From: Chitinophagaceae bacterium
GTDB taxonomy: Bacteria > Bacteroidota > Bacteroidia > Chitinophagales > Chitinophagaceae
DNA: 64,000 nt
Reading direction: 5' to 3'
Assembly: GCA_023957155.1 (NCBI GenBank)
Contig: JAMLHK010000011.1
Span: forward strand, 62,001-126,000
A model generated the notes under the pieces. The model had not been told where the DNA came from, ran no database searches, and worked only from the letters and a program-made list of their open reading frames with translations. This document shows positions 1-64,000 of the stretch, piece after piece. Within the stretch, counting starts at the first letter, position 1; every line of letters begins with the position of its first letter. The translations under genes and the position numbers were made by a program.

Positions 1-833
1 TCGGCTTGATATTACCTTCCTTGTCCAATACCTTTTTTGCATCCATAGTAAGCGGTGTTGAGGACGTTGCATATCAAAAAAAATACACCTTACTGCTTGG
101 ACAATCAAGAGATGACCAGGAAAGAGAAAAAAGGATCGTAGAAACAATGAAAGATCATCGCGTGGATGGGATGCTCATATCTATCTCAAAAAACACCACC
201 GGTTACGAACATTTTAAATTACTGGAAAAAAACAACATACCCGTAGTGTTTATTGACAGGATACCTGAAATGAAAAACATTCATTTTATTGCCTGTAAGC
301 TAGAAAATGGTATGATAGAAGCAGTAAGTTTTTTAGTTAAAAAGGGACATAAGATAATTGGATTGATTAACGGGCCTGAAAATTTTTCCGCCAGTAAGGA
401 ACGTTATAGCGCTTACCTAAAGGCACTAAGGAAAAATAAAATAAAGCCCTGTAAAAAATTAATTACCTGTTCAGATCTTACAATTGACGGGAATGTGGCA
501 GCTTCAAAAAAACTCCTGGCACTCGCCAGACGGCCAACTGCAATAATCACTTTTAACGACTATGTGGCCCTGGATGCCATAGACTATTGCAAACGGCAAA
601 AGATAAAAATAGATACGGATATAAGCTTTGTAAGCTTTGCCAATGAGGCTATCTGTAATTATATGGATCACCCTCCAATAGCGTCTGTAGAGCAGTTTCC
701 CTATCAGCAGGGGCAAAAAGCCACCGAAATGCTGATAGAGATCATTGAAAAAGCAAAAACGGAAAACGAAAATAGAAAGACGTTCAACAATTTATTACTG
801 CAATCCCAGCTCGTTATTCGCGGAACCCATTAA
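1..833 (+). CDS. LacI/GalR-family transcriptional regulator, 3' part (5' end outside window)
   Basis: The reading frame is already open at the window edge, and the first visible residues (GLILPSLSNTFF) match the start of the LacI-family effector-binding domain, just after the missing DNA-binding helix-turn-helix and hinge. The TTG at position 6 is therefore not a real start. The visible ~275 residues form a periplasmic-binding-protein-like sensor domain with the usual landmarks: VDGMLIS, IPVVFIDR, GHKIIGLINGP, AIITFNDYVALDAI and a C-terminal ASVEQFPYQQG segment. Family members repress or activate sugar-use operons. Its target cannot be told because the upstream genes are missing. Confidence 0.9.
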   Translation, partial: GLILPSLSNTFFASIVSGVEDVAYQKKYTLLLGQSRDDQEREKRIVETMKDHRVDGMLISISKNTTGYEHFKLLEKNNIPVVFIDRIPEMKNIHFIACKLENGMIEAVSFLVKKGHKIIGLINGPENFSASKERYSAYLKALRKNKIKPCKKLITCSDLTIDGNVAASKKLLALARRPTAIITFNDYVALDAIDYCKRQKIKIDTDISFVSFANEAICNYMDHPPIASVEQFPYQQGQKATEMLIEIIEKAKTENENRKTFNNLLLQSQLVIRGTH

Positions 834-1178
834 ATATCGTTTCAAAAAGAGATACAGCCGGTTGTGCTAAAGCTGACAATACTATCCCCGTTAGAAATAC
901 CACAATAAGATATCTACTCGAAATAGTAAATTGGTATAATGACATTGATTCCGGAACATACAGGGAAAAATAGAATTTGAAAACTCTAATTAATTAATTC
1001 AAGTTGTTAGTTAATCAGTGAGTTTATTCAAGGTAAAAGCGAGCATAAACATCACCAGTTTAATCAGAAACCCTTTAAAGGTGACTGCACGTATCTTTCT
1101 AATGAACAGACAACATGAAATTACTTTATGAAGCTTTTTCCATTTTCGAAATTTACTAACCCCAAATGTGTGTTTAAG
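834..1178. other. Intergenic region, no gene recognised
   Basis: About 345 bases between the LacI-type gene and the barrel gene. A short open stretch ending near 976 (…WYNDIDSGTYREK, then stop) has no start codon and matches no family I recognise; it could be a worn gene end. No clear terminator is visible. Confidence 0.4.
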
Positions 1179-1949
1179 ATGAAGAAATTTGTTTTACTGT
1201 TCTCTCTTTTTATTACCTGTATAATTTCTATACTCCATGCTCAAACAAACAACGCTACTAAAAAATTCAGATTGGGTCTGAAAACAGGACTTAGCCTTTC
1301 CTCTTTCACAAAAGATGTTGGTGTTTTCGCTCCGTGGACACCTGGCGTTCCTGCGAGTGGCTATTCCAATTACAAAAAGTATTTTCGAATATCTTCTCTC
1401 CTGGGTGCTACGGTTGAATACCCCGTAACCCCTTCTTTTGTCGTGGGAGCAGAGTTACTGTACGCGGGTAGGGGTGCGGCTTATCGTGAGCCCAATCACT
1501 CTGTTGTTACTATTACCGACCAGGGCACAAGAAAAACATACAATTATTACAAGTTTAAAATTGATTATCTCGAAGTGCCTCTTTCTGCCAAGTGGGATTT
1601 ATCAGCAAATTCTAATGGCATAACAAGTTTTTCTCTTTATGGAGGACTTGCCCCTGCTTTCGTTCTCAGTCAATCAACCTCCTATCATTCCTATTCAACC
1701 AGTTCGGCGTCACCTATAGCCGATCCTACTGTTCGGAATGGTGAACTGAAGTATGTCCGTCCCTTTAACCTAAGTACCGTTGCCGGTTTTCAAATAGCTG
1801 GCAAGAGAAAAGGCAGTTTTTTTGTTGATGGGCGCTTTAGCCACACCTTACTTCCGGTTTTCAAATATGCAACGACTGACGAGGGTTATAATCTCAACAC
1901 AGCAATGTGGACTGCCACTCTTGGATTGGGTATTTATCTCAAAACATAA
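1179..1949 (+). CDS. Outer-membrane beta-barrel protein (PorT/OMP_b-brl_2-like)
   Basis: A predicted outer-membrane porin-like barrel of 256 residues. I chose the ATG at 1179 over the upstream in-frame ATG at 1128, because the later one begins directly with a signal peptide (MKKFVLLFSLFITC…, cleavage probably after ILHAQ). The mature part shows alternating amphipathic strands, for example FRLGLKTGLSLSSF, YPVTPSFVVGAELLYAG and FFVDGRFSHTL. It ends in a strand (LGLGIYLKT) typical of small Bacteroidota barrels. No ligand or partner is evident. It stands alone between intergenic regions. Assignment to the general barrel class is firm; specific function is unknown. Confidence 0.75.
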   Translation: MKKFVLLFSLFITCIISILHAQTNNATKKFRLGLKTGLSLSSFTKDVGVFAPWTPGVPASGYSNYKKYFRISSLLGATVEYPVTPSFVVGAELLYAGRGAAYREPNHSVVTITDQGTRKTYNYYKFKIDYLEVPLSAKWDLSANSNGITSFSLYGGLAPAFVLSQSTSYHSYSTSSASPIADPTVRNGELKYVRPFNLSTVAGFQIAGKRKGSFFVDGRFSHTLLPVFKYATTDEGYNLNTAMWTATLGLGIYLKT

Positions 1950-1999
1950 AGAGTCCGGGGCAAAGTGGCACTTATTCCTCAATCCTATATTTGTACTAT

Positions 2000-2134
2000 C
2001 GGCGGGCGTCTGAACCCGACAATTTAAAATATTGAGGCAGTCTCAATCGTTTTTCGGTAGGTGGTAGACACCCACCGATAGAGAAATTTAAGATATCGGG
2101 GCGATTGTTTTTAGGTAGGTGACAGACATCCACC
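2000..2134. repeat. Three tandem REP-like palindromic units
   Basis: Three imperfect copies of a ~60-base unit. Unit 2 (2055-2077) folds as CGGTAGGTG, loop GTAGA, CACCCACCG. Unit 3 (2114-2134) folds as GGTAGGTG, loop ACAGA, CATCCACC. Unit 1 (2000-2020) is a diverged version, CGGCGGGCG/ACCCGAC. The spacers are also alike (AATTTAARATAT … ATCGTTTTT). A fourth, perfect palindrome of the same style lies at 15595-15617. They resemble extragenic REP elements. Confidence 0.65.
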
Positions 2135-2166
2135 GATAGAAAAAATTTGTATAAAAAAACCAATTA

Positions 2167-2448
2167 TTGGTATTTTCATACAAACTCCGTGACCATGGCA
2201 AAAATACTTCAATTCTTCTAGGTGATTCTTTTGACAATTTCATCAACCGTCAAATTCAAAGCGGGCGTTTTTCATCCGCCAGCGAGGTAGTGAGGGCTGC
2301 TTTACGGCTTTTTGAGCAGGAAGAAAATCAAAAAAGGGAACTTATTAAAGAGCTTAAAAAGGGAGAAAAATCGGGGTTTGTTCCAACATTTGATCGAAAA
2401 GAGTCTGTTAAAAATCCTCGCGACAAACATGTAACTAATGGGGTATAA
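2167..2448 (+). CDS. parD: ParD-like type II antitoxin (CC2985 family), start region frameshifted
   Basis: The protein carries the ParD ribbon-helix-helix core (NTSILLGDSFDNFINRQI, then SGRFSSASEVVRAALRLFEQ) and an acidic toxin-wrapping tail (KKGEKSGFVPTFDRKES). The expected start MAKNTSILLGD is broken. At 2194 the DNA reads ATGGC followed by five A's and TACT, where six A's would restore the frame. As written, translation from that ATG stops after eight codons (MAKILQFF). The antitoxin could only be made from the weak TTG at 2167, which adds an odd leader, or by slippage on the A run. It overlaps the toxin gene by 11 bases. Probably a decaying module, unless the missing A is a sequencing error. 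Confidence 0.7.
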   Translation: MVFSYKLRDHGKNTSILLGDSFDNFINRQIQSGRFSSASEVVRAALRLFEQEENQKRELIKELKKGEKSGFVPTFDRKESVKNPRDKHVTNGV

Positions 2449-2677
2449 AATTAGTGCCAAGGTATCGGAGGACATTGAAAATACCTGGCTTTATATTTTT
2501 GAGAACTGGTCATTGGAACAGGCTGACAGGTATATTAATCTAATTCCTGACAAAATTGAATATTTAGCGGAAAACCCTTATTCAGGAAAGGATCCTATCC
2601 ATATCCGAAAAAATTACCGCTCCCGGAGAAGATCAAGTGAGCACATCGCAATACCCTCCTTTTTACAGCCTATTTGA
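2438..2677 (+). CDS. parE: ParE-like toxin, C-terminus altered or truncated
   Basis: RelE/ParE-superfamily toxin, coupled to the antitoxin gene by an 11-base overlap. The first ~60 residues are typical (YKISAKVSEDIENTWLYIFE, WSLEQADRYINLI, ENPYSGKD, HIRKNYRS). After that the family would continue with a beta-sheet ending in VRVLHQMMD-like sequence. Here the frame runs into unrelated SRRRSSEHIAIPSFLQPI and stops at 79 residues, against about 96-100 normally. The core that carries toxicity in this family is therefore incomplete. With the frameshifted antitoxin this points to a dying toxin-antitoxin pair. ParE members poison DNA gyrase; activity here is doubtful. Confidence 0.7.
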   Translation: MGYKISAKVSEDIENTWLYIFENWSLEQADRYINLIPDKIEYLAENPYSGKDPIHIRKNYRSRRRSSEHIAIPSFLQPI

Positions 2678-3207
2678 TATTATCCAAAAACAGCTTATCT
2701 TGAAGGTGCTTTTTCAATCCTTCCATCTTTTGACTGCCTGCCTGGTCGTGTGTGTAGAACTGTCTGCCCGTATGATCCGGGGAGCCTGCCACTGCCCGAA
2801 CCCGTATTAAAAAAATGTTAGTGGCTTTTTTGACGCACAGGGTTGAGCTGTGTAATGTCTTTGCACATGCGGATTATTCTACAGGCAACTGTAAATATAG
2901 CATGGGGCTGAGCGTGCGAAGCTGTGGGAGCTATTTACAAGTGCTTATAAGCGTTTATAAACGGATAGAAAAAGGAATAGTGTATAAAAATGCGTAACAC
3001 TAAAATGCCTGTTTGCAATAGCTTATGATTTTTACAACTTTGTGTAGCAACATAAATACAAGCGTTAGCGGTCATTGTAAACCGATACTCTGCAAATATT
3101 GAACGATAAAAAAAGAATGCAACAAAAACAATTACCGATTTCAACTTTAAAAAAATTAATAGCTAATATCTCATAAAGTAAATACAGTCATTTAAAAAAT
3201 CAAAACA
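2678..3207. other. Intergenic region with a left cassette-boundary motif
   Basis: 530 bases without a convincing gene. An open stretch at 2815-2997 looks random. A GCGTAAC (near 2992) and a CGTTAGCGG (3063-3071) bracket about 80 bases. The second matches the GTTAGC motif seen at 11415-11422 and is the likely left edge of the cassette-like unit carrying the SRPBCC gene. Confidence 0.45.
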
Positions 3208-3636
3208 ATGGAAACACAATTCAAAATACAATACAAAACAACAATCAATGCACCATTTGATAAAGTTTGGGAAGCATTGACAAAACCCGAAATTTTAAAA
3301 CAATATTTTTTCGGGACAGGCTTAGTAACCGATTGGAAAGTCGGAAACCCGATTGTTTTTCAAGGCCAGTGGGAAGGACAAAAATACTTAGACAAAGGCG
3401 AAGTGTTGGAATACGAACACAACAAGCGACTTGCCTACTCTTACCTAAGCAATTGGAGTAACAAAGAAGATAAGCCTGAAAATTATTTATGGGGTTGTTA
3501 CGAAGTTAAGCAAGACGGGACACAAACCGAACTGATAATTCATCAAAGCAACTACGATGAAGAACGGGCAAAACATTCCGAAGGAAACTGGGCTTCGTTG
3601 GTTGACGAGATGAAAAAAATTGTAGAGAAAAAATAA
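3208..3636 (+). CDS. SRPBCC (AHSA1/START-like) domain protein
   Basis: A 142-residue single-domain protein of the AHSA1 branch of the SRPBCC superfamily, which folds round a hydrophobic ligand pocket. Visible hallmarks are the N-terminal strand IQYKTTINAPFDKVWEALT, the helix-turn PEILKQYFFG, the strand GQWEGQKYLDKGEVLEYEH and the C-terminal helix NWASLVDEMKKIVEKK. Ligand unknown; relatives are stress- or co-chaperone-like. The gene lies alone in a unit bounded by CGTTAGCGG upstream and AACAACGAACCG overlapping its stop. Its A-rich codon use resembles the other island genes and differs from the core genes after 16 kb. Confidence 0.85.
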   Translation: METQFKIQYKTTINAPFDKVWEALTKPEILKQYFFGTGLVTDWKVGNPIVFQGQWEGQKYLDKGEVLEYEHNKRLAYSYLSNWSNKEDKPENYLWGCYEVKQDGTQTELIIHQSNYDEERAKHSEGNWASLVDEMKKIVEKK

Positions 3637-3646
3637 CAACGAACCG
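3635..3646 (+). repeat. Cassette-end tag AACAACGAACCG, copy 1
   Basis: First of three identical 12-mers, each at or within about a dozen bases after a stop codon (also 4077-4088 and 12042-12053). Here it overlaps the SRPBCC stop. It resembles the R'' half of an attC-type recombination site. Confidence 0.55.
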
Positions 3647-3672
3647 ACCGGCCTTAAAAATAACATAAAAAT

Positions 3673-4065
3673 ATAGACACACAATTCAAACCAACAGGAT
3701 ACAATTCAGTTTCACCTTACTTGATTATCAATGGTGCTCAAAAGTTAATTGACTTACTGAAAGTAATTTTTAACGCAAAAGAACTTAGACGCTACGATAT
3801 GCCAGACTGAACGATAATGCACGTAGAAATACAAATTGACGATACCGTTTTAATGCTTGGTGACACATCAGACGAATTTCCGCCGATTCCTTTGGTCATA
3901 CACGTTTACGTTCCCAATGTTGATGAAACATTTGAAAAGGCAATTAAAGCAGGTTGCGAGATAATTGGACATCCAAAACAACGTAAAGGCGACCCGGACA
4001 GACGAGCAACATTTAAAGATTTTGCAGGAAATATGTGGTCAGTAGGAACACAATTAAATAAGTAA
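3673..4065 (+). pseudogene. VOC/glyoxalase-like (PhnB-type) protein, inactivated
   Basis: Translation of one continuous frame gives a complete small VOC-superfamily protein of about 131 codons: TQFKPTGYNSVSPYLIINGA, then AKELRRYDMPD, stop, TIMHVEIQIDDTVLML, then IPLVIHVYVPNVDETFEKAI and FKDFAGNMWSVGT. Two lesions are visible. The TGA at 3808-3810 sits where family members have Gly (MPDGTIMH), a one-base change from GGA. The expected start is ATA (3673-3675) instead of ATG, and no alternative start is close. The part after the stop is open from an ATG at 3817 but would lack the first half of the fold. A dead gene within the cassette island. Confidence 0.8.
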
Positions 4066-4076
4066 ATATCGATAAA

Positions 4077-4088
4077 AACAACGAACCG
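4077..4088 (+). repeat. Cassette-end tag AACAACGAACCG, copy 2
   Basis: Second copy, starting 12 bases after the VOC stop and followed by CTAAAATCG. A complementary-looking ATTAAGC follows about 30 bases later, so the whole site is short and degenerate compared with the one at 11291-11424. Confidence 0.5.
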
Positions 4089-4167
4089 CTAAAATCGTAT
4101 TGGCAACCGTGCAACCATTAAGCTGATAGGACAAAAACAAACAAGACAACAATAAAAAATTAACGAC

Positions 4168-5433
4168 ATGAACGAAATCATTTGCCCAAACTGTAATAAA
4201 GCCTTTAAAGTAGACGAAGCTGGTTTTGCTGACATACTTAAACAGGTTCGTGACCACCAATTTGAAGAAGAGATATTAAACCGACTTTCACTTGCAGAGA
4301 AAGAAAAAGAAAGTGCAGTCAAGTTAGCCGAAGCAAACGTGAGAAATTCTTTACAAGAACAACTTGCCAAAAAAGACAAGGAATTGACTGAACTCAAAGC
4401 CCAAAAGGACGCTGAACTTTCCCAAAAGTTATCGCAAAAAGAAACAGAGTTGTTGCAAATCAAAGCAAAACTTGAAAACGCAGAAGTAGCGAAGAAATTA
4501 GCGGTTACAGAAGCAACTCAAAAGATTGAAAAGGAACGTGACGAGTTGGCTAATGTTGTAAAAGGAAAAGACACCGAAAGACAGTTGCTTGAAAAATCAT
4601 TAAACGAAAAGTATCTGTCTGAACTAAAAGAGAAAGATGCAATCATAAAACACAAGGATGAAGAAATTGCTTTGAGAAAAGATATGAAGTTGAAACTGTC
4701 AACAAAAATGATTGGTGAAACACTTGAACAGCACTGTGAAACGGAGTTTAACAAACTTCGTGCAACAGCTTTTCAAAGAGCATATTTTGAAAAAGACAAC
4801 GACACAAAATCAGGAAGTAAAGGCGATTTTATTTATAGGGAAACAGACGAGGCAGGAAATGAAATTATTTCCATAATGTTTGAAATGAAAAATGAAGGAG
4901 ACGAAACAGCAACAAAAAAACGAAACGAAGATTTCCTTAAAGAACTGGACAAAGACCGCACAGAGAAAAAATGCGAATACGCTGTGCTTGTTTCTCTTTT
5001 AGAAGCAGAAAGCGAGTATTACAATTCAGGGATTGTAGATGTATCACACAAATACAACAAAATGTATGTTGTCCGTCCGCAGTTTTTCATTCCAATAATT
5101 ACACTTCTTCGCAACGCAGCTATGAACTCCCTGCAATACAAAGCAGAACTTGCATTAGTGAAAAATCAAAATATAGACATTACCAATTTTGAAGAAAAAA
5201 TAAACACATTTAAAGATGGGTTTGCAAGAAATTACGATTTAGCAAGCCGTAAATTCAAAACAGCTATCGAAGAAATTGACAAAACCATTGACCACTTACA
5301 AAAAACTAAAGACGCATTACTTTCATCTGACAACAATCTTCGTCTTGCAAATCAAAAGGCGGAAGATTTAACCATCAAGAAATTAACTCACGGCAACCCT
5401 ACTATGAAAGCAAAATTTGACGAACTGAAATAA
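4168..5433 (+). CDS. DUF2130 coiled-coil protein with PD-(D/E)XK-like core
   Basis: 421 residues in three parts. Residues 1-25 hold a small zinc-ribbon-like start ([15 protein letters not shown]). Residues ~30-175 are a long Lys/Glu-rich coiled coil. From ~180 comes the DUF2130 domain, containing GDFIYR (Asp220), a strand, and FEMKNE (Glu239-x-Lys241). That D…ExK spacing is what PD-(D/E)XK nucleases such as RmuC relatives show, so nuclease activity is a reasonable inference but unproven. The next gene, the giant helicase, starts 14 bases after its stop, so the two form an operon. The unit lies between cassette-type boundaries at 4077 and 11291, which points to joint transfer. Confidence 0.8.
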
Positions 5434-5446
5434 ATCACAATAACTC

Positions 5447-8400
5447 ATGCATGAATATTCTTCTCTTTTATTACATAAGCAGACACTGCCTTTTTTAAAC
5501 ATCTCGCTTCATCTGAACGATATTAAACCTGTTCAGTCATTGAGCATTGAAAACACATCTGAAAACAACTCTGCCCAACTTAGTATAAAGATAACTGCTG
5601 ACCTTCCTTGTATTGAGCCGTTTGATTGCAACGTTCCGTTTGTTCCTGCAAAAAATCAAGTAAAAATCCCGTTGGAGAATTTGAAAATAAATCGTGATTT
5701 TTTAAACAAATTATCCGAAACTGAAAAGACAGATTTTACCATTGAGGTTATTGAAAATGATGCGGTAATTATTAAAGAAACAATTGCTATAAATGTTCAT
5801 CCATTAGAACATTTCGGAGGGTTTCAAATTTTGCCTGAATTAATTGCAGCATACATTACACCTAATCATCCTTACATCTATCACATCAAAAGAAAAGCAG
5901 TTGACATATTAAAAAAGCAAGGACTAAGAACTGCTTTTGAAGGTTATCAGAGCAGCGACTCTGAACGAGTATTGCAAATAATGTCTGCAATTTATTCCGC
6001 CATACAAGGCGAGGAAATTGTTTACAGTTCGTTAGCACCTGGATACGAGGAAATAGGGCAACGTTTGCGGTTATTGAACACCATTCAGCAAGAAAAATTT
6101 GGCAACTGTATTGATATAAGTTTATTGTTTGCTGCTTGCTTAGAAGCGGTTGACCTCAATCCAATATTAATCATTGTTCGTGGCCATGCTTTTGTTGCTT
6201 GTTGGCTGCAAGACGACAAATTCTCTGAGATTATAAATGACGATAAAACTGCCATCACTAAACGACTTTCCAAAGGTATTCGTGAAATGGCTGCCGTTGA
6301 AGCAACAAGCGTTTGCAAGGGCAATAACATAAAGTTCAGTGATGCACTGAATGCAGGTGAGGCCCAGTTGGTTCAGAAAGAAGATTTTTTGCTTTCGGTA
6401 GATATAAAAAGAGCAAGAACACTCCGAATACGCCCATTGTCATTGCTTACAAACGCCACAGGAACGCAGTTAGATGAAGAAGCAATAAAACAGACCGAAA
6501 CGGCTGTAATGGAAAACCGTTTTGAAATTGGCACTATTTACCAAGACGAACTACTACAAGGCAAGCAACCAAAAACAAAGCAAAAAATATGGGAAAGGAA
6601 GTTGTTAGACTTATCGCTTCGCAACAACTTACTCAATCTGCACATCACTCGCAATATGCTACAGTTGGTTGATATTGACATCAGCCATTTGGAAGACACT
6701 TTGTCGGAAGGGAAAAGCTTTTCAATAATGCCCAATCCAAATGCAGAGGTTTTGCGAAAGTATAATTTGTTTGCTCAACCACTTCATAATTCATCACCAT
6801 TATTCCAATTAGCAAATGATGAATTAAAGCACAATCGCTTACTCACTCATTACCATCAGCAGGATTTAGATAACATTCTCGTTTACATCCACAAAAATGC
6901 AAAGCAAGCCATTGAAGAAAATGGTTCAAGCACTTTGTATTTAGCCGTAGGATTGCTTAAATGGTTTGATAGAAAAACTCCTGAACAAGCAAGATATTCG
7001 CCTGTATTACTATTACCAGTTGAAATAAGTCGCAGATCTGTAAATAGCAAGTTCACTCTGAAAAGCCGTGAAGAAGAAACGATGATAAACATCACATTGA
7101 TAGAATTTCTTCGTCAGGAATATGAATTAAATCTGGGAGCGTTAGAACAATTACCAACTGATGAAAAAGGCGTTGATGTAGCAAAAGTGATGGGCTTGCT
7201 ACGACAAGCTATAAAACAGTTAAGAGGATGGGATGTGTTGGAACAACTGGTGTTGGGTAATTTTTCTTTCAGCAAATTAATTCTATGGAAAGACATTGTT
7301 GTTCATCAGGAGGAGTTACTGAAAAGTGATATGGTGCGGAGTTTGGTTGATGGCAAATTATCATTCAATGAAAATCACGAACCGCATTTTGCGAATGATT
7401 TTGACAATGTTCAATCACAGTCTGTCGTGCTTCCAATACCAACCGATGTTTCACAAATGGAGGCGGTGCTTACTGCACAGCAAGGGCGTAGTTTTGTTTT
7501 ACATGGTCCTCCCGGAACAGGAAAATCGCAAACCATCACCAACATTATTGCAGATGCCTTGTATCGTGGAAAACGAGTATTGTTTGTAGCGGCAAAAAAA
7601 GCTGCATTAGATGTTGTTCAAAGGAGATTGGAGCAAATAGGGCTGGCACCGTTTTCATTGGAACTACATTCCAATAAATCTAAAAAATCGGATGTATTGG
7701 CACAACTGGCAAAATCAATTGAAACAGCAAAACTTGCACGAACAGCCGATTTTCAACAAGAAGCCCAACGCTTAGATGCTGCAAAAAAAGTAATCAGCGA
7801 TTATGTAAACATATTGCATCAAAAGCAACAAGTTGGTTGGAGTTTACATGACAGTATAACTGCTTTGGAAAATTATTACGATAAAAAATTCGCAAAGAAT
7901 TTTATTTCTGAAACTGTTCTGCAACAACTGAACGGAACACTTTGGCAACAATGGACAGATTGGCTTCCGCAATTTCAATCCATAACAAGTTTAATTGTTC
8001 ATCCAACCGAAAACCCTCATACCGCTTTGAATTTGTTGCAGTATTCACCTTCGGTAAATGATGAAATTGCTATTCAAAGTCAAAAACTTTTAAACCTTTT
8101 GCCTGATGTTGAAAGTAAATCTCAATCATTGGTAAAGGGAATATCCTTCCCCTTCTCAATTCAAACTAAATCGGAATGGGAGCAATTTGTTCAAGTCGCA
8201 ATTGCATTTCAAAAACTTCCCGACATTCCTTTAGAACTTATTCGGTATTTATCTGATAAACAAAACTACAGTGTTTACGAAGAATGGAGCAAAGCATTTA
8301 ATGAATACCAAACTGTTTTAGGCGGCATCCTAAAAGAATACAACCGAAATGTGCTGAGCACAGATGTTGCAGCGACTGAAGTGCAATGGAAACAAGCCCA

Positions 8401-11257
8401 ACAAAGTTGGTTCTTGCCAAAGTGGTTACAATCACGAAAAATTAAAAAGCAGTTATCTGTTTTTAGAAATACACCATTCAATAATGACAGCGAAGTAGAG
8501 CAGCTTTTCTCTTACAATAATAAGTTGCAGGAAGTGCAACGGCTTTTGCAACAAAGCCGTTTTGCATCAGTACAACAAGCCCTGAAAAATTTATTCAAAG
8601 ACGAACAAACGGATTTAACTGACATCAGCAACAAAGCTGCATTGGTTCAGGAAATAAGTAATTTGACAAATGCTTGGGAACGCAATGCTCTTGGCAAGTG
8701 GGTTCAAGTTTGGCAAGAAAAAAACTTTCAGCATTCTGATGAGATAAAACAAAAGAACTTATCTGCCATTGAAAATTTTATACAACTGACATCAGTATTC
8801 AACGAACAAGTTAAAAGTTACAAAACACTTACTGGTATCCATTTTCAACAGAAGGGAAACTGGAATAGCGAAACCATAAATCAACTCCATAACATTCAAA
8901 CGCATCTTCCACATTTAAAAAATTGGATGAACTATGTGCAGCTTCGTAAGCAGGGCGAAAACTTACAGTTGCATTGGCTCATAAACGCATACGAGAACAA
9001 ATTATGTGAGATTGAGAACTTGACAGATTACTTTTATTATACCGTTCATGCTTCCATTGCACAACGCATTATTTCACAACATGAGGCACTAAGCTTATTT
9101 AGTGCAGGCTTGTTTGAGAGTAAAATTGAACAGTATAAAAAAATTGCAAAGGATTTTCAGTATCTCACAATACAAGAGTTGCGAGTGAAATTAGCAGCAC
9201 AATTGCCGAATACCACAACAGAAGCTATGCAAAGCTCTGAAATAGGCATTTTACAACGAGCTATTAAAAACAGAGGCAGAGGATTAAGCATTAGAAAACT
9301 GTTTGATCAAATTCCAACATTATTGCCACGCATTGCACCTTGTATGTTGATGAGCCCGATTTCGGTAGCACAGTATTTTGATGTAAACACAAAGCATTTT
9401 GACATTTTGATTTTTGATGAGGCATCGCAATTACCAACCTGTGAAGCAATAAGTGCTTTAGCGAGGGCAAAACAATCAGTGATTGTTGGTGACCCCAAAC
9501 AAATGCCACCTACTTCATTTTTCAGCACCATCAAGTTAGATGAGGAAAATATGGATGTAGAAGATTTGGAAAGCATATTGGATGATTGTTTGTCATTGTC
9601 CGTTCCTTCAAAATATTTGTTACGACATTATCGTAGCAAACACGAAAGTTTAATTGCGTTCAGTAATGTAAATTATTATGAGAACAAACTGCTTACATTC
9701 CCTTCATCAGATGACTTGAACCGCAAAGTAAAGTATCATAACATCAAAGGTTTTTACGACAAAGGAAAAACACGAACAAACAAATTTGAAGCGGATGAAA
9801 TAGTTCAATACATTCAATCTCATTATAACAATTTGCACAAACGAAAATTGAGTGTAGGAGTTGTAACATTCAGTCAAACACAACAAAACCTGATTGAAGA
9901 CAAGCTGCAAAAACTCTTTATAAGCGACCCTAAACTGGAAGAATATGCCAATGAAAGTGACGAACCTTTGTTTGTAAAGAACTTAGAGAATGTACAGGGC
10001 GATGAACGTGATATAATTCTGTTTTCGGTTTGTTATGCACCCGATGAAGAAGGAAAAATGAGTATGAATTTTGGTCCCTTAAATCGTGATGGCGGCTGGC
10101 GGAGATTAAATGTTGCTGTAACTCGTGCCCGTTATGAAATGCACATTTTCGCTACACTACAAGCAGACCAAATAGATTTAAGCCGCACATCTGCCGAAGG
10201 CGTTGCCGGTCTCAAAGCGTTTTTGCAATTTGCTGAAAAAGGGCATTTAAGTATTCGCCCCGAAGATGTTCAGGAAGCATTAGACAGGCAACACTTGTCT
10301 GCATCCGTCAGCAAAAAATTAAAGAAAAAAGGATTTGAGGTTAAATGCAATATCGGCACTTCGGGATTTAAAGTGGATATAGGAATTGTTCATCCCGACA
10401 AACCACAGCAATATATTTTGGGAATTGTAATTGACGGTCATTACTATTTCAATGCACACACAACAAATGACAGAGAAATGGTAATGCCCTCTGTGCTTAA
10501 AGCCTTAGGGTGGAATGTTCACCGCATTTGGACAATGGACTGGTATGAAAATTCAAATAAGATTGTTGATGCAATAGTTGAAAAGGTAAAACATTTGCAA
10601 ACGCAGCCAGAAATTAAGGAAGAGGAAATTGCTGAACCACTTATTAAACCTTCATTTGAGCCAATTAAATCAAAGTCTGCAGAAGTTGCGACTAACAACA
10701 ATACAAGCAAACAAAAACCTTATGTAGCCGCTTTTTTAACTTCAATTTCTTCTGCGAACAGTGAAACCATATTTGAATTTCAAAACCGAAACACTATAAA
10801 ACAACAAATACAATCGTTGGTGGACACAGAAGCACCAATAAGCAAGAGTTTATTGTATAAAAAAGTATTGCAAGCATGGAATACCAGTCGTGCAGGTACA
10901 AGATTAGACAAGCATTTGGAAGGAATTATCAAAGAGATGAATATTGTGCAGACTATTCACCATCAGCCGTTTTATTGGAGCGACAACACAACTTTAGACT
11001 ATTACCGTAGTAATGACATTGAGAAACGAAATATGGAGGATATTGCCCCCGAAGAAGTTTTAGTTGCTTTACAGGAGGTTGTAACAAACAATTTGAGCAT
11101 AGAGGAAGCTGAACTACTTCGTTACTTGACTCGGACTTTTGGTTTTGCAAAAGTCGGCAAACAGATTGATACATTACTGCGTTACATTATTGACAAAGCA
11201 GTGAAACAAGGTATTGTGAAAAGAGAAAATGACAGAATAAAATTGGCTGACAAATGA
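5447..11257 (+). CDS. DUF4011-SF1 helicase-Vsr-like nuclease protein with DUF3320-type tail (Hhe-like defence candidate)
   Basis: A 1936-residue multidomain protein. Residues ~215-250 hold a transglutaminase-like GNC…GHAFVACW pair (Cys221, His247). The DUF4011 signature WERKLLDLSLRNNLLNL begins near 380. The SF1 helicase has Walker A GPPGTGKS (687-694), Walker B IFDEAS (around 1323-1327), LLRHYRSKHESL, NVQGDERDIILFSV and motif VI VAVTRAR (around 1555). After it, residues ~1610-1720 resemble a Vsr/PD-(D/E)XK endonuclease (FKVDIGIV with Asp1644, ILGIVIDG, LGWNVHRIWTMDW). The tail (PEEVLVALQEVV…) fits DUF3320. This architecture recurs in anti-phage defence islands. It is co-transcribed with the DUF2130 gene. 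No frame damage is visible, so it looks intact. Confidence 0.88.
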   Translation: MHEYSSLLLHKQTLPFLNISLHLNDIKPVQSLSIENTSENNSAQLSIKITADLPCIEPFDCNVPFVPAKNQVKIPLENLKINRDFLNKLSETEKTDFTIEVIENDAVIIKETIAINVHPLEHFGGFQILPELIAAYITPNHPYIYHIKRKAVDILKKQGLRTAFEGYQSSDSERVLQIMSAIYSAIQGEEIVYSSLAPGYEEIGQRLRLLNTIQQEKFGNCIDISLLFAACLEAVDLNPILIIVRGHAFVACWLQDDKFSEIINDDKTAITKRLSKGIREMAAVEATSVCKGNNIKFSDALNAGEAQLVQKEDFLLSVDIKRARTLRIRPLSLLTNATGTQLDEEAIKQTETAVMENRFEIGTIYQDELLQGKQPKTKQKIWERKLLDLSLRNNLLNLHITRNMLQLVDIDISHLEDTLSEGKSFSIMPNPNAEVLRKYNLFAQPLHNSSPLFQLANDELKHNRLLTHYHQQDLDNILVYIHKNAKQAIEENGSSTLYLAVGLLKWFDRKTPEQARYSPVLLLPVEISRRSVNSKFTLKSREEETMINITLIEFLRQEYELNLGALEQLPTDEKGVDVAKVMGLLRQAIKQLRGWDVLEQLVLGNFSFSKLILWKDIVVHQEELLKSDMVRSLVDGKLSFNENHEPHFANDFDNVQSQSVVLPIPTDVSQMEAVLTAQQGRSFVLHGPPGTGKSQTITNIIADALYRGKRVLFVAAKKAALDVVQRRLEQIGLAPFSLELHSNKSKKSDVLAQLAKSIETAKLARTADFQQEAQRLDAAKKVISDYVNILHQKQQVGWSLHDSITALENYYDKKFAKNFISETVLQQLNGTLWQQWTDWLPQFQSITSLIVHPTENPHTALNLLQYSPSVNDEIAIQSQKLLNLLPDVESKSQSLVKGISFPFSIQTKSEWEQFVQVAIAFQKLPDIPLELIRYLSDKQNYSVYEEWSKAFNEYQTVLGGILKEYNRNVLSTDVAATEVQWKQAQQSWFLPKWLQSRKIKKQLSVFRNTPFNNDSEVEQLFSYNNKLQEVQRLLQQSRFASVQQALKNLFKDEQTDLTDISNKAALVQEISNLTNAWERNALGKWVQVWQEKNFQHSDEIKQKNLSAIENFIQLTSVFNEQVKSYKTLTGIHFQQKGNWNSETINQLHNIQTHLPHLKNWMNYVQLRKQGENLQLHWLINAYENKLCEIENLTDYFYYTVHASIAQRIISQHEALSLFSAGLFESKIEQYKKIAKDFQYLTIQELRVKLAAQLPNTTTEAMQSSEIGILQRAIKNRGRGLSIRKLFDQIPTLLPRIAPCMLMSPISVAQYFDVNTKHFDILIFDEASQLPTCEAISALARAKQSVIVGDPKQMPPTSFFSTIKLDEENMDVEDLESILDDCLSLSVPSKYLLRHYRSKHESLIAFSNVNYYENKLLTFPSSDDLNRKVKYHNIKGFYDKGKTRTNKFEADEIVQYIQSHYNNLHKRKLSVGVVTFSQTQQNLIEDKLQKLFISDPKLEEYANESDEPLFVKNLENVQGDERDIILFSVCYAPDEEGKMSMNFGPLNRDGGWRRLNVAVTRARYEMHIFATLQADQIDLSRTSAEGVAGLKAFLQFAEKGHLSIRPEDVQEALDRQHLSASVSKKLKKKGFEVKCNIGTSGFKVDIGIVHPDKPQQYILGIVIDGHYYFNAHTTNDREMVMPSVLKALGWNVHRIWTMDWYENSNKIVDAIVEKVKHLQTQPEIKEEEIAEPLIKPSFEPIKSKSAEVATNNNTSKQKPYVAAFLTSISSANSETIFEFQNRNTIKQQIQSLVDTEAPISKSLLYKKVLQAWNTSRAGTRLDKHLEGIIKEMNIVQTIHHQPFYWSDNTTLDYYRSNDIEKRNMEDIAPEEVLVALQEVVTNNLSIEEAELLRYLTRTFGFAKVGKQIDTLLRYIIDKAVKQGIVKRENDRIKLADK

Positions 11258-11290
11258 CGAATTACTCTGGACAACCGTAAAGAAAAATGA

Positions 11291-11424
11291 CCGATAACAT
11301 GGGCTTAGCGAAAGTGGCGGTTCAGTGATTAAGTAAACATTTGTGCTTCGTATCAAGTGCAGTCCTGGCAGACAGTTTTGTGCTTCGTAATCTCCACCTT
11401 CGCCAAGCCCAAAACCGTTAGCAC
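11291..11424 (+). repeat. attC-like imperfect inverted repeat between cassette units
   Basis: The left arm starts CCGATAAC then ATGGGCTTAGCGAAAGTGG; the right arm is CCACCTTCGCCAAGCCC then AAAACCGTTAGC (11394-11422). The two pair over ~25 positions with a few mismatches, with ~75 bases between. The ATAAC/GTTAG ends mimic the R''/R' ends of integron attC sites. Two direct copies of TTGTGCTTCGTA lie inside (11341-11352 and 11378-11389). Confidence 0.55.
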
Positions 11425-11466
11425 CAATTTTAGAACAACACTGCAAACATAAAACGAACAACAGAA

Positions 11467-11559
11467 ATGAAACTAATAGACATAATTTTTGCATTGACAC
11501 TTTTCACTTTGACATCGTGTAACGGAAACAAAAAATATGAACCAAGACGGCATTTTTGA
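11467..11559 (+). pseudogene. Truncated lipoprotein leader
   Basis: An ATG at 11467 opens a perfect lipoprotein signal peptide (MKLIDIIFALTLFTLTSC, lipobox LTSC), but the frame ends after 30 residues at a TGA inside the next gene. It overlaps the SRPBCC start in another frame. It looks like the first bases of a lost lipoprotein gene joined to the SRPBCC unit. A one-base shift would place the leader in frame with the SRPBCC protein, so an ancestral secreted form cannot be excluded. Confidence 0.5.
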
Positions 11560-12037
11560 AATCGACTATACATTCAAAACTGATATGAAAACAGCATTTG
11601 AAATGTGGACAAACCCAAACAGTTTTTCAAGTTGGTTAGGACCTGACGAAGCAGAAATGACTTTTTTAACAGCTAACGTTGTTGAAAATGGAACTTCCCT
11701 TTGGACAATGACCACGCCTGACGGATTGACAAAATTCGGGCAAATTAATTTCAAAATTATCAAGCCGAATGATCTATTAGTTTATACTCAAAACTTTTGC
11801 GACAAGAACGGAAAGTTTATCAAAGCTCCGTTTTCAGCTACTTATCCAGACACGTTATTGGCTACCGTAAAATTTTCGGAAAAAGAAAATGCAACAAATG
11901 TGAATGTAAGGTGGGAAATCCTTGGAAACGCAACCGAACAAGAAAAACAAACCTTTACTGGTATGAAAGAAATAATGAAAGGTGGTTGGACAGCTTCATT
12001 TAAAAAACTTGACAACTTAATCAAACAAGACAAGTGA
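11537..12037 (+). CDS. SRPBCC (AHSA1-like) domain protein
   Basis: 166 residues, AHSA1-type START-like fold. It begins IFEIDYTFKTDMKTAFEMWT, followed by NSFSSWLGPDEAEMTFL, a central sheet (WTMTTPDGLTKFGQINF) and a terminal helix (GGWTASFKKLDNLI). Relatives include polyketide cyclase-like and activator-of-Hsp90-like proteins; the ligand is unknown. It is the last gene of the cassette island, preceded by GTTAGC at 11417-11422 and followed within five bases by the AACAACGAACCGCTAAC tag. It is only distantly similar to the SRPBCC protein at 3208, so the two are separate acquisitions and not a local duplication. Confidence 0.82.
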   Translation: MNQDGIFEIDYTFKTDMKTAFEMWTNPNSFSSWLGPDEAEMTFLTANVVENGTSLWTMTTPDGLTKFGQINFKIIKPNDLLVYTQNFCDKNGKFIKAPFSATYPDTLLATVKFSEKENATNVNVRWEILGNATEQEKQTFTGMKEIMKGGWTASFKKLDNLIKQDK

Positions 12038-12041
12038 GAAA

Positions 12042-12058
12042 AACAACGAACCGCTAAC
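12042..12058 (+). repeat. Cassette-end tag AACAACGAACCGCTAAC, copy 3 (right edge of island)
   Basis: Third and fullest copy of the boundary tag, starting five bases after the SRPBCC stop. No GTTAGC partner follows and base composition changes afterwards, so this is read as the right end of the island. Confidence 0.55.
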
Positions 12059-12163
12059 AATGTAGTGCCATAAAATTTCTTGCTAATATCAATAGGGTCA
12101 TGGAAAAAATATTCAAACTAAACCGGCAGACAAATTAATTTTTCCCGGACTGATTTTATTCCT

Positions 12164-12182
12164 GCCCGGCTTGTAGCCGGGC
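12164..12182. repeat. Short perfect palindrome in the 12038-12346 intergenic region
   Basis: GCCCGGC, loop TTGTA, GCCGGGC: a 7-bp GC-rich stem in an otherwise AT-rich gap of 309 bases. No T run follows, so it is not an obvious terminator. No gene is seen in this gap. Confidence 0.45.
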
Positions 12183-12319
12183 TGTTTGTTCAGGATATGC
12201 GAAATTTCCTCTCCGTATGGCTTTTTCTCCTCAACAAACCAGATAAACCCTTGAAAAAATTGCTTCAATAGCGACAATCCCTTTATTATTATCAAAAACT
12301 TGTTTATTCAATCTTTTAT

Positions 12320-12343
12320 TTAGATATTTGACTAAATGTCTAA
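12320..12343. promoter_or_regulatory. Probable SdpR-type operator
   Basis: Inverted repeat TTAGATATTT, four bases, AAATGTCTAA (nine of ten pairs), ending three bases before the regulator start codon. ArsR-fold repressors bind such palindromes over their own promoter, so autorepression is the natural reading. Confidence 0.6.
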
Positions 12344-12346
12344 TCA

Positions 12347-12640
12347 ATGAATGACATATTTAAAGCGCTTAACGATGAAACAAGAAGGCAAATCCTTGAA
12401 TTACTTAAGGAAAAAGACAGGTCTGCGGGAGAAATTGCCGAGAAATTCAATATTTCCAAACCCAGCATTTCACATCATTTAGAATTACTGAAAAAGGCGG
12501 ACTTAATCACCCACGAAAAAAAAGGACAATTCATCATCTATTCAATTAATACATCTGTGCTTGACGAAATCCTTACCTGGCTCATTAAATTCCAACCCCT
12601 TTTTAACTTAAAGAAATATGAAGTACAACTTAAAAAGTGA
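12347..12640 (+). CDS. sdpR: ArsR-family autorepressor, SdpR type
   Basis: 97 residues forming one winged helix-turn-helix: IFKALNDETRRQILELL, SAGEIAEKFNISKPSISHHL (recognition helix), ELLKKADLITHEKKGQFIIYSI (wing). No metal-binding cysteines are present, so it is not a metal sensor of the SmtB/ArsR kind. The SdpI-like gene follows with a 23-base overlap, the classic SdpR-SdpI arrangement in which SdpR represses the operon and the membrane immunity protein relieves it. The palindrome immediately upstream is the likely binding site. The start is fixed by its closeness to that operator and by the LNDETRR motif position. Confidence 0.85.
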   Translation: MNDIFKALNDETRRQILELLKEKDRSAGEIAEKFNISKPSISHHLELLKKADLITHEKKGQFIIYSINTSVLDEILTWLIKFQPLFNLKKYEVQLKK

Positions 12641-13271
12641 AATTCCTGTTTTAATCGTAGTGATGCTTCCCTTTTTATATTTAGGAATCATCTGGAACGC
12701 ACTGCCAGATACCATTCCTACGCATTGGGATCTCTACGGAAAGATTGACGGTTATAACAAAAAAGCAACCTTGCTATGGATCCCTTTTCTTCTTCCTCTA
12801 TTAACATACCTGATCTTCTTAATTGCTCCCGTTATTGACCCCAAAAAAAGACTTCAAAATATGGGAGATAAACTAACGAAGCTAAAATTTGCCATCACTT
12901 TTATTATGTCACTCTTAGCATTATTTATCATTCATGCTTCCAAAGAACAAAAACTTAGTCCGAATCTTATTCCGATACTGATTGGTACCTTGTTTGCCGT
13001 TTCGGGCAACTTTTTCTCTACATTAAAACCGAATTATTTTATTGGTATCAGAATACCCTGGACTTTAAACAGCGAGAACAATTGGAAATTAACACATCGT
13101 TTTGCAGGGAAATTATGGCTCATGGGAGGTATTTCCATCATTATATATAGTCTTATCGCCCAACCCGAAACAAGTCATATTTTCCTCCTTTGCACCACTA
13201 CTCTTATTACTGTTGCCCCGATCATATATTCCTTTAGAATATATAAAAGCAAAGAAAATACGACTCCATAA
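12618..13271 (+). CDS. sdpI: SdpI-like membrane protein (DUF1648 + SdpI domains)
   Basis: 217 residues with about six membrane segments. The N-terminal DUF1648 part has the signature NALPDTIPTHWDLYGKIDGY. The C-terminal SdpI part has GNFFSTLKPNYFIGIRIPWT and NNWKLTHRFAGKLW, both highly typical. In Bacillus, SdpI protects against the SdpC killing peptide and relays its presence to SdpR. No toxin or export genes are nearby here, so this is an orphan immunity/signal pair, as is common outside Bacillus. It is translationally coupled to sdpR by overlap. Confidence 0.87.
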   Translation: MKYNLKSEIPVLIVVMLPFLYLGIIWNALPDTIPTHWDLYGKIDGYNKKATLLWIPFLLPLLTYLIFLIAPVIDPKKRLQNMGDKLTKLKFAITFIMSLLALFIIHASKEQKLSPNLIPILIGTLFAVSGNFFSTLKPNYFIGIRIPWTLNSENNWKLTHRFAGKLWLMGGISIIIYSLIAQPETSHIFLLCTTTLITVAPIIYSFRIYKSKENTTP

Positions 13272-13330
13272 AAAACACCCATTAAGATTAAACATACATA
13301 TATAATCATCCGGAAAAATGCCAATTTGAT

Positions 13331-14728
13331 ATGAAGACAATTTCGATTTTACTGGCTACGCTTTTAACCTCACTCACATTAACAGCCCAGGATATTACAG
13401 GACAATGGAACGGTGTTTTAAATGTCCAGGGGATACAATTAAGGCTTGTTTTTAATGTTACTAAAACCGGCAATGGATACAGCGCAACAATGGACAGCCC
13501 CGACCAGGGAGCAAAAGGGATCCCGGTAACCAATACATCTTTCGACAATCCCAAAATAAAATTTGAAGTGTCAAGTGCCCGGATTGAGTATAACGGTGAA
13601 TTAAAGGAAAATGAAATCACAGGCACTTTTAAACAGGGCGGCCAGGAATTTCCAATGAATTTATCAAGAAAAGCTATTGAAAAGGAAGCAGTAAAGCGAC
13701 CACAGGAACCTCAACAACCCTTTTCATATTATTCAGAAGAGGTTACTTTTCAAAATACAGGTGCAAATATTTCATTAGCCGGCACATTAACACTTCCTGA
13801 AAAAGAAGGGGAATTTCCGGCTGTGATCTTAATTTCAGGGAGTGGTCCTCAAAACAGGGATGAAGAATTGTTAGGGCACAAGCCCTTTTTGGTGATTGCT
13901 GATTACCTGACTAAGAACGGGATCGCCGTGTTAAGATATGATGACCGGGGAGTTGGACAATCCAAAGGAGATTTTAAAAGCGCAACTTCCGCTGATTTTG
14001 CAACCGATGTAGAAAGTGCAATGGCGTACTTAAAAACACGGAAAGAAATTAATAAAAAACAAATTGGTCTGATAGGGCATAGCGAGGGCGGTTTGATTGC
14101 GCCATTGGTGGCTTCAAGATCAAAAGACGTTAGCTTTATTGTATTACTGGCAGGAACGGGCATCCGGGGCGACAAATTGTTATTGCTGCAACAGGCATTA
14201 ATTGCAAAAGCGAACGGCGCTTCCGAACCGGATATAAAAAAATCAACTGAAACGAATGCGAAGCTATTTGAGATCGTTGTAAAGTCAACCGACAATCAAA
14301 AATTAAAAACAGATTTAGCCGGCTTCATCAGTGAAACGCTCAGAAAGGATACAACTGCGCAAATCCCGGATGGCATGACAAAGGATCAATTTGTTTCCTT
14401 GCAGGTGGATCAAATTTCAAGCCCCTGGATGCAATATTTTATAAAATATGATCCGGGAACAACCTTACAAAAAGTGAAATGTCCTGTATTGGCAGTGAAT
14501 GGGGAAAAAGATCTGCAGGTTCCGCCCAAAGAGAATTTAACAGCCATCAAAAATGCTTTGATAAAAGGGGGGAACAAGAAGGTAACCACGAAAGAATTCC
14601 CGGGTCTGAATCATTTGTTCCAGGAATGTAAAACAGGCTCGCCGGCAGAATACGCGGCAATTGAACAAACCTTTTCGTCAACGGCGCTGGAAGAGATAGT
14701 GAAATGGATAAAAATACAAACGAAATAG
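13331..14728 (+). CDS. Secreted alpha/beta hydrolase (serine aminopeptidase-like)
   Basis: 465 residues. A signal peptide (MKTISILLATLLTSLTLTAQ) is followed by an N-terminal beta-rich domain (~20-120: ITGQWNGVLNVQGIQLRLVF…), then an alpha/beta hydrolase fold. The catalytic triad is readable: nucleophile elbow GHSEGG (Ser251), Asp394 in GEKDLQVPP and His428 in LNHLFQ. The oxyanion strand ISGSGPQNRDEE and the DDRGVGQSKG motif are typical of this Bacteroidota S33-like family. It acts outside the cytoplasm, on an ester or peptide substrate not identifiable from sequence. Its last ~60 coding bases plus 17 downstream are duplicated at 15625-15702. Confidence 0.85.
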   Translation: MKTISILLATLLTSLTLTAQDITGQWNGVLNVQGIQLRLVFNVTKTGNGYSATMDSPDQGAKGIPVTNTSFDNPKIKFEVSSARIEYNGELKENEITGTFKQGGQEFPMNLSRKAIEKEAVKRPQEPQQPFSYYSEEVTFQNTGANISLAGTLTLPEKEGEFPAVILISGSGPQNRDEELLGHKPFLVIADYLTKNGIAVLRYDDRGVGQSKGDFKSATSADFATDVESAMAYLKTRKEINKKQIGLIGHSEGGLIAPLVASRSKDVSFIVLLAGTGIRGDKLLLLQQALIAKANGASEPDIKKSTETNAKLFEIVVKSTDNQKLKTDLAGFISETLRKDTTAQIPDGMTKDQFVSLQVDQISSPWMQYFIKYDPGTTLQKVKCPVLAVNGEKDLQVPPKENLTAIKNALIKGGNKKVTTKEFPGLNHLFQECKTGSPAEYAAIEQTFSSTALEEIVKWIKIQTK

Positions 14729-14801
14729 AAAGCTGCGCTTCCGTTGTATCCAAAAGGCGGACAATGAAAGTCCCGCCTTGTGCATAAGTATAAACCCGGA
14801 A

Positions 14802-15170
14802 CTACTTTAAAGACAGCTTTTTATTCAATTGTTCCTGGTTTGCTAACGCAAAATGAATCGCAGACTTTATGAATTCGTTTAAAGACAGGCTGTTTACTGC
14901 TGCAAATGCAGCGGCTTCTTTATGGAGTTCAGATGGGATTCTTACATTGAAGGTTCCTTTATAGGTTTTGTTAGGTTCCTTCCCGATTGATTTACAAGTT
15001 GATATATAATCATCAATTGCTTCATGAAAAGCTTTTTTCAATTCCTTTACAGAACTGCCTTCAAAATTGATCAGATCATCAATGCCTAATACTTTTCCAC
15101 AAAAGATTTCATCTTCCATGGAAAAATGGACTGACGCCAGATAATCTTTATACTGTAGAATGTCATTCAT
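14802..15170 (-). CDS. hicB: HicB-family antitoxin with RHH domain
   Basis: 122 residues: an N-terminal HicB fold (YKDYLASVHFSMEDEIFCGK, then GIDDLINFEGSSVKELKKAF, then DDYISTCKSIGKEP) and a C-terminal ribbon-helix-helix (TFNVRIPSELHKEAAAFAA, LSLNEFIKSAI) that would bind the operon promoter. It follows hicA on the same strand with an 8-base overlap, the usual hicA-hicB order. Intact by length and motifs. Confidence 0.87.
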   Translation of the reverse strand: MNDILQYKDYLASVHFSMEDEIFCGKVLGIDDLINFEGSSVKELKKAFHEAIDDYISTCKSIGKEPNKTYKGTFNVRIPSELHKEAAAFAAVNSLSLNEFIKSAIHFALANQEQLNKKLSLK

Positions 15171-15426
15171 CCCTGATATGTCCCTTTTCTTTTAAAAATT
15201 CGATCACTTGCCGGATCGCGTAAACTTTTACTATGTTTTTCGGATGAGGCTTATGCAGACTTATAATATTATTGTTTGCATCTGAAAATTTTCTTCTTGA
15301 TCCTCCTGTTTTTCCTTTAGCTATTTCGGTATCCCCGCATAGTGAAAGAAATTTGACCAATTCTTCCCATGTTAAATCATTAGGAACAGATATCAATCGT
15401 TCAAATAGCTTGTCACGCTTTGCCAT
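15163..15426 (-). CDS. hicA: HicA-family mRNA interferase toxin
   Basis: 87 residues with the dsRBD-like HicA core. The conserved GGSRRKF strand is followed by the catalytic-type His in LHKPHP, and the protein ends with AIRQVIEFLKEKG. HicA toxins cleave mRNA and are neutralised by HicB, encoded immediately downstream with an 8-base overlap. The upstream acidic helix EELVKFLSLCGD is typical. The module appears intact, unlike the ParDE remnant at 2.2 kb. Confidence 0.88.
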   Translation of the reverse strand: MAKRDKLFERLISVPNDLTWEELVKFLSLCGDTEIAKGKTGGSRRKFSDANNNIISLHKPHPKNIVKVYAIRQVIEFLKEKGHIRDE

Positions 15427-15594
15427 AATTTACAGCGTTTGTTTTGGGGGTTCATATACTTTCATTTTTGGATTAATTAATTGTTTTTAATTCATCAAAC
15501 ACCGGCAACCTTAGCTGCAACTATATTTTAGTTGCTAAATTAAGAAAAATTTGATATAAAAAAGATTTTTATCGTAAAGCACCGCCCACAACGT

Positions 15595-15617
15595 TCCGGT
15601 CGGTGAGACACCGACCG
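15595..15617. repeat. Perfect REP-like palindrome
   Basis: CCGGTCGGTG, loop AGA, CACCGACCGG: a perfect 10-bp stem of the same design (GGTnGGTG…CACCnACC) as the tandem units at 2000-2134. It lies eight bases before the duplicated hydrolase tail. Confidence 0.7.
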
Positions 15618-15624
15618 GTAGCGG

Positions 15625-15702
15625 GAACCTTTTCGCCAACGGCGCTGGAAGAGATCATGAAATGGATAAAAATACAAACGAAATAGAAAGCTACGCTTCT
15701 GT
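15625..15702 (+). repeat. Duplicated 3' end of the hydrolase gene
   Basis: These 78 bases match 14668-14745 (offset 957) with about five or six substitutions and no gaps. The match covers the last ~20 codons of the hydrolase, its TAG stop and 17 bases beyond. The copy has no start and is not a gene. Confidence 0.85.
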
Positions 15703-15754
15703 TTAATTTTTTGTGCCTTAGCGGCTTCGTGGCAAAATATCACTACATTAATAA

Positions 15755-15762
15755 TAATTTTG
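15755..15762 (+). promoter_or_regulatory. -7 promoter box TAATTTTG
   Basis: Exact match to the Bacteroidota -7 consensus TAnnTTTG, 22 bases before the oxidoreductase start codon. No clear -33 element was found. Confidence 0.45.
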
Positions 15763-15784
15763 CCTGTTACCTGAAAGAAGCATT

Positions 15785-16807
15785 ATGAAAAAAATAGGAT
15801 TTTTATCATTTGGGCATTGGGCTAATCACCCTGCCTATAAAACCCGTACAGCAAGCGATACCTTGCTTCAGTCTATTGACCTGGCTGTTGCTGCTGAGGA
15901 AATAGGGCTGGACGGCGCCTATTTCCGGGTACATCATTTTGCAGCTCAGTTAGGATCACCATTTCCCTTGCTTTCAGCTATCGGCGCCAAAACAAGCAAA
16001 ATAGAGATCGGAACGGGCGTAATTGATATGCGGTATGAAAACCCGCTGTATATGGTGGAAGATGCCGGCGCTGCCGATTTAATTTCGCAAGGGCGGCTGC
16101 AACTGGGCATCAGCAGGGGTTCGCCGGAACAGGTGATAGACGGGTGGCGCTATTTCGGGTATGAGCTGCAGGAAGGAGAGACCGATGCGGATATGGGACG
16201 CCGTAAAGCCCTGGAATTCCTGGATAAGCTAAAGGGTGTTGGATTCGCACAGCCTAATCCCTACCCCATGTTTCCCAACCCGCCGGGCCTGCTGCGCCTG
16301 GAACCCTACTCCGAAGGGTTGAGGGAGCGTATCTGGTGGGGAGCCGCTTCTAACGCTACTGCTGTCTGGGCAGCCGAAAACGGCATGAACCTTCAAAGCT
16401 CTACCTTAAAGTACGATGAAAGCGACAAGCCGTTCCATGTACAGCAGGCCGAACAGATCAGGCTGTATAAAGAAGCCTGGAAAGAAGCGGGGCACCGGCG
16501 TGAACCGAGGGTTTCGGTAAGCCGTTCCATCTTTGCCTTAGTAACCGAACAGGACCACTATTTCTTCGGGCAGGAAGCCAACCGGGTTGATAAGATCGGG
16601 ATGATCGAACAGAACAAACGCGCCATCTTCGGAAGAAGCTACGCTGCGGAACCGGATCAACTTATAAAAGAGCTTGCTGAAGACGAAGCCATCCGGGAAG
16701 CCGATACGCTCCTTTTAACCATACCCAATACGCTGGGAGTAGATTACAATGTGCACGTACTGTCTTCCATTTTAAAGTATGTTGCGCCCGGATTAGGCTG
16801 GCGTTAA
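15785..16807 (+). CDS. LLM-class flavin-dependent oxidoreductase
   Basis: 340 residues of the bacterial luciferase-like TIM-barrel family, which use FMN or F420-type flavins supplied by a reductase. Recognisable segments are the N-terminal strand MKKIGFLSFGHW, AAEEIGLDGAYFRVHHFA (active-site His region), IEIGTGVIDMRYENPLYMVEDAG and RLQLGISRGSPEQVIDGW. Substrate unknown; many relatives are monooxygenases annotated only as a class. It is a single-gene unit on the plus strand with a good -7 box upstream. Its more GC-rich, balanced codon use marks the return to core-type sequence. Confidence 0.87.
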   Translation: MKKIGFLSFGHWANHPAYKTRTASDTLLQSIDLAVAAEEIGLDGAYFRVHHFAAQLGSPFPLLSAIGAKTSKIEIGTGVIDMRYENPLYMVEDAGAADLISQGRLQLGISRGSPEQVIDGWRYFGYELQEGETDADMGRRKALEFLDKLKGVGFAQPNPYPMFPNPPGLLRLEPYSEGLRERIWWGAASNATAVWAAENGMNLQSSTLKYDESDKPFHVQQAEQIRLYKEAWKEAGHRREPRVSVSRSIFALVTEQDHYFFGQEANRVDKIGMIEQNKRAIFGRSYAAEPDQLIKELAEDEAIREADTLLLTIPNTLGVDYNVHVLSSILKYVAPGLGWR

Positions 16808-16837
16808 AATTTTAGCCCGGGAAACTTCAAACAAATC

Positions 16838-18331
16838 CTAATTAAGCGCGTGTTTGCGCCGGGATTTGTTATAGAAGTAGTAAAAGGCAAAAGCCGCGCC
16901 TAAGGCAGCGGTACCCAGCAGTGTATAGGCAGATCTTTTTTGAGCAAACAGCGACCGTCCTTTATTTCCTGCAGTCAGCAGGTCTAAAACAGGATTCAAT
17001 GAGCCCTGGGGTAAAATTTTATCCGCCCAGATATGTACGTCAGGAGGTGCCCCGGTGGTAACTAAACCCATTCCTGAAGCTTTCAACACCGGCAAATCGT
17101 ATACATTGTCGCTGACAAATACGGTATTCTTTTCAGGAATATTAAACTTTTGGGTAACAAAGGATAAAACATTCGATTTTACATATCTTTCCGGCTTGTC
17201 CTTATGCACAAAGTATTCGGAAATCGTCAGCTCTCCCGAAGCAACACTCTTCTCCAGATGAAGATGGTTTGCAAGACAATAATCAAAGCCCAGTTTATTT
17301 TTTATATGATTGGCTACCACATCAAACCCGTCTGATACCAGCAGGCAAATAAATCCCTCTTTTTTTAAGCCCCGTATGGTTTCTGCCGCGTCTTCAACCA
17401 GGGGAATGTCATCGGCAATAAATTGCAGCTCCGGCAGCGATTTTCCCCTGAGCAATGCAGCCATTTTCTTTAACCGCATTACAGGCTCTTTATAATTTTC
17501 TTTGATCCATTTATAATGCTCCTGTTGATCATAATAGGCAGCAGCAACTTCATTAAAATCATGTTTCATCACCACGCCCATATCAATCAATATCATTTTT
17601 CTAAGTTTCAGGATAGATTCAGCAATGGCGATATCCATCTCGTCATTAATAGTATGTATATTTGAAAGGGTTTCCAGGTTATTCCCGGAAAATTGGGCGG
17701 CCCGCTGCAAAATGGTTCTTGATACCTGTCTTGACATTTTACCTAACGCTTCAAGACTTTGCATTTCATTTTTAACATACCCGATATTTACTTCCTGCAC
17801 CCGCATTCCTTTGCTGTAAGCATCAATCAGCAAAGCGATATCTACCCCGTAGTCATTTTCAAATTCTATTTGTTCTAAAAGATCTTTCCGTACAGCTATC
17901 ATACCGCTCAACGGTTGTTTAAAATTTTCCAGTTCCGGGAAAAATATGCTTAAAAGCGGTTTGGCAACGAGCTGGGTTACTCTTCCTGCCTGCCGGTCGA
18001 AATAGGATTTTACAAAATCAGCCTCCCCATTCAGGATCGGATCAGCAAGCATCGAAACGATATTCTTAGGATAGGTTACAATGTCCGCATCAAGATAAAC
18101 AATAGTATTATATGCTGCCGCAATCATTCCCTCCCGCATAGAGATCCCCTTTCCCCTGCTGGAACTGGTTATCACTCTTGCATTTTCTTTTAATGCTTCG
18201 GATACGGTATTATCAGATGAATTGTCATCCACAACAATTATTTCCATGACAGGCTCCGCCTGCCGGATGCGCTGAATAACTTTTCGAATAGTTGCTCCTT
18301 CATTTAAAGCGGGTATGATAACACTGACCAT
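16838..18331 (-). CDS. Fused GT81-like glycosyltransferase and HAD phosphatase with C-terminal membrane anchor
   Basis: 497 residues. Residues 1-~225 resemble glucosyl-/mannosyl-3-phosphoglycerate synthases: VSVIIPALNEGATI, VVDDNSSDNT, RGKGISMREGM, YLDADI, GRVTQLVAKPLL and DYGVDIALLIDAY. Residues ~245-455 are a HAD-IB phosphatase (LLVSDGFD, VFVSDNVYDLPVL). The end carries a transmembrane helix (YTLLGTAALGAAFAFYYFY). Such a fusion would make the phosphorylated sugar-glycerate and dephosphorylate it to a compatible solute, as the bifunctional MgsD type does. Oddity: motif I reads IDMGVVM (Asp250), where DMDGVV is expected. One codon seems lost, removing the second catalytic Asp, so the phosphatase half may be inactive. 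Confidence 0.78.
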   Translation of the reverse strand: MVSVIIPALNEGATIRKVIQRIRQAEPVMEIIVVDDNSSDNTVSEALKENARVITSSSRGKGISMREGMIAAAYNTIVYLDADIVTYPKNIVSMLADPILNGEADFVKSYFDRQAGRVTQLVAKPLLSIFFPELENFKQPLSGMIAVRKDLLEQIEFENDYGVDIALLIDAYSKGMRVQEVNIGYVKNEMQSLEALGKMSRQVSRTILQRAAQFSGNNLETLSNIHTINDEMDIAIAESILKLRKMILIDMGVVMKHDFNEVAAAYYDQQEHYKWIKENYKEPVMRLKKMAALLRGKSLPELQFIADDIPLVEDAAETIRGLKKEGFICLLVSDGFDVVANHIKNKLGFDYCLANHLHLEKSVASGELTISEYFVHKDKPERYVKSNVLSFVTQKFNIPEKNTVFVSDNVYDLPVLKASGMGLVTTGAPPDVHIWADKILPQGSLNPVLDLLTAGNKGRSLFAQKRSAYTLLGTAALGAAFAFYYFYNKSRRKHALN

Positions 18332-18762
18332 CTCAACCTCCTTGTTTAATTTTAGTAATTCAGGTCACATTGCCTGCATTTCGCTAATATTAAAATATTC
18401 CGGGAGAAATACCTAATTTTTATTCCTTCTACGTGATTATAAAACCCTTACCGGTAATTGCTGTTATCTCATCGCCTATATACCGGCTTACTTTTTTAAC
18501 AGAATGATATTGTGCATCGTTTCTATGTATTTTTTAGAAACAAATTGGTTTATATACTAATTCTAATAAGCAAACCCTTTTGTTTATCATTTCTCTTGTT
18601 TTTATATACACAAAAGATCTTGTTTATAAAATAAGGCGTATTTGTATACACAACCGCTATCGTATATACAAAACACTATATTTAAACCTGTTTTTCGTAT
18701 CGCTCTATTATTTCCTTTTCTTCCGGCTCCTTCACGCCCCGGGGTTTGGTCAGCGTTTATCT
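18332..18762. other. 431-base intergenic region with repeated TATATACA-like motifs
   Basis: No gene is seen. Between 18549 and 18675 the motif (T)GTATATACA/TTTATATACACAA recurs (near 18601, 18640 and 18663; TTGTATACACAA is nearly palindromic). These could be operator sites for the downstream minus-strand glycosyltransferase gene, but no regulator can be tied to them. Confidence 0.35.
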
Positions 18763-20247
18763 TTAGCTATACAATCCGGCATGAGCCTCATACAGAGAAG
18801 CGAGTCCTTCACGGAGCTTCTTGAAGAACTGATAATGTTTATCCCGGATTTCCATTGAAGCGCTATTGGGCACAATACATTGGGTTTCACTCCGTATATT
18901 TTTTGACGCTTCATCTACATCCCTGAAAATACCCCCGGCAGTAAATGCAAGCATCGAACTACCCATAAGGGCAGGTTCCCTTCCCGAAGGAATAACAACC
19001 GGAACACCCAGGACATCCGCAAATATCTGGGGCCATACCCCGATATTCACTCCCCCGCCACCCATGCGTATCTCCTTCACTTCCATATTATTTTCTTTAA
19101 GCGCATCATAGATGTAACGCAAGGAATAAGCCACTCCTTCTAAAACAGACCGGGCAAAGTCTATCCGCGAGTGATGCCTCCGGATACCAAAGAAAACACC
19201 CGATGCATAAGGCCCGGTTTTTGAATCTCTCTCTCCCGTTAAATAAGGCAACGATATTAAAGGCGGCTCATTGCTGTCCCGGAGTAAGGTACTGTCCTGC
19301 ACATCAAAATCAAAAAGATTATTTCGCATCCAGTCCAACGGAAGCGCTGCGTTATTGAGCGCGCCTCCATTTAGAAAAAGATCTTTATTGAACGCATAGG
19401 CCTGGATACGTTTGTTTTCATTTTTATCAAAAACAGGATACCGGCCGGGTATCCTCAGCATTGCGGTGGTACCTATATTGATTATCCCAATCCCCGGGTT
19501 AAGGCTGCTTAAACCCATACTTAAGGCTGCCCCGTCATACACCCCCAACACAGCTTTTACGCCTTCTTTTAATCCAAGCAGCGCAGAAATTTCTTTTCTC
19601 AATGGTGCGCAGAACGTTGTTCCATCGGCAGGCAACGGGAACTGTTCGGAGGAAAGCCCGACTTTCGATAATATTTCCTGGTCCCATTGAAACAGGTGAA
19701 TATTAAAAAGCTGGGTGGCAGCAGCCGTGCTGATATCGGTAACCCATTCTCCGGTAAGCCATTCAAATAAAAACGATTTGCTGTCATGGAAATATTTCGC
19801 AGCTCTTAAAAGCTGCGGTTTTTCTTTAGAAAAATAAAATAAGCGGGGGAGTATATATTGCCCGATCAGAGGACAACCCGTTTTTTGATATAAATCGTCA
19901 TCTGCATATTCCGATAAAAAATGGGGAAATGTGTGTTGCGACCGGGTATCAGACAGCAGGGTAATACCTGTTAGCGGTCTTCTTTGCTCATCCAGCATCA
20001 TTAAACCAAAGTGATAGGTAGAGGAGCAAATGAATTGTACATCATCCTTATCATTATCCTGCAATACCTGTCTGCTCAAATTTACTACCAGGTTTTTCAG
20101 CTCTTCAGGATCATGTTCCGCCGCTCCTGTTTCCACCGAACGTGTTTTTATACCGGCAGCACATAAGGAAAGGATTTCACCTCTTTCATTAATCAATCCC
20201 ACTTTCAGGTTTGTAGTACCCATATCTATCGCAAGTGTCAACGCCAT
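18763..20247 (-). CDS. FGGY-family carbohydrate kinase
   Basis: 494 residues with the two actin-like ATPase halves of the FGGY family. The phosphate-1 loop is IDMGTTNLKVGL. The central part has GLMMLDEQRRPLTG and VLGVYDGAALSMGL with the catalytic-type Asp. The C-terminal half has the FGGY-2 hallmarks PYLTGERDSKTGPYASG and RMGGGGVNIGVWPQIFADVLGVPV. The kinase phosphorylates a sugar or polyol in the cytoplasm; the sequence is closest in feel to gluconate/xylulose kinases, but the substrate is unassigned. It overlaps the dehydrogenase gene upstream by 10 bases, so the two are one operon, probably under the adjacent LacI-type regulator. Confidence 0.88.
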   Translation of the reverse strand: MALTLAIDMGTTNLKVGLINERGEILSLCAAGIKTRSVETGAAEHDPEELKNLVVNLSRQVLQDNDKDDVQFICSSTYHFGLMMLDEQRRPLTGITLLSDTRSQHTFPHFLSEYADDDLYQKTGCPLIGQYILPRLFYFSKEKPQLLRAAKYFHDSKSFLFEWLTGEWVTDISTAAATQLFNIHLFQWDQEILSKVGLSSEQFPLPADGTTFCAPLRKEISALLGLKEGVKAVLGVYDGAALSMGLSSLNPGIGIINIGTTAMLRIPGRYPVFDKNENKRIQAYAFNKDLFLNGGALNNAALPLDWMRNNLFDFDVQDSTLLRDSNEPPLISLPYLTGERDSKTGPYASGVFFGIRRHHSRIDFARSVLEGVAYSLRYIYDALKENNMEVKEIRMGGGGVNIGVWPQIFADVLGVPVVIPSGREPALMGSSMLAFTAGGIFRDVDEASKNIRSETQCIVPNSASMEIRDKHYQFFKKLREGLASLYEAHAGLYS

Positions 20248-21254
20248 GTTCTGTACTTTTTTTGTAATACCTCCGGGTTAGCCGGTTCCCCGGCAAGTCC
20301 GCCATGTTGAAACACGGAAATCATATCATCCACACAGGTTTGCCCCATGCCATGCAAAGATTCCCAGGAATAACCGCCGAGGTGTGGTGTGATAATCGCG
20401 TTATCTAATTTTGTTAACCGATGATCTCCGTCTATCGGTTCTCCTTCCACCACATCTGTTGCATAAGCGCCGATAGACCTGGTTTGTAATGCCTCGTATA
20501 AAGCATCTTCATCTACCAGTTCTCCCCTGCAGGTATTTACCAGTACCGTATTTTTTTTCATTGCGGAAAATTGTTCTTTACCAAACATCCTTTTCGTTTC
20601 CGCCGTGAGGGGACAGTGAAATAAAATAGCATCCGAACTGCTGATGAGCTCTTTCAGGCTCACTTCCTGCGCATTAAATTGTTTGAAGCGTTCTTTGGAT
20701 ATATAGGGATCTACAGCAATGATATGTGCATTAAATCCATTAGACAAGATCTCTGCGCTTCTTGAACCAATATTACCCAGTCCAATAATACCGATCGTCT
20801 TTCCCTTTAATTCCATTCCCACCATACGAAACCGTTCCGCCCACTGGCTGGTTTTCACCGCCTGGTTTCCCTGGGGCACTAACCTCGATGCCGACATCAA
20901 TAAGGCTACGGCATACTCTGCTACCGCTTCTCTTTCTACCAGGCCCTTTACCCTGGATACGGTAATGCCCAGCTCCGTTGCTGCCTGAAGATCTACATTA
21001 TCGCAGCCGATACCGTGCCGGACTAAGAGAACAAGCTTTTTGCATTGCTCCAGCGTTTTCCGGGTAAACCGGGGCGTTACGCTGGCTATGATCCCGTCTG
21101 AATCTTTAACCCGGCCGGCTAAGTCATCAGCATCAATATCCGATGGAACCGTAATGTGCTGTATATCGGCAAAGGCTTCTAAGGCCGACAGATGTTCCCC
21201 GAAATGTTTGCCAAAAGTGCTGGAATTAACGACACTGATAAGAGGTTTCTTCAT
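20238..21254 (-). CDS. D-isomer 2-hydroxyacid dehydrogenase (NAD-binding)
   Basis: 338 residues. The N-terminal catalytic domain includes VRHGIGCDNVDLQAATELGI. The Rossmann domain has GKTIGIIGLGNIGSRSAEIL, then the family signature region ILFHCPLTAETKRMFG and NTCRGELVDEDALYEAL with the substrate Arg. A catalytic His lies in ITPHLGGYSWES. It resembles phosphoglycerate dehydrogenase-like members. Coupling to a FGGY kinase suggests oxidation or reduction of a sugar acid before or after phosphorylation. First gene of the operon. Confidence 0.88.
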   Translation of the reverse strand: MKKPLISVVNSSTFGKHFGEHLSALEAFADIQHITVPSDIDADDLAGRVKDSDGIIASVTPRFTRKTLEQCKKLVLLVRHGIGCDNVDLQAATELGITVSRVKGLVEREAVAEYAVALLMSASRLVPQGNQAVKTSQWAERFRMVGMELKGKTIGIIGLGNIGSRSAEILSNGFNAHIIAVDPYISKERFKQFNAQEVSLKELISSSDAILFHCPLTAETKRMFGKEQFSAMKKNTVLVNTCRGELVDEDALYEALQTRSIGAYATDVVEGEPIDGDHRLTKLDNAIITPHLGGYSWESLHGMGQTCVDDMISVFQHGGLAGEPANPEVLQKKYRTWR

Positions 21255-21313
21255 TATACTTAAATTTACTCAAGCTGTTTTAAATGATCTCCAGTATAGC
21301 GGTATGTACACGT

Positions 21314-21321
21314 CAAAAATA
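21314..21321 (-). promoter_or_regulatory. -7 promoter box (TATTTTTG on the minus strand)
   Basis: The plus strand reads CAAAAATA, the exact reverse of TAnnTTTG. It lies 60 bases before the dehydrogenase start and would drive the dehydrogenase-kinase operon. The -33 element is not evident. Confidence 0.42.
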
Positions 21322-21346
21322 GTATAGCCCGAGGTTAGCCGTATAC

Positions 21347-22411
21347 TTAGTTGCTATAGAATGAATAATTCGATTTCATAATCACATCAATGGGCATATA
21401 GATATGTTCTTCCACAGGTAATCCGAGGATAATGTGTTTATATAAGGCCATTACCCCTTTGTATGCCTGTTCCCCTGGCTTCTGGCAGATAAGGAAATTG
21501 ATAATGCCCTCGTCCAGGTATTGAATATTTTCTTTAACGAAATCGTAGCCGACAAGGATAACATCCTTTTGCTCTTCTTTTATGTAATGAGCAACATGAG
21601 ATACCCTGGAGTTGGTTACAAAAACCAGCCCGATATTTTTCTTTTTAGTAAAAACAGGATCCAGCTGCTTCTTAATCTCCCGGTATTTAATTTTACGAAT
21701 ATCAATTTTATGAATATCGTTTTTTAAATGATGCTCTTTAAAATATCCCCTGAACCCGTCTTCCTTACGCAGCAGATGGTGGTCAGTTTCCATTTGTTTT
21801 GATACGTTAACAATTAAGACGTCTTCATTATCCTTCAGCAGGTAGCTGACCAGGTTAGCCGCCATATAGCCGCTCCTGTACAGCTCGGGACCGATATATG
21901 AAAGACTTGACCGGTGAGGAATATCCGAATCCATAAATACATACGGAATATTCAGCGTATCACACTTACCGGCAAAATCTATGCTTTCTTCAATAAATGA
22001 AGGCGCCAGCAATATTCCCTGCGGTTTTTTTTTAAGAACCTTCTTTGCTACATCCGCAAAAGAGCTTTTTTCATTGAGATCATAGAAGTACTTCTCAATT
22101 TTTACATTATACAGCTTTATTTCAGCTTCCGCTCTTTCTATCCCTTTTAATGGCGCTTCCCAAAAACTGGTTTCATCGGACACTTTCGGAATGAGGGTAG
22201 CAAATGTGGTTACCTTATTATGCATGGCTAAGCGGCGCCCTAACAGGTTAGGCTGGTAATCCATTTGCTTTATTATCCGCTGAATTTTCTCTTTTGTTTT
22301 GGGCGATACCCCTCCGCGGTTATGAATAACCCGGTCTACCGTTCCGATTGATACCTTTGCCCGCCGTGCTATTTCCTTAACCCCCGACAGAGAAGATTTA
22401 TGTTTCGCCAT
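21347..22411 (-). CDS. LacI-family transcriptional regulator
   Basis: 354 residues. The N-terminal helix-turn-helix is GVKEIARRAKVSIGTVDRVIHNRGGVSPKT, with a hinge around YQPNLLGRRLA. The rest is a periplasmic-binding-like effector domain (KGIERAEAEI, PQGILLAPSF, YVFMDSDIP, GPELYRSGYMAANLV, DVILVGYDFVKENI). The same-strand kinase/dehydrogenase operon starts 92 bases after its stop, so it is the probable local regulator. A palindrome just upstream may be its own operator. Confidence 0.9.
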   Translation of the reverse strand: MAKHKSSLSGVKEIARRAKVSIGTVDRVIHNRGGVSPKTKEKIQRIIKQMDYQPNLLGRRLAMHNKVTTFATLIPKVSDETSFWEAPLKGIERAEAEIKLYNVKIEKYFYDLNEKSSFADVAKKVLKKKPQGILLAPSFIEESIDFAGKCDTLNIPYVFMDSDIPHRSSLSYIGPELYRSGYMAANLVSYLLKDNEDVLIVNVSKQMETDHHLLRKEDGFRGYFKEHHLKNDIHKIDIRKIKYREIKKQLDPVFTKKKNIGLVFVTNSRVSHVAHYIKEEQKDVILVGYDFVKENIQYLDEGIINFLICQKPGEQAYKGVMALYKHIILGLPVEEHIYMPIDVIMKSNYSFYSN

Positions 22412-22418
22412 ATTTTAC

Positions 22419-22428
22419 TTTACGTAAA
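22419..22428. promoter_or_regulatory. Candidate LacI-type operator TTTACGTAAA
   Basis: Perfect 10-bp palindrome with the central CG step typical of LacI-family sites, eight bases upstream of the regulator start. Autoregulation is inferred. It could also influence the divergent OmpA lipoprotein gene 170 bases away. Confidence 0.45.
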
Positions 22429-22596
22429 AAATTTTCCAAACGTACATGAAATTTTACTTATTCCGGGAATAGGGTAAAGGAAATCCGGGGTAATAGCATA
22501 CCCCGACAGGAGGAAATCCGTGAAGAACATAATTACACCGGGGGTTTACATTATCTTGCAGCTATTATTTATTGATCAAATCATAAAATATATTTT

Positions 22597-23463
22597 ATGA
22601 AGCTCTCATTTTACATACCTGCTGTAATAAGTATACTTCTTCTTTTTTCATGCGTAAGCAGTAAGCAATTCAAAGCAGAGCAGGAAAAAAACCAGGCCCT
22701 GAATCAAACCTATATCAATGTTCAGCAAACCCTTAAAGAATGTACGGATGCCAGGGATGAAGCCATTCGTAAAAACGGGATCCTTCAAAAAGAAAATGAA
22801 AACCTGAACGAGCAGGTAGCCTACCTGAAAGAAAACAATACCCAGGCGCTGAAGCAGCTGCAGGAGCTTTCTGTTATTACCGCCTCCCAGGCTGAAAGTA
22901 TTAAAAAGTCGCTGGATAATATCGGCAATAAGGATACCTATATCCAGGGGCTGCAATCCGCAATTTCGCGAAGGGATTCCCTGAACCTGGTACTGGTAAT
23001 GAATTTAAAAGGAGCTATCGGTAACCTGGAAGATGAGGATATTAATATCAAGGTGGATAAAGGTGTGGTTTATATAGATATTTCCGACAAGCTGCTGTTC
23101 AAAAGCGGACGATACGAGGTAACGCCACAGGCAAAAGCTGTACTGGGTAAAGTTGCCGTAGTACTTAAAAACCAGCCGGAAATTGAATTTATGGTGGAAG
23201 GACATACAGACAATGTGCCTTACCGTAGCGGGGTGCTGCTTGATAACTGGGACCTCAGTGTTAAAAGAGCAACTTCCGTTGTCCGTATCCTGCAAAATGA
23301 ATATGCGCTCGATCCTTCAAAAATGGCAGCAGCCGGCAGAAGCGAATACCGGCCAATAACAGATAATACTACGGCAGAAGGAAAAGCAGTAAACCGGCGT
23401 ACAAGAATTATTATTCTTCCCCAGCTCGATCAATTTTTCCAGTTGCTGGAACCGCAGTCGTAG
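22597..23463 (+). CDS. OmpA-family peptidoglycan-associated lipoprotein
   Basis: 288 residues. A lipoprotein signal (MKLSFYIPAVISILLLFSC, Cys19) is followed by a long coiled coil (~25-130). The C-terminal OmpA/MotB domain has LLFKSGRYEVTPQAKAVLGK, EFMVEGHTDNVPY, NWDLSVKRATSVVRIL, AGRSEYRPI and NRRTRIII, all canonical peptidoglycan-binding motifs. It should anchor the outer membrane to the cell wall through diaminopimelate binding. It is divergently placed from the LacI-type regulator and stands alone. Confidence 0.92.
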   Translation: MKLSFYIPAVISILLLFSCVSSKQFKAEQEKNQALNQTYINVQQTLKECTDARDEAIRKNGILQKENENLNEQVAYLKENNTQALKQLQELSVITASQAESIKKSLDNIGNKDTYIQGLQSAISRRDSLNLVLVMNLKGAIGNLEDEDINIKVDKGVVYIDISDKLLFKSGRYEVTPQAKAVLGKVAVVLKNQPEIEFMVEGHTDNVPYRSGVLLDNWDLSVKRATSVVRILQNEYALDPSKMAAAGRSEYRPITDNTTAEGKAVNRRTRIIILPQLDQFFQLLEPQS

Positions 23464-23494
23464 ATGTAGCGTATTTTATGGGTGAAAGCAAAGA

Positions 23495-23552
23495 AGGCGG
23501 GACTATTCATGATCCTTCAAGCCTGCAATGGGCGGGCTTAAACCAAAGGTGA
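23495..23552 (+). repeat. Dispersed repeat near tRNA-Ser, copy 1
   Basis: GGCGGGACTATTCATGATCC … GGGCGGGCTTAAACC is similar to 24524-24577 (GGCGGGATTATTTCATGATC … GGGCGGGCTTAAGCC). The region up to 23755 holds no gene. Confidence 0.5.
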
Positions 23553-23598
23553 AGTTATTGTATAAAAAAGCCCGTCTTCGTTAAAACTTTGGCGGGCG

Positions 23599-23640
23599 AA
23601 GGCGGAGAGGGGCCACAGTCAAACACCTGATACCCATTCT
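23599..23640 (-). repeat. Degenerate tRNA 3'-end-like fragment, copy A
   Basis: Begins GGCGGAGAGG like the 3' end of the tRNA-Ser at 24693, but the T-arm equivalent (CCACAGTCAAACACC) has lost its stem. It aligns with copy B at 24318-24360. Probably decayed remnants of tRNA-derived sequence; weak on its own. Confidence 0.3.
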
Positions 23641-23755
23641 AACATTTCTTGCAGGAGTGAAATGATTGGTTTGCACTTGTTTTCATTGGCTAAATCATAA
23701 AACTCACAAAGTCGGTGAAGACTTCGGGCTTTGATTGGCATTAATGATTGGGTGA

Positions 23756-24094
23756 TTAGGCCTTTTTGACGAATTCTGATTTAAGCGCCATTGCGCCAAA
23801 CCCTTCTATCTTGCAGTCTATATTATGATCACTATCTACCAAACGGATATTTCTTACTTTGGTTCCTGCTTTTATGCCCTGTGAAGCTCCTTTTACGGGA
23901 AGGTTTTTTATTGTTACAACAGTATCTCCATTTTGAAGAATATTTCCATTACAGTCTTTTACCACAAATGCCTGGTCGTCATCAACTGCTTCATCAGGAT
24001 TCCATTCGTGTCCGCATTCCGGGCATACGAGCAGGTCATTCATTTCATAAGTATATAGCGATTTACACAACGGGCAAGGCGTAGATTCTGACAT
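23756..24094 (-). CDS. yjdM: YjdM/PhnA-family zinc-ribbon protein
   Basis: 112 residues. An N-terminal zinc ribbon ([22 protein letters not shown]) is joined to the PhnA C-terminal domain ([56 protein letters not shown]). Full length and highly conserved. Once named for alkylphosphonate use, but no phn genes are nearby and the cellular role is not established. Confidence 0.93.
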
Positions 24095-24692
24095 AATGAA
24101 TTATTCAAATTTTGACGGCAAAGTTAAAAATTATTCAGCACACAGTCAGTAAAACGGGTTGAAGCATATTGCCTCAACCTAAAGCCAATTAAAAAGCGGA
24201 CTTCGTCCACCGAGGCCTACATAAAAATACTCCCCTGTGCGCTAAAGCCCGGGTGAACACTGGTCTCTTTCGCGATTTCAGCGGACATCATCCGCCGAAG
24301 ATCGCTTCAGCGACCGAAGGTGGAGAGAGATTACAATCGAACACCTTATCCCATTACTCACTTTCCTGGATAATTCGAACTCTAAAATATTGAAAAGGAT
24401 TTATTCTCAACTACTTACTCCAAACTGATGATAGCGTGATAATACGAAAGTATGAGCTAAAAAACAGAAAAGCCTGTTTAAATCAACAGCTTAACAGGTT
24501 TTTGATATCAGTTGGCAGAGATGGGCGGGATTATTTCATGATCCCCTTCGCCTGCGGTGGGCGGGCTTAAGCCAATAAATGCCCGTTCGCTTCGTTCGCA
24601 GTCATTTTTGTTTTTCGCATCCGGTACGAGCAAGCTCGACCGGGCTGCTCCAAACAAAAAGCCCCGCATCTGCGGGGGCATTTATTGGCTTG
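24095..24692. other. Repeat-rich, gene-free stretch downstream of tRNA-Ser
   Basis: About 600 bases with no gene. It holds a degenerate tRNA-like fragment (24318-24360, with …AATCGAACACC), the second copy of the GGCGGGATTATTTCATGATC repeat (24524-24577), a stem-loop with T run at 24473-24503 that no gene uses, and a perfect 16-bp inverted repeat (24569-24584 with 24676-24691) that abuts the tRNA 3' end. A further palindrome sits at 24621-24643 (CCGGT-CGAGC-AA-GCTCG-ACCGG style). Confidence 0.55.
24655..24680 (-). terminator. Rho-independent terminator of tRNA-Ser
   Basis: On the minus strand: GCCCCCGCA, loop GA, TGCGGGGC, then TTTTTGTTTG. It lies 13 bases beyond the tRNA 3' end. Confidence 0.75.
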
Positions 24693-24779
24693 CGGAGAGG
24701 GCGGGATTCGAACCCGCGATACAGTTTCCCATATACACACTTTCCAGGCGTGCTCCTTCAACCACTCGGACACCTCTCC
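24693..24779 (-). tRNA. tRNA-Ser (anticodon GGA)
   Basis: 87 bases. The acceptor stem GGAGAGG/CCTCTCC pairs perfectly, with discriminator G. The D arm is TCCGAGTGGTTGAAGGAGC. The anticodon arm CACGC-CTGGAAA-GTGTG has one G-T type pair and anticodon GGA. A long variable arm marks class II (Ser). The T arm is GCGGG-TTCGAAT-CCCGC. No CCA is encoded. A terminator follows. Confidence 0.95.
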
Positions 24780-24893
24780 TTTTTAAAGGACTGCAAAAAT
24801 AGCATTATTAACTATTGGTCTCAGGTGTGGATACATTTATTTTTCAGGGAAAAGACGAATCAGCGGTACCGGGAAAAGAAGTAATGGAGCTAT

Positions 24894-25667
24894 TTAACCT
24901 CCGTTTTGAAAAATGAACCTGGCATTTGCAGTAGTTATCCGCGCTATTTCTTCAACAGAAGAGCTTTTAACCTCTGCCAAAGCCGCAATAATATATTTTA
25001 AATAAGCGCTTTCGTTTCTTTTGCCCCGTTTGGGCACGGGAGCCAGATAAGGCGAATCCGTCTCCAGCACTAAGTGTTCGAGAGGGATCTGCTTCAACAC
25101 TTCCCGCAGCCCGGACTTTTTAAAGGTAAGTACTCCCCCGATACCGAGGTAAAAGCCAAGGGATATGATTTGCTGCGCTTCTTCCAGGCTTCCCCCAAAA
25201 CAATGAAAGATCCCTTTTAGCCCGGTGCCCCGGTACTCCGATACCACATCAATACATTGCCGCATAGCATTTCTTGAATGTATTACAACAGGTAACCGGT
25301 ACCGGAGCGCCCAGCTGATCTGTTTCCTGAATGCTTCATACTGCTCTTTTTCAAAAGTCCGGTCCCAGTAAAAATCCAGCCCTATTTCACCAACAGCCGC
25401 GAAATGTCTTTTTTGCAGCCAGCTTTCTACCCATTGTAATTCTTCAGGATAATTCTTATTAACCGAGCAGGGATGTAAGCCCATCATCGCTATACAAACC
25501 CCCGGATAAGCGGTCTCTAACCAAAGCATGGCGTCAATAGAAGAACGATCAATATTGGGGAGAAAGAATTGCCGGACACCTTCCTGTTGCGCATTTGCAA
25601 TGACCTCCCCGATGTCCTCCTTAAATTCTTCCATATATAAATGGCAATGCGTATCAATAATGGTCAT
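24894..25667 (-). CDS. tatD: TatD-family metal-dependent DNase
   Basis: 257 residues of the amidohydrolase-like TatD family. Metal ligands are readable: IDTHCHLY near the N-terminus, GEIGLDFYWD with the conserved Glu, VVIHSRNA, GIFHCFGG and LVLETDSPYLAPVP with the final Asp. TatD enzymes are Mg-dependent 3'-5' exonucleases linked to DNA repair and RNA quality control. It lies 45 bases downstream of bshA on the same strand, so the two are probably co-transcribed. Full length. Confidence 0.92.
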   Translation of the reverse strand: MTIIDTHCHLYMEEFKEDIGEVIANAQQEGVRQFFLPNIDRSSIDAMLWLETAYPGVCIAMMGLHPCSVNKNYPEELQWVESWLQKRHFAAVGEIGLDFYWDRTFEKEQYEAFRKQISWALRYRLPVVIHSRNAMRQCIDVVSEYRGTGLKGIFHCFGGSLEEAQQIISLGFYLGIGGVLTFKKSGLREVLKQIPLEHLVLETDSPYLAPVPKRGKRNESAYLKYIIAALAEVKSSSVEEIARITTANARFIFQNGG

Positions 25668-25712
25668 AACTTTCCTTTACATTTTTGCTCCGGCGCCGGT
25701 TGGCTTGTGCAC

Positions 25713-26885
25713 TCACTGCTTTCCCTCTATCCCGGTATGTTCTTTATGCTTTCCTTTACAGAAACCTTCATACAAACTTTCATACAGGCTTTCATACTGG
25801 GGTACAATACGGGTAATATCAAAGTTCTCCGCCTGTTTTCTTGCATTCGCCCTGAACCGGTTATAGGTATCCTCATCTTTCAAAATATCTATGGCATACG
25901 CCGCCATCTGCTCTGTATCGCCCACATTTCCCATGAAACCGTTTTTGCCGGGCGTAACAATTTCCGGTAAGCCTCCTACATTGGTAGATACCACCGGCGA
26001 CCCGGCTGCCATGGCCTCCAAAGCAGAAAGTCCAAAGCTTTCATATTCCGATGGCAGAAGGAAAAGATCGGTAATGGCATAAATTTCTTCCATGTTTTGC
26101 TGCTTACCGACAAAACGTATTTCTTCGCATAAATTCAATTCCCTGCATAATGCTTCTGCCATAGGTCTTTCCGGGCCATCGCCAACCAGCAACAGCTTTG
26201 ACGGAATAACATCATTCAGCTTTTTAAAGATCCGGATAACGTCATCAATTCGTTTTATTTTTCTGAAATTAGAAGCATGTAATATGATGCGTTCGTTATT
26301 GGGTGTAATAACTTTACGAAAAGCGTCAATGGGAGTCCTGTTGAAGCGTTGTACATCCACAAAGTTGTATATCACCTCTATTTCCTTTTCGATCGAAAAG
26401 GAACGATACGTTTCTTCTTTAAGATTTTCCGATACCGCAGTTATGATATCACTTTGATTAATGGAAAAAGCAACTACGGGCGCGTACGTTTTATCCCGGC
26501 CAACCAGCGTGATGTCTGTTCCATGCAGGGTGGTAATTACCGGTACGTATTTATTTTCTTTCTGAAGAATTTGTTTAGCCATATAAGCTGCAGAAGCATG
26601 CGGAATGGCATAATGCACATGCAGGAGATCGAGTTTGTTGTTCTTCACCACGTCAACCAGGGTACTGGCCAATGCAGATTCATAAGGAGGATAATCAAAT
26701 AAAGGGTAGGTGGGAACCCGCACTTCATGATAAAATATATTGGCTCTGAACCCGGTAAGACGCACTGGCTGACGATAGGTTATAAAATGTACATTATAGT
26801 CTTTATCCGCAAGAGCCATTCCCAGTTCCGTAGCTAAAACGCCACTTCCGCCGAAAGTCGGGTAGCATACTATTCCTATATTCAT
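25713..26885 (-). CDS. bshA: N-acetyl-alpha-D-glucosaminyl L-malate synthase
   Basis: 390 residues of the GT4 family, first step of bacillithiol synthesis: UDP-GlcNAc plus L-malate gives GlcNAc-malate. The signature start is MNIGIVCYPTFGGSGVLATE. Further on come LDLLHVHYAIPHASAAYMAK, TTLHGTDITLVG, IYNFVDVQRF, LVGDGPERP and the E-x7-E motif SEYESFGLSALEAMA. All are strongly diagnostic of BshA. Bacillithiol is the main low-molecular-weight thiol in many Bacteroidota. The C-terminus has a small tandem repeat (YESLYESLYE) followed by a Lys-rich tail, probably harmless. Confidence 0.95.
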   Translation of the reverse strand: MNIGIVCYPTFGGSGVLATELGMALADKDYNVHFITYRQPVRLTGFRANIFYHEVRVPTYPLFDYPPYESALASTLVDVVKNNKLDLLHVHYAIPHASAAYMAKQILQKENKYVPVITTLHGTDITLVGRDKTYAPVVAFSINQSDIITAVSENLKEETYRSFSIEKEIEVIYNFVDVQRFNRTPIDAFRKVITPNNERIILHASNFRKIKRIDDVIRIFKKLNDVIPSKLLLVGDGPERPMAEALCRELNLCEEIRFVGKQQNMEEIYAITDLFLLPSEYESFGLSALEAMAAGSPVVSTNVGGLPEIVTPGKNGFMGNVGDTEQMAAYAIDILKDEDTYNRFRANARKQAENFDITRIVPQYESLYESLYEGFCKGKHKEHTGIEGKQ

Positions 26886-27026
26886 GTGTATATTTTAATG
26901 ATTACGCTTAGCGAAGGTAATTATTATAGCCTGGTATGAGCAGACTATAACAAATATGAATTTATCGCTGTCCGATATCCTTCTATTTCAGCTACATTTA
27001 CTAAATTGGTGTTTCAAACTCCATAT

Positions 27027-27419
27027 ATGAAAAAAATCCTCCGGATTATTTTATTACTATTCATTGCCGGATTAGCCATTTTCATCTACGTTCGTTATTA
27101 TTTTGTGCTGGGAGAAGGAGTAAAATCCGGCGAATTAAATTACTGTGTGAAAAAGGGCTATATATTTAAAACATACGAGGGAAAACTCATACAAACCGGC
27201 ATACGCTCCCTTTCTCCCAATACCATACAATCTTATGATTTTGAATTTTCGGTAACCAATGAAGACGTGGCCAAAACACTGATGGCCAATTCCGGAATGG
27301 AGTTCGATCTGTATTATAAAGAATATAAAGGCGTTTTGCCCTGGCGGGGATTTAACCGCTATATCGTGGATAGCATTGTTGCCATGAAAGATCCCCGGAC
27401 CGGCAGGATAGTGAAATGA
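27027..27419 (+). CDS. Small membrane-anchored protein of unknown function
   Basis: 130 residues starting at the ATG at 27027, chosen over the TTG at 27006 because it begins the membrane helix directly (MKKILRIILLLFIAGLAIFI). The rest is a small globular domain: GVKSGELNYCVKKGYIFKTYEGKL, PNTIQSYDFEFSVTNEDVAKTLM, WRGFNRYIVDSIV. This is a conserved Bacteroidota family, sometimes mislabelled 6-phosphogluconate dehydrogenase. I see no catalytic motif. It is convergent with the methylase gene (6-base gap). Confidence 0.75.
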   Translation: MKKILRIILLLFIAGLAIFIYVRYYFVLGEGVKSGELNYCVKKGYIFKTYEGKLIQTGIRSLSPNTIQSYDFEFSVTNEDVAKTLMANSGMEFDLYYKEYKGVLPWRGFNRYIVDSIVAMKDPRTGRIVK

Positions 27420-27425
27420 TTTCTC

Positions 27426-28136
27426 TCACGCTCCCAATATAAAAATGACCGGTTTTTTGTGCAGATCGGGTTGTTCTTTTTTCCAATCGGCAATCGTTTT
27501 TGTTTTAATATACTCTTCCGGGGAGGTTAATGAAGCCGCTACACATAACCGGGTACCGGGGTTGCAGTTTTTTAAAAGACTATCGAATAAAGAATGGTTA
27601 CGATAGGGCGTTTCAATGAAAATTTGTGTACATTGTTTTGTGGTCGCTTCATTTTCCATTGTCTTTATTGCTCTGTTTCTTGCTGCATTTTCTATCGGTA
27701 AATATCCCGCAAACCGGAAATGCTGACCATTCAATCCGCTTGCCATCAATGCTAAAATCATCGAGTTGGGTCCCACCAACGGCTTCACTAATGCGCCAAC
27801 AGACTGGGCTGCACTGACCAGGATCTGGCCGGGATCGGCAATGCCCGGGCAACCGGCCTCACTGATAATACCAACCGTTTTAGCCTGATGCAACGCTGCT
27901 ATAAAATCCGATTTAACGGAATCCTCCGCTTTATGAATAGTATACCATTCATAATCATCCACTACCATGTCTTTCCAAATGCGTTTCAAATAGCGCCGGG
28001 CAGTCCGTTCATTTTCAACAAAAAAAACGGTACAGCATTTCACGGCATCTGCTATATAACCGGGTATGGCAGCCAGCCCCTCCTCATCAATTACAGAAGG
28101 AATTAAATAAACAGTTCCCGGGTTCGTGGCAGACAT
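27426..28136 (-). CDS. RsmI-like SAM-dependent methyltransferase (tetrapyrrole methylase fold)
   Basis: 236 residues. It opens with the beta strand GTVYLIPSVIDEEG and carries the TP-methylase landmarks GIISEAGCPGIADPGQ, VKPLVGPNSMILALMASGLNG, HFRFAGYLPIE, IFIETPYRN and LTSPEEYIKTKT. It resembles RsmI, which methylates C1402 of 16S rRNA, but is shorter and belongs to the Bacteroidota-specific branch, so the exact target is uncertain. I use the ATG at 28136; the TTG two codons upstream is less likely. The EI24 gene upstream ends 17 bases away. Confidence 0.85.
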   Translation of the reverse strand: MSATNPGTVYLIPSVIDEEGLAAIPGYIADAVKCCTVFFVENERTARRYLKRIWKDMVVDDYEWYTIHKAEDSVKSDFIAALHQAKTVGIISEAGCPGIADPGQILVSAAQSVGALVKPLVGPNSMILALMASGLNGQHFRFAGYLPIENAARNRAIKTMENEATTKQCTQIFIETPYRNHSLFDSLLKNCNPGTRLCVAASLTSPEEYIKTKTIADWKKEQPDLHKKPVIFILGA

Positions 28137-28153
28137 AATCAAATTTTTATCTT

Positions 28154-28933
28154 TTATCCTTCTTCTTTTGGATGATAAAGGCTGAGCGTTGCCGCAATTA
28201 CGGCATAAGCAGGCGCCAGCACCCAGCCAATGCCTACCAGCCCGTGCATCAGGTAAAAGATCAGCCCGTTACCAATGGCAAGACCTTTATGCTGGCCTAT
28301 AAATTCAATGCTTTGGCTTGCAGACAGCTTTTGCCGCTCACAGCTGTAATCCAGCATGGAAAATCCATAATAATAGCACTCTATCATTAAAACAATCAGC
28401 GGGGTGATCCAGCCGGCAAGAGGCACAAACGAAATAATCAGCAGGGTAACCGCATATACGGTCTGCCACAACACATTGCGCATGGCTAACCGTATACCCC
28501 GCGACATATCCTTTATCAGCTGCGGAAAACTGAACGCGTATTCCTTTCCGTCAATTATTGATTCTGTTTTTTCACTCAGGTAGCCAAACAGGGGCGAGCC
28601 AACAATCAGCCAGATGTATTTAAACCACGAAAAATACAGCAGGATAAGAATAAGCCATACCATTACTCCGCCCAATGCAAAGAAAAAACCCACCAGGCCG
28701 CTTTGCATCCTGTCTACCCAGGCTTTCAGACCGGTTTTAATGCTTAACAGCTCAATAGCGTATGTAGCGCTTTTGCTGAAAAAATACATACTCACCACAA
28801 ACAGCACTGCGTATATCAGCCCGGGTATAATGATCCATTTCCACAAGTTGTGCTTTCGAATAAACTGGTGTGCTTTAAAATAAGACTGAACGGCTATAAT
28901 AATCTCCTTAAGCAATAGAATACTTTTAAACAA
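28154..28933 (-). CDS. EI24 (CysZ-like) domain membrane protein
   Basis: 259 residues. The N-terminal cytoplasmic helix (AHQFIRKHNLWKWIIIPGLI) leads into five to six hydrophobic segments. The conserved block FGYLSEKTESIIDGKEY…FPQLIKDMSRGIRLAMRNV and LIECYYYGFSMLDYSCERQ are hallmarks of the EI24 family. The E. coli relative CysZ transports sulfate; in Bacteroidota the substrate is not known and no sulfur genes are adjacent. Probably co-transcribed with the downstream methylase. Confidence 0.85.
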   Translation of the reverse strand: MFKSILLLKEIIIAVQSYFKAHQFIRKHNLWKWIIIPGLIYAVLFVVSMYFFSKSATYAIELLSIKTGLKAWVDRMQSGLVGFFFALGGVMVWLILILLYFSWFKYIWLIVGSPLFGYLSEKTESIIDGKEYAFSFPQLIKDMSRGIRLAMRNVLWQTVYAVTLLIISFVPLAGWITPLIVLMIECYYYGFSMLDYSCERQKLSASQSIEFIGQHKGLAIGNGLIFYLMHGLVGIGWVLAPAYAVIAATLSLYHPKEEG

Positions 28934-29119
28934 TTAAAAAAATCCGGCAGCTGCAACACCAGGCATATTCCCCATCCTTTCCGGTAGTTGCATGATGCGC
29001 CCACAGCGTCTGCCAATAAGTATTTAACTCAACGGAAAATGATATATCAGCAAAACTTAAGATGCCCCGCAATGATCCATATTCAAACTTAATAAAATTC
29101 TTTTGCTTAATTTCCACCG

Positions 29120-29731
29120 ATGAAGAAACTGGAGTATAATTTTTATAATCGTCCGGATGTGGTGAAGATCGCGAAAGAATTACTGGGTAAGGTTCTGGTT
29201 ACCCGTTGGGAAGACGGGCTGACTTCGGGAAGAATAGTAGAAACAGAGGCTTACCAGGGTATAACAGACCGTGCTTCCCATGCTTATAACGGCAGACGAA
29301 CTGCACGTACAGAAGTCATGTTCGGTGATGCAGGCAGGGGATATGTATATCTATGTTATGGCATTCACCATTTATTCAATGTGGTTACTCACCGCCAGGA
29401 TATCCCTCACGCTGTCCTGATCAGGGCAGTAGCGCCTGTAGAGGGCGTACACATTATGCTGAAAAGAACGGGAAAGCAGCAGGCTGACCGTACCCTGACC
29501 TCCGGCCCGGGTAATGTATCCAAAGCATTGGGAATATTTTCCCGGTATAGCGGCATCAGTCTTTTGGATAATACGATCTATATAGCCGATGACGGGTTTA
29601 AGCTGGAGCAGAAAAATATCATCGCTTCTCCGCGTATCGGGGTTGATTATGCCGGGGATGATGCGTTGCTGCCTTATCGCTTCTTCATCAAAGACAATAT
29701 GTACGTAAGCGGGAAAAAGCACCCGGGCTGA
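29120..29731 (+). CDS. mpg: DNA-3-methyladenine glycosylase (AAG/MPG family)
   Basis: 203 residues, the usual length for bacterial AAG-type glycosylases. Conserved blocks are AKELLGKVLVTRW, GRIVETEAYQGITDRASHAYNGRRTAR (catalytic Glu and Tyr-His region), MFGDAGRGYVYLCYGIHHLFNVVT, AVLIRAVAPVEG and TSGPGNVSKALGI. It excises alkylated purines such as 3-methyladenine in base-excision repair. Divergent from the EI24 gene with a 186-base gap. Confidence 0.93.
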   Translation: MKKLEYNFYNRPDVVKIAKELLGKVLVTRWEDGLTSGRIVETEAYQGITDRASHAYNGRRTARTEVMFGDAGRGYVYLCYGIHHLFNVVTHRQDIPHAVLIRAVAPVEGVHIMLKRTGKQQADRTLTSGPGNVSKALGIFSRYSGISLLDNTIYIADDGFKLEQKNIIASPRIGVDYAGDDALLPYRFFIKDNMYVSGKKHPG

Positions 29732-29818
29732 TCCGGAAACAGCAGGTGGGATAACGTATTAACAAATTAAGCAGTAAAGTAGTTCGGGTATCCCCGGTAT
29801 TCATCCGTATTATTGTTT

Positions 29819-29826
29819 TACTTTTG
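29819..29826 (+). promoter_or_regulatory. -7 promoter box TACTTTTG before ubiE
   Basis: Exact TAnnTTTG match eight bases before the ubiE ATG, which implies a very short leader. No clear -33 box. Confidence 0.42.
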
Positions 29827-29834
29827 CCCTCCTG

Positions 29835-30578
29835 ATGACAACATACGACCACGATAACATTGTTCCTTACCAGGAATCGGACTTAACGAAAAAACAGCAG
29901 GTTGCTGAAATGTTTAACCGGATCGCATTTCGCTACGATTTTATGAACCGGTTTCTTTCCGTGGGAATAGACAAGGGCTGGCGAAAAAAAGCATTGAAGC
30001 AATTAATTAAAGAAAAGCCTAAAGTTTTATTAGATGTTGCCACCGGAACGGGAGATATGGCCATCATGGCATACGAATTGCTTAAACCGGATAGCATCAC
30101 GGGTATTGATATTTCGGAGAAGATGCTGGAAATAGGAAAAGAGAAAGTGTTAAAATCCGGACTGGAAGGGCATATTCAATTACAAAGCGGTGATAGTGAA
30201 GCAATAAACTTTCCTTCGAGTACGTTTGATGCGGTAACCGTGGCCTTCGGCGTTCGTAATTTCGAGCACTTAGAACAGGGGCTGGAGGAAATAAAACGGG
30301 TATTGAAACCCGGAGGTAAATTAGTCATATTAGAATTTTCAAAACCTAAAATAACAGGCATAACACAACTTTACAACTGGTACGTAGGAATTGTAGCACC
30401 GCAGATGGCTTCTGTTATTTCAAAAAACAGGAACGCATATCAGTATCTGAATAAATCGGTGCAGGGATTCCCGGAAGGAAAGACATTTGTGGACATTTTA
30501 AACAACATTGGATACCGAAACACATCATGCAAAAAATTAAGCCTGGGTATTTGCAGTATTTATTGCGGTGTAAAATAA
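29835..30578 (+). CDS. ubiE: Demethylmenaquinone methyltransferase
   Basis: 247 residues of the class I SAM methyltransferase family UbiE/MenG. Motifs: VAEMFNRIAFRYDFMNRFLSVGIDKGWRK (UbiE signature 1), LLDVATGTGDMAI (SAM loop), GIDISEKMLEIGKEK, AVTVAFGVRNFEHLEQGLEEIKRVLKPGGKLVILEFSKP (signature 2). It performs the last step of menaquinone synthesis. Its 3' end overlaps the PorT-like gene by 52 bases, a coupling common in Bacteroidota. Confidence 0.95.
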   Translation: MTTYDHDNIVPYQESDLTKKQQVAEMFNRIAFRYDFMNRFLSVGIDKGWRKKALKQLIKEKPKVLLDVATGTGDMAIMAYELLKPDSITGIDISEKMLEIGKEKVLKSGLEGHIQLQSGDSEAINFPSSTFDAVTVAFGVRNFEHLEQGLEEIKRVLKPGGKLVILEFSKPKITGITQLYNWYVGIVAPQMASVISKNRNAYQYLNKSVQGFPEGKTFVDILNNIGYRNTSCKKLSLGICSIYCGVK

Positions 30579-31291
30579 TTACAGTTATTCTTGCATCAGG
30601 TTTGGCTATACCTTCTTTTGCACAGCTTCGCGGAAATCTCAACCTGCCCAATCACGATGAAAAGCCGTACTATTTTGGTATAGTGCTTGGCTATAATACA
30701 TCTCATTATCATATTTCACACGCCCCGACATTTTTAAACCAGGACAGTATACAGGCCGTGAACGGCTTGAACAGCGGACGTATTCACCTGGGCATTATGG
30801 CCAATTTACAGCTGTCCAGGCGGTGGGACCTGCGCTTTTACCCGCTAAACCTGATCTTCAGCGAAAAGAAATTCCGGTACGACCTGTTATATCCCGATAT
30901 GGGAGAAAATAACTTAGAAAAAACACAAAAAGTAGAATCTATCGTCATGAGCTGGCCTTTACAGGTCAGGCTAAAAAGCGACCGGATCAGGAATTTCCGG
31001 GTTTATACCCTGGCAGGAATAAAATTCGATTATGACCTGGCTTCTAACTCCGGCACATCCAACTCGGAAAACCTGTTGAAAGTTAAAAAGAGCGACTTTG
31101 GCGTTGAAGCCGGGATCGGCTTTCAGTTCTTTAATAAATATGTAATCGTATCACCGGAAATCAAAGTGAGCCAGGGGTTAAATAATGTGCATGCGAAAGA
31201 CCCTTCTCTAAAATACTCGAATATCATAGACAAGTTGAATTCCAGGATGATCCTGTTTTCCCTGCATTTTGAAGGAGGAGGGCTTCTTTAA
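30527..31291 (+). CDS. porT: PorT-like outer-membrane protein (type IX secretion associated)
   Basis: 254 residues. It has a basic start and signal peptide (…CKIITVILASGLAIPSFAQ) and then a barrel domain: EKPYYFGIVLGYNTSHYHI, HLGIMANLQLSRRWDLRFYPL, WPLQVRLKSDRIRNFRVYTLAGIKFDYDL and VSPEIKVSQGLNN. These match PorT, an eight-stranded barrel needed for type IX protein secretion and gliding in Bacteroidota, and the placement directly after ubiE is the typical one. The start overlaps ubiE by 52 bases. The other T9SS genes are not in this window. Confidence 0.85.
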   Translation: MQKIKPGYLQYLLRCKIITVILASGLAIPSFAQLRGNLNLPNHDEKPYYFGIVLGYNTSHYHISHAPTFLNQDSIQAVNGLNSGRIHLGIMANLQLSRRWDLRFYPLNLIFSEKKFRYDLLYPDMGENNLEKTQKVESIVMSWPLQVRLKSDRIRNFRVYTLAGIKFDYDLASNSGTSNSENLLKVKKSDFGVEAGIGFQFFNKYVIVSPEIKVSQGLNNVHAKDPSLKYSNIIDKLNSRMILFSLHFEGGGLL

Positions 31292-31312
31292 ATTAAGCCC
31301 GCTTTCATCATT

Positions 31313-31519
31313 TTACCAGCCCTGCTTTGCGTTGCCCGCCTTAATAGCGGCTAATGCTTTGGCTTCACCCAGCAACGTGGTCAATTTATTACCCTTGCCG
31401 TCATGGCCCTGAGCCATATATGCACCTTTGGATGTTTTTGTAATAACAGCATCTAAGATAGGAACGTTTTTTTCCTTTGTCTTTACATTATAGGCTGTTA
31501 AAATTGCACTATCTGACAT
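31313..31519 (-). CDS. Conserved small protein, function unknown
   Basis: 68 residues: MSDSAILTAYNVKTKEKNVP, a predicted small beta-rich fold (PILDAVITKTSKGAYMAQGH) and an Ala-rich helix (GEAKALAAIKAGNAKQGW). No signal peptide or membrane segment. It sits convergently after porT and ahead of gyrB with its own spacing. Codon use is like its neighbours, so I take it as real; no family recognised. Confidence 0.6.
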   Translation of the reverse strand: MSDSAILTAYNVKTKEKNVPILDAVITKTSKGAYMAQGHDGKGNKLTTLLGEAKALAAIKAGNAKQGW

Positions 31520-31626
31520 AACAAAAATATTTAAGGGTTAAGTAAACGCAATGATTTAATTGTACCAATACTCCGAAACCACAGTTCTAAGATAATACTA
31601 TTTTATCATCCCCGATGGCTAAAAAT

Positions 31627-33762
<2,136 letters not shown>

Positions 33763-33824
33763 CTATCCATACGCTTTTGTCCGGAAGGCTGCCAAACCAC
33801 GTCTTTGCCCCGTCTTTACCCGTA

Positions 33825-33851
33825 TTGTTATGGTTAAAGGGTGTATATTTG
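33825..33851 (+). promoter_or_regulatory. Promoter with -33 TTG and -7 TATATTTG
   Basis: TTG at 33825-33827 and an exact TAnnTTTG box at 33844-33851, separated by 16 bases. The ATG of the AraC-type gene follows eight bases later, so the transcript would be leaderless or nearly so. Confidence 0.5.
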
Positions 33852-33858
33852 CACCCTT

Positions 33859-34800
33859 ATGTTACAGGCGCCGAACATATTAGATTTAGCACAAAAGCAT
33901 CCCGTAATGCTTAATGATTTGCACGTACTGCACGAAAAAGAACGCCAGACACCGGGAGCTGTTCAATACAGCATAAAACGATACAGCCGCATCCCGCAAT
34001 GGAATGCGGAAGACATGGGCATGATGGTATACCATTTTAAAAAAAATGAGCCTTCTGCCAATTATCTTGAACTCCGGTTTTGTGTAACAGGGAACACCTA
34101 TTGCCAAAGTAAAGAGCAGGAATGCCTGAACTGCAAAAACGGGCTTACCAGGGCCTGTACGAAAAAGAGCGAAACCATTGATGTAATGAATTTCACTTTT
34201 TTACCCGAGCATTTATCGCAGTTTATAAAAAATTCCCGCTCCGTTGATTTTACCAATGAAGTCCTTTCGTTTACCCACCCTTCTTCTTTTACAAAAATTC
34301 TCCCGTTGTGCAGCCGCGTGAGAACGATCCTGGAAAACCTCTTAAACAACACGTATACCGAAAGCTTCGAGAATATCTATATCAATGCGCAAACCCAGAT
34401 GCTGTTGTTGTACAGCTTAGAGTGTATGCTGGGAAACAAAGAAGAGGAAGAAAGCTTTAGCTGTAAGTTCCTGGCTAATGAAACCGACAGGGATAAAATT
34501 ATGAAAGCCAGGGAAGTGCTGCTGGAACATATCGGCGAACCTATTACCATTAAGGACCTGAGCCGGAAAGTGGCCATCAACGAATGTTACCTTAAAAAAG
34601 GATTTAAAGAAATTTTCGGCACTACTATTTTTGAGTTTTACCAGAGCCAGCGTATGGAACACGCGAAATATCTTTTGTATGAAAAGGGACTAAGCGTAAC
34701 CGAAGTATCCCTTATGCTCGGCTATTCCTCCATTTCTCACTTCTCTACCGCATTTAAAAAACACACCGGCTTAAAACCCTGTGAATTACTGCTGAGATAA
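33859..34800 (+). CDS. AraC-family transcriptional regulator with N-terminal cysteine cluster
   Basis: 313 residues from the ATG at 33859, taken over the GTG at 33841 which lies inside the promoter box. The C-terminal AraC domain (~205-313) has both helix-turn-helices: TIKDLSRKVAINECYLKKGFKEIFG and SVTEVSLMLGYSSISHFSTAFKKHTGLKP. The N-terminal sensor part holds five cysteines in 26 residues (Cys75, 82, 89, 92, 100: FCVTGNTYC, ECLNC, RAC), unusual for this family and suggestive of metal, Fe-S or redox sensing. It starts ten bases before rsgA and may be co-transcribed with it. Target genes unknown. Confidence 0.88.
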   Translation: MLQAPNILDLAQKHPVMLNDLHVLHEKERQTPGAVQYSIKRYSRIPQWNAEDMGMMVYHFKKNEPSANYLELRFCVTGNTYCQSKEQECLNCKNGLTRACTKKSETIDVMNFTFLPEHLSQFIKNSRSVDFTNEVLSFTHPSSFTKILPLCSRVRTILENLLNNTYTESFENIYINAQTQMLLLYSLECMLGNKEEEESFSCKFLANETDRDKIMKAREVLLEHIGEPITIKDLSRKVAINECYLKKGFKEIFGTTIFEFYQSQRMEHAKYLLYEKGLSVTEVSLMLGYSSISHFSTAFKKHTGLKPCELLLR

Positions 34801-34810
34801 GACACTTTTT

Positions 34811-35746
34811 ATGGCTATGAAAGCCCTGGTATACAAATCAACAGGAAGCTGGTACGTAGTAAAGGGCGGGGACGGGGCATGGTATAATGCCAGGATAAAA
34901 GGAAAGTTTAAAATAGATGATATCACTTCCACCAACCCCATAACCGTTGGTGATGAAATAGAGATTACCATCGAAGAAAACGAAGAACAAAGCGCGGTTA
35001 TCACCCGCATTTATAACCGGCACAACTATATCAACCGGCAATCTCCTTCCCACAAATACCAGCACCACATCATCGCAGCCAATATTGACCAGGTTTTACT
35101 GATCTGTACCCTCAGGGAACCCCGTACCTCGCAGGGATTTACCGACCGCTTCCTGATAGCTGCCGAAGCCTACCATATTCCTGCCATACTGGTATTTAAT
35201 AAATCTGACCTGCACCGGGACAAGGATAAAACGCTGTTTGAAGAACGAAAAGCCATGTATGAAGCGATCGGTTACCCTGTTTTGTTAATGAGCGTAGAAA
35301 AAGGTGAAGGAATAGAAAATTTACAACAGGTGTTACAGGATAAAACCACGTTGATCAGTGGTCATTCCGGTGTGGGAAAATCTTCATTCATTAACCGCAT
35401 TATTCCTTCTTTTGCCCTCAAAACAAAGGAAATAAGCGAATGGAGCGGAAAGGGGCTGCATACCACAACTTTTGCCGAAATGTTCGATCTTCCCTTCGGC
35501 GGGAGGATCATTGATACACCGGGCATTCGTGAATTCGGACTGGTAGATATTTCCCGGCAGGAGCTTTCGCATTACTTTCCCGAGATGCGGGACCTGATCT
35601 CCCATTGCCAGTTTAACAATTGCCTGCATCTTAATGAGCCCGGCTGTGCCATTAAGGAAGCCGTAGAAGACGGAAAAATTAATGTGAATCGCTATATCAG
35701 CTATTGTACTATCCTCGATTCCATAAAGGATAAAGCCTACCGGTAA
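34811..35746 (+). CDS. rsgA: Small-ribosomal-subunit biogenesis GTPase RsgA
   Basis: 311 residues. An N-terminal OB fold (MKALVYKSTGSWYVV) is followed by the circularly permuted GTPase domain with motifs in the order G4 (VFNKSD), G1 (SGHSGVGKSS), G2 region (KGLHTTT) and G3 (DTPGIREFG). A C-terminal zinc finger follows (HCQFNNCLHLNEPGC). RsgA helps mature the 30S decoding centre. All ligands are present and length is normal. Confidence 0.96.
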   Translation: MAMKALVYKSTGSWYVVKGGDGAWYNARIKGKFKIDDITSTNPITVGDEIEITIEENEEQSAVITRIYNRHNYINRQSPSHKYQHHIIAANIDQVLLICTLREPRTSQGFTDRFLIAAEAYHIPAILVFNKSDLHRDKDKTLFEERKAMYEAIGYPVLLMSVEKGEGIENLQQVLQDKTTLISGHSGVGKSSFINRIIPSFALKTKEISEWSGKGLHTTTFAEMFDLPFGGRIIDTPGIREFGLVDISRQELSHYFPEMRDLISHCQFNNCLHLNEPGCAIKEAVEDGKINVNRYISYCTILDSIKDKAYR

Positions 35747-35821
35747 AAACCTGAGCCTGTTGTCTTCTTCTCTCAACGAAACGGTACCCGGAATACCCTC
35801 AACACCGCTATGGAAGAACGT

Positions 35822-36124
35822 TTACAAATGAATTTGCAGAATACCGGCGAGTTCCTTTATCGCTTCGTTCTCCATTGCAGCAGCCCGCCGGAGCCGTACG
35901 GGTAAAATAGATACCCCGTTATAAATATTATAATGCAGGGTGAACTTATGGCCTTTGTAATTAAAATCCCAGTAGGAAGTGTCCTGGTCGTCAATCTTGT
36001 TGGTAAACCGTACCTGTAATTTATCGGTAAGTAATCCTGCTACACCATAAAATTTGTCGAAGCCGCAGTTTTTATCAATTACCGCTTCCGTGCAGCCGTA
36101 ATCGGTACGAAGGGTCAGGTTCAT
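35822..36124 (-). CDS. Conserved hypothetical protein
   Basis: 100 residues with no signal or membrane segment. It reads as a small mixed alpha/beta domain: NLTLRTDYGCTEAVIDKNCG, TDKLQVRFTNKIDDQDTSYW, FNYKGHKFTLHYNIYNGVSI and a C-terminal Ala/Glu helix. I do not assign a function. It lies 24 bases from the small lipoprotein gene on the same strand and could share its transcript. Confidence 0.6.
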   Translation of the reverse strand: MNLTLRTDYGCTEAVIDKNCGFDKFYGVAGLLTDKLQVRFTNKIDDQDTSYWDFNYKGHKFTLHYNIYNGVSILPVRLRRAAAMENEAIKELAGILQIHL

Positions 36125-36147
36125 AGTGCCGTATTTAAATGGTGAAA

Positions 36148-36309
36148 CTAATTTTTAAACGCCTTTGTTTTGGGTGTTTTTTCGCCACTCAGAATTCTTT
36201 CTGCTCCAACACTTTTACCATTGGCCGGGCAGCCGTATTTTGGTGCGCAGCCATACATATACAAGCCCATCAAAATACCAACTGCTGTATAAATAAACCA
36301 TCTTTTCAT
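36148..36309 (-). CDS. Small lipoprotein (53 residues)
   Basis: An open frame of 54 codons on the minus strand: MKRWFIYTAVGILMGLYMYG, then CAPKYGCPANGKSVGAERIL, then SGEKTPKTKAFKN and stop. The hydrophobic leader ending in YGC is a plausible lipobox, and the GCPANGKxVGAERIL block is one I associate with a recurrent tiny Bacteroidota lipoprotein family of unknown role. Too short for many gene callers, but the leader plus conserved block make it credible. Confidence 0.65.
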   Translation of the reverse strand: MKRWFIYTAVGILMGLYMYGCAPKYGCPANGKSVGAERILSGEKTPKTKAFKN

Positions 36310-36580
36310 AGTATTATAATTAAATGCAGCCGCCTGCTTACCTCATTACTTTGTAATAAATAGGAACGATTAAGTATGGATTTTGGTATGTATATATAAT
36401 AAAAGCCGGGAAAACAAAGTTATAACAATGGCATTCTTATCCGGGCTTCCGTTTCAATAGGTAATGCATACGATATAACGGATATTTGCTTTTTATACCG
36501 ATTGGACATCGGCATTATACGGAAGAAACTGGGTTAGAACAAAAGTTCATTCCGTATTACAGGTTTAAAAAAGAAAGGAC

Positions 36581-37300
36581 ATGTTATTAGCTACTGATCT
36601 GGACGGTACATTTTTAGGAGGAGATCCGGCCCAAAAAACAGCACTGTATCAGCTCATCAACGGGCACCCCTCATTTCACCTCGCTTTTGTAAGCGGCAGG
36701 GGACTGGCTTCGGTATTGCCTCTTTTTGAGGATCCTTTGATGCCCCGCCCTCATTTCATTATTTGTGATGTGGGAGCCACCATTGTACACGGGCATACGC
36801 TTCAGCCTGTTGAGCCTATCCAGTCCCTGATCGAAGAAAAATGGCCGGGAAAGGAAAAAGTAGCTGCACTGTTGTCTCAAGTAAAAGGATTAGCGCCGCA
36901 GGACGTTCCCCAGGAACGGCGCTGCTCTTACTTTTACCATAAGCAGACCGATATAAATACATTAAAATACCGGGTAGAACAATTGAACTGCGACCTGATC
37001 CTGTCTGCCGGAAAATTCGCCGATATTTTACCCAAAGGAGTAAACAAAGGCTTTAGCCTGCAATTGCTGGTAGAGCAATATGGTTTTGACATTGAAAATA
37101 TCCTGGTGGCCGGGGATACGTTCAATGATCTTTCTTTATTTGAAACAGGTTATAAGGCAGTTGTTGTGGGCAATGCGGAACCCGGGTTACCCGAAGCTAC
37201 TTACGGGTTACCCGCTGTATACCAGGCCAGGGAGGAAGGCGCCGGAGGTATCCTGGAAGCCCTGCGGTATTTCTCTTTTATCAGGACTGCGCAGTCCTGA
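36581..37300 (+). CDS. HAD-IIB hydrolase (sucrose-phosphate phosphatase-like)
   Basis: 239 residues. HAD motif I is LATDLDGTFLGG with both aspartates. Motif II region is FAFVSGRG-like (HLAFVSGRGLASVL), motif III Lys is in PKGVNKGFSLQLL, and motif IV is VAGDTFNDLSLF. The C2B cap and IICDVGATI strand are typical of sucrose-6-phosphate/mannosyl-3-phosphoglycerate phosphatase relatives. The substrate is a sugar phosphate, not identified; no synthase partner is adjacent. Confidence 0.88.
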   Translation: MLLATDLDGTFLGGDPAQKTALYQLINGHPSFHLAFVSGRGLASVLPLFEDPLMPRPHFIICDVGATIVHGHTLQPVEPIQSLIEEKWPGKEKVAALLSQVKGLAPQDVPQERRCSYFYHKQTDINTLKYRVEQLNCDLILSAGKFADILPKGVNKGFSLQLLVEQYGFDIENILVAGDTFNDLSLFETGYKAVVVGNAEPGLPEATYGLPAVYQAREEGAGGILEALRYFSFIRTAQS

Positions 37301-37514
37301 TATTTTCCGGAATTGTTTAAACGTAAATTTTTGCAGCCCAACACCCGGCCGGTTTCCTCCTGTATTACAGTATCTACATTCTTCCTTCTATTTCCAGAGC
37401 ACTTTTCGGCGTATGCTTCCAATGGATACAAATAACATTATCTTCAAAACAAGGAGTACATAACGGGTTAACTCCTCTTTTTTTTGCTATCTTTCTTCCG
37501 AAAATTTCCTCTTT

Positions 37515-39557
37515 ATGTCTGAAAAAATATTTCGGCCTTTTATAGCTCCCGAAACGAAGATGGCCGAGTTTACTCTCAAAGCAGTGGTGACCGGGTCGGT
37601 ATTCGGTATTATTTTCGGTGCCTCTACAGTATACCTTGCGCTGAAAGCCGGACTAACCGTTTCCGCTTCTATACCGATTGCCGTAATGGCCATAACCCTC
37701 AGCCGGCTTTTTTTAAAGACCACGATACTTGAAAACAATATCATTCAAACCACCGGGTCGGCAGGAGAAAGTATTGCAGCCGGAGTGGTATTCACCCTGC
37801 CCGGATTTTTGTTTTTGAGCGATAAATCCAACGAGGACTATTTCAGTTATATCACCATCCTGACGCTTGCTATCCTGGGCGGGATATTAGGCACCCTGAT
37901 GATGATCCCCCTGCGGCGCCCATTGATCGTGAAAGAACACGAAGCCCTTCCTTATCCTGAAGGTACGGCCTGTGCGGCGGTATTAAAAGCAGGAGAAAAA
38001 GGCGGCAACTTTGCCAAAACGGCCTTCACCGGGGTAGGATTTGCGCTGGTATATGCTTTTCTGCAAAAGATTGTTCATGTGATAGCCGAAACACCGGCCT
38101 TTATGACAAAGCAGGCAAATAAATTTCTGCCTTCGGCGAAGCTTAGCGGCGAAATAACACCGGAATACCTGGGCGTGGGCTATATCATCGGCCCTAAAAT
38201 CAGCGGCGTGCTGGTTGCCGGCAGTGTGCTGGCTTCATTTGCGCTCATCCCTTTATTGGCAACGCTTGTACCTCCGGATGCCATCGCTTCGCAACTGGTA
38301 AAGCTCGGGCTGCTCACCGACCTGAATACAAGCGGGGGAAGGGGCGGCTGGAATGCCGATACCCATGCTTTTGCTGATTTTTCAAACGCCATTTACTGGG
38401 CATATATCCGGCAGATTGGAGCAGGGGCCGTTGCTGCGGGAGGTTTTATTACGCTGCTGAAAACCATGCCGACTATTATTTCTTCATTTAAAAGCAGCAT
38501 GGGTTCATTGAACAAAAATGCGGGAGATGCCGGTAAAAGCATGGTGCGCACAGAGCGGGATGTGAACATAAAAGTGGTAGGATTGGGCAGCTTAGGATTA
38601 GTACTCGTAGTCTCTGTTCTGCCCTTTATCCCCGGGGATAATTTTGTCAGCCGTATCTTAGTTGGTATTCTTATCGTGGTATTCGGAGCCTTATTCGTAA
38701 CCGTATCTTCCCGCATTGTGGGGTTGATCGGTTCTTCCAACAACCCGGTTTCAGGGATGACTATTGCCACTATCCTGGGAACCTGCCTGATCTTTATCGC
38801 AGTTGGCTGGACCGGTAAGTTCTACGAACCTATGGTGCTGGTGGTAGGCGGAATGATCTGTATTGCCGCAGCTAATGCAGGCGCTACTTCGCAGGATCTC
38901 AAAACGGGTTATCTTATCGGAGCCACACCAAAGTACCAGCAAATAGCGCTGTTCATCGGCGTAATTGTTTCTGCTTTGGCAATAGGTATAACCATAAAAG
39001 TGCTGGATACCCCTACTCCCGAAATGGTGGCACAGGGCATTCATCATGCTATTGGCCAAAGTACCTACGCTGCTCCGCAGGCAACGCTAATGGCCACCCT
39101 GATCAAAGGCGTTCTATCGTTTAACCTCGACTGGCAGTATGTGCTGGTTGGCGTTTTTATCGCTGTGGTGGTAGAGCTTTGCGGTATCAAGGCCTTATCA
39201 TTCGCTATCGGGCTATACCTGCCTTTGGCAACAACCTTACCCATCTTTATCGGGGGCGCTATACGCGGCCTGGTTGACTGGCAGGCAAAACGTAAAGGAG
39301 AAGAAGCCAACCCGGGAGAAGAAGACTTAGGTAAAGGCAACCTGTTTGCCACCGGTTTAGTGGCCGGAGGAGCAATAGCCGGCGTCATGGTCGCTTTCCT
39401 GGCAGCCAACGATACCATAGCCAACGGATTAAAAAAGCTGAGTTTTGAAAACGGGATAACCAATATCCTGGGTGGCGCTTTGGGCTATGAAATACTGGGA
39501 GTGATCTTTTTTGCCGCGCTCGGTGGCTTGCTATATAAGATAGCGAGAGGAAATTAA
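37515..39557 (+). CDS. OPT-family oligopeptide transporter
   Basis: 680 residues with about 15 membrane segments. OPT hallmarks include AEFTLKAVVTGSVFGIIFGASTVYLALKAG, TTGSAGESIAAGVVFTLPG, HEALPYPEGTACAAVLKAGE, YLGVGYIIGPKISGVLVAGS and AGATSQDLKTGYLIGATPKYQQ. The family imports oligopeptides by proton coupling, and some members move metal chelates. Bacterial members are rarely characterised, so the substrate is open. Single-gene unit. Confidence 0.94.
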   Translation: MSEKIFRPFIAPETKMAEFTLKAVVTGSVFGIIFGASTVYLALKAGLTVSASIPIAVMAITLSRLFLKTTILENNIIQTTGSAGESIAAGVVFTLPGFLFLSDKSNEDYFSYITILTLAILGGILGTLMMIPLRRPLIVKEHEALPYPEGTACAAVLKAGEKGGNFAKTAFTGVGFALVYAFLQKIVHVIAETPAFMTKQANKFLPSAKLSGEITPEYLGVGYIIGPKISGVLVAGSVLASFALIPLLATLVPPDAIASQLVKLGLLTDLNTSGGRGGWNADTHAFADFSNAIYWAYIRQIGAGAVAAGGFITLLKTMPTIISSFKSSMGSLNKNAGDAGKSMVRTERDVNIKVVGLGSLGLVLVVSVLPFIPGDNFVSRILVGILIVVFGALFVTVSSRIVGLIGSSNNPVSGMTIATILGTCLIFIAVGWTGKFYEPMVLVVGGMICIAAANAGATSQDLKTGYLIGATPKYQQIALFIGVIVSALAIGITIKVLDTPTPEMVAQGIHHAIGQSTYAAPQATLMATLIKGVLSFNLDWQYVLVGVFIAVVVELCGIKALSFAIGLYLPLATTLPIFIGGAIRGLVDWQAKRKGEEANPGEEDLGKGNLFATGLVAGGAIAGVMVAFLAANDTIANGLKKLSFENGITNILGGALGYEILGVIFFAALGGLLYKIARGN

Positions 39558-39721
39558 ATTACATTAAAACTATCGCTATTTCAGTTTATTTAAAAGTTTG
39601 TGTAAATAATGAGATGTATAGCCCGAACTCGCAATACGTGTAAAAGATGCCAGGGTAGAACAAAATTTCTCTTTTGCCTACCCTCGTATAATTTCCCCAC
39701 CTTCGCACAAAGATGCACGAT

Positions 39722-40423
39722 ATGGACAATACCTTTATCAATGGAACGGTTACTTCTGTCAATCACGAAAAGCAGTACGTATCCATAGAATACCTCCATA
39801 AGGATAAAAAGAAAACGATTACCTGTAAAACAAATGATAAAGAAAAAGCAAAGAAGCCTCATCAATTTCGCGTAGGTGATGCCGTACGTTTTCAGATAAA
39901 AGGTGCCGACAGAGGTAAAAGGATAACAGCTTTTAATCTGCAATTTTTATATAACACGGCAATAGAGCAGCTCATTAACAAAGCAGCGACCAATAACCGG
40001 TTTACCGGCTATCTGAAACGTGTGGAGAACGCTCTTTTTGTAAAAGAAATTGGCAGCTATATTTTTTTGCCGTTAGTATTATCTCCCTGGGAAATTCCGC
40101 CTACAGAAAATAATTTTAATAACCCCGTTGAGTTTATACTATTGAATTCAGACAAACCCAACAACCTTGCTGCCGAACTTTTTACACATCAGTATATCAG
40201 CGAATTTCGCAAAGCGGTACAACATTTTAGAAATAAAATACCCATAGACGCAACCGTCAGTAAAGTTACACCCTATGGCGCTCATGTAAGTTTCTTTAAT
40301 AATAAAATACAGGCCAAGCTTCAGTTGCCAGGTAAAGTGCCATCGGCAATAAAAGCCGGTCAGGCTATTTCTGTGATGATTGTTCACTTAAGCAGTAGCC
40401 GCATAGTAGTGGAGCTGTCGTAG
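39722..40423 (+). CDS. Putative RNA-binding protein with OB/S1-like ends
   Basis: 233 residues (start at the second ATG, MDNTFINGTVTSV; the ATG at 39713 is also possible). The first ~65 residues look like an OB fold (INGTVTSVNHEKQYVSIEYL, FRVGDAVRFQIKG). The last ~60 resemble an S1 domain (IDATVSKVTPYGAHVSFF … IKAGQAISVMIVHLSSSRIVVEL). The middle (RFTGYLKRVENALFVKEIGSYIFLPLVLSPWEIPP) is unfamiliar. Nucleic-acid binding is inferred from fold impressions only. Confidence 0.6.
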   Translation: MDNTFINGTVTSVNHEKQYVSIEYLHKDKKKTITCKTNDKEKAKKPHQFRVGDAVRFQIKGADRGKRITAFNLQFLYNTAIEQLINKAATNNRFTGYLKRVENALFVKEIGSYIFLPLVLSPWEIPPTENNFNNPVEFILLNSDKPNNLAAELFTHQYISEFRKAVQHFRNKIPIDATVSKVTPYGAHVSFFNNKIQAKLQLPGKVPSAIKAGQAISVMIVHLSSSRIVVELS

Positions 40424-40479
40424 CGCTATTATCATATCTGAACCACAAACAGCACTAAAGCCAGCCTTACAATGCCTGG

Positions 40480-40704
40480 CTATTTGTGCCAGATCCTGTA
40501 GAAATAATAAATCAGTCCGGATAAGCTCATTACAAACCAGAGATAAAACAGGGTATTAAAGGTATTAAAGGATCCCAGGATCAGGGCCCACTCTAAATAT
40601 AAGCCAAAGAATATGGTAATAATACCCCATAGCACCAGGGCGATAATTGCCCGCAATAACTTGGATAAGGTTTTGCCTAATTCGGGTTCAGTACCATTAC
40701 TCAT
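40480..40704 (-). CDS. Small membrane protein, function unknown
   Basis: 74 residues with two membrane helices: LLRAIIALVLWGIITIFFGL and FNTLFYLWFVMSLSGLIYYFY. No conserved catalytic residues. It lies 18 bases after the GH25 lysozyme gene on the same strand and is probably co-transcribed with it. Confidence 0.65.
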   Translation of the reverse strand: MSNGTEPELGKTLSKLLRAIIALVLWGIITIFFGLYLEWALILGSFNTFNTLFYLWFVMSLSGLIYYFYRIWHK

Positions 40705-40722
40705 ATCTATACGCTTTAGCTT

Positions 40723-41496
40723 TTAATTTAACAGCAACTTACTGAAATCTGTCGAATCCCCGTTAAATACGTTAAAATCCACCCTCGTGCTTATCCCGTT
40801 TACCTTCCCGGTTTCACTGTGCTGCCAGAATATCCACGGTCTTTTAATCCGGGGTTGATTGGGTTGAAGGTAATGCGCCACCCATAGCGGATATTCATCA
40901 AACGCTTCTCCCAGGTATTGATTATAAAAATCAACGTTTGTATAAATAATCGGTTTTACTTTATAGTATGCCTCAATGGTATTCAGCCACTCCTGAACCC
41001 TGATGCGGAGATCTTTTGGCTTTACACCGTATAATTGTTCCACATCCAGTACGGGGGGCAGATCACCGGGTTCCAGTGTTACCTGCGCTATAAAATTTTC
41101 TGCCTGTTTTTTCCCGCTTTTGGTTGCCAGAAAAAAATGATACGCTCCCCTGGTCATTCCCTGTTCTCCTGCCTTATACCAGTTACGCTTGAACAATTTA
41201 TCAACATTCACCAATCCCTCCGTGGCCTTAATAAAAGCAAAGCTCAGTTGCATATTTTCTACATTCATCCTTTTTACTTCTTCCCAGTCTATCACATCCT
41301 GATGATGAGAAACATCAATTCCATGAACCGTATAATTAACCGGTATATCAATTCCAAAAGCAGTATAACGGACAAAGTGAACATGATACGCTTTCCAGCG
41401 CAGGTAACCATATATAACGGTAGCGCATAACAGCATTAAGCCGGTCATGATCAGCAAAGCCTTCCAACCGGAGATCTTCTTTTTTTTACGTGCCAT
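40723..41496 (-). CDS. GH25-family lysozyme, membrane-anchored
   Basis: 257 residues. A basic N-terminus and one membrane helix (ALLIMTGLMLLCATVIYGYL) anchor a GH25 muramidase domain: HGIDVSHHQDVIDWEEVK, FAFIKATEGLVNVDK, GAYHFFLATKSGKKQAENF, LPPVLDVEQ with the catalytic Asp/Glu, PIIYTNVDFYNQYLG and FWQHSETGKVNGI. It would cleave the MurNAc-GlcNAc bond of peptidoglycan from the periplasmic face. Confidence 0.93.
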   Translation of the reverse strand: MARKKKKISGWKALLIMTGLMLLCATVIYGYLRWKAYHVHFVRYTAFGIDIPVNYTVHGIDVSHHQDVIDWEEVKRMNVENMQLSFAFIKATEGLVNVDKLFKRNWYKAGEQGMTRGAYHFFLATKSGKKQAENFIAQVTLEPGDLPPVLDVEQLYGVKPKDLRIRVQEWLNTIEAYYKVKPIIYTNVDFYNQYLGEAFDEYPLWVAHYLQPNQPRIKRPWIFWQHSETGKVNGISTRVDFNVFNGDSTDFSKLLLN

Positions 41497-41562
41497 GCCG
41501 ATTTAAATACAAAAGGCCAAAAAGCAAATTAGCGGGAACAACGAACCATAAACCCCACTCCC

Positions 41563-43212
41563 TTACACCAACATCGTTTTATTCTGATACATCTCTTCTC
41601 TCAGCAGCTTTACCCGGTTGTCTTCCAGGTACTCATCAAAGGTGGTAAGCCGGTCAATAATTCCCCGGGGGGTAAGCTCTATCACCCGGTTGGCCACGCT
41701 TTCCATAAACGTATGGTCATGGGAAGTAAGCAACACTACCCCCTTAAAATTGATCATGCTCTCATTGAACGACTGGATACTTTCCAGGTCAAGATGATTG
41801 GTTGGTTCATCTAATATGACCAGGTTGGGATTCTGTATCATCATGCGACTGATCATACATCTTACTTTTTCACCACCGCTCAGCACACTTGTTTTTTTCA
41901 GGATCTCATCCCCGCTGAAAAGCATTTTCCCCAGAAAACCACGTAAGAACGGTTCATCCACATCCGTAACGGTTGGTGGCACATACTGCCTTAACCAGTC
42001 CATCAGGTTAATATCCCGCTGTTCAAAATAGGCGGTGTTATCGTTGGGCAGATAGGCTTTGGTAATGGTCGTTCCCCATTCATACTTTCCGCCGTCTGCC
42101 TGCATTTTATCATTAATGATCTCGAAAAAAGAGGTAAGGGCAAGATGATCTTTAGAAAAGAAAGCGATCTTGTCGCCTTTATTCACGGAGAAGCTGACAT
42201 CGCTGAACAAGACCCTTCCATCGTCTGCTTTCTTGAATAGCTTTTCTACATTTAACACCTGGTTACCGACATCTCTTTCCTGTTTGAAAATAATTCCGGG
42301 GTAGCGCCGGTTTGAAGGCTCAATATCCTCAATTACTAACTTTTCCAGTGCCTTTTTCCGGGAAGTGGCCTGCCTGCTTTTTGAAGCATTGGCGCTGAAC
42401 CGTGCAATGAAATCAAGCAGGTCCTTCCGTTTTTCCTCCATTTTCTTATTCTTATCGCTCAACTGACGGGCGGCCAACTGGCTGCTCTCATACCAGAACG
42501 TATAATTGCCGGTATAGATCTTGATCTTTTGGCGGTCTACATCGGCTACATGCGTACAAACCGAATCTAAGAAATGCCTGTCGTGGCTTACTACAATGAC
42601 AATATTCTCATAATCGGCCAAAAAATTCTCCAGCCAGCTAATGGTTTCCACATCCAGGTCATTCGTTGGCTCATCCAGGATCAATATGTCGGGATTTCCA
42701 AATAAAGCCTGGGCAAGCAATATGCGGACTTTCATCGCCCCGGGAAGGTCTCTCATCAGGGTTTGATGATTTTCTTCACTAACCCCCAGCTGGCCTAATA
42801 AGGTTCCTGCATCACTTTCTGCGGTATATCCCCCCATTTCACCAAACTCACCTTCCAGCTCACCTGCCCGCATGCCGTCTTCTTCAGTAAAGTTTTCTTT
42901 GGCATAGATCGCATCCCTTTCCTGCATCACCTCCCATAGTTTCTGATGTCCCATCATAACGGTCTGTAACGCCGTATGCTCATCAAAGGCAAAGTGGTTC
43001 TGCTGTAAAACGGCCATCCGCTCTCCGGGCGTAATATCAATTGCTCCCTTTCCAGGCTCAATTTCACCGGAAAGGATCTTTAAAAAAGTGGATTTACCGG
43101 CTCCGTTGGCTCCAATCACCCCATAGCAATTGCCTTTGGTAAACGTCAGGTTTACCTCGTCAAATAATACTCTCTTTCCAAAAGACAACGATACATTGTT
43201 CACTGAAATCAT
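41563..43212 (-). CDS. ABC-F family ATPase (YbiT-like)
   Basis: 549 residues with two ABC domains and no membrane segments. Domain 1 has Walker A GANGAGKST and Walker B LILDEPTNDLD. The linker (~240-310) is rich in Lys/Arg (NKKMEEKRKDLLDFIARFSANASKSRQA). Domain 2 has a degenerate Walker A (KGDKIAFFSKDHLALTS), the signature LSGGEKVR and LVILDEPTNHLDLES. ABC-F proteins act on the ribosome in translation or antibiotic protection. The altered second Walker A is a known trait of YbiT-type members. Confidence 0.92.
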   Translation of the reverse strand: MISVNNVSLSFGKRVLFDEVNLTFTKGNCYGVIGANGAGKSTFLKILSGEIEPGKGAIDITPGERMAVLQQNHFAFDEHTALQTVMMGHQKLWEVMQERDAIYAKENFTEEDGMRAGELEGEFGEMGGYTAESDAGTLLGQLGVSEENHQTLMRDLPGAMKVRILLAQALFGNPDILILDEPTNDLDVETISWLENFLADYENIVIVVSHDRHFLDSVCTHVADVDRQKIKIYTGNYTFWYESSQLAARQLSDKNKKMEEKRKDLLDFIARFSANASKSRQATSRKKALEKLVIEDIEPSNRRYPGIIFKQERDVGNQVLNVEKLFKKADDGRVLFSDVSFSVNKGDKIAFFSKDHLALTSFFEIINDKMQADGGKYEWGTTITKAYLPNDNTAYFEQRDINLMDWLRQYVPPTVTDVDEPFLRGFLGKMLFSGDEILKKTSVLSGGEKVRCMISRMMIQNPNLVILDEPTNHLDLESIQSFNESMINFKGVVLLTSHDHTFMESVANRVIELTPRGIIDRLTTFDEYLEDNRVKLLREEMYQNKTMLV

Positions 43213-43407
43213 AGCTGCTTCCTGATTTAATTTTTATCCTCTGCTAAATGAGCCGCAAAGGTACGATTTAATGCCAAGCAAGAGGCTATCGAAAAGGCAA
43301 CCCGTTTTTTAAAATATATGCCGGGATCTTTCTTCAATTCATAATCAGGAAAGATGCTTATATTTATTGATTTAATTAACCCCGGTTCCATCTAAACCCC
43401 GTTCTAT

Positions 43408-45657
43408 ATGCGTTTCATTATTTTCAAGTCATCCCGAGCCATCACCGGTATCGTTGCTCTTTTGTTTACGGCTGCCTGCTGGATCCTCTTTACCGGCTGC
43501 CAGTCTGATGCACAAAAAAAAGAAGGGCAGGGAACGCTTTCTGAAGCAGAAAAACATCTTCCGGAAAATGCAACCCGGGGATTGAAGATCGCCGATGACC
43601 TGCAGATCAGCCTGTTTGCCCATGAACCTATGCTGGTTAACCCCACGAATATGGATATTGATGAAAAAGGAAGAGTATGGGTATGTGAAGGATATAATTA
43701 CCGCTACTCGCTTAATCCGGACAATCCCTATAAAAAAGAAGGAGACCGGATTGTAATTCTGGAAGATACCGATGGTGACGGTGTTGCAGATAAGCAGACT
43801 GTTTTTTACCAGGGCGAGGATATTAACTCGGCATTAGGTATTGCGGTGCTGGGAAATAAGGTCGTTGTATCCCGCAGCCCGGACGTATTCATCTTTACCG
43901 ATGAAGACCACGATGGTATAGCAGACAGAAAGGATACGCTTTTTTCGGACGTTGGAGGAACGGAAAATGATCACGGGATGCATGCATTTAACTTCGGACC
44001 GGACGGGAAACTGTATTTTAATTTTGGCAACCAGATAAAGGAATTGAAGGATAAACATGGCCGGACACTAAAAGATATCCGGGGAAAAGAAATCATTGCC
44101 AACGGCCATCCCTGGCGGCAGGGTATGATTTTCAGATGTGATCCGGACGGGAATAATATAGAAGTGCTGGGTAATAATTTTCGTAACCCTTATGAAGTAA
44201 CGGAAGACTCCTTCGGAACACTGTGGCAATCGGACAACGATGATGATGGAAACCGGGGCGTACGCATTAACTACGTGATGCCCGGCGGCAATTATGGATT
44301 TAAAGATGAGATCACGGGTGCTGCCTGGCGTGAAAGGCGAATTAACCAGGAAGATTCTATTCCATACCGGCACTGGCACTTAAATGATCCAGGCGTAGTC
44401 CCCAATATGCTGCAAACCGGGGGCGGGTCTCCCACAGGCATCCTGGTATACGAAGGCGCCCTCCTGCCCGAACGGTTCCGCGGTCAGCTGATCCATTCTG
44501 ATGCCGGGCCTAACATTGTGCGTTCTTATGCTGTTTCGCCGGATGGGGCCGGATATTCCGCAACCATCAACAACATAGTAGAAGCTCCCGGTGATAACTG
44601 GTTCCGCCCTTCTGATGTCTGCGTAGCCCCGGACGGATCACTATTTATTTCCGACTGGTACGATCCGGGAGTTGGCGGTCACCAGGTAAAAGATTTTGCT
44701 AAAGGCAGAATATTCCGGGTTACGCCCAAAAAATATAAGGGATATAAAACGCCTGCTCCTGATCTTTCTACCATTGAAGGGGCAGTAAAAGCATTACAAA
44801 GTCCCAACCGGTCTACGGTATACCTGGCCTGGCAAAAAATACATAGTGCGGGTGAAGCCGCAGCGCCTGAGCTGGAAAAACTGTATGCTGCTGAAAACCC
44901 GCGTTTCAGGGCGCGGGCTTTATGGCTGCTGAGTAAAATCCCGAACAAAGGAATACATTACGTGCAGGAAGCGCTGAATGATAAAGATCCAGATATCCGT
45001 ATTACGGCAATACGGGCCGGACTGCAAATAAAAGCAGATACGCTCGCCTTAATAAAAACACGGCTCCATGACGAAAATATCCAGGTAAAAAGGGAAGCCG
45101 TTCTGGCTCTTCATAATAACTCTTCGGAAGAAGCGGCTGCTGTATGGGCGCAGCTGGCACAACAGTACGATGGTAACGATCGCTGGTATCTTGAAGCACT
45201 GGGTATTGCTGCCGAAGGTCAATGGGACCGCTTTTTTAATACCTGGCTGCAATCGGTGAATAACAAATGGGATACGCCCGCAGGAAAAGATATCGTATGG
45301 CGGGCCAGGGCTTCCGCCTCTTTGCCCCTGCTGGCAAAAATAATCAGCGACCCCGCAGCAGACCCGCACCAGAATCTAAAATTTTTCCGTGCCTTTGACT
45401 TTTATCCTCACGATAACAACAAGGGAAAAGTATTACTCTCCCTGCTGGAAGGTCATCATCCGCAACAGGGATATATTGATGCGCTTACCCTGCTGCTGCT
45501 TGATGCTTCCACACCCCGTACGGCAACAATTAAAAATGCTATTCAAAACGGGTTAAAGAGCGTAGCACAAACCCCGTTATACATTGACCTGGTAAGAAAA
45601 TATAGGCTAAAAGACCAGTATAGCGAACTTTTGAAGCATGGCGCAACAAGACCCTGA
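43408..45657 (+). CDS. PVC-type membrane-bound dehydrogenase-like lipoprotein, N-terminal part of a frameshifted gene
   Basis: 749 residues. A lipoprotein signal (…ALLFTAACWILFTGC) precedes a six-bladed propeller (NPTNMDIDEKGRVWVCEGYNYR, GDRIVILEDTDGDGVADKQT, FTDEDHDGIADRKD, HGMHAFNFGPDGKLYFNFGN, FRNPYEVTEDSFGTLWQSDN) and then HEAT-like helical repeats (~470-740). The usual C-terminal haem domain is encoded by the next open frame. Between them, coding sequence continues through three frames (…QDPDEAVKTGALRLYL, ELGGSAMINKITAKRE, IAGNML…). Three small indels near 45645, 45694 and 45740 thus break one gene of about 1020 codons. Role: periplasmic or outer-membrane oxidation of sugars or alcohols, inferred from family. 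Confidence 0.8.
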   Translation: MRFIIFKSSRAITGIVALLFTAACWILFTGCQSDAQKKEGQGTLSEAEKHLPENATRGLKIADDLQISLFAHEPMLVNPTNMDIDEKGRVWVCEGYNYRYSLNPDNPYKKEGDRIVILEDTDGDGVADKQTVFYQGEDINSALGIAVLGNKVVVSRSPDVFIFTDEDHDGIADRKDTLFSDVGGTENDHGMHAFNFGPDGKLYFNFGNQIKELKDKHGRTLKDIRGKEIIANGHPWRQGMIFRCDPDGNNIEVLGNNFRNPYEVTEDSFGTLWQSDNDDDGNRGVRINYVMPGGNYGFKDEITGAAWRERRINQEDSIPYRHWHLNDPGVVPNMLQTGGGSPTGILVYEGALLPERFRGQLIHSDAGPNIVRSYAVSPDGAGYSATINNIVEAPGDNWFRPSDVCVAPDGSLFISDWYDPGVGGHQVKDFAKGRIFRVTPKKYKGYKTPAPDLSTIEGAVKALQSPNRSTVYLAWQKIHSAGEAAAPELEKLYAAENPRFRARALWLLSKIPNKGIHYVQEALNDKDPDIRITAIRAGLQIKADTLALIKTRLHDENIQVKREAVLALHNNSSEEAAAVWAQLAQQYDGNDRWYLEALGIAAEGQWDRFFNTWLQSVNNKWDTPAGKDIVWRARASASLPLLAKIISDPAADPHQNLKFFRAFDFYPHDNNKGKVLLSLLEGHHPQQGYIDALTLLLLDASTPRTATIKNAIQNGLKSVAQTPLYIDLVRKYRLKDQYSELLKHGATRP

Positions 45658-45755
45658 TGAAGCGGTTAAAACAGGCGCCCTGCGCCTATACTTGAATTAG
45701 GCGGAAGTGCAATGATCAATAAAATTACAGCAAAAAGGGAGAGATAGCCGGTAAT

Positions 45756-46481
45756 ATGTTAAGTCTGCTTGGCAAAGCAGGCAGCGATGCTTCAAGAAAT
45801 ACGCTGAAGCTCTTTCTTAAAAACGGCACCAACCCGGTTGAACTGAGAATTAAAGCGGTACAGGCGCTTGCCGACAACCGGCCGGGGCAAAACAGTCTGC
45901 TGGAGTTAGTAAAAGATCAAACTTTACCCGAAGATCTTAAACCGGCGGCCACGGAAATCTTTACCAAATCCCATCGAAAAGAGCTGAAAGAAGAAGCAGC
46001 CAAATACCTCGATATAAAAATTCAAACGTACACTCTCCCCCCGCTTAATGAGCTTATGTCTATGCAGGGCAACGCCGATTCCGGATCGGTAGCATTTGTA
46101 ACCTATTGCAGCTCCTGCCACCAGGTAAAAGAAAAAGGGATTGCATTTGGCCCTGATCTGTCAGAAATCGGCTCAAAGCTTTCAAGAGAAGCTTTATATA
46201 ATGCTATCCTTGAACCTTCGGCGGGGATAAGCTTCGGATTTGAAGGCTATGCCTTTAAACTAAAAACCGGCGCTACCGTTTCGGGGTATATCGCCAGCCA
46301 GACGGAAGATGAGATCAGTATTAAAATGATCGGGGGGATCATCGAAAAATTCAAAAAATCGGATATTGTTTCAAAAACGCAACACGACCGCTCATTAATG
46401 CCCGAAGGCCTCGCCGAAGGCATGGGCACACACGACCTGGTAAATGTTATAGTCTATCTTGAGCAGCTCAAAAAGGAATAA
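45756..46481 (+). CDS. c-type cytochrome domain, C-terminal part of the frameshifted PVC-type gene
   Basis: 241 residues opening with HEAT-like helices (SLLGKAGSDASRNTLKLFL) and ending in a haem domain: VTYCSSCHQVKEKGIAFGPD carries the CxxCH site, and IMGGII-like/IKMIGGIIEKFKKSDIVSKT plus SLMPEGLAEGMGTHDLVN fits the Planctomycete-type cytochrome tail. It has no signal peptide of its own, so as a separate protein it would not reach the periplasm. That confirms it is the displaced 3' part of the preceding gene. The ATG at 45756 is only the first Met after the last indel. Confidence 0.75.
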   Translation: MLSLLGKAGSDASRNTLKLFLKNGTNPVELRIKAVQALADNRPGQNSLLELVKDQTLPEDLKPAATEIFTKSHRKELKEEAAKYLDIKIQTYTLPPLNELMSMQGNADSGSVAFVTYCSSCHQVKEKGIAFGPDLSEIGSKLSREALYNAILEPSAGISFGFEGYAFKLKTGATVSGYIASQTEDEISIKMIGGIIEKFKKSDIVSKTQHDRSLMPEGLAEGMGTHDLVNVIVYLEQLKKE

Positions 46482-46505
46482 ATACCATTAAACCGGATAT
46501 TTTAA

Positions 46506-47024
46506 TTACGTTTTCGGCAAAGCGGCCATTTTATACACCGGCACCGTGCTGCAGGGCTCACCATACATCAGGCTTTTAACAACGGGACGTAACTTTTTAG
46601 TAATGGCAATATATGCGGCTTCGGGGAGCACCGCCTCTCCGCAACCCTTTATCACAATCCGTTTACCGGCATAGGCTTCCATATCCAGCTGTTCAATATT
46701 TTTGAGCAACAAGGCATCCCAAAATTCCCTTTCGGTTCCATACGCTATTTCTTTTGCATGGGGCTGTAGATAGGACGTGATCAGCATATATGCCCACAGG
46801 GGTATGATGGCATCGGCAGTATTCGTTAACGCAACATATTTTCCTGCATATTGATGCCAGTCCGTTTGCTTTAAGGCTTCCCTGAACTCTTTTTCTTTTA
46901 AGATCAATCCTTTAAACAGGTAGCTTTTGATATCCCAAACCGCCATTTCCCCTTTAGGATAAAAATCTTTAAGGTCTATGGTAATGATGCCGCTTTCAGC
47001 TACCCTGTTGATTATCGTTTCCAT
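46506..47024 (-). CDS. DUF2480 family protein
   Basis: 172 residues with the Bacteroidota-specific DUF2480 pattern: IINRVAESGIITIDLKDFYP, WDIKSYLFKGLILKEKEFRE, VALTNTADAIIPLWAYML and KGCGEAVLPEAAYIAITKKLRP with a paired-residue active-site look (Cys, Glu). The function is not known. Typical full length. Confidence 0.88.
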   Translation of the reverse strand: METIINRVAESGIITIDLKDFYPKGEMAVWDIKSYLFKGLILKEKEFREALKQTDWHQYAGKYVALTNTADAIIPLWAYMLITSYLQPHAKEIAYGTEREFWDALLLKNIEQLDMEAYAGKRIVIKGCGEAVLPEAAYIAITKKLRPVVKSLMYGEPCSTVPVYKMAALPKT

Positions 47025-47056
47025 CTTGATGCAAAGTTCGGAATTTCTAAAATAAA

Positions 47057-47097
47057 AGAGGTCCCCGGCATAACATCAAACCGGGGACCTCTTTTTT
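47057..47097. terminator. Bidirectional Rho-independent terminator
   Basis: AGAGGTCCCCGG, 12-base loop, CCGGGGACCTCT: a perfect 12-bp stem with a T run on each strand. It ends ppiD transcription on the minus strand ahead of the DUF2480 gene. Confidence 0.85.
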
Positions 47098-47112
47098 AAA
47101 CATAGTAATATA

Positions 47113-49236
47113 TCAATAACCCGCTTTCAACCGGGTATCTTTTATGGTTGCAGCCTCCCTTAACGATTGCATCACCGAGTAGCCCAGAGTTTGCTTCATT
47201 TGTGCGGACATTGCTTTTTGCTGTTCTTCCACATTGGCCGCATCATTGGGCAGTGCTCCTATATTTTTTACTTTCACCACATATACCCCGCTGTTTCCGA
47301 TAAGAGGCGATGAAACTTTAGACTCGTAATTTTTATTCAGCGCCGCTCCTATTAGGATCAGCTCGTTACCAATACCCGGTTTAAAATTATCTGCAAACCG
47401 GATACTATCTGCTTCCTGTACCATCTGCCCGGCATTTTTCGCGGCCTCATCCATATCGGCATAAGTACCCAGGGTGGTAATAAGCTGCGCTGCTTTTTTC
47501 TTATCTCTTAACAGGGGTTCTACTGCTATTCTTGCTTCAGCCACGGACTGTAATCCTTCTTCTTTTTCACCGGTGATAAGCGCCACTACATATTGTTCCC
47601 CGACAGATACCGGGTCAGATACTGTTCCGGGCTTATTGTTGTAAATCCATTTGATGAATGAACGGGAGGCGCCAATACCCATGACCTGGTAATCCATTTC
47701 TTTTATATTATCAGCCTGGCGTTTGTTCAGGTTTTCCTTTTGAACGGTTTCATCAAAAGCTTTGGCCGTACGGCTCTGGGAAGCAAACAGGGTAGCAGCT
47801 GCCGAAGCGGCACGGTCTGTTTCCTCACTGGCTTCGATCGGCTTCGATAAATAAGCAATCTTATATGCCTGTTCAAAATTCTTTTGATCCTGGATCTCAA
47901 TGTAGTGATACCCGTATTCTGTTTTAACTACTCCCTTATCTCCTGTTTTTTTCTCAAAACAAAAATCATTAAAGGCTTTCACCATTTGCCCGTTCGGGAA
48001 ATAACCGAGGCTTCCAAAGGTTTGCTTTGAACCCAGGTCGTCAGAATACTGGCTGACCATCAACTCAAATGAAGCACCCCCGGCAATAGCCTTTTGTATA
48101 CTATCTATTCTCCTTTCAGCAACTGAATCGGCAAGCGTGGGCTGCCCGGTTTGGGGGTCAATGGTAGCAATTAATATATGCCGTGCCTTTACAGAATCGG
48201 GAAGCACTTTTGACCCGATCATCCGGGCAATAACAATAGAATTACCATCATAATATGGTCCATATAATTCCCCGGGAGCCAGTTTAAGCAGCGAATCCTT
48301 AACGGGTATCTGTATCCGGCTTTTATTCATATACCCGTCATAGAACGGGGATTTAGTACCCTGCCGGGTTACAAATATACCGGCATCACTTGCTTCGGCA
48401 AAGGACTGCTTCAATCCTTCCATTTTCTGCCACAGGTTCATACTATCCTGCTTATTAGGCGAAGCATCAAACAATACATAAGCAATACTGCGGCTTCTTT
48501 CCTGCTTGAACCTGTTCTTATGCTTTTGTATATAACCGGTTATCTCGGCATCCGTAACCTTTATGGTAGAGTCTGCGATACCGGAATAAGACAAACCCAC
48601 ATAGGAAATATCAGCCACCTGGCTGCCTACGGCATTTTGCTTTTCTACCAGCCATTTGGGAATATACGTTCCATTTGCATAAATAGTCACTAACTTTCTC
48701 TGTACCTGGTTCAGCACAATAGGATCAATAAGCTGATCATGTACCTGCCTCAGCTGGAAAGCATCTTTGCTTTTTTGTAGCGTTTTAAAGGCATTGCGTG
48801 CCGCATCAATATTATATACACCGGTCTGCGGATCCGTAAACTGCTGCTTAAATTCCTGGGGAGCATCTTCACTAAACAATAGATCGGTAAATTCTTTAGA
48901 AGTAAAATCCACGCCTAACTTATTGGCTTCTGCAGTAATCAGCTCTCTGCTGACTAAGCCGTTCCACACCTGGTTTTGAATTTCCTGGCGCATGGATTCA
49001 TCAACACGGTAGCCCTGCGACTGGTATTGAGATTCCATTGCTCTCGTTCTTTCATCAAATTCATCCCTGTTAATTTTCACCCCGTTTACTTTAGCAACGG
49101 AAGATGAGGGAGACGAAAATAAATGGCTTCCTCCACCCACAAAAGCATCCTGCACTACAAAAGCGATCATACTGAGCCCAATGATGCCAAATACAAAAAC
49201 TGCGGCTTTTTCGCGAATCGTCTGAATAATAGACAT
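47113..49236 (-). CDS. ppiD: PpiD-like periplasmic peptidyl-prolyl isomerase/chaperone
   Basis: 707 residues. One N-terminal membrane helix (AAVFVFGIIGLSMIAFVVQD) precedes a SurA-like chaperone segment (AKVNGVKINRDEFDERTRAM … NQVWNGLVSRELI). A parvulin/rotamase domain sits around 345-450 (SVKARHILIATIDPQ, SQYSDDLGSKQTFGSLGYF, GVVKTEYGYHYIEI). A second, degenerate repeat follows towards the C-terminus. PpiD-type proteins assist folding of exported proteins at the inner membrane. Confidence 0.92.
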   Translation of the reverse strand: MSIIQTIREKAAVFVFGIIGLSMIAFVVQDAFVGGGSHLFSSPSSSVAKVNGVKINRDEFDERTRAMESQYQSQGYRVDESMRQEIQNQVWNGLVSRELITAEANKLGVDFTSKEFTDLLFSEDAPQEFKQQFTDPQTGVYNIDAARNAFKTLQKSKDAFQLRQVHDQLIDPIVLNQVQRKLVTIYANGTYIPKWLVEKQNAVGSQVADISYVGLSYSGIADSTIKVTDAEITGYIQKHKNRFKQERSRSIAYVLFDASPNKQDSMNLWQKMEGLKQSFAEASDAGIFVTRQGTKSPFYDGYMNKSRIQIPVKDSLLKLAPGELYGPYYDGNSIVIARMIGSKVLPDSVKARHILIATIDPQTGQPTLADSVAERRIDSIQKAIAGGASFELMVSQYSDDLGSKQTFGSLGYFPNGQMVKAFNDFCFEKKTGDKGVVKTEYGYHYIEIQDQKNFEQAYKIAYLSKPIEASEETDRAASAAATLFASQSRTAKAFDETVQKENLNKRQADNIKEMDYQVMGIGASRSFIKWIYNNKPGTVSDPVSVGEQYVVALITGEKEEGLQSVAEARIAVEPLLRDKKKAAQLITTLGTYADMDEAAKNAGQMVQEADSIRFADNFKPGIGNELILIGAALNKNYESKVSSPLIGNSGVYVVKVKNIGALPNDAANVEEQQKAMSAQMKQTLGYSVMQSLREAATIKDTRLKAGY

Positions 49237-49799
49237 ATATTAGTAAGTATATTTTTTATGGAGGGCAAAAATAGGGTAATATACGTTTATCAACAAATTG
49301 TGGAAAACGAATGTAAAAGCATCCCCTGCTACTTTTCTTAAAGTGGATTTCTTTTTTATCGTCAAAGACAATGTAAAAAATGGAATCCCGTTTATCCCTA
49401 TGCACAACCTCCTGTTAATTATGGCAGGTTTATGTTGAAAAGCGTTCCTTTTTTTCATTTTTCCTGTGATATTCCGGGCAATAGATAATTTTGGAATTGT
49501 CCATTTTTTTTACCTGAGCCTAAGAGCACCAAATTAAATGAATTTCATCACAGTTTATACACGGCATTTTTCCGATAATCGGACGAAAAGATGTCCGCAG
49601 GACAAAATTTTTCACACTGTGAATAAAGTACTGTAACCACCGTCGTTCCTACAAGATCAACTGTTAACAGGATGTGAATGAAGGTATATAAAGTATTAGC
49701 TTTAACTTTGCCAAATAAAGGGTTTATTATTATTTCCCCATATTAACAGCCCTAATAGTAGTAGGGCCTTTAAATAAATAATAATTATTATTAAATACT
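49237..49799. other. Candidate chromosome origin: DnaA-box-like cluster with AT-rich flank
   Basis: A 563-base gap between divergent ppiD and nadA. Nine-mers matching TTATNCACA: exact at 49618-49626 (minus); one mismatch at 49287-49295, 49299-49307 (minus), 49555-49563, 49608-49616 and 49673-49681 (minus). The boxes at 49608 and 49618 face each other as a near-palindrome. An AT-rich tract (49720-49799) follows. parS-like sites lie 3 kb away. Origin function is inferred. Confidence 0.45.
49703..49710 (+). promoter_or_regulatory. -7 promoter box TAACTTTG of nadA
   Basis: Exact TAnnTTTG match about 90 bases before the nadA ATG. The leader then contains a small hairpin (GCCCTA, seven bases, TAGGGC; 49749-49767) that might take part in regulation. 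Confidence 0.45.
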
Positions 49800-50810
49800 A
49801 TGGCAATTATTAACATAGAGGAAGCAAAGAAAAATGTACAGCGGGCAGGGTTTTTAGATGTTGATATTGACCCCCGTCTTGATCTGTTTGATGAAATAAA
49901 CCGGTTAAAGCGGGAGAAAAATGCAGTCATTCTGGCGCATTATTACCAGGAATCGGAAATCCAGGATGTTGCAGATTATATAGGGGATAGTCTCGGGCTT
50001 GCGCAGCAGGCTGAGAAAACCACTGCAGATATTATCGTTTTTGCGGGGGTCCATTTTATGGCGGAAACGGCGAAAATTTTAAACCCGGGTAAAAAGGTAT
50101 TGTTACCGGATCTGAAGGCTGGATGTTCCCTGTCTGATTCTGCACCACCTGATCTGTTCAGGAAATTTAAGGAGGAGCACCCGGATCATATTGTAATTTC
50201 ATATATCAATTGTTCTGCCGGAATTAAAGCCCTGAGTGATATTATCTGTACGTCTACCAATGCTAAGCCGATAGTAGATAGCTTGCCTATGGATCAGAAG
50301 ATCATTTTTGCACCGGATAAGAACCTAGGTGCTTATATTAATAAAACAACCGGCCGGAATATGGTTTTGTGGAATGGCTCCTGTATGGTTCATGAAATTT
50401 TTAGCCGGGAGAGAATAACAAAGCTGAAAGTGCGGTACCCCGATGCAAAACTCATTGCTCATCCTGAGTGTGAGGATGTTATACTGCAAATGGCCGATTA
50501 TATAGGATCTACTACCCAATTGCTTAAATTTTCCGAGAAAGATGAAGCTAAGGCGTTTATTGTTGCTACGGAAACGGGTATTCTTTACCAGATGCAGAAG
50601 GCATCGCCCGATAAATTATTTATACCGGCACCGCCGGATAACAGTTGCGCCTGTAATGATTGTCCTCACATGAAGCTGAATACGCTTGAAAAATTGTATC
50701 TGTGTATGGAGTATGAGTCACCGGAACTGACGATGGACGAAGACCTGAGAATTGCAGCGCTTAAGCCGATAAGAAGAATGTTAGAAATAAGTGCTTCCCT
50801 GGGGTTATAG
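49800..50810 (+). CDS. nadA: Quinolinate synthase
   Basis: 336 residues. NadA condenses iminoaspartate with dihydroxyacetone phosphate in NAD synthesis and holds a [4Fe-4S] cluster. Visible motifs: [52 protein letters not shown] (first ligand Cys), [40 protein letters not shown] (second), [18 protein letters not shown] and [18 protein letters not shown] (third). The partner nadD lies at 54232. No nadB or nadC is in the window. Confidence 0.96.
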
Positions 50811-50833
50811 GAGGTTTAATGCGGCGCTTAAAT

Positions 50834-52702
50834 CTATCTTCCCATATATACCATCAAAATTTGTACATCGCTTGGATTAACGCCTGAAATGCGTGAGGCC
50901 TGCCCGATCGTTTTTGGCCGGATTGAGGTAAATTTCTGCCTCGCTTCCATAGAAAGAGCGGTAATATTAGTGTAGTTAAAATTTTCAGGTATCATCAGGT
51001 CTTCAAGCTTAGTCATTTTGGCAACCAGCTCCTTTTCTTTCTCTATATATATATTATATTTTGTTTGTATTTCGGCTTGTTCCAATACTTCTCTTTCTGT
51101 ATCTGATAGTGCTTCGGCAAGTTTGGGAACGGCTGTCTGTAGCTCAAAGAGATTAATATCCGGGCGAAGAAGCAACTGTGCTGCTTTTTGTTTTTGTGAA
51201 ATAGGGGATGAAGATATATCGTTTAAATAAGCATTTACATCATTAGGTTCAATTGAAAATAAATTAATAATATTTTTTATATAATTAATATCCTGCTGCT
51301 TTTTTTCCAAAAGTTTCATTCTTTCGCCTGTAGCAAGACCTAAAGCATAAGATTTTTCCGTTAGCCTTAAATCGGCATTATCCTGGCGTAATAAGGTTCT
51401 GAATTCTGCCCGGCTGGTAAACATTCTGTATGGCTCTTTTGTTCCTTTGCTGATCAGGTCATCTATCAGCACTCCTATATAGGCATCGCTTCTTTTTAGA
51501 ATAAGCGGTGATTTTCCTCCGTGATTAAGATGAGCGTTGATTCCGGCGATAAGCCCCTGGCAGGCGGCTTCTTCATATCCTGTGGTACCGTTGATCTGCC
51601 CGGCAAAATACAGGTTCCTGATCTGTTTTGTTTCTAAAGAATATTGTAGCTGGGTAGGAGGAAAATAATCATATTCAATGGCGTATCCGGGGCGGAACAT
51701 TTTAGCCTGTTCAAAGCCGGGGATCATACGGATGGCTTGCAGTTGTACTTCTTCCGGAAGAGAAGTAGAGAATCCGTTAACATAAATTTCAATGGTATTC
51801 CATCCTTCAGGTTCAACAAAGATCTGGTGCCGTTCTTTATCAGAAAACCGGTTTACTTTATCTTCAATACTCGGGCAATACCGGGGACCTACTCCTTCAA
51901 TTCTGCCTGAATACATCGGGCTTCTGTCGAAACCCGTTTTCAGGATATCGTGAACAGTTTGATTTGTATAGGTGATCCAACAGCTCTTTTGTTCCCGTGC
52001 TGAAATTTTTTGAAGAGGTAAAAAGCTGAAACCACTGATTTCATTATCTCCTTTTTGCTCTTCCATTTTTGAATAGTCTAAGCTTCTACCGTCAACGCGG
52101 GGAGGTGTTCCTGTTTTAAGCCGGTCGCTTTCAAAACCTAATTCAACCAGTTGCTCGGTAATGCCTGTTGCTGCTTTTTCGGCTACTCTCCCCCCGCCGA
52201 ATTTCTTTTCTCCCACATGAATAATGCCATTCAGAAAGGTGCCGTTGGTAAGTACTACGGTAGAAGATTTTATTTCATGTCCCATTCCGGTTACTACCCC
52301 AACGCAACGATCCTTTTTTATAAGTAGCTGTTTTACCATGTCCTGGTAAAAATCAATATTAGGAGTTTGCTCCAGCATAGTTCTCCATTTTTGGGAGAAG
52401 AGCATCCGGTCGCTTTGGGCACGGGGACTCCACATAGCAGGTCCCTTCGATTTGTTCAGCATTCTGAACTGGATCATGGTGCTGTCTGTTACGATACCGG
52501 AATACCCGCCAAGCGCATCTATTTCTCTTACTATTTGTCCTTTTGCAATTCCGCCCATAGCAGGATTACAGCTCATTTGTGCTATAGTTTGCAAATTCAT
52601 AGTAACAAGAAGGACGCGGCTGCCCATATTAGCAGCAGCAGCAGCGGCTTCACATCCTGCATGTCCTGCACCAACTACAATAACATCATATTCTGGAAAC
52701 AT
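50834..52702 (-). CDS. mnmG: tRNA uridine-5-carboxymethylaminomethyl modification enzyme MnmG
   Basis: 622 residues, full length. FAD loop YDVIVVGAGHAGCEAAAAAANMG; NPAMGGIAKGQIVREIDALGG; GTFLNGIIHVGEKKFGGGRVAE; LKTGTPPRVDGRSLDYSKM; YCPSIEDKVNRF; EGWNTIEIYVNGFSTSLPEEVQ; FAGQINGTTGYEEAACQGLIAG. With MnmE it modifies U34 of several tRNAs. mnmG (gidA) is often close to the replication origin, in keeping with the nearby parS-like and DnaA-box-like sites. Confidence 0.96.
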   Translation of the reverse strand: MFPEYDVIVVGAGHAGCEAAAAAANMGSRVLLVTMNLQTIAQMSCNPAMGGIAKGQIVREIDALGGYSGIVTDSTMIQFRMLNKSKGPAMWSPRAQSDRMLFSQKWRTMLEQTPNIDFYQDMVKQLLIKKDRCVGVVTGMGHEIKSSTVVLTNGTFLNGIIHVGEKKFGGGRVAEKAATGITEQLVELGFESDRLKTGTPPRVDGRSLDYSKMEEQKGDNEISGFSFLPLQKISAREQKSCWITYTNQTVHDILKTGFDRSPMYSGRIEGVGPRYCPSIEDKVNRFSDKERHQIFVEPEGWNTIEIYVNGFSTSLPEEVQLQAIRMIPGFEQAKMFRPGYAIEYDYFPPTQLQYSLETKQIRNLYFAGQINGTTGYEEAACQGLIAGINAHLNHGGKSPLILKRSDAYIGVLIDDLISKGTKEPYRMFTSRAEFRTLLRQDNADLRLTEKSYALGLATGERMKLLEKKQQDINYIKNIINLFSIEPNDVNAYLNDISSSPISQKQKAAQLLLRPDINLFELQTAVPKLAEALSDTEREVLEQAEIQTKYNIYIEKEKELVAKMTKLEDLMIPENFNYTNITALSMEARQKFTSIRPKTIGQASRISGVNPSDVQILMVYMGR

Positions 52703-52770
52703 GCTGCAAAATTACAGTAGTGAGAAATAAAGTGGAGCTTTTATTTGTGATCAGTTGATTTAGTTTAATG

Positions 52771-52788
52771 AGGTTTCACGTGAAACCT
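52771..52788. promoter_or_regulatory. parS-like site 1
   Basis: Perfect 18-bp palindrome AGGTTTCACGTGAAACCT. Its core GTTTCACGTGAAAC is identical to the ParB-binding parS core; only the outermost bases of the 16-bp consensus TGTTTCACGTGAAACA differ. It lies in the gap between mnmG and the CAP gene. Confidence 0.8.
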
Positions 52789-52794
52789 TACGAT

Positions 52795-53460
52795 CTATTT
52801 ACACGAAAAGTTCTGTACGGAGTAATAGATGTCCTTTTTTCCTTTTACGGGATAAAAAGACACACCTATGTATTTCATTTGTGGGTCTAATATATTTTTT
52901 CGATGCCCCAGGCTTTTAACCCCGGTATCTATGAGTAAGAAAAGAACAGAGAATAACCCGTTTTCTTTTCCTTCGTAGATATTTTCCGAAATACATTCTA
53001 TGTAACCGGCGCGATTCATCCTTTCCCGGAATGACAGACCCTTTGATGAATTATGTGAGATAACTCTTTGGTTAGCTCCTAAATCTTTAGCATGAGTACC
53101 GGCTATTTGTATCAGGGAAGCAGATGGAGCCAGGAAATTCAAAGGTTCTAAAGCAGACAGATCGGATATAAGCGAACGGGTATAACTGTTTTTTACTTCC
53201 GGAAACTGCTCCAAAAAGGGAACTAATATATTATGGACAAACAATTTTGGTTTGCTTCTTGCCAGGTTAATCCAAAAAATGGCTTCTCTTTCTTCTTTTG
53301 AGCATGTGCTATATTCCGGGTAAGTATTAAGCCAGTTGGTAAGAGCCGTATCCCCGGGAGTATCTAACAGGAAGGGTTTATCCGTTAAGACAATAGACCC
53401 CTGACTGAATCCAAAAAGATGAAACAGGGATACAATAATTATGAGTGTGAAACGTTTCAC
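52795..53460 (-). CDS. Secreted CAP-domain (SCP/PR1-like) protein
   Basis: 221 residues starting with GTG at 53460, directly followed by a signal peptide (KRFTLIIIVSLFHLFGFSQ). The CAP domain shows REAIFWINLARSKPKLF, SLIQIAGTHAKDLGANQRVISHNSSKGLSFRERMNRAGYIECISENIYEG and VKSLGHRKNILDPQMKYIGVSF, with the paired His and Glu of the family cleft. Extracellular role unknown. A parS-like palindrome runs across its start codon, and another lies just beyond its stop. Confidence 0.87.
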   Translation of the reverse strand: MKRFTLIIIVSLFHLFGFSQGSIVLTDKPFLLDTPGDTALTNWLNTYPEYSTCSKEEREAIFWINLARSKPKLFVHNILVPFLEQFPEVKNSYTRSLISDLSALEPLNFLAPSASLIQIAGTHAKDLGANQRVISHNSSKGLSFRERMNRAGYIECISENIYEGKENGLFSVLFLLIDTGVKSLGHRKNILDPQMKYIGVSFYPVKGKKDIYYSVQNFSCK

Positions 53461-53468
53461 GTGGAACA
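53453..53468. promoter_or_regulatory. parS-like site 2
   Basis: CGTTTCACGTGGAACA: 14 of 16 bases match TGTTTCACGTGAAACA. It overlaps the GTG start of the CAP gene, so ParB bound here could touch its expression. Confidence 0.68.
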
Positions 53469-53471
53469 GCG

Positions 53472-53900
53472 TTAATTTTTGTTGAAGTACCGTTGCAATA
53501 AACGATCTTCTTTTCGTCTCATATCTTCTTTTTCTTTTTTTAACTTATCCTTATACCCGCAAAGATGTAAAACACCGTGAAAAATTACCCGGTGGATCTC
53601 CTCTTTAAAGCTGGTATGTAATATCCGGGCATTTTCTTTTACCCTTTCCACGCTGATGTATATTTCACCTTCTATCTCTTTTTCTGATCCCAGGTTAAAG
53701 GTTATGATATCGGTAAAATAATCGTGCTGCAAATATTGCCGGTTAATGTCTAACAGGTATTTATCCGAACAGAAGATATATTGAAGAGAAATGGCTTTTT
53801 TCTTTTCCTCGATAAAGATATTATTAATGAACCTTTTTAATTCATTCCTGTTTTTTAATGTAAATTGCCGGTATAGAAAATGAAAATGTGTAAGTAGCAT
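53472..53900 (-). CDS. ybeY: rRNA maturation endonuclease YbeY
   Basis: 142 residues from the ATG at 53900 (MLLTHFHFLYRQFTLKNR); a longer frame from a TTG at 53948 is less likely. Motifs: SLQYIFCSDKYLLDINRQYLQHDYFTDIITF and the metal site FHGVLHLCGYKDK. The E. coli site is HGxLHLxGYDH, so the third His is here replaced by Lys-Asp; I believe this is common in Bacteroidota YbeY. It processes 16S rRNA 3' ends. Confidence 0.92.
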   Translation of the reverse strand: MLLTHFHFLYRQFTLKNRNELKRFINNIFIEEKKKAISLQYIFCSDKYLLDINRQYLQHDYFTDIITFNLGSEKEIEGEIYISVERVKENARILHTSFKEEIHRVIFHGVLHLCGYKDKLKKEKEDMRRKEDRLLQRYFNKN

Positions 53901-53972
53901 TAGGATATCCTTTTCCGAAATTCGTAAATAATGCTGTAAAACTACCAATAGATTTGTTCATAATTGAAACTT

Positions 53973-54218
53973 ATGCGGATGAAAAGGCTTTCTGAAATTG
54001 GTCCGGGTGTTAAGGTGGTGATCAGGGAAATTGAGAGTGATGAACTTTTTCTGAAATTGATGGAAATGGGCTTCATTCCCGGAGAGATGATTACAGTTGA
54101 ACAGATTGCACCATTGGGAGACCCGATCTCCGTATCTGTTGCCGGTTATAATTTAAGCTTACGTTTAAACGAAGCAAAGAGCGTTTTGGTAGAGCAGGTA
54201 ACTGTTAAACAGGGATGA
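53973..54218 (+). CDS. feoA: FeoA-family protein
   Basis: 81 residues from the ATG at 53973, all one SH3-like FeoA domain: MKRLSEIGPGVKVVIREIE, LFLKLMEMGFIPGEMITVEQI, APLGDPISVSVAGYNLSLRLNEAKSVLVEQ. FeoA normally accompanies the ferrous iron permease FeoB, which is absent here; nadD follows after 13 bases. Its partner FeoB may be elsewhere. Confidence 0.9.
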   Translation: MRMKRLSEIGPGVKVVIREIESDELFLKLMEMGFIPGEMITVEQIAPLGDPISVSVAGYNLSLRLNEAKSVLVEQVTVKQG

Positions 54219-54231
54219 TACTATTGTACAA

Positions 54232-54807
54232 ATGTATATCGGATTATATTTTGGATCGTTTAACCCTGTTCACCACGGGCATTTGATTATCGCCTCATTT
54301 GTGTCTGCCAATACCGACCTGGATCAGGTTTGGTTTGTTGTATCTCCCCAGAATCCTTTTAAAACATCTCAGACCCTCTTAAATGAATACCAACGGCTAC
54401 ATTTGGTCAGGGTGGCCATAGAAGGGGAACCCCGGCTGCGGGCTTCTGATATCGAATTTCATTTGCCTAAACCCTCTTACACTATTGATACCTTAGTATA
54501 TTTAGAAGAAAAGTATCCCCAACACCGGTTTGCTGTTATTATGGGTAGCGACAGCTTTCAAAATATTCATAAATGGAAGAACGCCGATGTATTGCTTAAA
54601 CGGTATCCGGTTTTTGTTTATAAAAGACCTGGCTTTAATATAGATACCGTGCCCGGGCAGATGAGGGATGTCACCCTGTTAGACGCTCCCCTGCTGCAGA
54701 TTTCGGCAACGCAGATAAGAGAGATGATAAAACAAAGAAAATCAATTCGTTATCTTGTCCCTGACGGGGTAAAGGAAGAGATTGAGAAAAATGGTTATTA
54801 CCTGTAA
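54232..54807 (+). CDS. nadD: Nicotinate-nucleotide adenylyltransferase
   Basis: 191 residues. Nucleotidyltransferase motifs: GLYFGSFNPVHHGHLIIASF (HxGH), VVSPQNPFKTSQTLL, YTIDTLVYLEEKYPQHRFAVIMGSD, and ISATQIREMIKQRKSIRYLVPDGV. It adenylates nicotinate mononucleotide in NAD synthesis. Directly downstream of feoA, probably one transcript. Confidence 0.95.
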   Translation: MYIGLYFGSFNPVHHGHLIIASFVSANTDLDQVWFVVSPQNPFKTSQTLLNEYQRLHLVRVAIEGEPRLRASDIEFHLPKPSYTIDTLVYLEEKYPQHRFAVIMGSDSFQNIHKWKNADVLLKRYPVFVYKRPGFNIDTVPGQMRDVTLLDAPLLQISATQIREMIKQRKSIRYLVPDGVKEEIEKNGYYL

Positions 54808-54913
54808 TGGCCAATGCGCCTTTTCCTGGTTAAAGGGTTACCGTTATAATACGAATATGGGTATAAATATAATGCATATAACGCTCCGCACATCCCTTAT
54901 AAATAGGCAGATA

Positions 54914-55375
54914 ATGGACACCACGCAAATCATAGAGACCTGGAAAATTCACAACAGGATAAACCTGTATTTATTAGCGAATATTAAAGAGGAATATCTC
55001 GCTGACATTTCTGCTTCTAAAGGGCGAAGTGTAGGTGAACAGTTTGCACATATACACCAGGTACGGTTGATGTGGGTGAAGGCGGCTTATCCTGAGTTGC
55101 TCAAGGGACAAAATAAGATTGAAAAAGTAGCAATAACCAAAAAGCTTTTGACAGACGAACTGAACAAAAGTGAAACGGCCATTACGGCTTTACTGCAAAC
55201 CGGGTTTGAACAAGGTAAGATCAAAGGCTTTAAACCTCACCCGGCAGCTTTTTTAGGTTATTTGATTTCTCATGAAAGTCACCACAGGGGACAGATTATG
55301 CTTTGTCTTAAACAATCAGGACATCCCGTTGACCGGAAGGTGCAGTATGGGCTTTGGGAGTGGGGGGTTCGATAA
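54914..55375 (+). CDS. DinB-family protein
   Basis: 153 residues from the ATG at 54914 (MDTTQIIETWKIHNRINLYL); the open frame before it back to 54782 is non-coding in character and overlaps nadD. The four-helix DinB fold carries the metal-binding histidines in SVGEQFAHIHQVRLMW and ISHESHHRGQIMLCL. Family members include thiol-dependent enzymes that use bacillithiol, of interest because bshA is in this window, but a specific reaction cannot be named. Confidence 0.87.
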   Translation: MDTTQIIETWKIHNRINLYLLANIKEEYLADISASKGRSVGEQFAHIHQVRLMWVKAAYPELLKGQNKIEKVAITKKLLTDELNKSETAITALLQTGFEQGKIKGFKPHPAAFLGYLISHESHHRGQIMLCLKQSGHPVDRKVQYGLWEWGVR

Positions 55376-55534
55376 ACTATACAGATGAAACAGCGGGGTA
55401 TTCGGGAGTACGACATCATCCTGGATTTGCAAACACGGGTTTTGTTACCTGTATGAGTGGTGTAATGCTGCGGGCCGGAGAAGCCGCCAGAGTATTTGCG
55501 GCCTGGTTAATGAATTACCGGTTAACCTTCTTCA

Positions 55535-56797
55535 CTATAGCAAAAGACCCAGCGTAAGACAGATCAACGCTATTACCGGCGCCGGCAGCTTAGTAAAAGT
55601 GAGCAACAAAAATGTTCCGGCAATTACGCCTATATTTAAGAAGCTGGTGGTTACTTTTTCATCTATCTCAAAGAAAGAGATATCTTTCATCAGGAAAAAA
55701 GCTGATGCGGCGATGATCCCTACTACCGCGGCATTAATTCCTTTTAGAGACCGGTAAATAGCAGGATATTTTTTCAAATTATGCCAAACGGGAAAGAAAA
55801 ACAGCACTAATAACGTACTGGGCAGGAAGATCCCGAATGTTCCGATGGCACAGCCAAGGAGCTGCATACCCGGACCTTCATTTTTCAGGGCTTCACCTCC
55901 CACAAAAGTAGAAAAAGAAAAAGTGGGGCCGGGAATAGCTTTTACCATTCCCGCACCGGTAAGAAATTCGTTTTGATCAATACGGATAACATTTTGATTC
56001 CTGAGCTGTATGCGCTCTGTAGCGGGACGAACAACATATTGTTCATACATCATGGGCATCAGCACATCGCCCCCGCCGAAAACCATTCCTCCAAAACGAT
56101 AGGTATTTTCAAAAAGGTTAAAAGCTTTACGGTGTTGCCAGTTGTTTTTACGGGAAAGCTCGCTGAAAATACCGGTAACAACAAATATTAAAAAAAATAT
56201 AACTATGTTTCCCCATTTAATGGGCCTGGATTCTATTTTTATTGTTTTGGTTGTCTTTTCTGTAAAATTGGTAATTAATCCTCCCAGTAAGATCACCGCG
56301 GGAAAAACGAAAGGTGATTTAAAGAGCAGATAAGTGGCAACCATAGATCCGGCCATAATAACTCTTCCGATACGGTTATCCGCAACGATCGTGTATGACT
56401 TAAAGGCTGCAAAAGCCAGGAAACCCACTGCCATGGGTTTTATGAATTTAAACAGGTCATTTTGTGTGCCTGTTTTTCCCATAAAGTCGAGTGCGAAGGA
56501 GAGTCCGCCCATCAGTATGCTGGCCGGCAGTATCCATATCAGTAAGGTTAAAACGGCGAGGGGTAATTTCCCTTTTTTATAACCAATCAGCGTAATGATC
56601 TGTGTAGATGAAGCCCCCGGCAGTAGTTGACAGAATGCATTGTATTCAAGCAGCTCCTGCTCTGTGATGTCTTTTCGTTTGGAAACGAATGTTTTCATCA
56701 TCATGCCAAAATGCCCCTGAGGCCCTCCAAAAGCGGTTAAACTGTATAAGGCCACCGCCTTTAAAAAAGAGATCTGCCGTAAAATTTTAAAAAGCAT
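55535..56797 (-). CDS. chrA: Chromate transporter (ChrA, long form)
   Basis: 420 residues with the two homologous halves of long-chain CHR transporters, each with about six membrane segments. Half 1 has [45 protein letters not shown]. Half 2 has [46 protein letters not shown]. Such proteins export chromate or act as related anion transporters. No chromate reductase or regulator is adjacent. Confidence 0.92.
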
Positions 56798-56908
56798 CCC
56801 GTAATCGTTAAAATGTAAACCTCCCTTCTTAAATATTCGTATTTTTATTTTGGGTATAGAATTTAGTGTGAAATTAGCATCAATTCTTTGTTAAGTAAAA
56901 ACTGCCTG

Positions 56909-57739
56909 ATGAAATCAATTATTGTTCCTACAGATTTTTCGCCGGTATCGCTGAATGCCATGCATTATGCCGTAAATCTTGCGCTGGCTGTTGATGCTTC
57001 GGTTTTGCTTTTGCATGTTTATGAGATGCCGCTATCGTATAACAATAGTGATATTCCTCTGCCTTTAATGGATATCGGAGAGCTGGAAGAGATCAATAAG
57101 AAAAGAATTGATGAGCTGAAAGAACAGGTTCAGAAAGAATACCCGGAAAAGCTAAACATTACGGCTGAAGTAAAATTAGGTGTGTTGCTGGATGAGCTGA
57201 AAACAATTTGTTCGGCAACTCATCCTTTTGCCATTGTTATGGGAACAAAAGGCGCAGGACTTGTTGAAAGATTATTGGTCGGCAGTTCTACGCTCTCCGT
57301 AATACGGCATATATCCACACCGGTCCTGGTTATTCCGCCGGATGCTGTTTTTAAGACCATACAGCGCATCGGCTTTGCCTGTGATTTTCAAAAAGTTGAG
57401 GATTCTACTCCCGTCTCCGTTATTAAGGAATGGGTAACAGCCTTTAATGCCGGCCTGAGCGTATTAAATGTAGATAAGAACAAAAGTAATGTGAGAGATA
57501 CGGCCGAACAGTCTTTATTGTTGTACACCCTGTTAGAGGGCCTTCATCCCCAATATTTCTATATTGACAGTCCTGATGTAGAAACGGGGATCAGCACCTT
57601 TGCAGAGAACAACAGCCTGGACCTGGTGATTGTAATTCCGCGAAAACACCGCCTGCTGGACTTATTGTTTCAAAAGAGTCACACCAAAGAATTGGTTTTC
57701 CACTCGCGAATACCCATTTTATCGGTACAAGAGGAGTAA
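56909..57739 (+). CDS. Universal stress protein, tandem UspA domains
   Basis: 276 residues from the ATG at 56909 (MKSIIVPTDFSPVSLNAMHYA). The first UspA domain carries the ATP-binding pattern GTKGAGLVERLLVGSSTLSVIRH … PVLVIP. The second (~150-276: RIGFACDFQKVEDSTPVS … DLVIVIPRKHRLLD) lacks the full G-2x-G-9x-GS motif, so it probably does not bind ATP. Cytoplasmic stress protein. Confidence 0.92.
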   Translation: MKSIIVPTDFSPVSLNAMHYAVNLALAVDASVLLLHVYEMPLSYNNSDIPLPLMDIGELEEINKKRIDELKEQVQKEYPEKLNITAEVKLGVLLDELKTICSATHPFAIVMGTKGAGLVERLLVGSSTLSVIRHISTPVLVIPPDAVFKTIQRIGFACDFQKVEDSTPVSVIKEWVTAFNAGLSVLNVDKNKSNVRDTAEQSLLLYTLLEGLHPQYFYIDSPDVETGISTFAENNSLDLVIVIPRKHRLLDLLFQKSHTKELVFHSRIPILSVQEE

Positions 57740-57747
57740 GCTCCGGG

Positions 57748-58548
57748 TTAATATTTTACACTGTATGCCGCAGCCTCCGGGCGGTTAAGGACATCGCTAA
57801 GCGTTGTGGAAAAGGAAACGGTCTTTTTATCTGCCGATAAGGCGGCCTGGTTACCCGTGTAACTTTTAATTTTACGGGGTACCTGGATAACGGTTTTATA
57901 GTTCATATCACCCATTAGCACGCTCATTTGTTGCAGCATCTGTAACGATGAATCCTTTTGAACCAGGTTATCAAATAGTCCTTTATTGATCAGTGTATTG
58001 GATATATCACCGGCGGAAGCCGCAAAGCGATAGGCTTCCTTCGATGGAGTTAAAATATTTTTCTGGCTTGAAAGAGAGGAGGCGCCCAGGTCGTTAACTT
58101 CACTATCCTCATTTTGCTTTAGTTTTTCTGATATGCCCATTTTGTCTATGATCGCCAGGTAAGAGTCTTTCAGAACAGGTAAATCATCAATATGTTTGAA
58201 TGGAAAAACAAGCGTAGCGATTAGTTTATCGGCTTGTTCATCAACCTGTATACGCAGGCTTCCCGGGGAAAACAATTCTTTTTCCCGGGGGCTGAGAATG
58301 CTGGAAGTATCAACAAGCGGTTTAAAATATACCGTGGAGTCTTTCTTTTGGGGTATTTTACCCTCCTCTTTATCCTGCTGCCCCATTTGTTCCATTATCA
58401 CCAGTATTTTGCTTAAATCTAAGGTTAAGGAATAGACACCGCTGTTATTTTTGTTGATTACTATTTTTTCTTCCGTATCCAGGCAGGAGCTGAAAAGCAA
58501 AACAAGAAGAAGCGTAATAAAAGCTGTAGTTATTTTCATGCTGTTCAT
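57748..58548 (-). CDS. Lipoprotein of unknown function
   Basis: 266 residues (an alternative ATG lies three codons in). The lipobox LFSSC ends the signal MKITTAFITLLLVLLFSS. The body is a beta-rich domain beginning DTEEKIVINKNNSGVYSLTLDLSK, then SLRIQVDEQADKLIATLVFPFKHIDDLPVL and a last strand YKTVIQVPRKIKSYTGNQ. No catalytic motif is visible. This pattern (EEKI…NNGSG-like opening) recurs in Bacteroidota lipoproteins with no assigned role. Confidence 0.75.
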   Translation of the reverse strand: MNSMKITTAFITLLLVLLFSSCLDTEEKIVINKNNSGVYSLTLDLSKILVIMEQMGQQDKEEGKIPQKKDSTVYFKPLVDTSSILSPREKELFSPGSLRIQVDEQADKLIATLVFPFKHIDDLPVLKDSYLAIIDKMGISEKLKQNEDSEVNDLGASSLSSQKNILTPSKEAYRFAASAGDISNTLINKGLFDNLVQKDSSLQMLQQMSVLMGDMNYKTVIQVPRKIKSYTGNQAALSADKKTVSFSTTLSDVLNRPEAAAYSVKY

Positions 58549-58685
58549 TTGATATTGTAAAGGTAAAAGGGATAGATCCTTTTTGGGTTGGTATGCCGAT
58601 ATATTTTTTCTGTTGGACGTGAGCGGAAAGCATATCGTTAACTCAATGATGCACAGATCACTTCCTATTCTTTACCTTTACATTC

Positions 58686-59714
58686 ATGCCCGGTATTCAT
58701 ATTTACGATAGTATTAATTTATTGTCAAAGCTCACATTGCGGCGTATCTGGAATGCGGGAAAGGTGTTAAGCAGTTACTATATCAGTCGCTGGACGAAGA
58801 AACCGGTACAGTGGGGTTACCCGATTTCTGTTTCTTTTGAGCCGACTACTTCCTGTAACCTGCGTTGCCCTGAATGTCCGAGCGGACTGAGAAGTTTTAC
58901 ACGCCCGCGGGGGATGCTTAAAAAAGATTTCTTCAGTCAGACCATAGATGAAATGTACAGGGAGCTGCTGTACCTGGTGTTTTATTTTCAGGGCGAACCT
59001 TACCTTAACCCGGGTTTCCTGGAAATGGTACGTTATGCTTCAGACAAAAAAATTTATACGGCCACCTCTACCAATGCACATTATCTGAATGATGAAAATG
59101 CACGTAAAACGATTGAAAGCGGTTTAGACCGGTTAATTATATCTATTGATGGAACAACCCAGGAGGTTTACCAGCAATATCGCCGGGGGGGCAACTTAGA
59201 TAAAGTAATAGAAGGAGCCCGGCATATTGTAAAATGGAAGAAAAAATTAAAAAGTAAAACGCCTTTTGTTATATTTCAGTTCCTGGTAGTGAAGCCCAAT
59301 GAACACCAGATACAGGATGTTAAACAACTGGCTAAAGAGGTAGGTGTGGATGATGTGTGGTATAAAACAGCCCAGGTATATGATTATGAAAATGATCCGA
59401 ATAATCTTATCCCGGATATAGATAAATTCAGCCGCTATAAAAAAACGAAAAAAGGAGATTACAAAATAAAGAACAAATTAAATAACCACTGCTGGAAGCT
59501 GTGGCATGCTAATGTAATCACCTGGGACGGACTGGTTGTTCCCTGTTGCTTTGATAAAGATGCGATGCATCGCCTGGGGAATTTAAAGAACCAGTCGTTT
59601 AAGGAAATCTGGCAAAATGCAGAGTACAAACAATTTCGTGCTGCATTAATGAAGAGCAGGAAGAATATTGATATCTGTGCCAATTGCAGCGAAGGAACGA
59701 AAGTATGGAGTTGA
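58686..59714 (+). CDS. Radical SAM/SPASM domain protein
   Basis: 342 residues. The radical SAM cluster motif is FEPTTSCNLRCPECPSG (CxxxCxxC) with GEPYLNPGFLEMVRYAS and LIISIDGTTQEVYQQYRRGG. The C-terminal SPASM part has HCWKLWHANVITWDGLVVPCCFDKD and ICANCSEG, giving cysteines for an auxiliary Fe-S cluster. Such enzymes mature peptides or modify sugars and lipids. No precursor peptide is evident next door, so the substrate is open. It lies 50 bases before the Sua5-type gene. Confidence 0.92.
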   Translation: MPGIHIYDSINLLSKLTLRRIWNAGKVLSSYYISRWTKKPVQWGYPISVSFEPTTSCNLRCPECPSGLRSFTRPRGMLKKDFFSQTIDEMYRELLYLVFYFQGEPYLNPGFLEMVRYASDKKIYTATSTNAHYLNDENARKTIESGLDRLIISIDGTTQEVYQQYRRGGNLDKVIEGARHIVKWKKKLKSKTPFVIFQFLVVKPNEHQIQDVKQLAKEVGVDDVWYKTAQVYDYENDPNNLIPDIDKFSRYKKTKKGDYKIKNKLNNHCWKLWHANVITWDGLVVPCCFDKDAMHRLGNLKNQSFKEIWQNAEYKQFRAALMKSRKNIDICANCSEGTKVWS

Positions 59715-59763
59715 CCTTTATCGTTCCCCGCGTTTTTACAACAAATGAAATAAGTTCTGGTAT

Positions 59764-60378
59764 ATGCTTTTACATGTTCATCCGGATGATCCGCAACCCC
59801 GCCAGATAAAAACGATTGTTGACTGTTTGCGGGACGGCGGTATTATTATTTATCCAACCGATACCATTTACGGGCTGGGATGCGACATCTTTCATCATAA
59901 GGCAGTAGAACGTATTGCCCGCATCAAACAGGTAAGCCCGGAAAAAGCCAATTTTTCATTTATCTGTTATGACCTGAGTGATCTGAGCACATATACCAAA
60001 AGTATAGATACGCCGTTATACCGGGTATTGAAAACCTGCCTACCCGGTCCTTATACTTTTATATTACCGTCAAGCAAAGAAGTACCCAGGATCCTTAAAA
60101 GCAAGAAGAATACCGTGGGCATCAGGGTTCCGGAGAATAATATAGCCAGGCAGATTGTACAGGAACTGGGACATCCTATATTGAGTACTACCCTTCCGGG
60201 TGAAATGGTAGAAGAATATACGGATCCTGAAATTATAGAAGGTAATTTTAATAAACTTGTTGATATTGTTGTAGACGGCGGTATTGGCGGCATGATCCCG
60301 TCTTCGGTAATTGATTGTACCGGTGGTAACCCTGTATTAATAAGAAAAGGCCTGGGAGAATGGCCGGAGCCGGAATGA
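59764..60378 (+). CDS. L-threonylcarbamoyladenylate synthase (Sua5/YciO/TsaC family)
   Basis: 204 residues. YrdC-type fold: GGIIIYPTDTIYGLGCDIFH, IARIKQVSPEKANFSFICYD, LPGPYTFILPSSKEVPRILK, TVGIRVPENNIARQIVQELG, PSSVIDCTGGNPVLIRKGLG. It would form threonylcarbamoyl-AMP for the t6A modification of tRNA. It is closer to the YciO branch (no C-terminal Sua5 domain), so it may be a paralogue rather than the essential enzyme. Confidence 0.9.
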   Translation: MLLHVHPDDPQPRQIKTIVDCLRDGGIIIYPTDTIYGLGCDIFHHKAVERIARIKQVSPEKANFSFICYDLSDLSTYTKSIDTPLYRVLKTCLPGPYTFILPSSKEVPRILKSKKNTVGIRVPENNIARQIVQELGHPILSTTLPGEMVEEYTDPEIIEGNFNKLVDIVVDGGIGGMIPSSVIDCTGGNPVLIRKGLGEWPEPE

Positions 60379-60395
60379 TTTGATGGTAAACGGCT

Positions 60396-60947
60396 TTATT
60401 CGTCTTTGCCTCCTTTTTCCCCGATAAACCAATGCTCCTTATTTTTAAACAGCACATTAAACGTAGTTAGTGAACCGTAAATACGGGTAATATACTGCTG
60501 GAGGTTTACCTTGTCTTCATCACTAAGTTTTTTGTGCGCGTTGATTTGTTGCTCCAATACCCTCAGCCTGTCGCGCAGCATTACTATTTTATGGAAGAAG
60601 ATCTCGATTGGAATTTCCTTTGGCTTCAATGAATCGTCTGCAGGTTGCAGCAGCATCGTACCACCGGTCCATCTATCACCTAAAGGCACTTTTTCTGTTA
60701 AGTCACCCCAAAGCCGCAGTATGTTAAGCAGTGATTTTTCTGTTTCGGAGGTCGTTTCCACTTCTGCTGAAACATTTTCCGGGATTATTTCGTCAAGCTG
60801 CGGATCAGTTTTATTAATTTCTTTTATTCCGTGATGGATAAAAGAGATCAGATATGTTGCATATTTAACGCCTACAATAACGCCGGGACCAAACTGGGTA
60901 TGCTGCAACCGGGTACCAATGCCTGAAGTAAGTTGTTCTTGTTCCAT
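60396..60947 (-). CDS. Conserved hypothetical protein
   Basis: 183 residues from the ATG at 60947 (MEQEQLTSGIGTRLQHTQFGPGVIVGVKYATYLISFI). The opening resembles the small beta domain found at the end of UvrD-like helicases (HxxFGxGxV), which binds nucleic acid or protein. After that come acidic and helical parts (IFFHKIVMLRDRLRVLEQQINAHKKL). Known as a Bacteroidota family without function; no enzyme motif is seen. Confidence 0.68.
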   Translation of the reverse strand: MEQEQLTSGIGTRLQHTQFGPGVIVGVKYATYLISFIHHGIKEINKTDPQLDEIIPENVSAEVETTSETEKSLLNILRLWGDLTEKVPLGDRWTGGTMLLQPADDSLKPKEIPIEIFFHKIVMLRDRLRVLEQQINAHKKLSDEDKVNLQQYITRIYGSLTTFNVLFKNKEHWFIGEKGGKDE

Positions 60948-61065
60948 ACTACCTGATAATTGAAAGTTAATATTCAAAATAAAGCATTTATGGCAATAAT
61001 TGCTACTTTTATATTTTAACATGAATGGCTTCCGGTCAGTCAGACACTAAACAAAATTGGATTGC

Positions 61066-62796
61066 GTGAAATTATCAGTAAGGGTTGCCCTGCTTTGTTT
61101 ATGGTTACCGGTGATTTTCTTTTCTCTATGGCTGACGTTTCTGTTTTGCACTAAAAGCTATGATGGTTTTATCGAGTGGCTGGTGGCTGCTCTTCAAAAG
61201 AGCGATAACTGGGTACCTTTTTTCAAAAGCCGGTTTTCTGTCAATATATTTCAATGGGTTAAACCGCTAATAATAGTATTTGATGTGGGCGTGTTGTTTT
61301 TCTCGGGGTGGAATTTGTACAATTATAAAAAGATAGAAGCAGCGGTCCTGCCCTGCGCATCGTTTTTTTGGGGAAAGATTAAAAACGGACTACACTGGTT
61401 TAAAGGATTGCCCCGTTTTGAACGTTCTGTTTTTTGGATCATTACGCTTTTTGCATTTGGAAAGGCACTTTGGTATGACATCGTATTTCCCTTGCAATAT
61501 GATGAAGCCTGGAGCTATAATTATTACATCAGCAATGACCTGTGGCAGAGTTTTTTATTGCCTTCAAATAATCATAAGCTCTTTACATTCGTTGCCTGGT
61601 GGTTTAACCTTCTTCCGTTTGACAAGCTTTTCCTGATCCGGCTTCCTAACGCTTTCGCCGGCGTTTTTCTGTTTATTACCTTCTTTTATTTTACACGAAA
61701 GTATTTCAGCAGCGGAGTGGCACTGCTGGGGCTTGCCTGGCTTGCTACCTGCGTGCCGGTGGCAGGGTACATGACTTCAGCCAGATCTTATATCTATGTT
61801 ATTTTTTTCTCTCTGCTCTTACTTATTCTGTATTTTGAGTCCGATCGTTTTTCCCGGACAAGGTATTTTCTTTTTCCCTTCACATTAACGATCGTGTTGG
61901 GATATTTTTCAAACCCTACCTTTTTCTTTTGCCATTTTATTTTAAGCGTTTACTTTTTTGTCCGGTTGCTGATGCTAAGGCGGTTTAATGTAATGAAGTG
62001 TTTATTTACAGGGAACCTGGCCGCCCTCCCCTTTCTTGGCTTATTGTATACTCCGGATATACTGGGCGGTCATTTTTCGGGATTGTTGGATATAGCATAT
62101 AAGGAAAATAATAATCATAACAATTTTTTTGACAGTATCAGGTTTAATGCAGATTTTCAAACCGGGTTTGAAAACCAGTATATCTTTTTCGTGGTAATAT
62201 TGTTGGTTGGCACCGGGTTACTGCTTACAAAATTTCCAAAACCCAGGGACCTACTTTTTTATGCTGTACTTTCTATTGCCTGGTTACCGGTATATTCACT
62301 CCTGGTACATGATGAAACCTCGAGGCATAAAACGATTTATATAACCATAAGTGTTACACTGGTATTGATGTTTATAATGCAGTCTCTCCTAAATAAATAC
62401 CTGGGAAACAAGTACCTGGTTGTTCTTGTAGCGCTGATCATAACCGGGATAAATACTTTTAATCTCAACCGGCACAGCTGGTTTACCTGGAGTGTTCCTA
62501 TAGACAAAAGTGTGGAGGATGTCAGCCGTGTCTTACTTGACAATCATGCCGGGGATTGCTATGTTATTCCTTTTTATTATAAGCCGGGCATAGAATTTTA
62601 TCATAAGATCAACACAGAAAAAATCAGGTTATATATGGCGGAGGCCAATAGTGTGGATCATGATGAAACGCTTTTTATAAAAAAATACCCGGAGTTTATC
62701 TTAGCGGATCAGGCACAGAAGGATAAGATAATGAAAGACAAATACAGGCTGATTTTTTCCGATGAGTTTATTGCCCTGTATAAATATAGACGATAA
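61066..62796 (+). CDS. GT39/PMT-like membrane glycosyltransferase
   Basis: 576 residues from a GTG at 61066 (a TTG at 61057 is also possible; no ATG is near). About 11-12 membrane helices. The first large loop has YDEAWSYNYYISNDLW with the acidic pair typical of GT-C enzymes and a SNNHKLFTFVAWWFN motif. Such enzymes transfer a sugar from a polyprenyl-phosphate carrier to a lipid or protein in the periplasm. Acceptor unknown; no glycan operon adjacent. Confidence 0.82.
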   Translation: MKLSVRVALLCLWLPVIFFSLWLTFLFCTKSYDGFIEWLVAALQKSDNWVPFFKSRFSVNIFQWVKPLIIVFDVGVLFFSGWNLYNYKKIEAAVLPCASFFWGKIKNGLHWFKGLPRFERSVFWIITLFAFGKALWYDIVFPLQYDEAWSYNYYISNDLWQSFLLPSNNHKLFTFVAWWFNLLPFDKLFLIRLPNAFAGVFLFITFFYFTRKYFSSGVALLGLAWLATCVPVAGYMTSARSYIYVIFFSLLLLILYFESDRFSRTRYFLFPFTLTIVLGYFSNPTFFFCHFILSVYFFVRLLMLRRFNVMKCLFTGNLAALPFLGLLYTPDILGGHFSGLLDIAYKENNNHNNFFDSIRFNADFQTGFENQYIFFVVILLVGTGLLLTKFPKPRDLLFYAVLSIAWLPVYSLLVHDETSRHKTIYITISVTLVLMFIMQSLLNKYLGNKYLVVLVALIITGINTFNLNRHSWFTWSVPIDKSVEDVSRVLLDNHAGDCYVIPFYYKPGIEFYHKINTEKIRLYMAEANSVDHDETLFIKKYPEFILADQAQKDKIMKDKYRLIFSDEFIALYKYRR

Positions 62797-62843
62797 CCGG
62801 TAAAGGCTGTTGTTGGTATCGTTTCGGATAGCAGCGCTATGCG

Positions 62844-63923
62844 TTATTTAGGACTTTGCTTTTGTTGTAATGATGCCATTTCGATTCCCAGGTCTTCCAT
62901 TAATTGTATCACGCGTAAGTTTACTTCCTGCTTCAGGGTGTTAAATTCTTCTACCGGAACTGGCGCGGTATAATAGTCGGTCTGAACCAGGTATCCTTGC
63001 TGAACAATGTCGTTCAGGAACAGGTTCCGCTGTTCAATTTTAGGATGTTGTAAAATTTCCCGCATTCCGTCCAGCAGCTGTTGAATTTGTGCCGCCGTTG
63101 TTGTGGTATCCAGTTCCAGCTTTAAATCGGCCCGGCGTTGAGTTCGTAAGCTCAGGTTATCAACGATACTATCCACCATTTGTTTGTTGGGTACACTTAC
63201 GGAGGTTTTGTCGGTGGTGCGTAAGCGCGTGCTTCTGAAGCCGATTTTTTCTACCGTACCGGTTATTTGATGCACTTTAAGTACGTCACCAATCACAAAG
63301 GGCTTATCAAAGAAAATAATGAAAGAAGCAATAATGTTTTCCAGGCTTTCCCTGGCCGATAAGGCCAGCGCCACACCTACAATACCTAAACCCGTAAGCA
63401 GATCCATGATCTGGTAGTGGAAAGCAAACCGGATAACAGTTAATATGCCGGCAATCGTTACAATGGCTTTTAAAAAGTCTTTGAAAAATAAAATGATCTG
63501 GCTTTCGCTTTGCATATTTTCGCCGGCATTGTTTTTCGACATCACTGTGGCCAGGTAATCAATCATCCTGAGCAGCAACCAGAAAAAGGAAATAATTAAA
63601 AGAGCTATTGCTATGCGGTCAACGATGGTTTTTGTATTGGTTTTGTAAAAATCATATTGCAATATTTCAGGGAATTTCAGGTAGGAAAGCGCGATGATCG
63701 CCGTAAGGACAATGATGAAATATTCTAAGGGAGCCAGGATCAGCTTTATAAAAGCCTGGCGGTCTACCTCCCGTCCCATCCTTCGCAGTACATAAATAAT
63801 GGAAGCTGCTATGGGCCGGCTGAAATATTTTTTTAACAGGTAGATACCCAGGATAATAAGACTTACGGTGAGATAATCTCCTATACTGTTATCTAGAATT
63901 ATTCTGTCCAGAAAATCACTCAT
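62844..63923 (-). CDS. MscS-family mechanosensitive ion channel
   Basis: 359 residues. Four membrane segments are followed by the pore-lining helix and MscS motif DLLTGLGIVGVALALSARESLENIIASFIIFFDKPFVIGD, then the beta domain (TGTVEKIGFRSTRLRTTDKTSVSVPNKQMVDSIVDNLS) and a short cytoplasmic alpha/beta cap. It would release solutes on hypo-osmotic shock. Complete. Confidence 0.93.
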   Translation of the reverse strand: MSDFLDRIILDNSIGDYLTVSLIILGIYLLKKYFSRPIAASIIYVLRRMGREVDRQAFIKLILAPLEYFIIVLTAIIALSYLKFPEILQYDFYKTNTKTIVDRIAIALLIISFFWLLLRMIDYLATVMSKNNAGENMQSESQIILFFKDFLKAIVTIAGILTVIRFAFHYQIMDLLTGLGIVGVALALSARESLENIIASFIIFFDKPFVIGDVLKVHQITGTVEKIGFRSTRLRTTDKTSVSVPNKQMVDSIVDNLSLRTQRRADLKLELDTTTTAAQIQQLLDGMREILQHPKIEQRNLFLNDIVQQGYLVQTDYYTAPVPVEEFNTLKQEVNLRVIQLMEDLGIEMASLQQKQSPK

Positions 63924-64000
63924 ATTACGGCTCTTTTGTAAAAGGGAACAAGGTTATTCCCGAATCATTAAGTACAAAAATTCCCTGTTGCGTAATGCAT

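What the first reader, a model, noticed from the sequence alone, without database searches (positions are those of the whole stretch)
4168..11257. Two-gene candidate defence operon: DUF2130 PD-(D/E)XK-like protein plus giant DUF4011-helicase-Vsr protein
The giant protein has a transglutaminase-like Cys221/His247 pair, DUF4011, an SF1 helicase with intact Walker motifs, a Vsr-like nuclease region and a DUF3320-type tail. I recall DUF4011-helicase-Vsr (Hhe) among reported anti-phage systems. Here it is paired, 14 bases apart, with a coiled-coil DUF2130 protein whose D220…E239-x-K241 reads as a second nuclease core. Two nucleases and a helicase moved together as one cassette may be an undescribed two-component version.
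Basis: partly seen in the sequence, partly recalled or inferred. Interest (0 to 1): 0.78.

Follow-up and report, generated by a model that had tools for sequence, protein, structure and literature searches.

The report
ProA defence gene with portable nuclease
A giant bacterial helicase-nuclease of a named anti-phage family sits directly behind a second, predicted nuclease gene of unknown role; the two have moved together between bacteria, and kin of the second gene turn up beside several quite different anti-virus systems.

Summary
The two genes are real and in place. The giant protein (window 5447-11257) belongs to a named anti-phage family, ProA (NCBIfam NF058533, 2084 bits, cut-off 1500), not to Hhe (757 bits, cut-off 2000). 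Helicase and Vsr-type nuclease motifs are intact. The DUF2130 protein (4168-5433) has an invariant D220...E239-x-K241 core, and its medium-confidence model matches PD-(D/E)XK nucleases.

The pair is a true cassette: eight intact loci in at least three families and six distinct neighbourhoods, spacer 12-13 nt, one ~7.1 kb block. But it marks one ProA subclade. Most sampled ProA loci lack DUF2130 (13 of 15, 20 of 22), and one sister locus keeps only its last ~20 codons.

Close DUF2130 relatives also lie 2-46 nt from an OLD nuclease, type I and III restriction genes, a CBASS cyclase, DUF4297-HerA and a TrlF ATPase. Many others sit beside ordinary genes. Better reading: a portable nuclease gene recruited by several immune operons, this pair being one case. 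I found no library paper describing it. Defence, and cooperation between the two proteins, are inferred.

The parts
4168..5433 (+). DUF2130 protein, 421 aa: long N-terminal helix 17-177 (coiled-coil type), PD-(D/E)XK-type core about 184-324 with D220/E239/K241, helical C-terminus
   Evidence: ORF; PF09903 7.8e-89; invariant residues in 21 of 21; model and fold matches
5434..5446 (+). 13-nt spacer; 12-13 nt in all 8 intact pair loci, counted to the start homologous to the window's
   Evidence: pair coordinates
5447..11257 (+). ProA-type giant protein, 1936 aa
   Evidence: NF058533 2084 bits, cut-off 1500, residues 18-1902; PDC-S37 1168 bits
5447..6586 (+). N-terminal region, residues 1-380: beta-sandwich about 3-122, then a C221/H247 segment that may be transglutaminase-like (fold not shown)
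   Evidence: (C221 and H247 in 32 of 32)
6599..7111 (+). DUF4011, residues 385-555
7445..10153 (+). split SF1 helicase, residues 667-1569 (Walker A 687-694, Walker B 1324-1327)
10304..10585 (+). Vsr-type REase (MTES_1575), residues 1620-1713
10769..10906 (+). DUF3320, residues 1775-1820 (overlaps a wHTH in the passage of PMC3710099)
4094..11320 (+). outer limits of the transferred block (left edge 4094-4168, right edge 11246-11320, by locus)
   Evidence: blastn ends against L067, L068, L069, L070, L074, L079, L080

Best explanation
A horizontally moving two-gene anti-phage cassette. The giant gene is a ProA-family defence protein: the helicase, with its DUF4011 and DUF3320 (wHTH) parts, engages invading DNA and moves along it, and the Vsr-type nuclease nicks or cuts it. 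The gene in front, DUF2130, encodes a coiled-coil PD-(D/E)XK nuclease recruited as a helper that degrades DNA opened by ProA. It is not specific to ProA: the same subfamily has been recruited next to OLD nucleases, type I and III restriction enzymes, a CBASS cyclase, DUF4297-HerA and TrlF ATPases. Shown here: domains, motifs, a nuclease-type core and fold match of DUF2130, cassette limits, co-divergence, repeated placement beside defence genes. Inferred: anti-phage activity of this copy, DNA as substrate, cooperation between the two proteins, order of events.
Confidence: 0.5

Rival explanations
1. Two independent defence genes packed in one transferred block: ProA works alone, and DUF2130 is a stand-alone nuclease defence gene that shares the promoter and transfer but not the mechanism.
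For: Most sampled ProA loci lack DUF2130; most close DUF2130 genes of the class sample lack ProA; L053 has lost DUF2130 while its ProA frame stays open.
Against: Spacer kept at 12-13 nt in 8 of 8 loci and correlated divergence; both also fit simple co-transcription.
Confidence: 0.3
2. DUF2130 is a modulator or safety device: its coiled-coil nuclease-fold protein limits host damage or regulates the neighbouring effector, rather than attacking phage DNA.
For: It is found beside many different effectors. In Shield, additional components can lower the activity of the RmuC-domain nuclease ShdA (PMC10270631, abstract and passages).
Against: All three catalytic-type residues are invariant in 21 of 21, which fits a working nuclease.
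Confidence: 0.12
3. The pair has a DNA-repair or housekeeping role and no part in defence.
For: Close DUF2130 copies often sit beside ordinary genes; a distant DUF2130 paralogue is on other contigs or far away in many family genomes; a DUF4011 gene is a core gene in P. aeruginosa, though at the edge of a defence hotspot (PMC10250203 passages).
Against: Patchy ProA distribution (the 2 same-genus genomes lack it), NF058533 membership, defence neighbours.
Confidence: 0.08

Closest known systems
ProA anti-phage family (NCBIfam NF058533; PADLOC PDC-S37 covers its DUF4011-to-end part)
   Same: Full-length match over the curated cut-off; DUF4011, helicase, MTES_1575 REase and DUF3320 in order
   Different: This subclade carries a DUF2130 gene 12-13 nt upstream; most other sampled ProA loci do not
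Hhe (NCBIfam NF042953)
   Same: Shares the helicase-nuclease part (757 bits)
   Different: Fails the curated cut-off of 2000 bits
RmuC-domain accessories (Shield ShdA, DISARM accessory; PMC10270631 abstract and passages, PMC10952713 passage)
   Same: A nuclease-fold protein found with more than one defence system
   Different: DUF2130 is another Pfam family and no RmuC match was reported at E 0.001; no membrane anchor was looked for
OLD nuclease + DUF2130 next to restriction genes in E. coli H6 and ET245
   Same: Same DUF2130 subfamily, tight spacing (2 nt) to a nuclease-ATPase gene
   Different: Partner is an OLD-type protein (75-77% identical to L195's, which PADLOC calls Old), and DUF2130 comes second

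Membership tests
ProA (NF058533) | Score over curated cut-off 1500 bits | tested here: met
   2084 bits, profile 1-1903
ProA (NF058533) | Protects cells from phage | not testable with these tools
   No assay; the source paper of the family was not found
Hhe (NF042953) | Score over curated cut-off 2000 bits | tested here: not met
   757 bits in 2 stretches
DUF2130 (PF09903) | Pfam gathering score 26.7 | tested here: met
   297.8 bits
PD-(D/E)XK nuclease superfamily (for DUF2130) | D...(D/E)-x-K residues conserved | tested here: met
   D220, E239, K241 invariant in 21 of 21 sequences; the motif itself is recalled
PD-(D/E)XK nuclease superfamily (for DUF2130) | Restriction-endonuclease-like fold | tested here: met
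PD-(D/E)XK nuclease superfamily (for DUF2130) | Metal-dependent DNA cleavage | not testable with these tools
   needs enzyme assay
Transglutaminase-like fold (ProA N-terminus) | Cys-His pair conserved | tested here: met
   C221 and H247 in 32 of 32
Transglutaminase-like fold (ProA N-terminus) | Papain/transglutaminase core fold | tested here: inconclusive
   Low-confidence region; the listed matches span the 3-122 beta-sandwich; no meaningful profile hit in PDB
Two-component ProA-DUF2130 system | Neighbourhood conserved across genomes | tested here: met
   8 intact loci, 6 neighbourhoods, one subclade only
Two-component ProA-DUF2130 system | Both genes needed for function | not testable with these tools
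   needs deletions

The most novel reading that the evidence does not exclude
DUF2130 of this subfamily is a general plug-in nuclease of bacterial immunity: one conserved coiled-coil PD-(D/E)XK protein that is added to mechanistically different systems (ProA, OLD nuclease, type I and III restriction, CBASS, DUF4297-HerA, TrlF) and gives each an extra DNA-degrading arm.
Probability: 0.35. Interest if true: 0.75.

Novelty: new variant of a known kind. Interest (0 to 1): 0.52.

Why it matters
ProA itself is a named defence family. The added value is the partner. A single uncharacterised nuclease family that recurs beside six or more kinds of defence gene in Bacteroidota, Proteobacteria and Lactococcus would be a shared part of bacterial immunity; I found no description of it in this paper library (searches, main text only). 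It could serve as a marker for finding new systems, and it gives a simple test: remove one small gene from several unrelated defence operons and see whether protection changes.

Tried and rejected
Hhe membership was rejected on the curated cut-off. Obligate ProA-DUF2130 coupling was rejected, because most sampled ProA loci lack DUF2130. A single origin of the pairing from the DUF2130 side was not resolved (weak support). Close ProA relatives in viral contigs: none confirmed; one unannotated faecal record labelled 'Bacteriophage sp.' carries a 38% relative; close DUF2130 relatives in the phage collection: none at E 1e-10. An NCBIfam partner model beside NF058533 was looked for at NF058534 (HyoA) and NF058532 (CH3_S_uro_de_S): neither is named as a partner. 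The paper behind the ProA model was not found. Integron idea: attC-like ends were seen, but no integron integrase over cut-off in this 88%-complete genome, the hairpin energy beside ProA is unremarkable (z -0.64), and the window's own copy does not match the consensus pattern at 2 mismatches, so it stays a side observation. Promoter-like and terminator-like sites were about as many as in shuffles (20 against 20.5; 8 against 5.8). A search for other papers on OLD and DUF4391 neighbours gave nothing on DUF2130 (listing, passages or no occurrence).

Not read or not done: 294 of 324 plasmid records with ProA-like matches were not listed. Of the 54 plasmid records with DUF2130 I viewed 15 neighbourhoods; of 3 E. 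coli hits, 2. All 27 class-sample places without ProA were fetched, but some lie on short contigs and in L178 and L179 the ORF caller missed the DUF2130 frame. Among eligible close neighbours, L197's, two 120-aa ORFs (L195, L197) and two small ones (L167, L174) were not scanned; for the control, 10 of 12 eligible were scanned (L044 and a 94-aa ORF of L040 were not). ProA rows under 1400 aa (L060, L081) were dropped from the tree; DUF2130 rows of 250 aa or less (L082 among them) were dropped from that, and the 17 distant paralogues gave no tblastn hit there.

Full report
What is there. The window holds two same-strand genes, DUF2130 at 4168-5433 (421 aa) and a giant gene at 5447-11257 (1936 aa), separated by 13 nt. 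Pfam finds DUF2130 (PF09903) in the first, and DUF4011, AAA_11, AAA_12, the MTES_1575 Vsr-type REase and DUF3320 in the second. The passage of PMC3710099 read describes the same MTES_1575 REase and a wHTH overlapping DUF3320. The giant protein is a full-length match to NCBIfam NF058533, 'anti-phage protein ProA' (2084 bits, cut-off 1500), and fails the Hhe model (757 bits, cut-off 2000). PADLOC's candidate family PDC-S37 covers residues 380-1932. The DUF2130 protein has no PADLOC, NCBIfam or PHROG match at E 0.001.

Motifs. In an alignment of 35 ProA-type rows the Walker A and B motifs and REase residues D1663, R1676, D1698 and W1699 are identical in 35 of 35, and D1644 in 34 of 35. C221 and H247 are present in 32 of 32 rows that have the N-terminal region; the three short-form rows (L062-L064) lack it. 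A model of residues 1-380 resolves a beta-sandwich at about 3-122, but the C221 segment is low-confidence, so the transglutaminase fold is neither shown nor excluded.

Is the pair conserved? A genome-contig scan with the giant protein gave 16 loci. Seven hold DUF2130 intact directly upstream: Flavobacterium sp. ACAM 123, a Sphingobacteriaceae MAG, a Chitinophagaceae MAG, a Bacteroidetes MAG, an uncultured Chitinophagaceae (contig of the same length as G034's), Niabella drilacis and a Niabella MAG. One is a deletion relic with a frame-broken DUF2130 and the last third of ProA (L082, contig of the same length as G181's), and eight have no DUF2130. With the window that is eight intact pairs, spacer 12-13 nt in each. 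A flank comparison shows that L069 and L074 share one upstream gene (93% identical, 9 nt before DUF2130) and the two Niabella loci share several, while the other similarities are weak or short; so there are six distinct neighbourhoods. DNA homology to the window begins between 4094 and 4168 and ends between 11246 and 11320 in all seven. Over the eight pairs, ProA and DUF2130 identities correlate (r = 0.84; 7 of 10,122 sampled permutations as high), as expected of a unit that travels together, though host relatedness is not corrected for.

How far does it reach? In the ProA tree (FastTree, 35 rows) the eight pair rows and L053 form one supported clade, with L071 (no DUF2130) just outside. L053 (84% identical ProA) has no DUF2130 gene, but its homology starts inside the DUF2130 3' end and keeps about 20 codons in frame, so the gene was lost there. 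In the family sample 15 of 195 genomes pass the ProA cut-off, and 2 of those 15 have DUF2130 beside it. In the phylum sample 22 of 395 pass, again 2 of 22, the same two genomes, G000 and G034. ProA therefore does not depend on DUF2130 in general. The two same-genus genomes lack ProA, which fits acquisition by transfer.

DUF2130 elsewhere. With the window's DUF2130 as query (E 1e-60), 28 of 395 class genomes have a close relative; only G000 and G034 pair it with ProA. The other 27 places (26 genomes) have mixed neighbours, some defence-like (a GmrSD pair, a C5 methylase with an AAA protein, PDC-M57B, PDC-S05) and many ordinary. In plasmids 54 records carry it. Of 15 neighbourhoods viewed, six have a defence-type or ATPase gene within 100 nt on the same strand: P. 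sabiae, DUF4297-HerA 35 nt downstream and a PDC-S37 protein about 1 kb upstream; Citrobacter, an OLD-type endonuclease 2 nt upstream and a methyltransferase 59 nt downstream; three related Lactococcus plasmids, pNP40 among them, with a TrlF ATPase 46 nt downstream (62 bits to PADLOC's Ppl in the one scanned); and one with an unnamed AAA ATPase. The other nine have none that close. Only 3 of 5,426 E. coli genomes carry the Citrobacter-type gene. In the two viewed it follows an OLD nuclease by 2 nt, inside a type III (H6) or behind a type I (ET245) restriction operon; those OLD proteins are 75-77% identical to L195's, which PADLOC scores as Old. In IMG/VR contigs (16 loci) it follows type III restriction genes (12 nt), OLD-like proteins (2 nt; L195, L196 and L197 are related to each other), a CBASS cyclase (12 nt) and a type I restriction subunit (14 nt).

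Counting with a control. Of 15 immediate same-strand neighbours (70 nt or less) of close DUF2130 genes without ProA that were scanned with PADLOC, 7 have a match of 60 bits or more: L168, L177, L194, L195, L196, L204 and L209. Two more have weak matches (L155 35 bits, L180 23 bits), which I did not count although they pass the E 1e-5 used for the control; six have none. For the distant DUF2130 paralogue of family genomes, 0 of 10 scanned neighbours (of 12 eligible) match at E 1e-5. Fisher p = 0.013 overall; viral contigs alone 5 of 7 (p = 0.003), chromosomes alone 2 of 8 (p = 0.18). So the association is suggestive, and strongest on mobile DNA; the control is chromosomal, and the 60-bit line was set after seeing the data.

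Literature. No paper in the library holds both 'DUF2130' and 'anti-phage'; three hold 'DUF2130', and none concerns defence by title or abstract start (in one, a passage lists it with carbohydrate-category correlations). COG4487, PF09903 and MG148 were also searched. The library lacks most subscription papers and preprints, and supplementary tables could not be searched. RmuC domains are a published parallel: the Shield abstract and passages describe a nuclease-fold domain that defends alone, with accessories that can lower its activity, and a review passage lists RmuC as a DISARM accessory.

Conclusion. The pair is a real transferred cassette. The giant gene is a known kind (ProA); the DUF2130 partner makes it a variant. 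The wider pattern, one nuclease family beside many immune systems, is the most interesting part and is not yet proved. How the two proteins work together is inference.

Noticed in passing
window 11291-11424; similar left half after ProA in L068, L069, L074, L053: After the ProA stop lies an imperfect inverted repeat (CGATAACATGGGCTTAGCGAAAGTGGCGG ... CCACCTTCGCCAAGCCCAAAACCGTTAGC) that looks like an integron attC end (recalled resemblance). A consensus of such left halves occurs 27 times in 9 of 19 related genomes at up to 2 mismatches, with 0 matches of the reversed control, but the window's own copy is not among them and the sites are scattered; hairpin energy is not special (z -0.64) and no integron integrase passed its cut-off.
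   Followed up: partly
window 4077-4092 and 12042-12057: Identical 16-mer AACAACGAACCGCTAA just after two unrelated genes on either side of the cassette (an 82-aa ORF that looks glyoxalase-like to me but has no Pfam match, and an AHSA1 gene). It occurs in 9 of 12 same-genus genomes counting this one, and 0 in the reversed control.
   Followed up: partly
L082 9183-12097 (= G181 C5): A decayed copy: DUF2130 is frame-broken and a deletion runs from inside DUF2130 to ProA residue about 1240.
   Followed up: no
L069 and L074 7904-8713: A 269-aa gene, 93% identical between the two, ends 9 nt before DUF2130; a possible third gene of the cassette in that branch, not identified.
   Followed up: no
L062-L064, L097-L110: Short ProA-like proteins (open frames about 1550-1650 aa) whose NF058533 match starts only at about position 308-362; the three aligned (L062-L064) lack the C221/H247 region. 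Some stand beside large multi-gene blocks not studied here.
   Followed up: no
window 2167-2448 and 14802-15426: A ParD-type antitoxin gene and a HicAB-type pair near the cassette.
   Followed up: no
L204 3642-9095 (IMG/VR): CBASS-type cyclase with unassigned genes before it and DUF2130 12 nt after it; whether DUF2130 is the effector was not tested.
   Followed up: no
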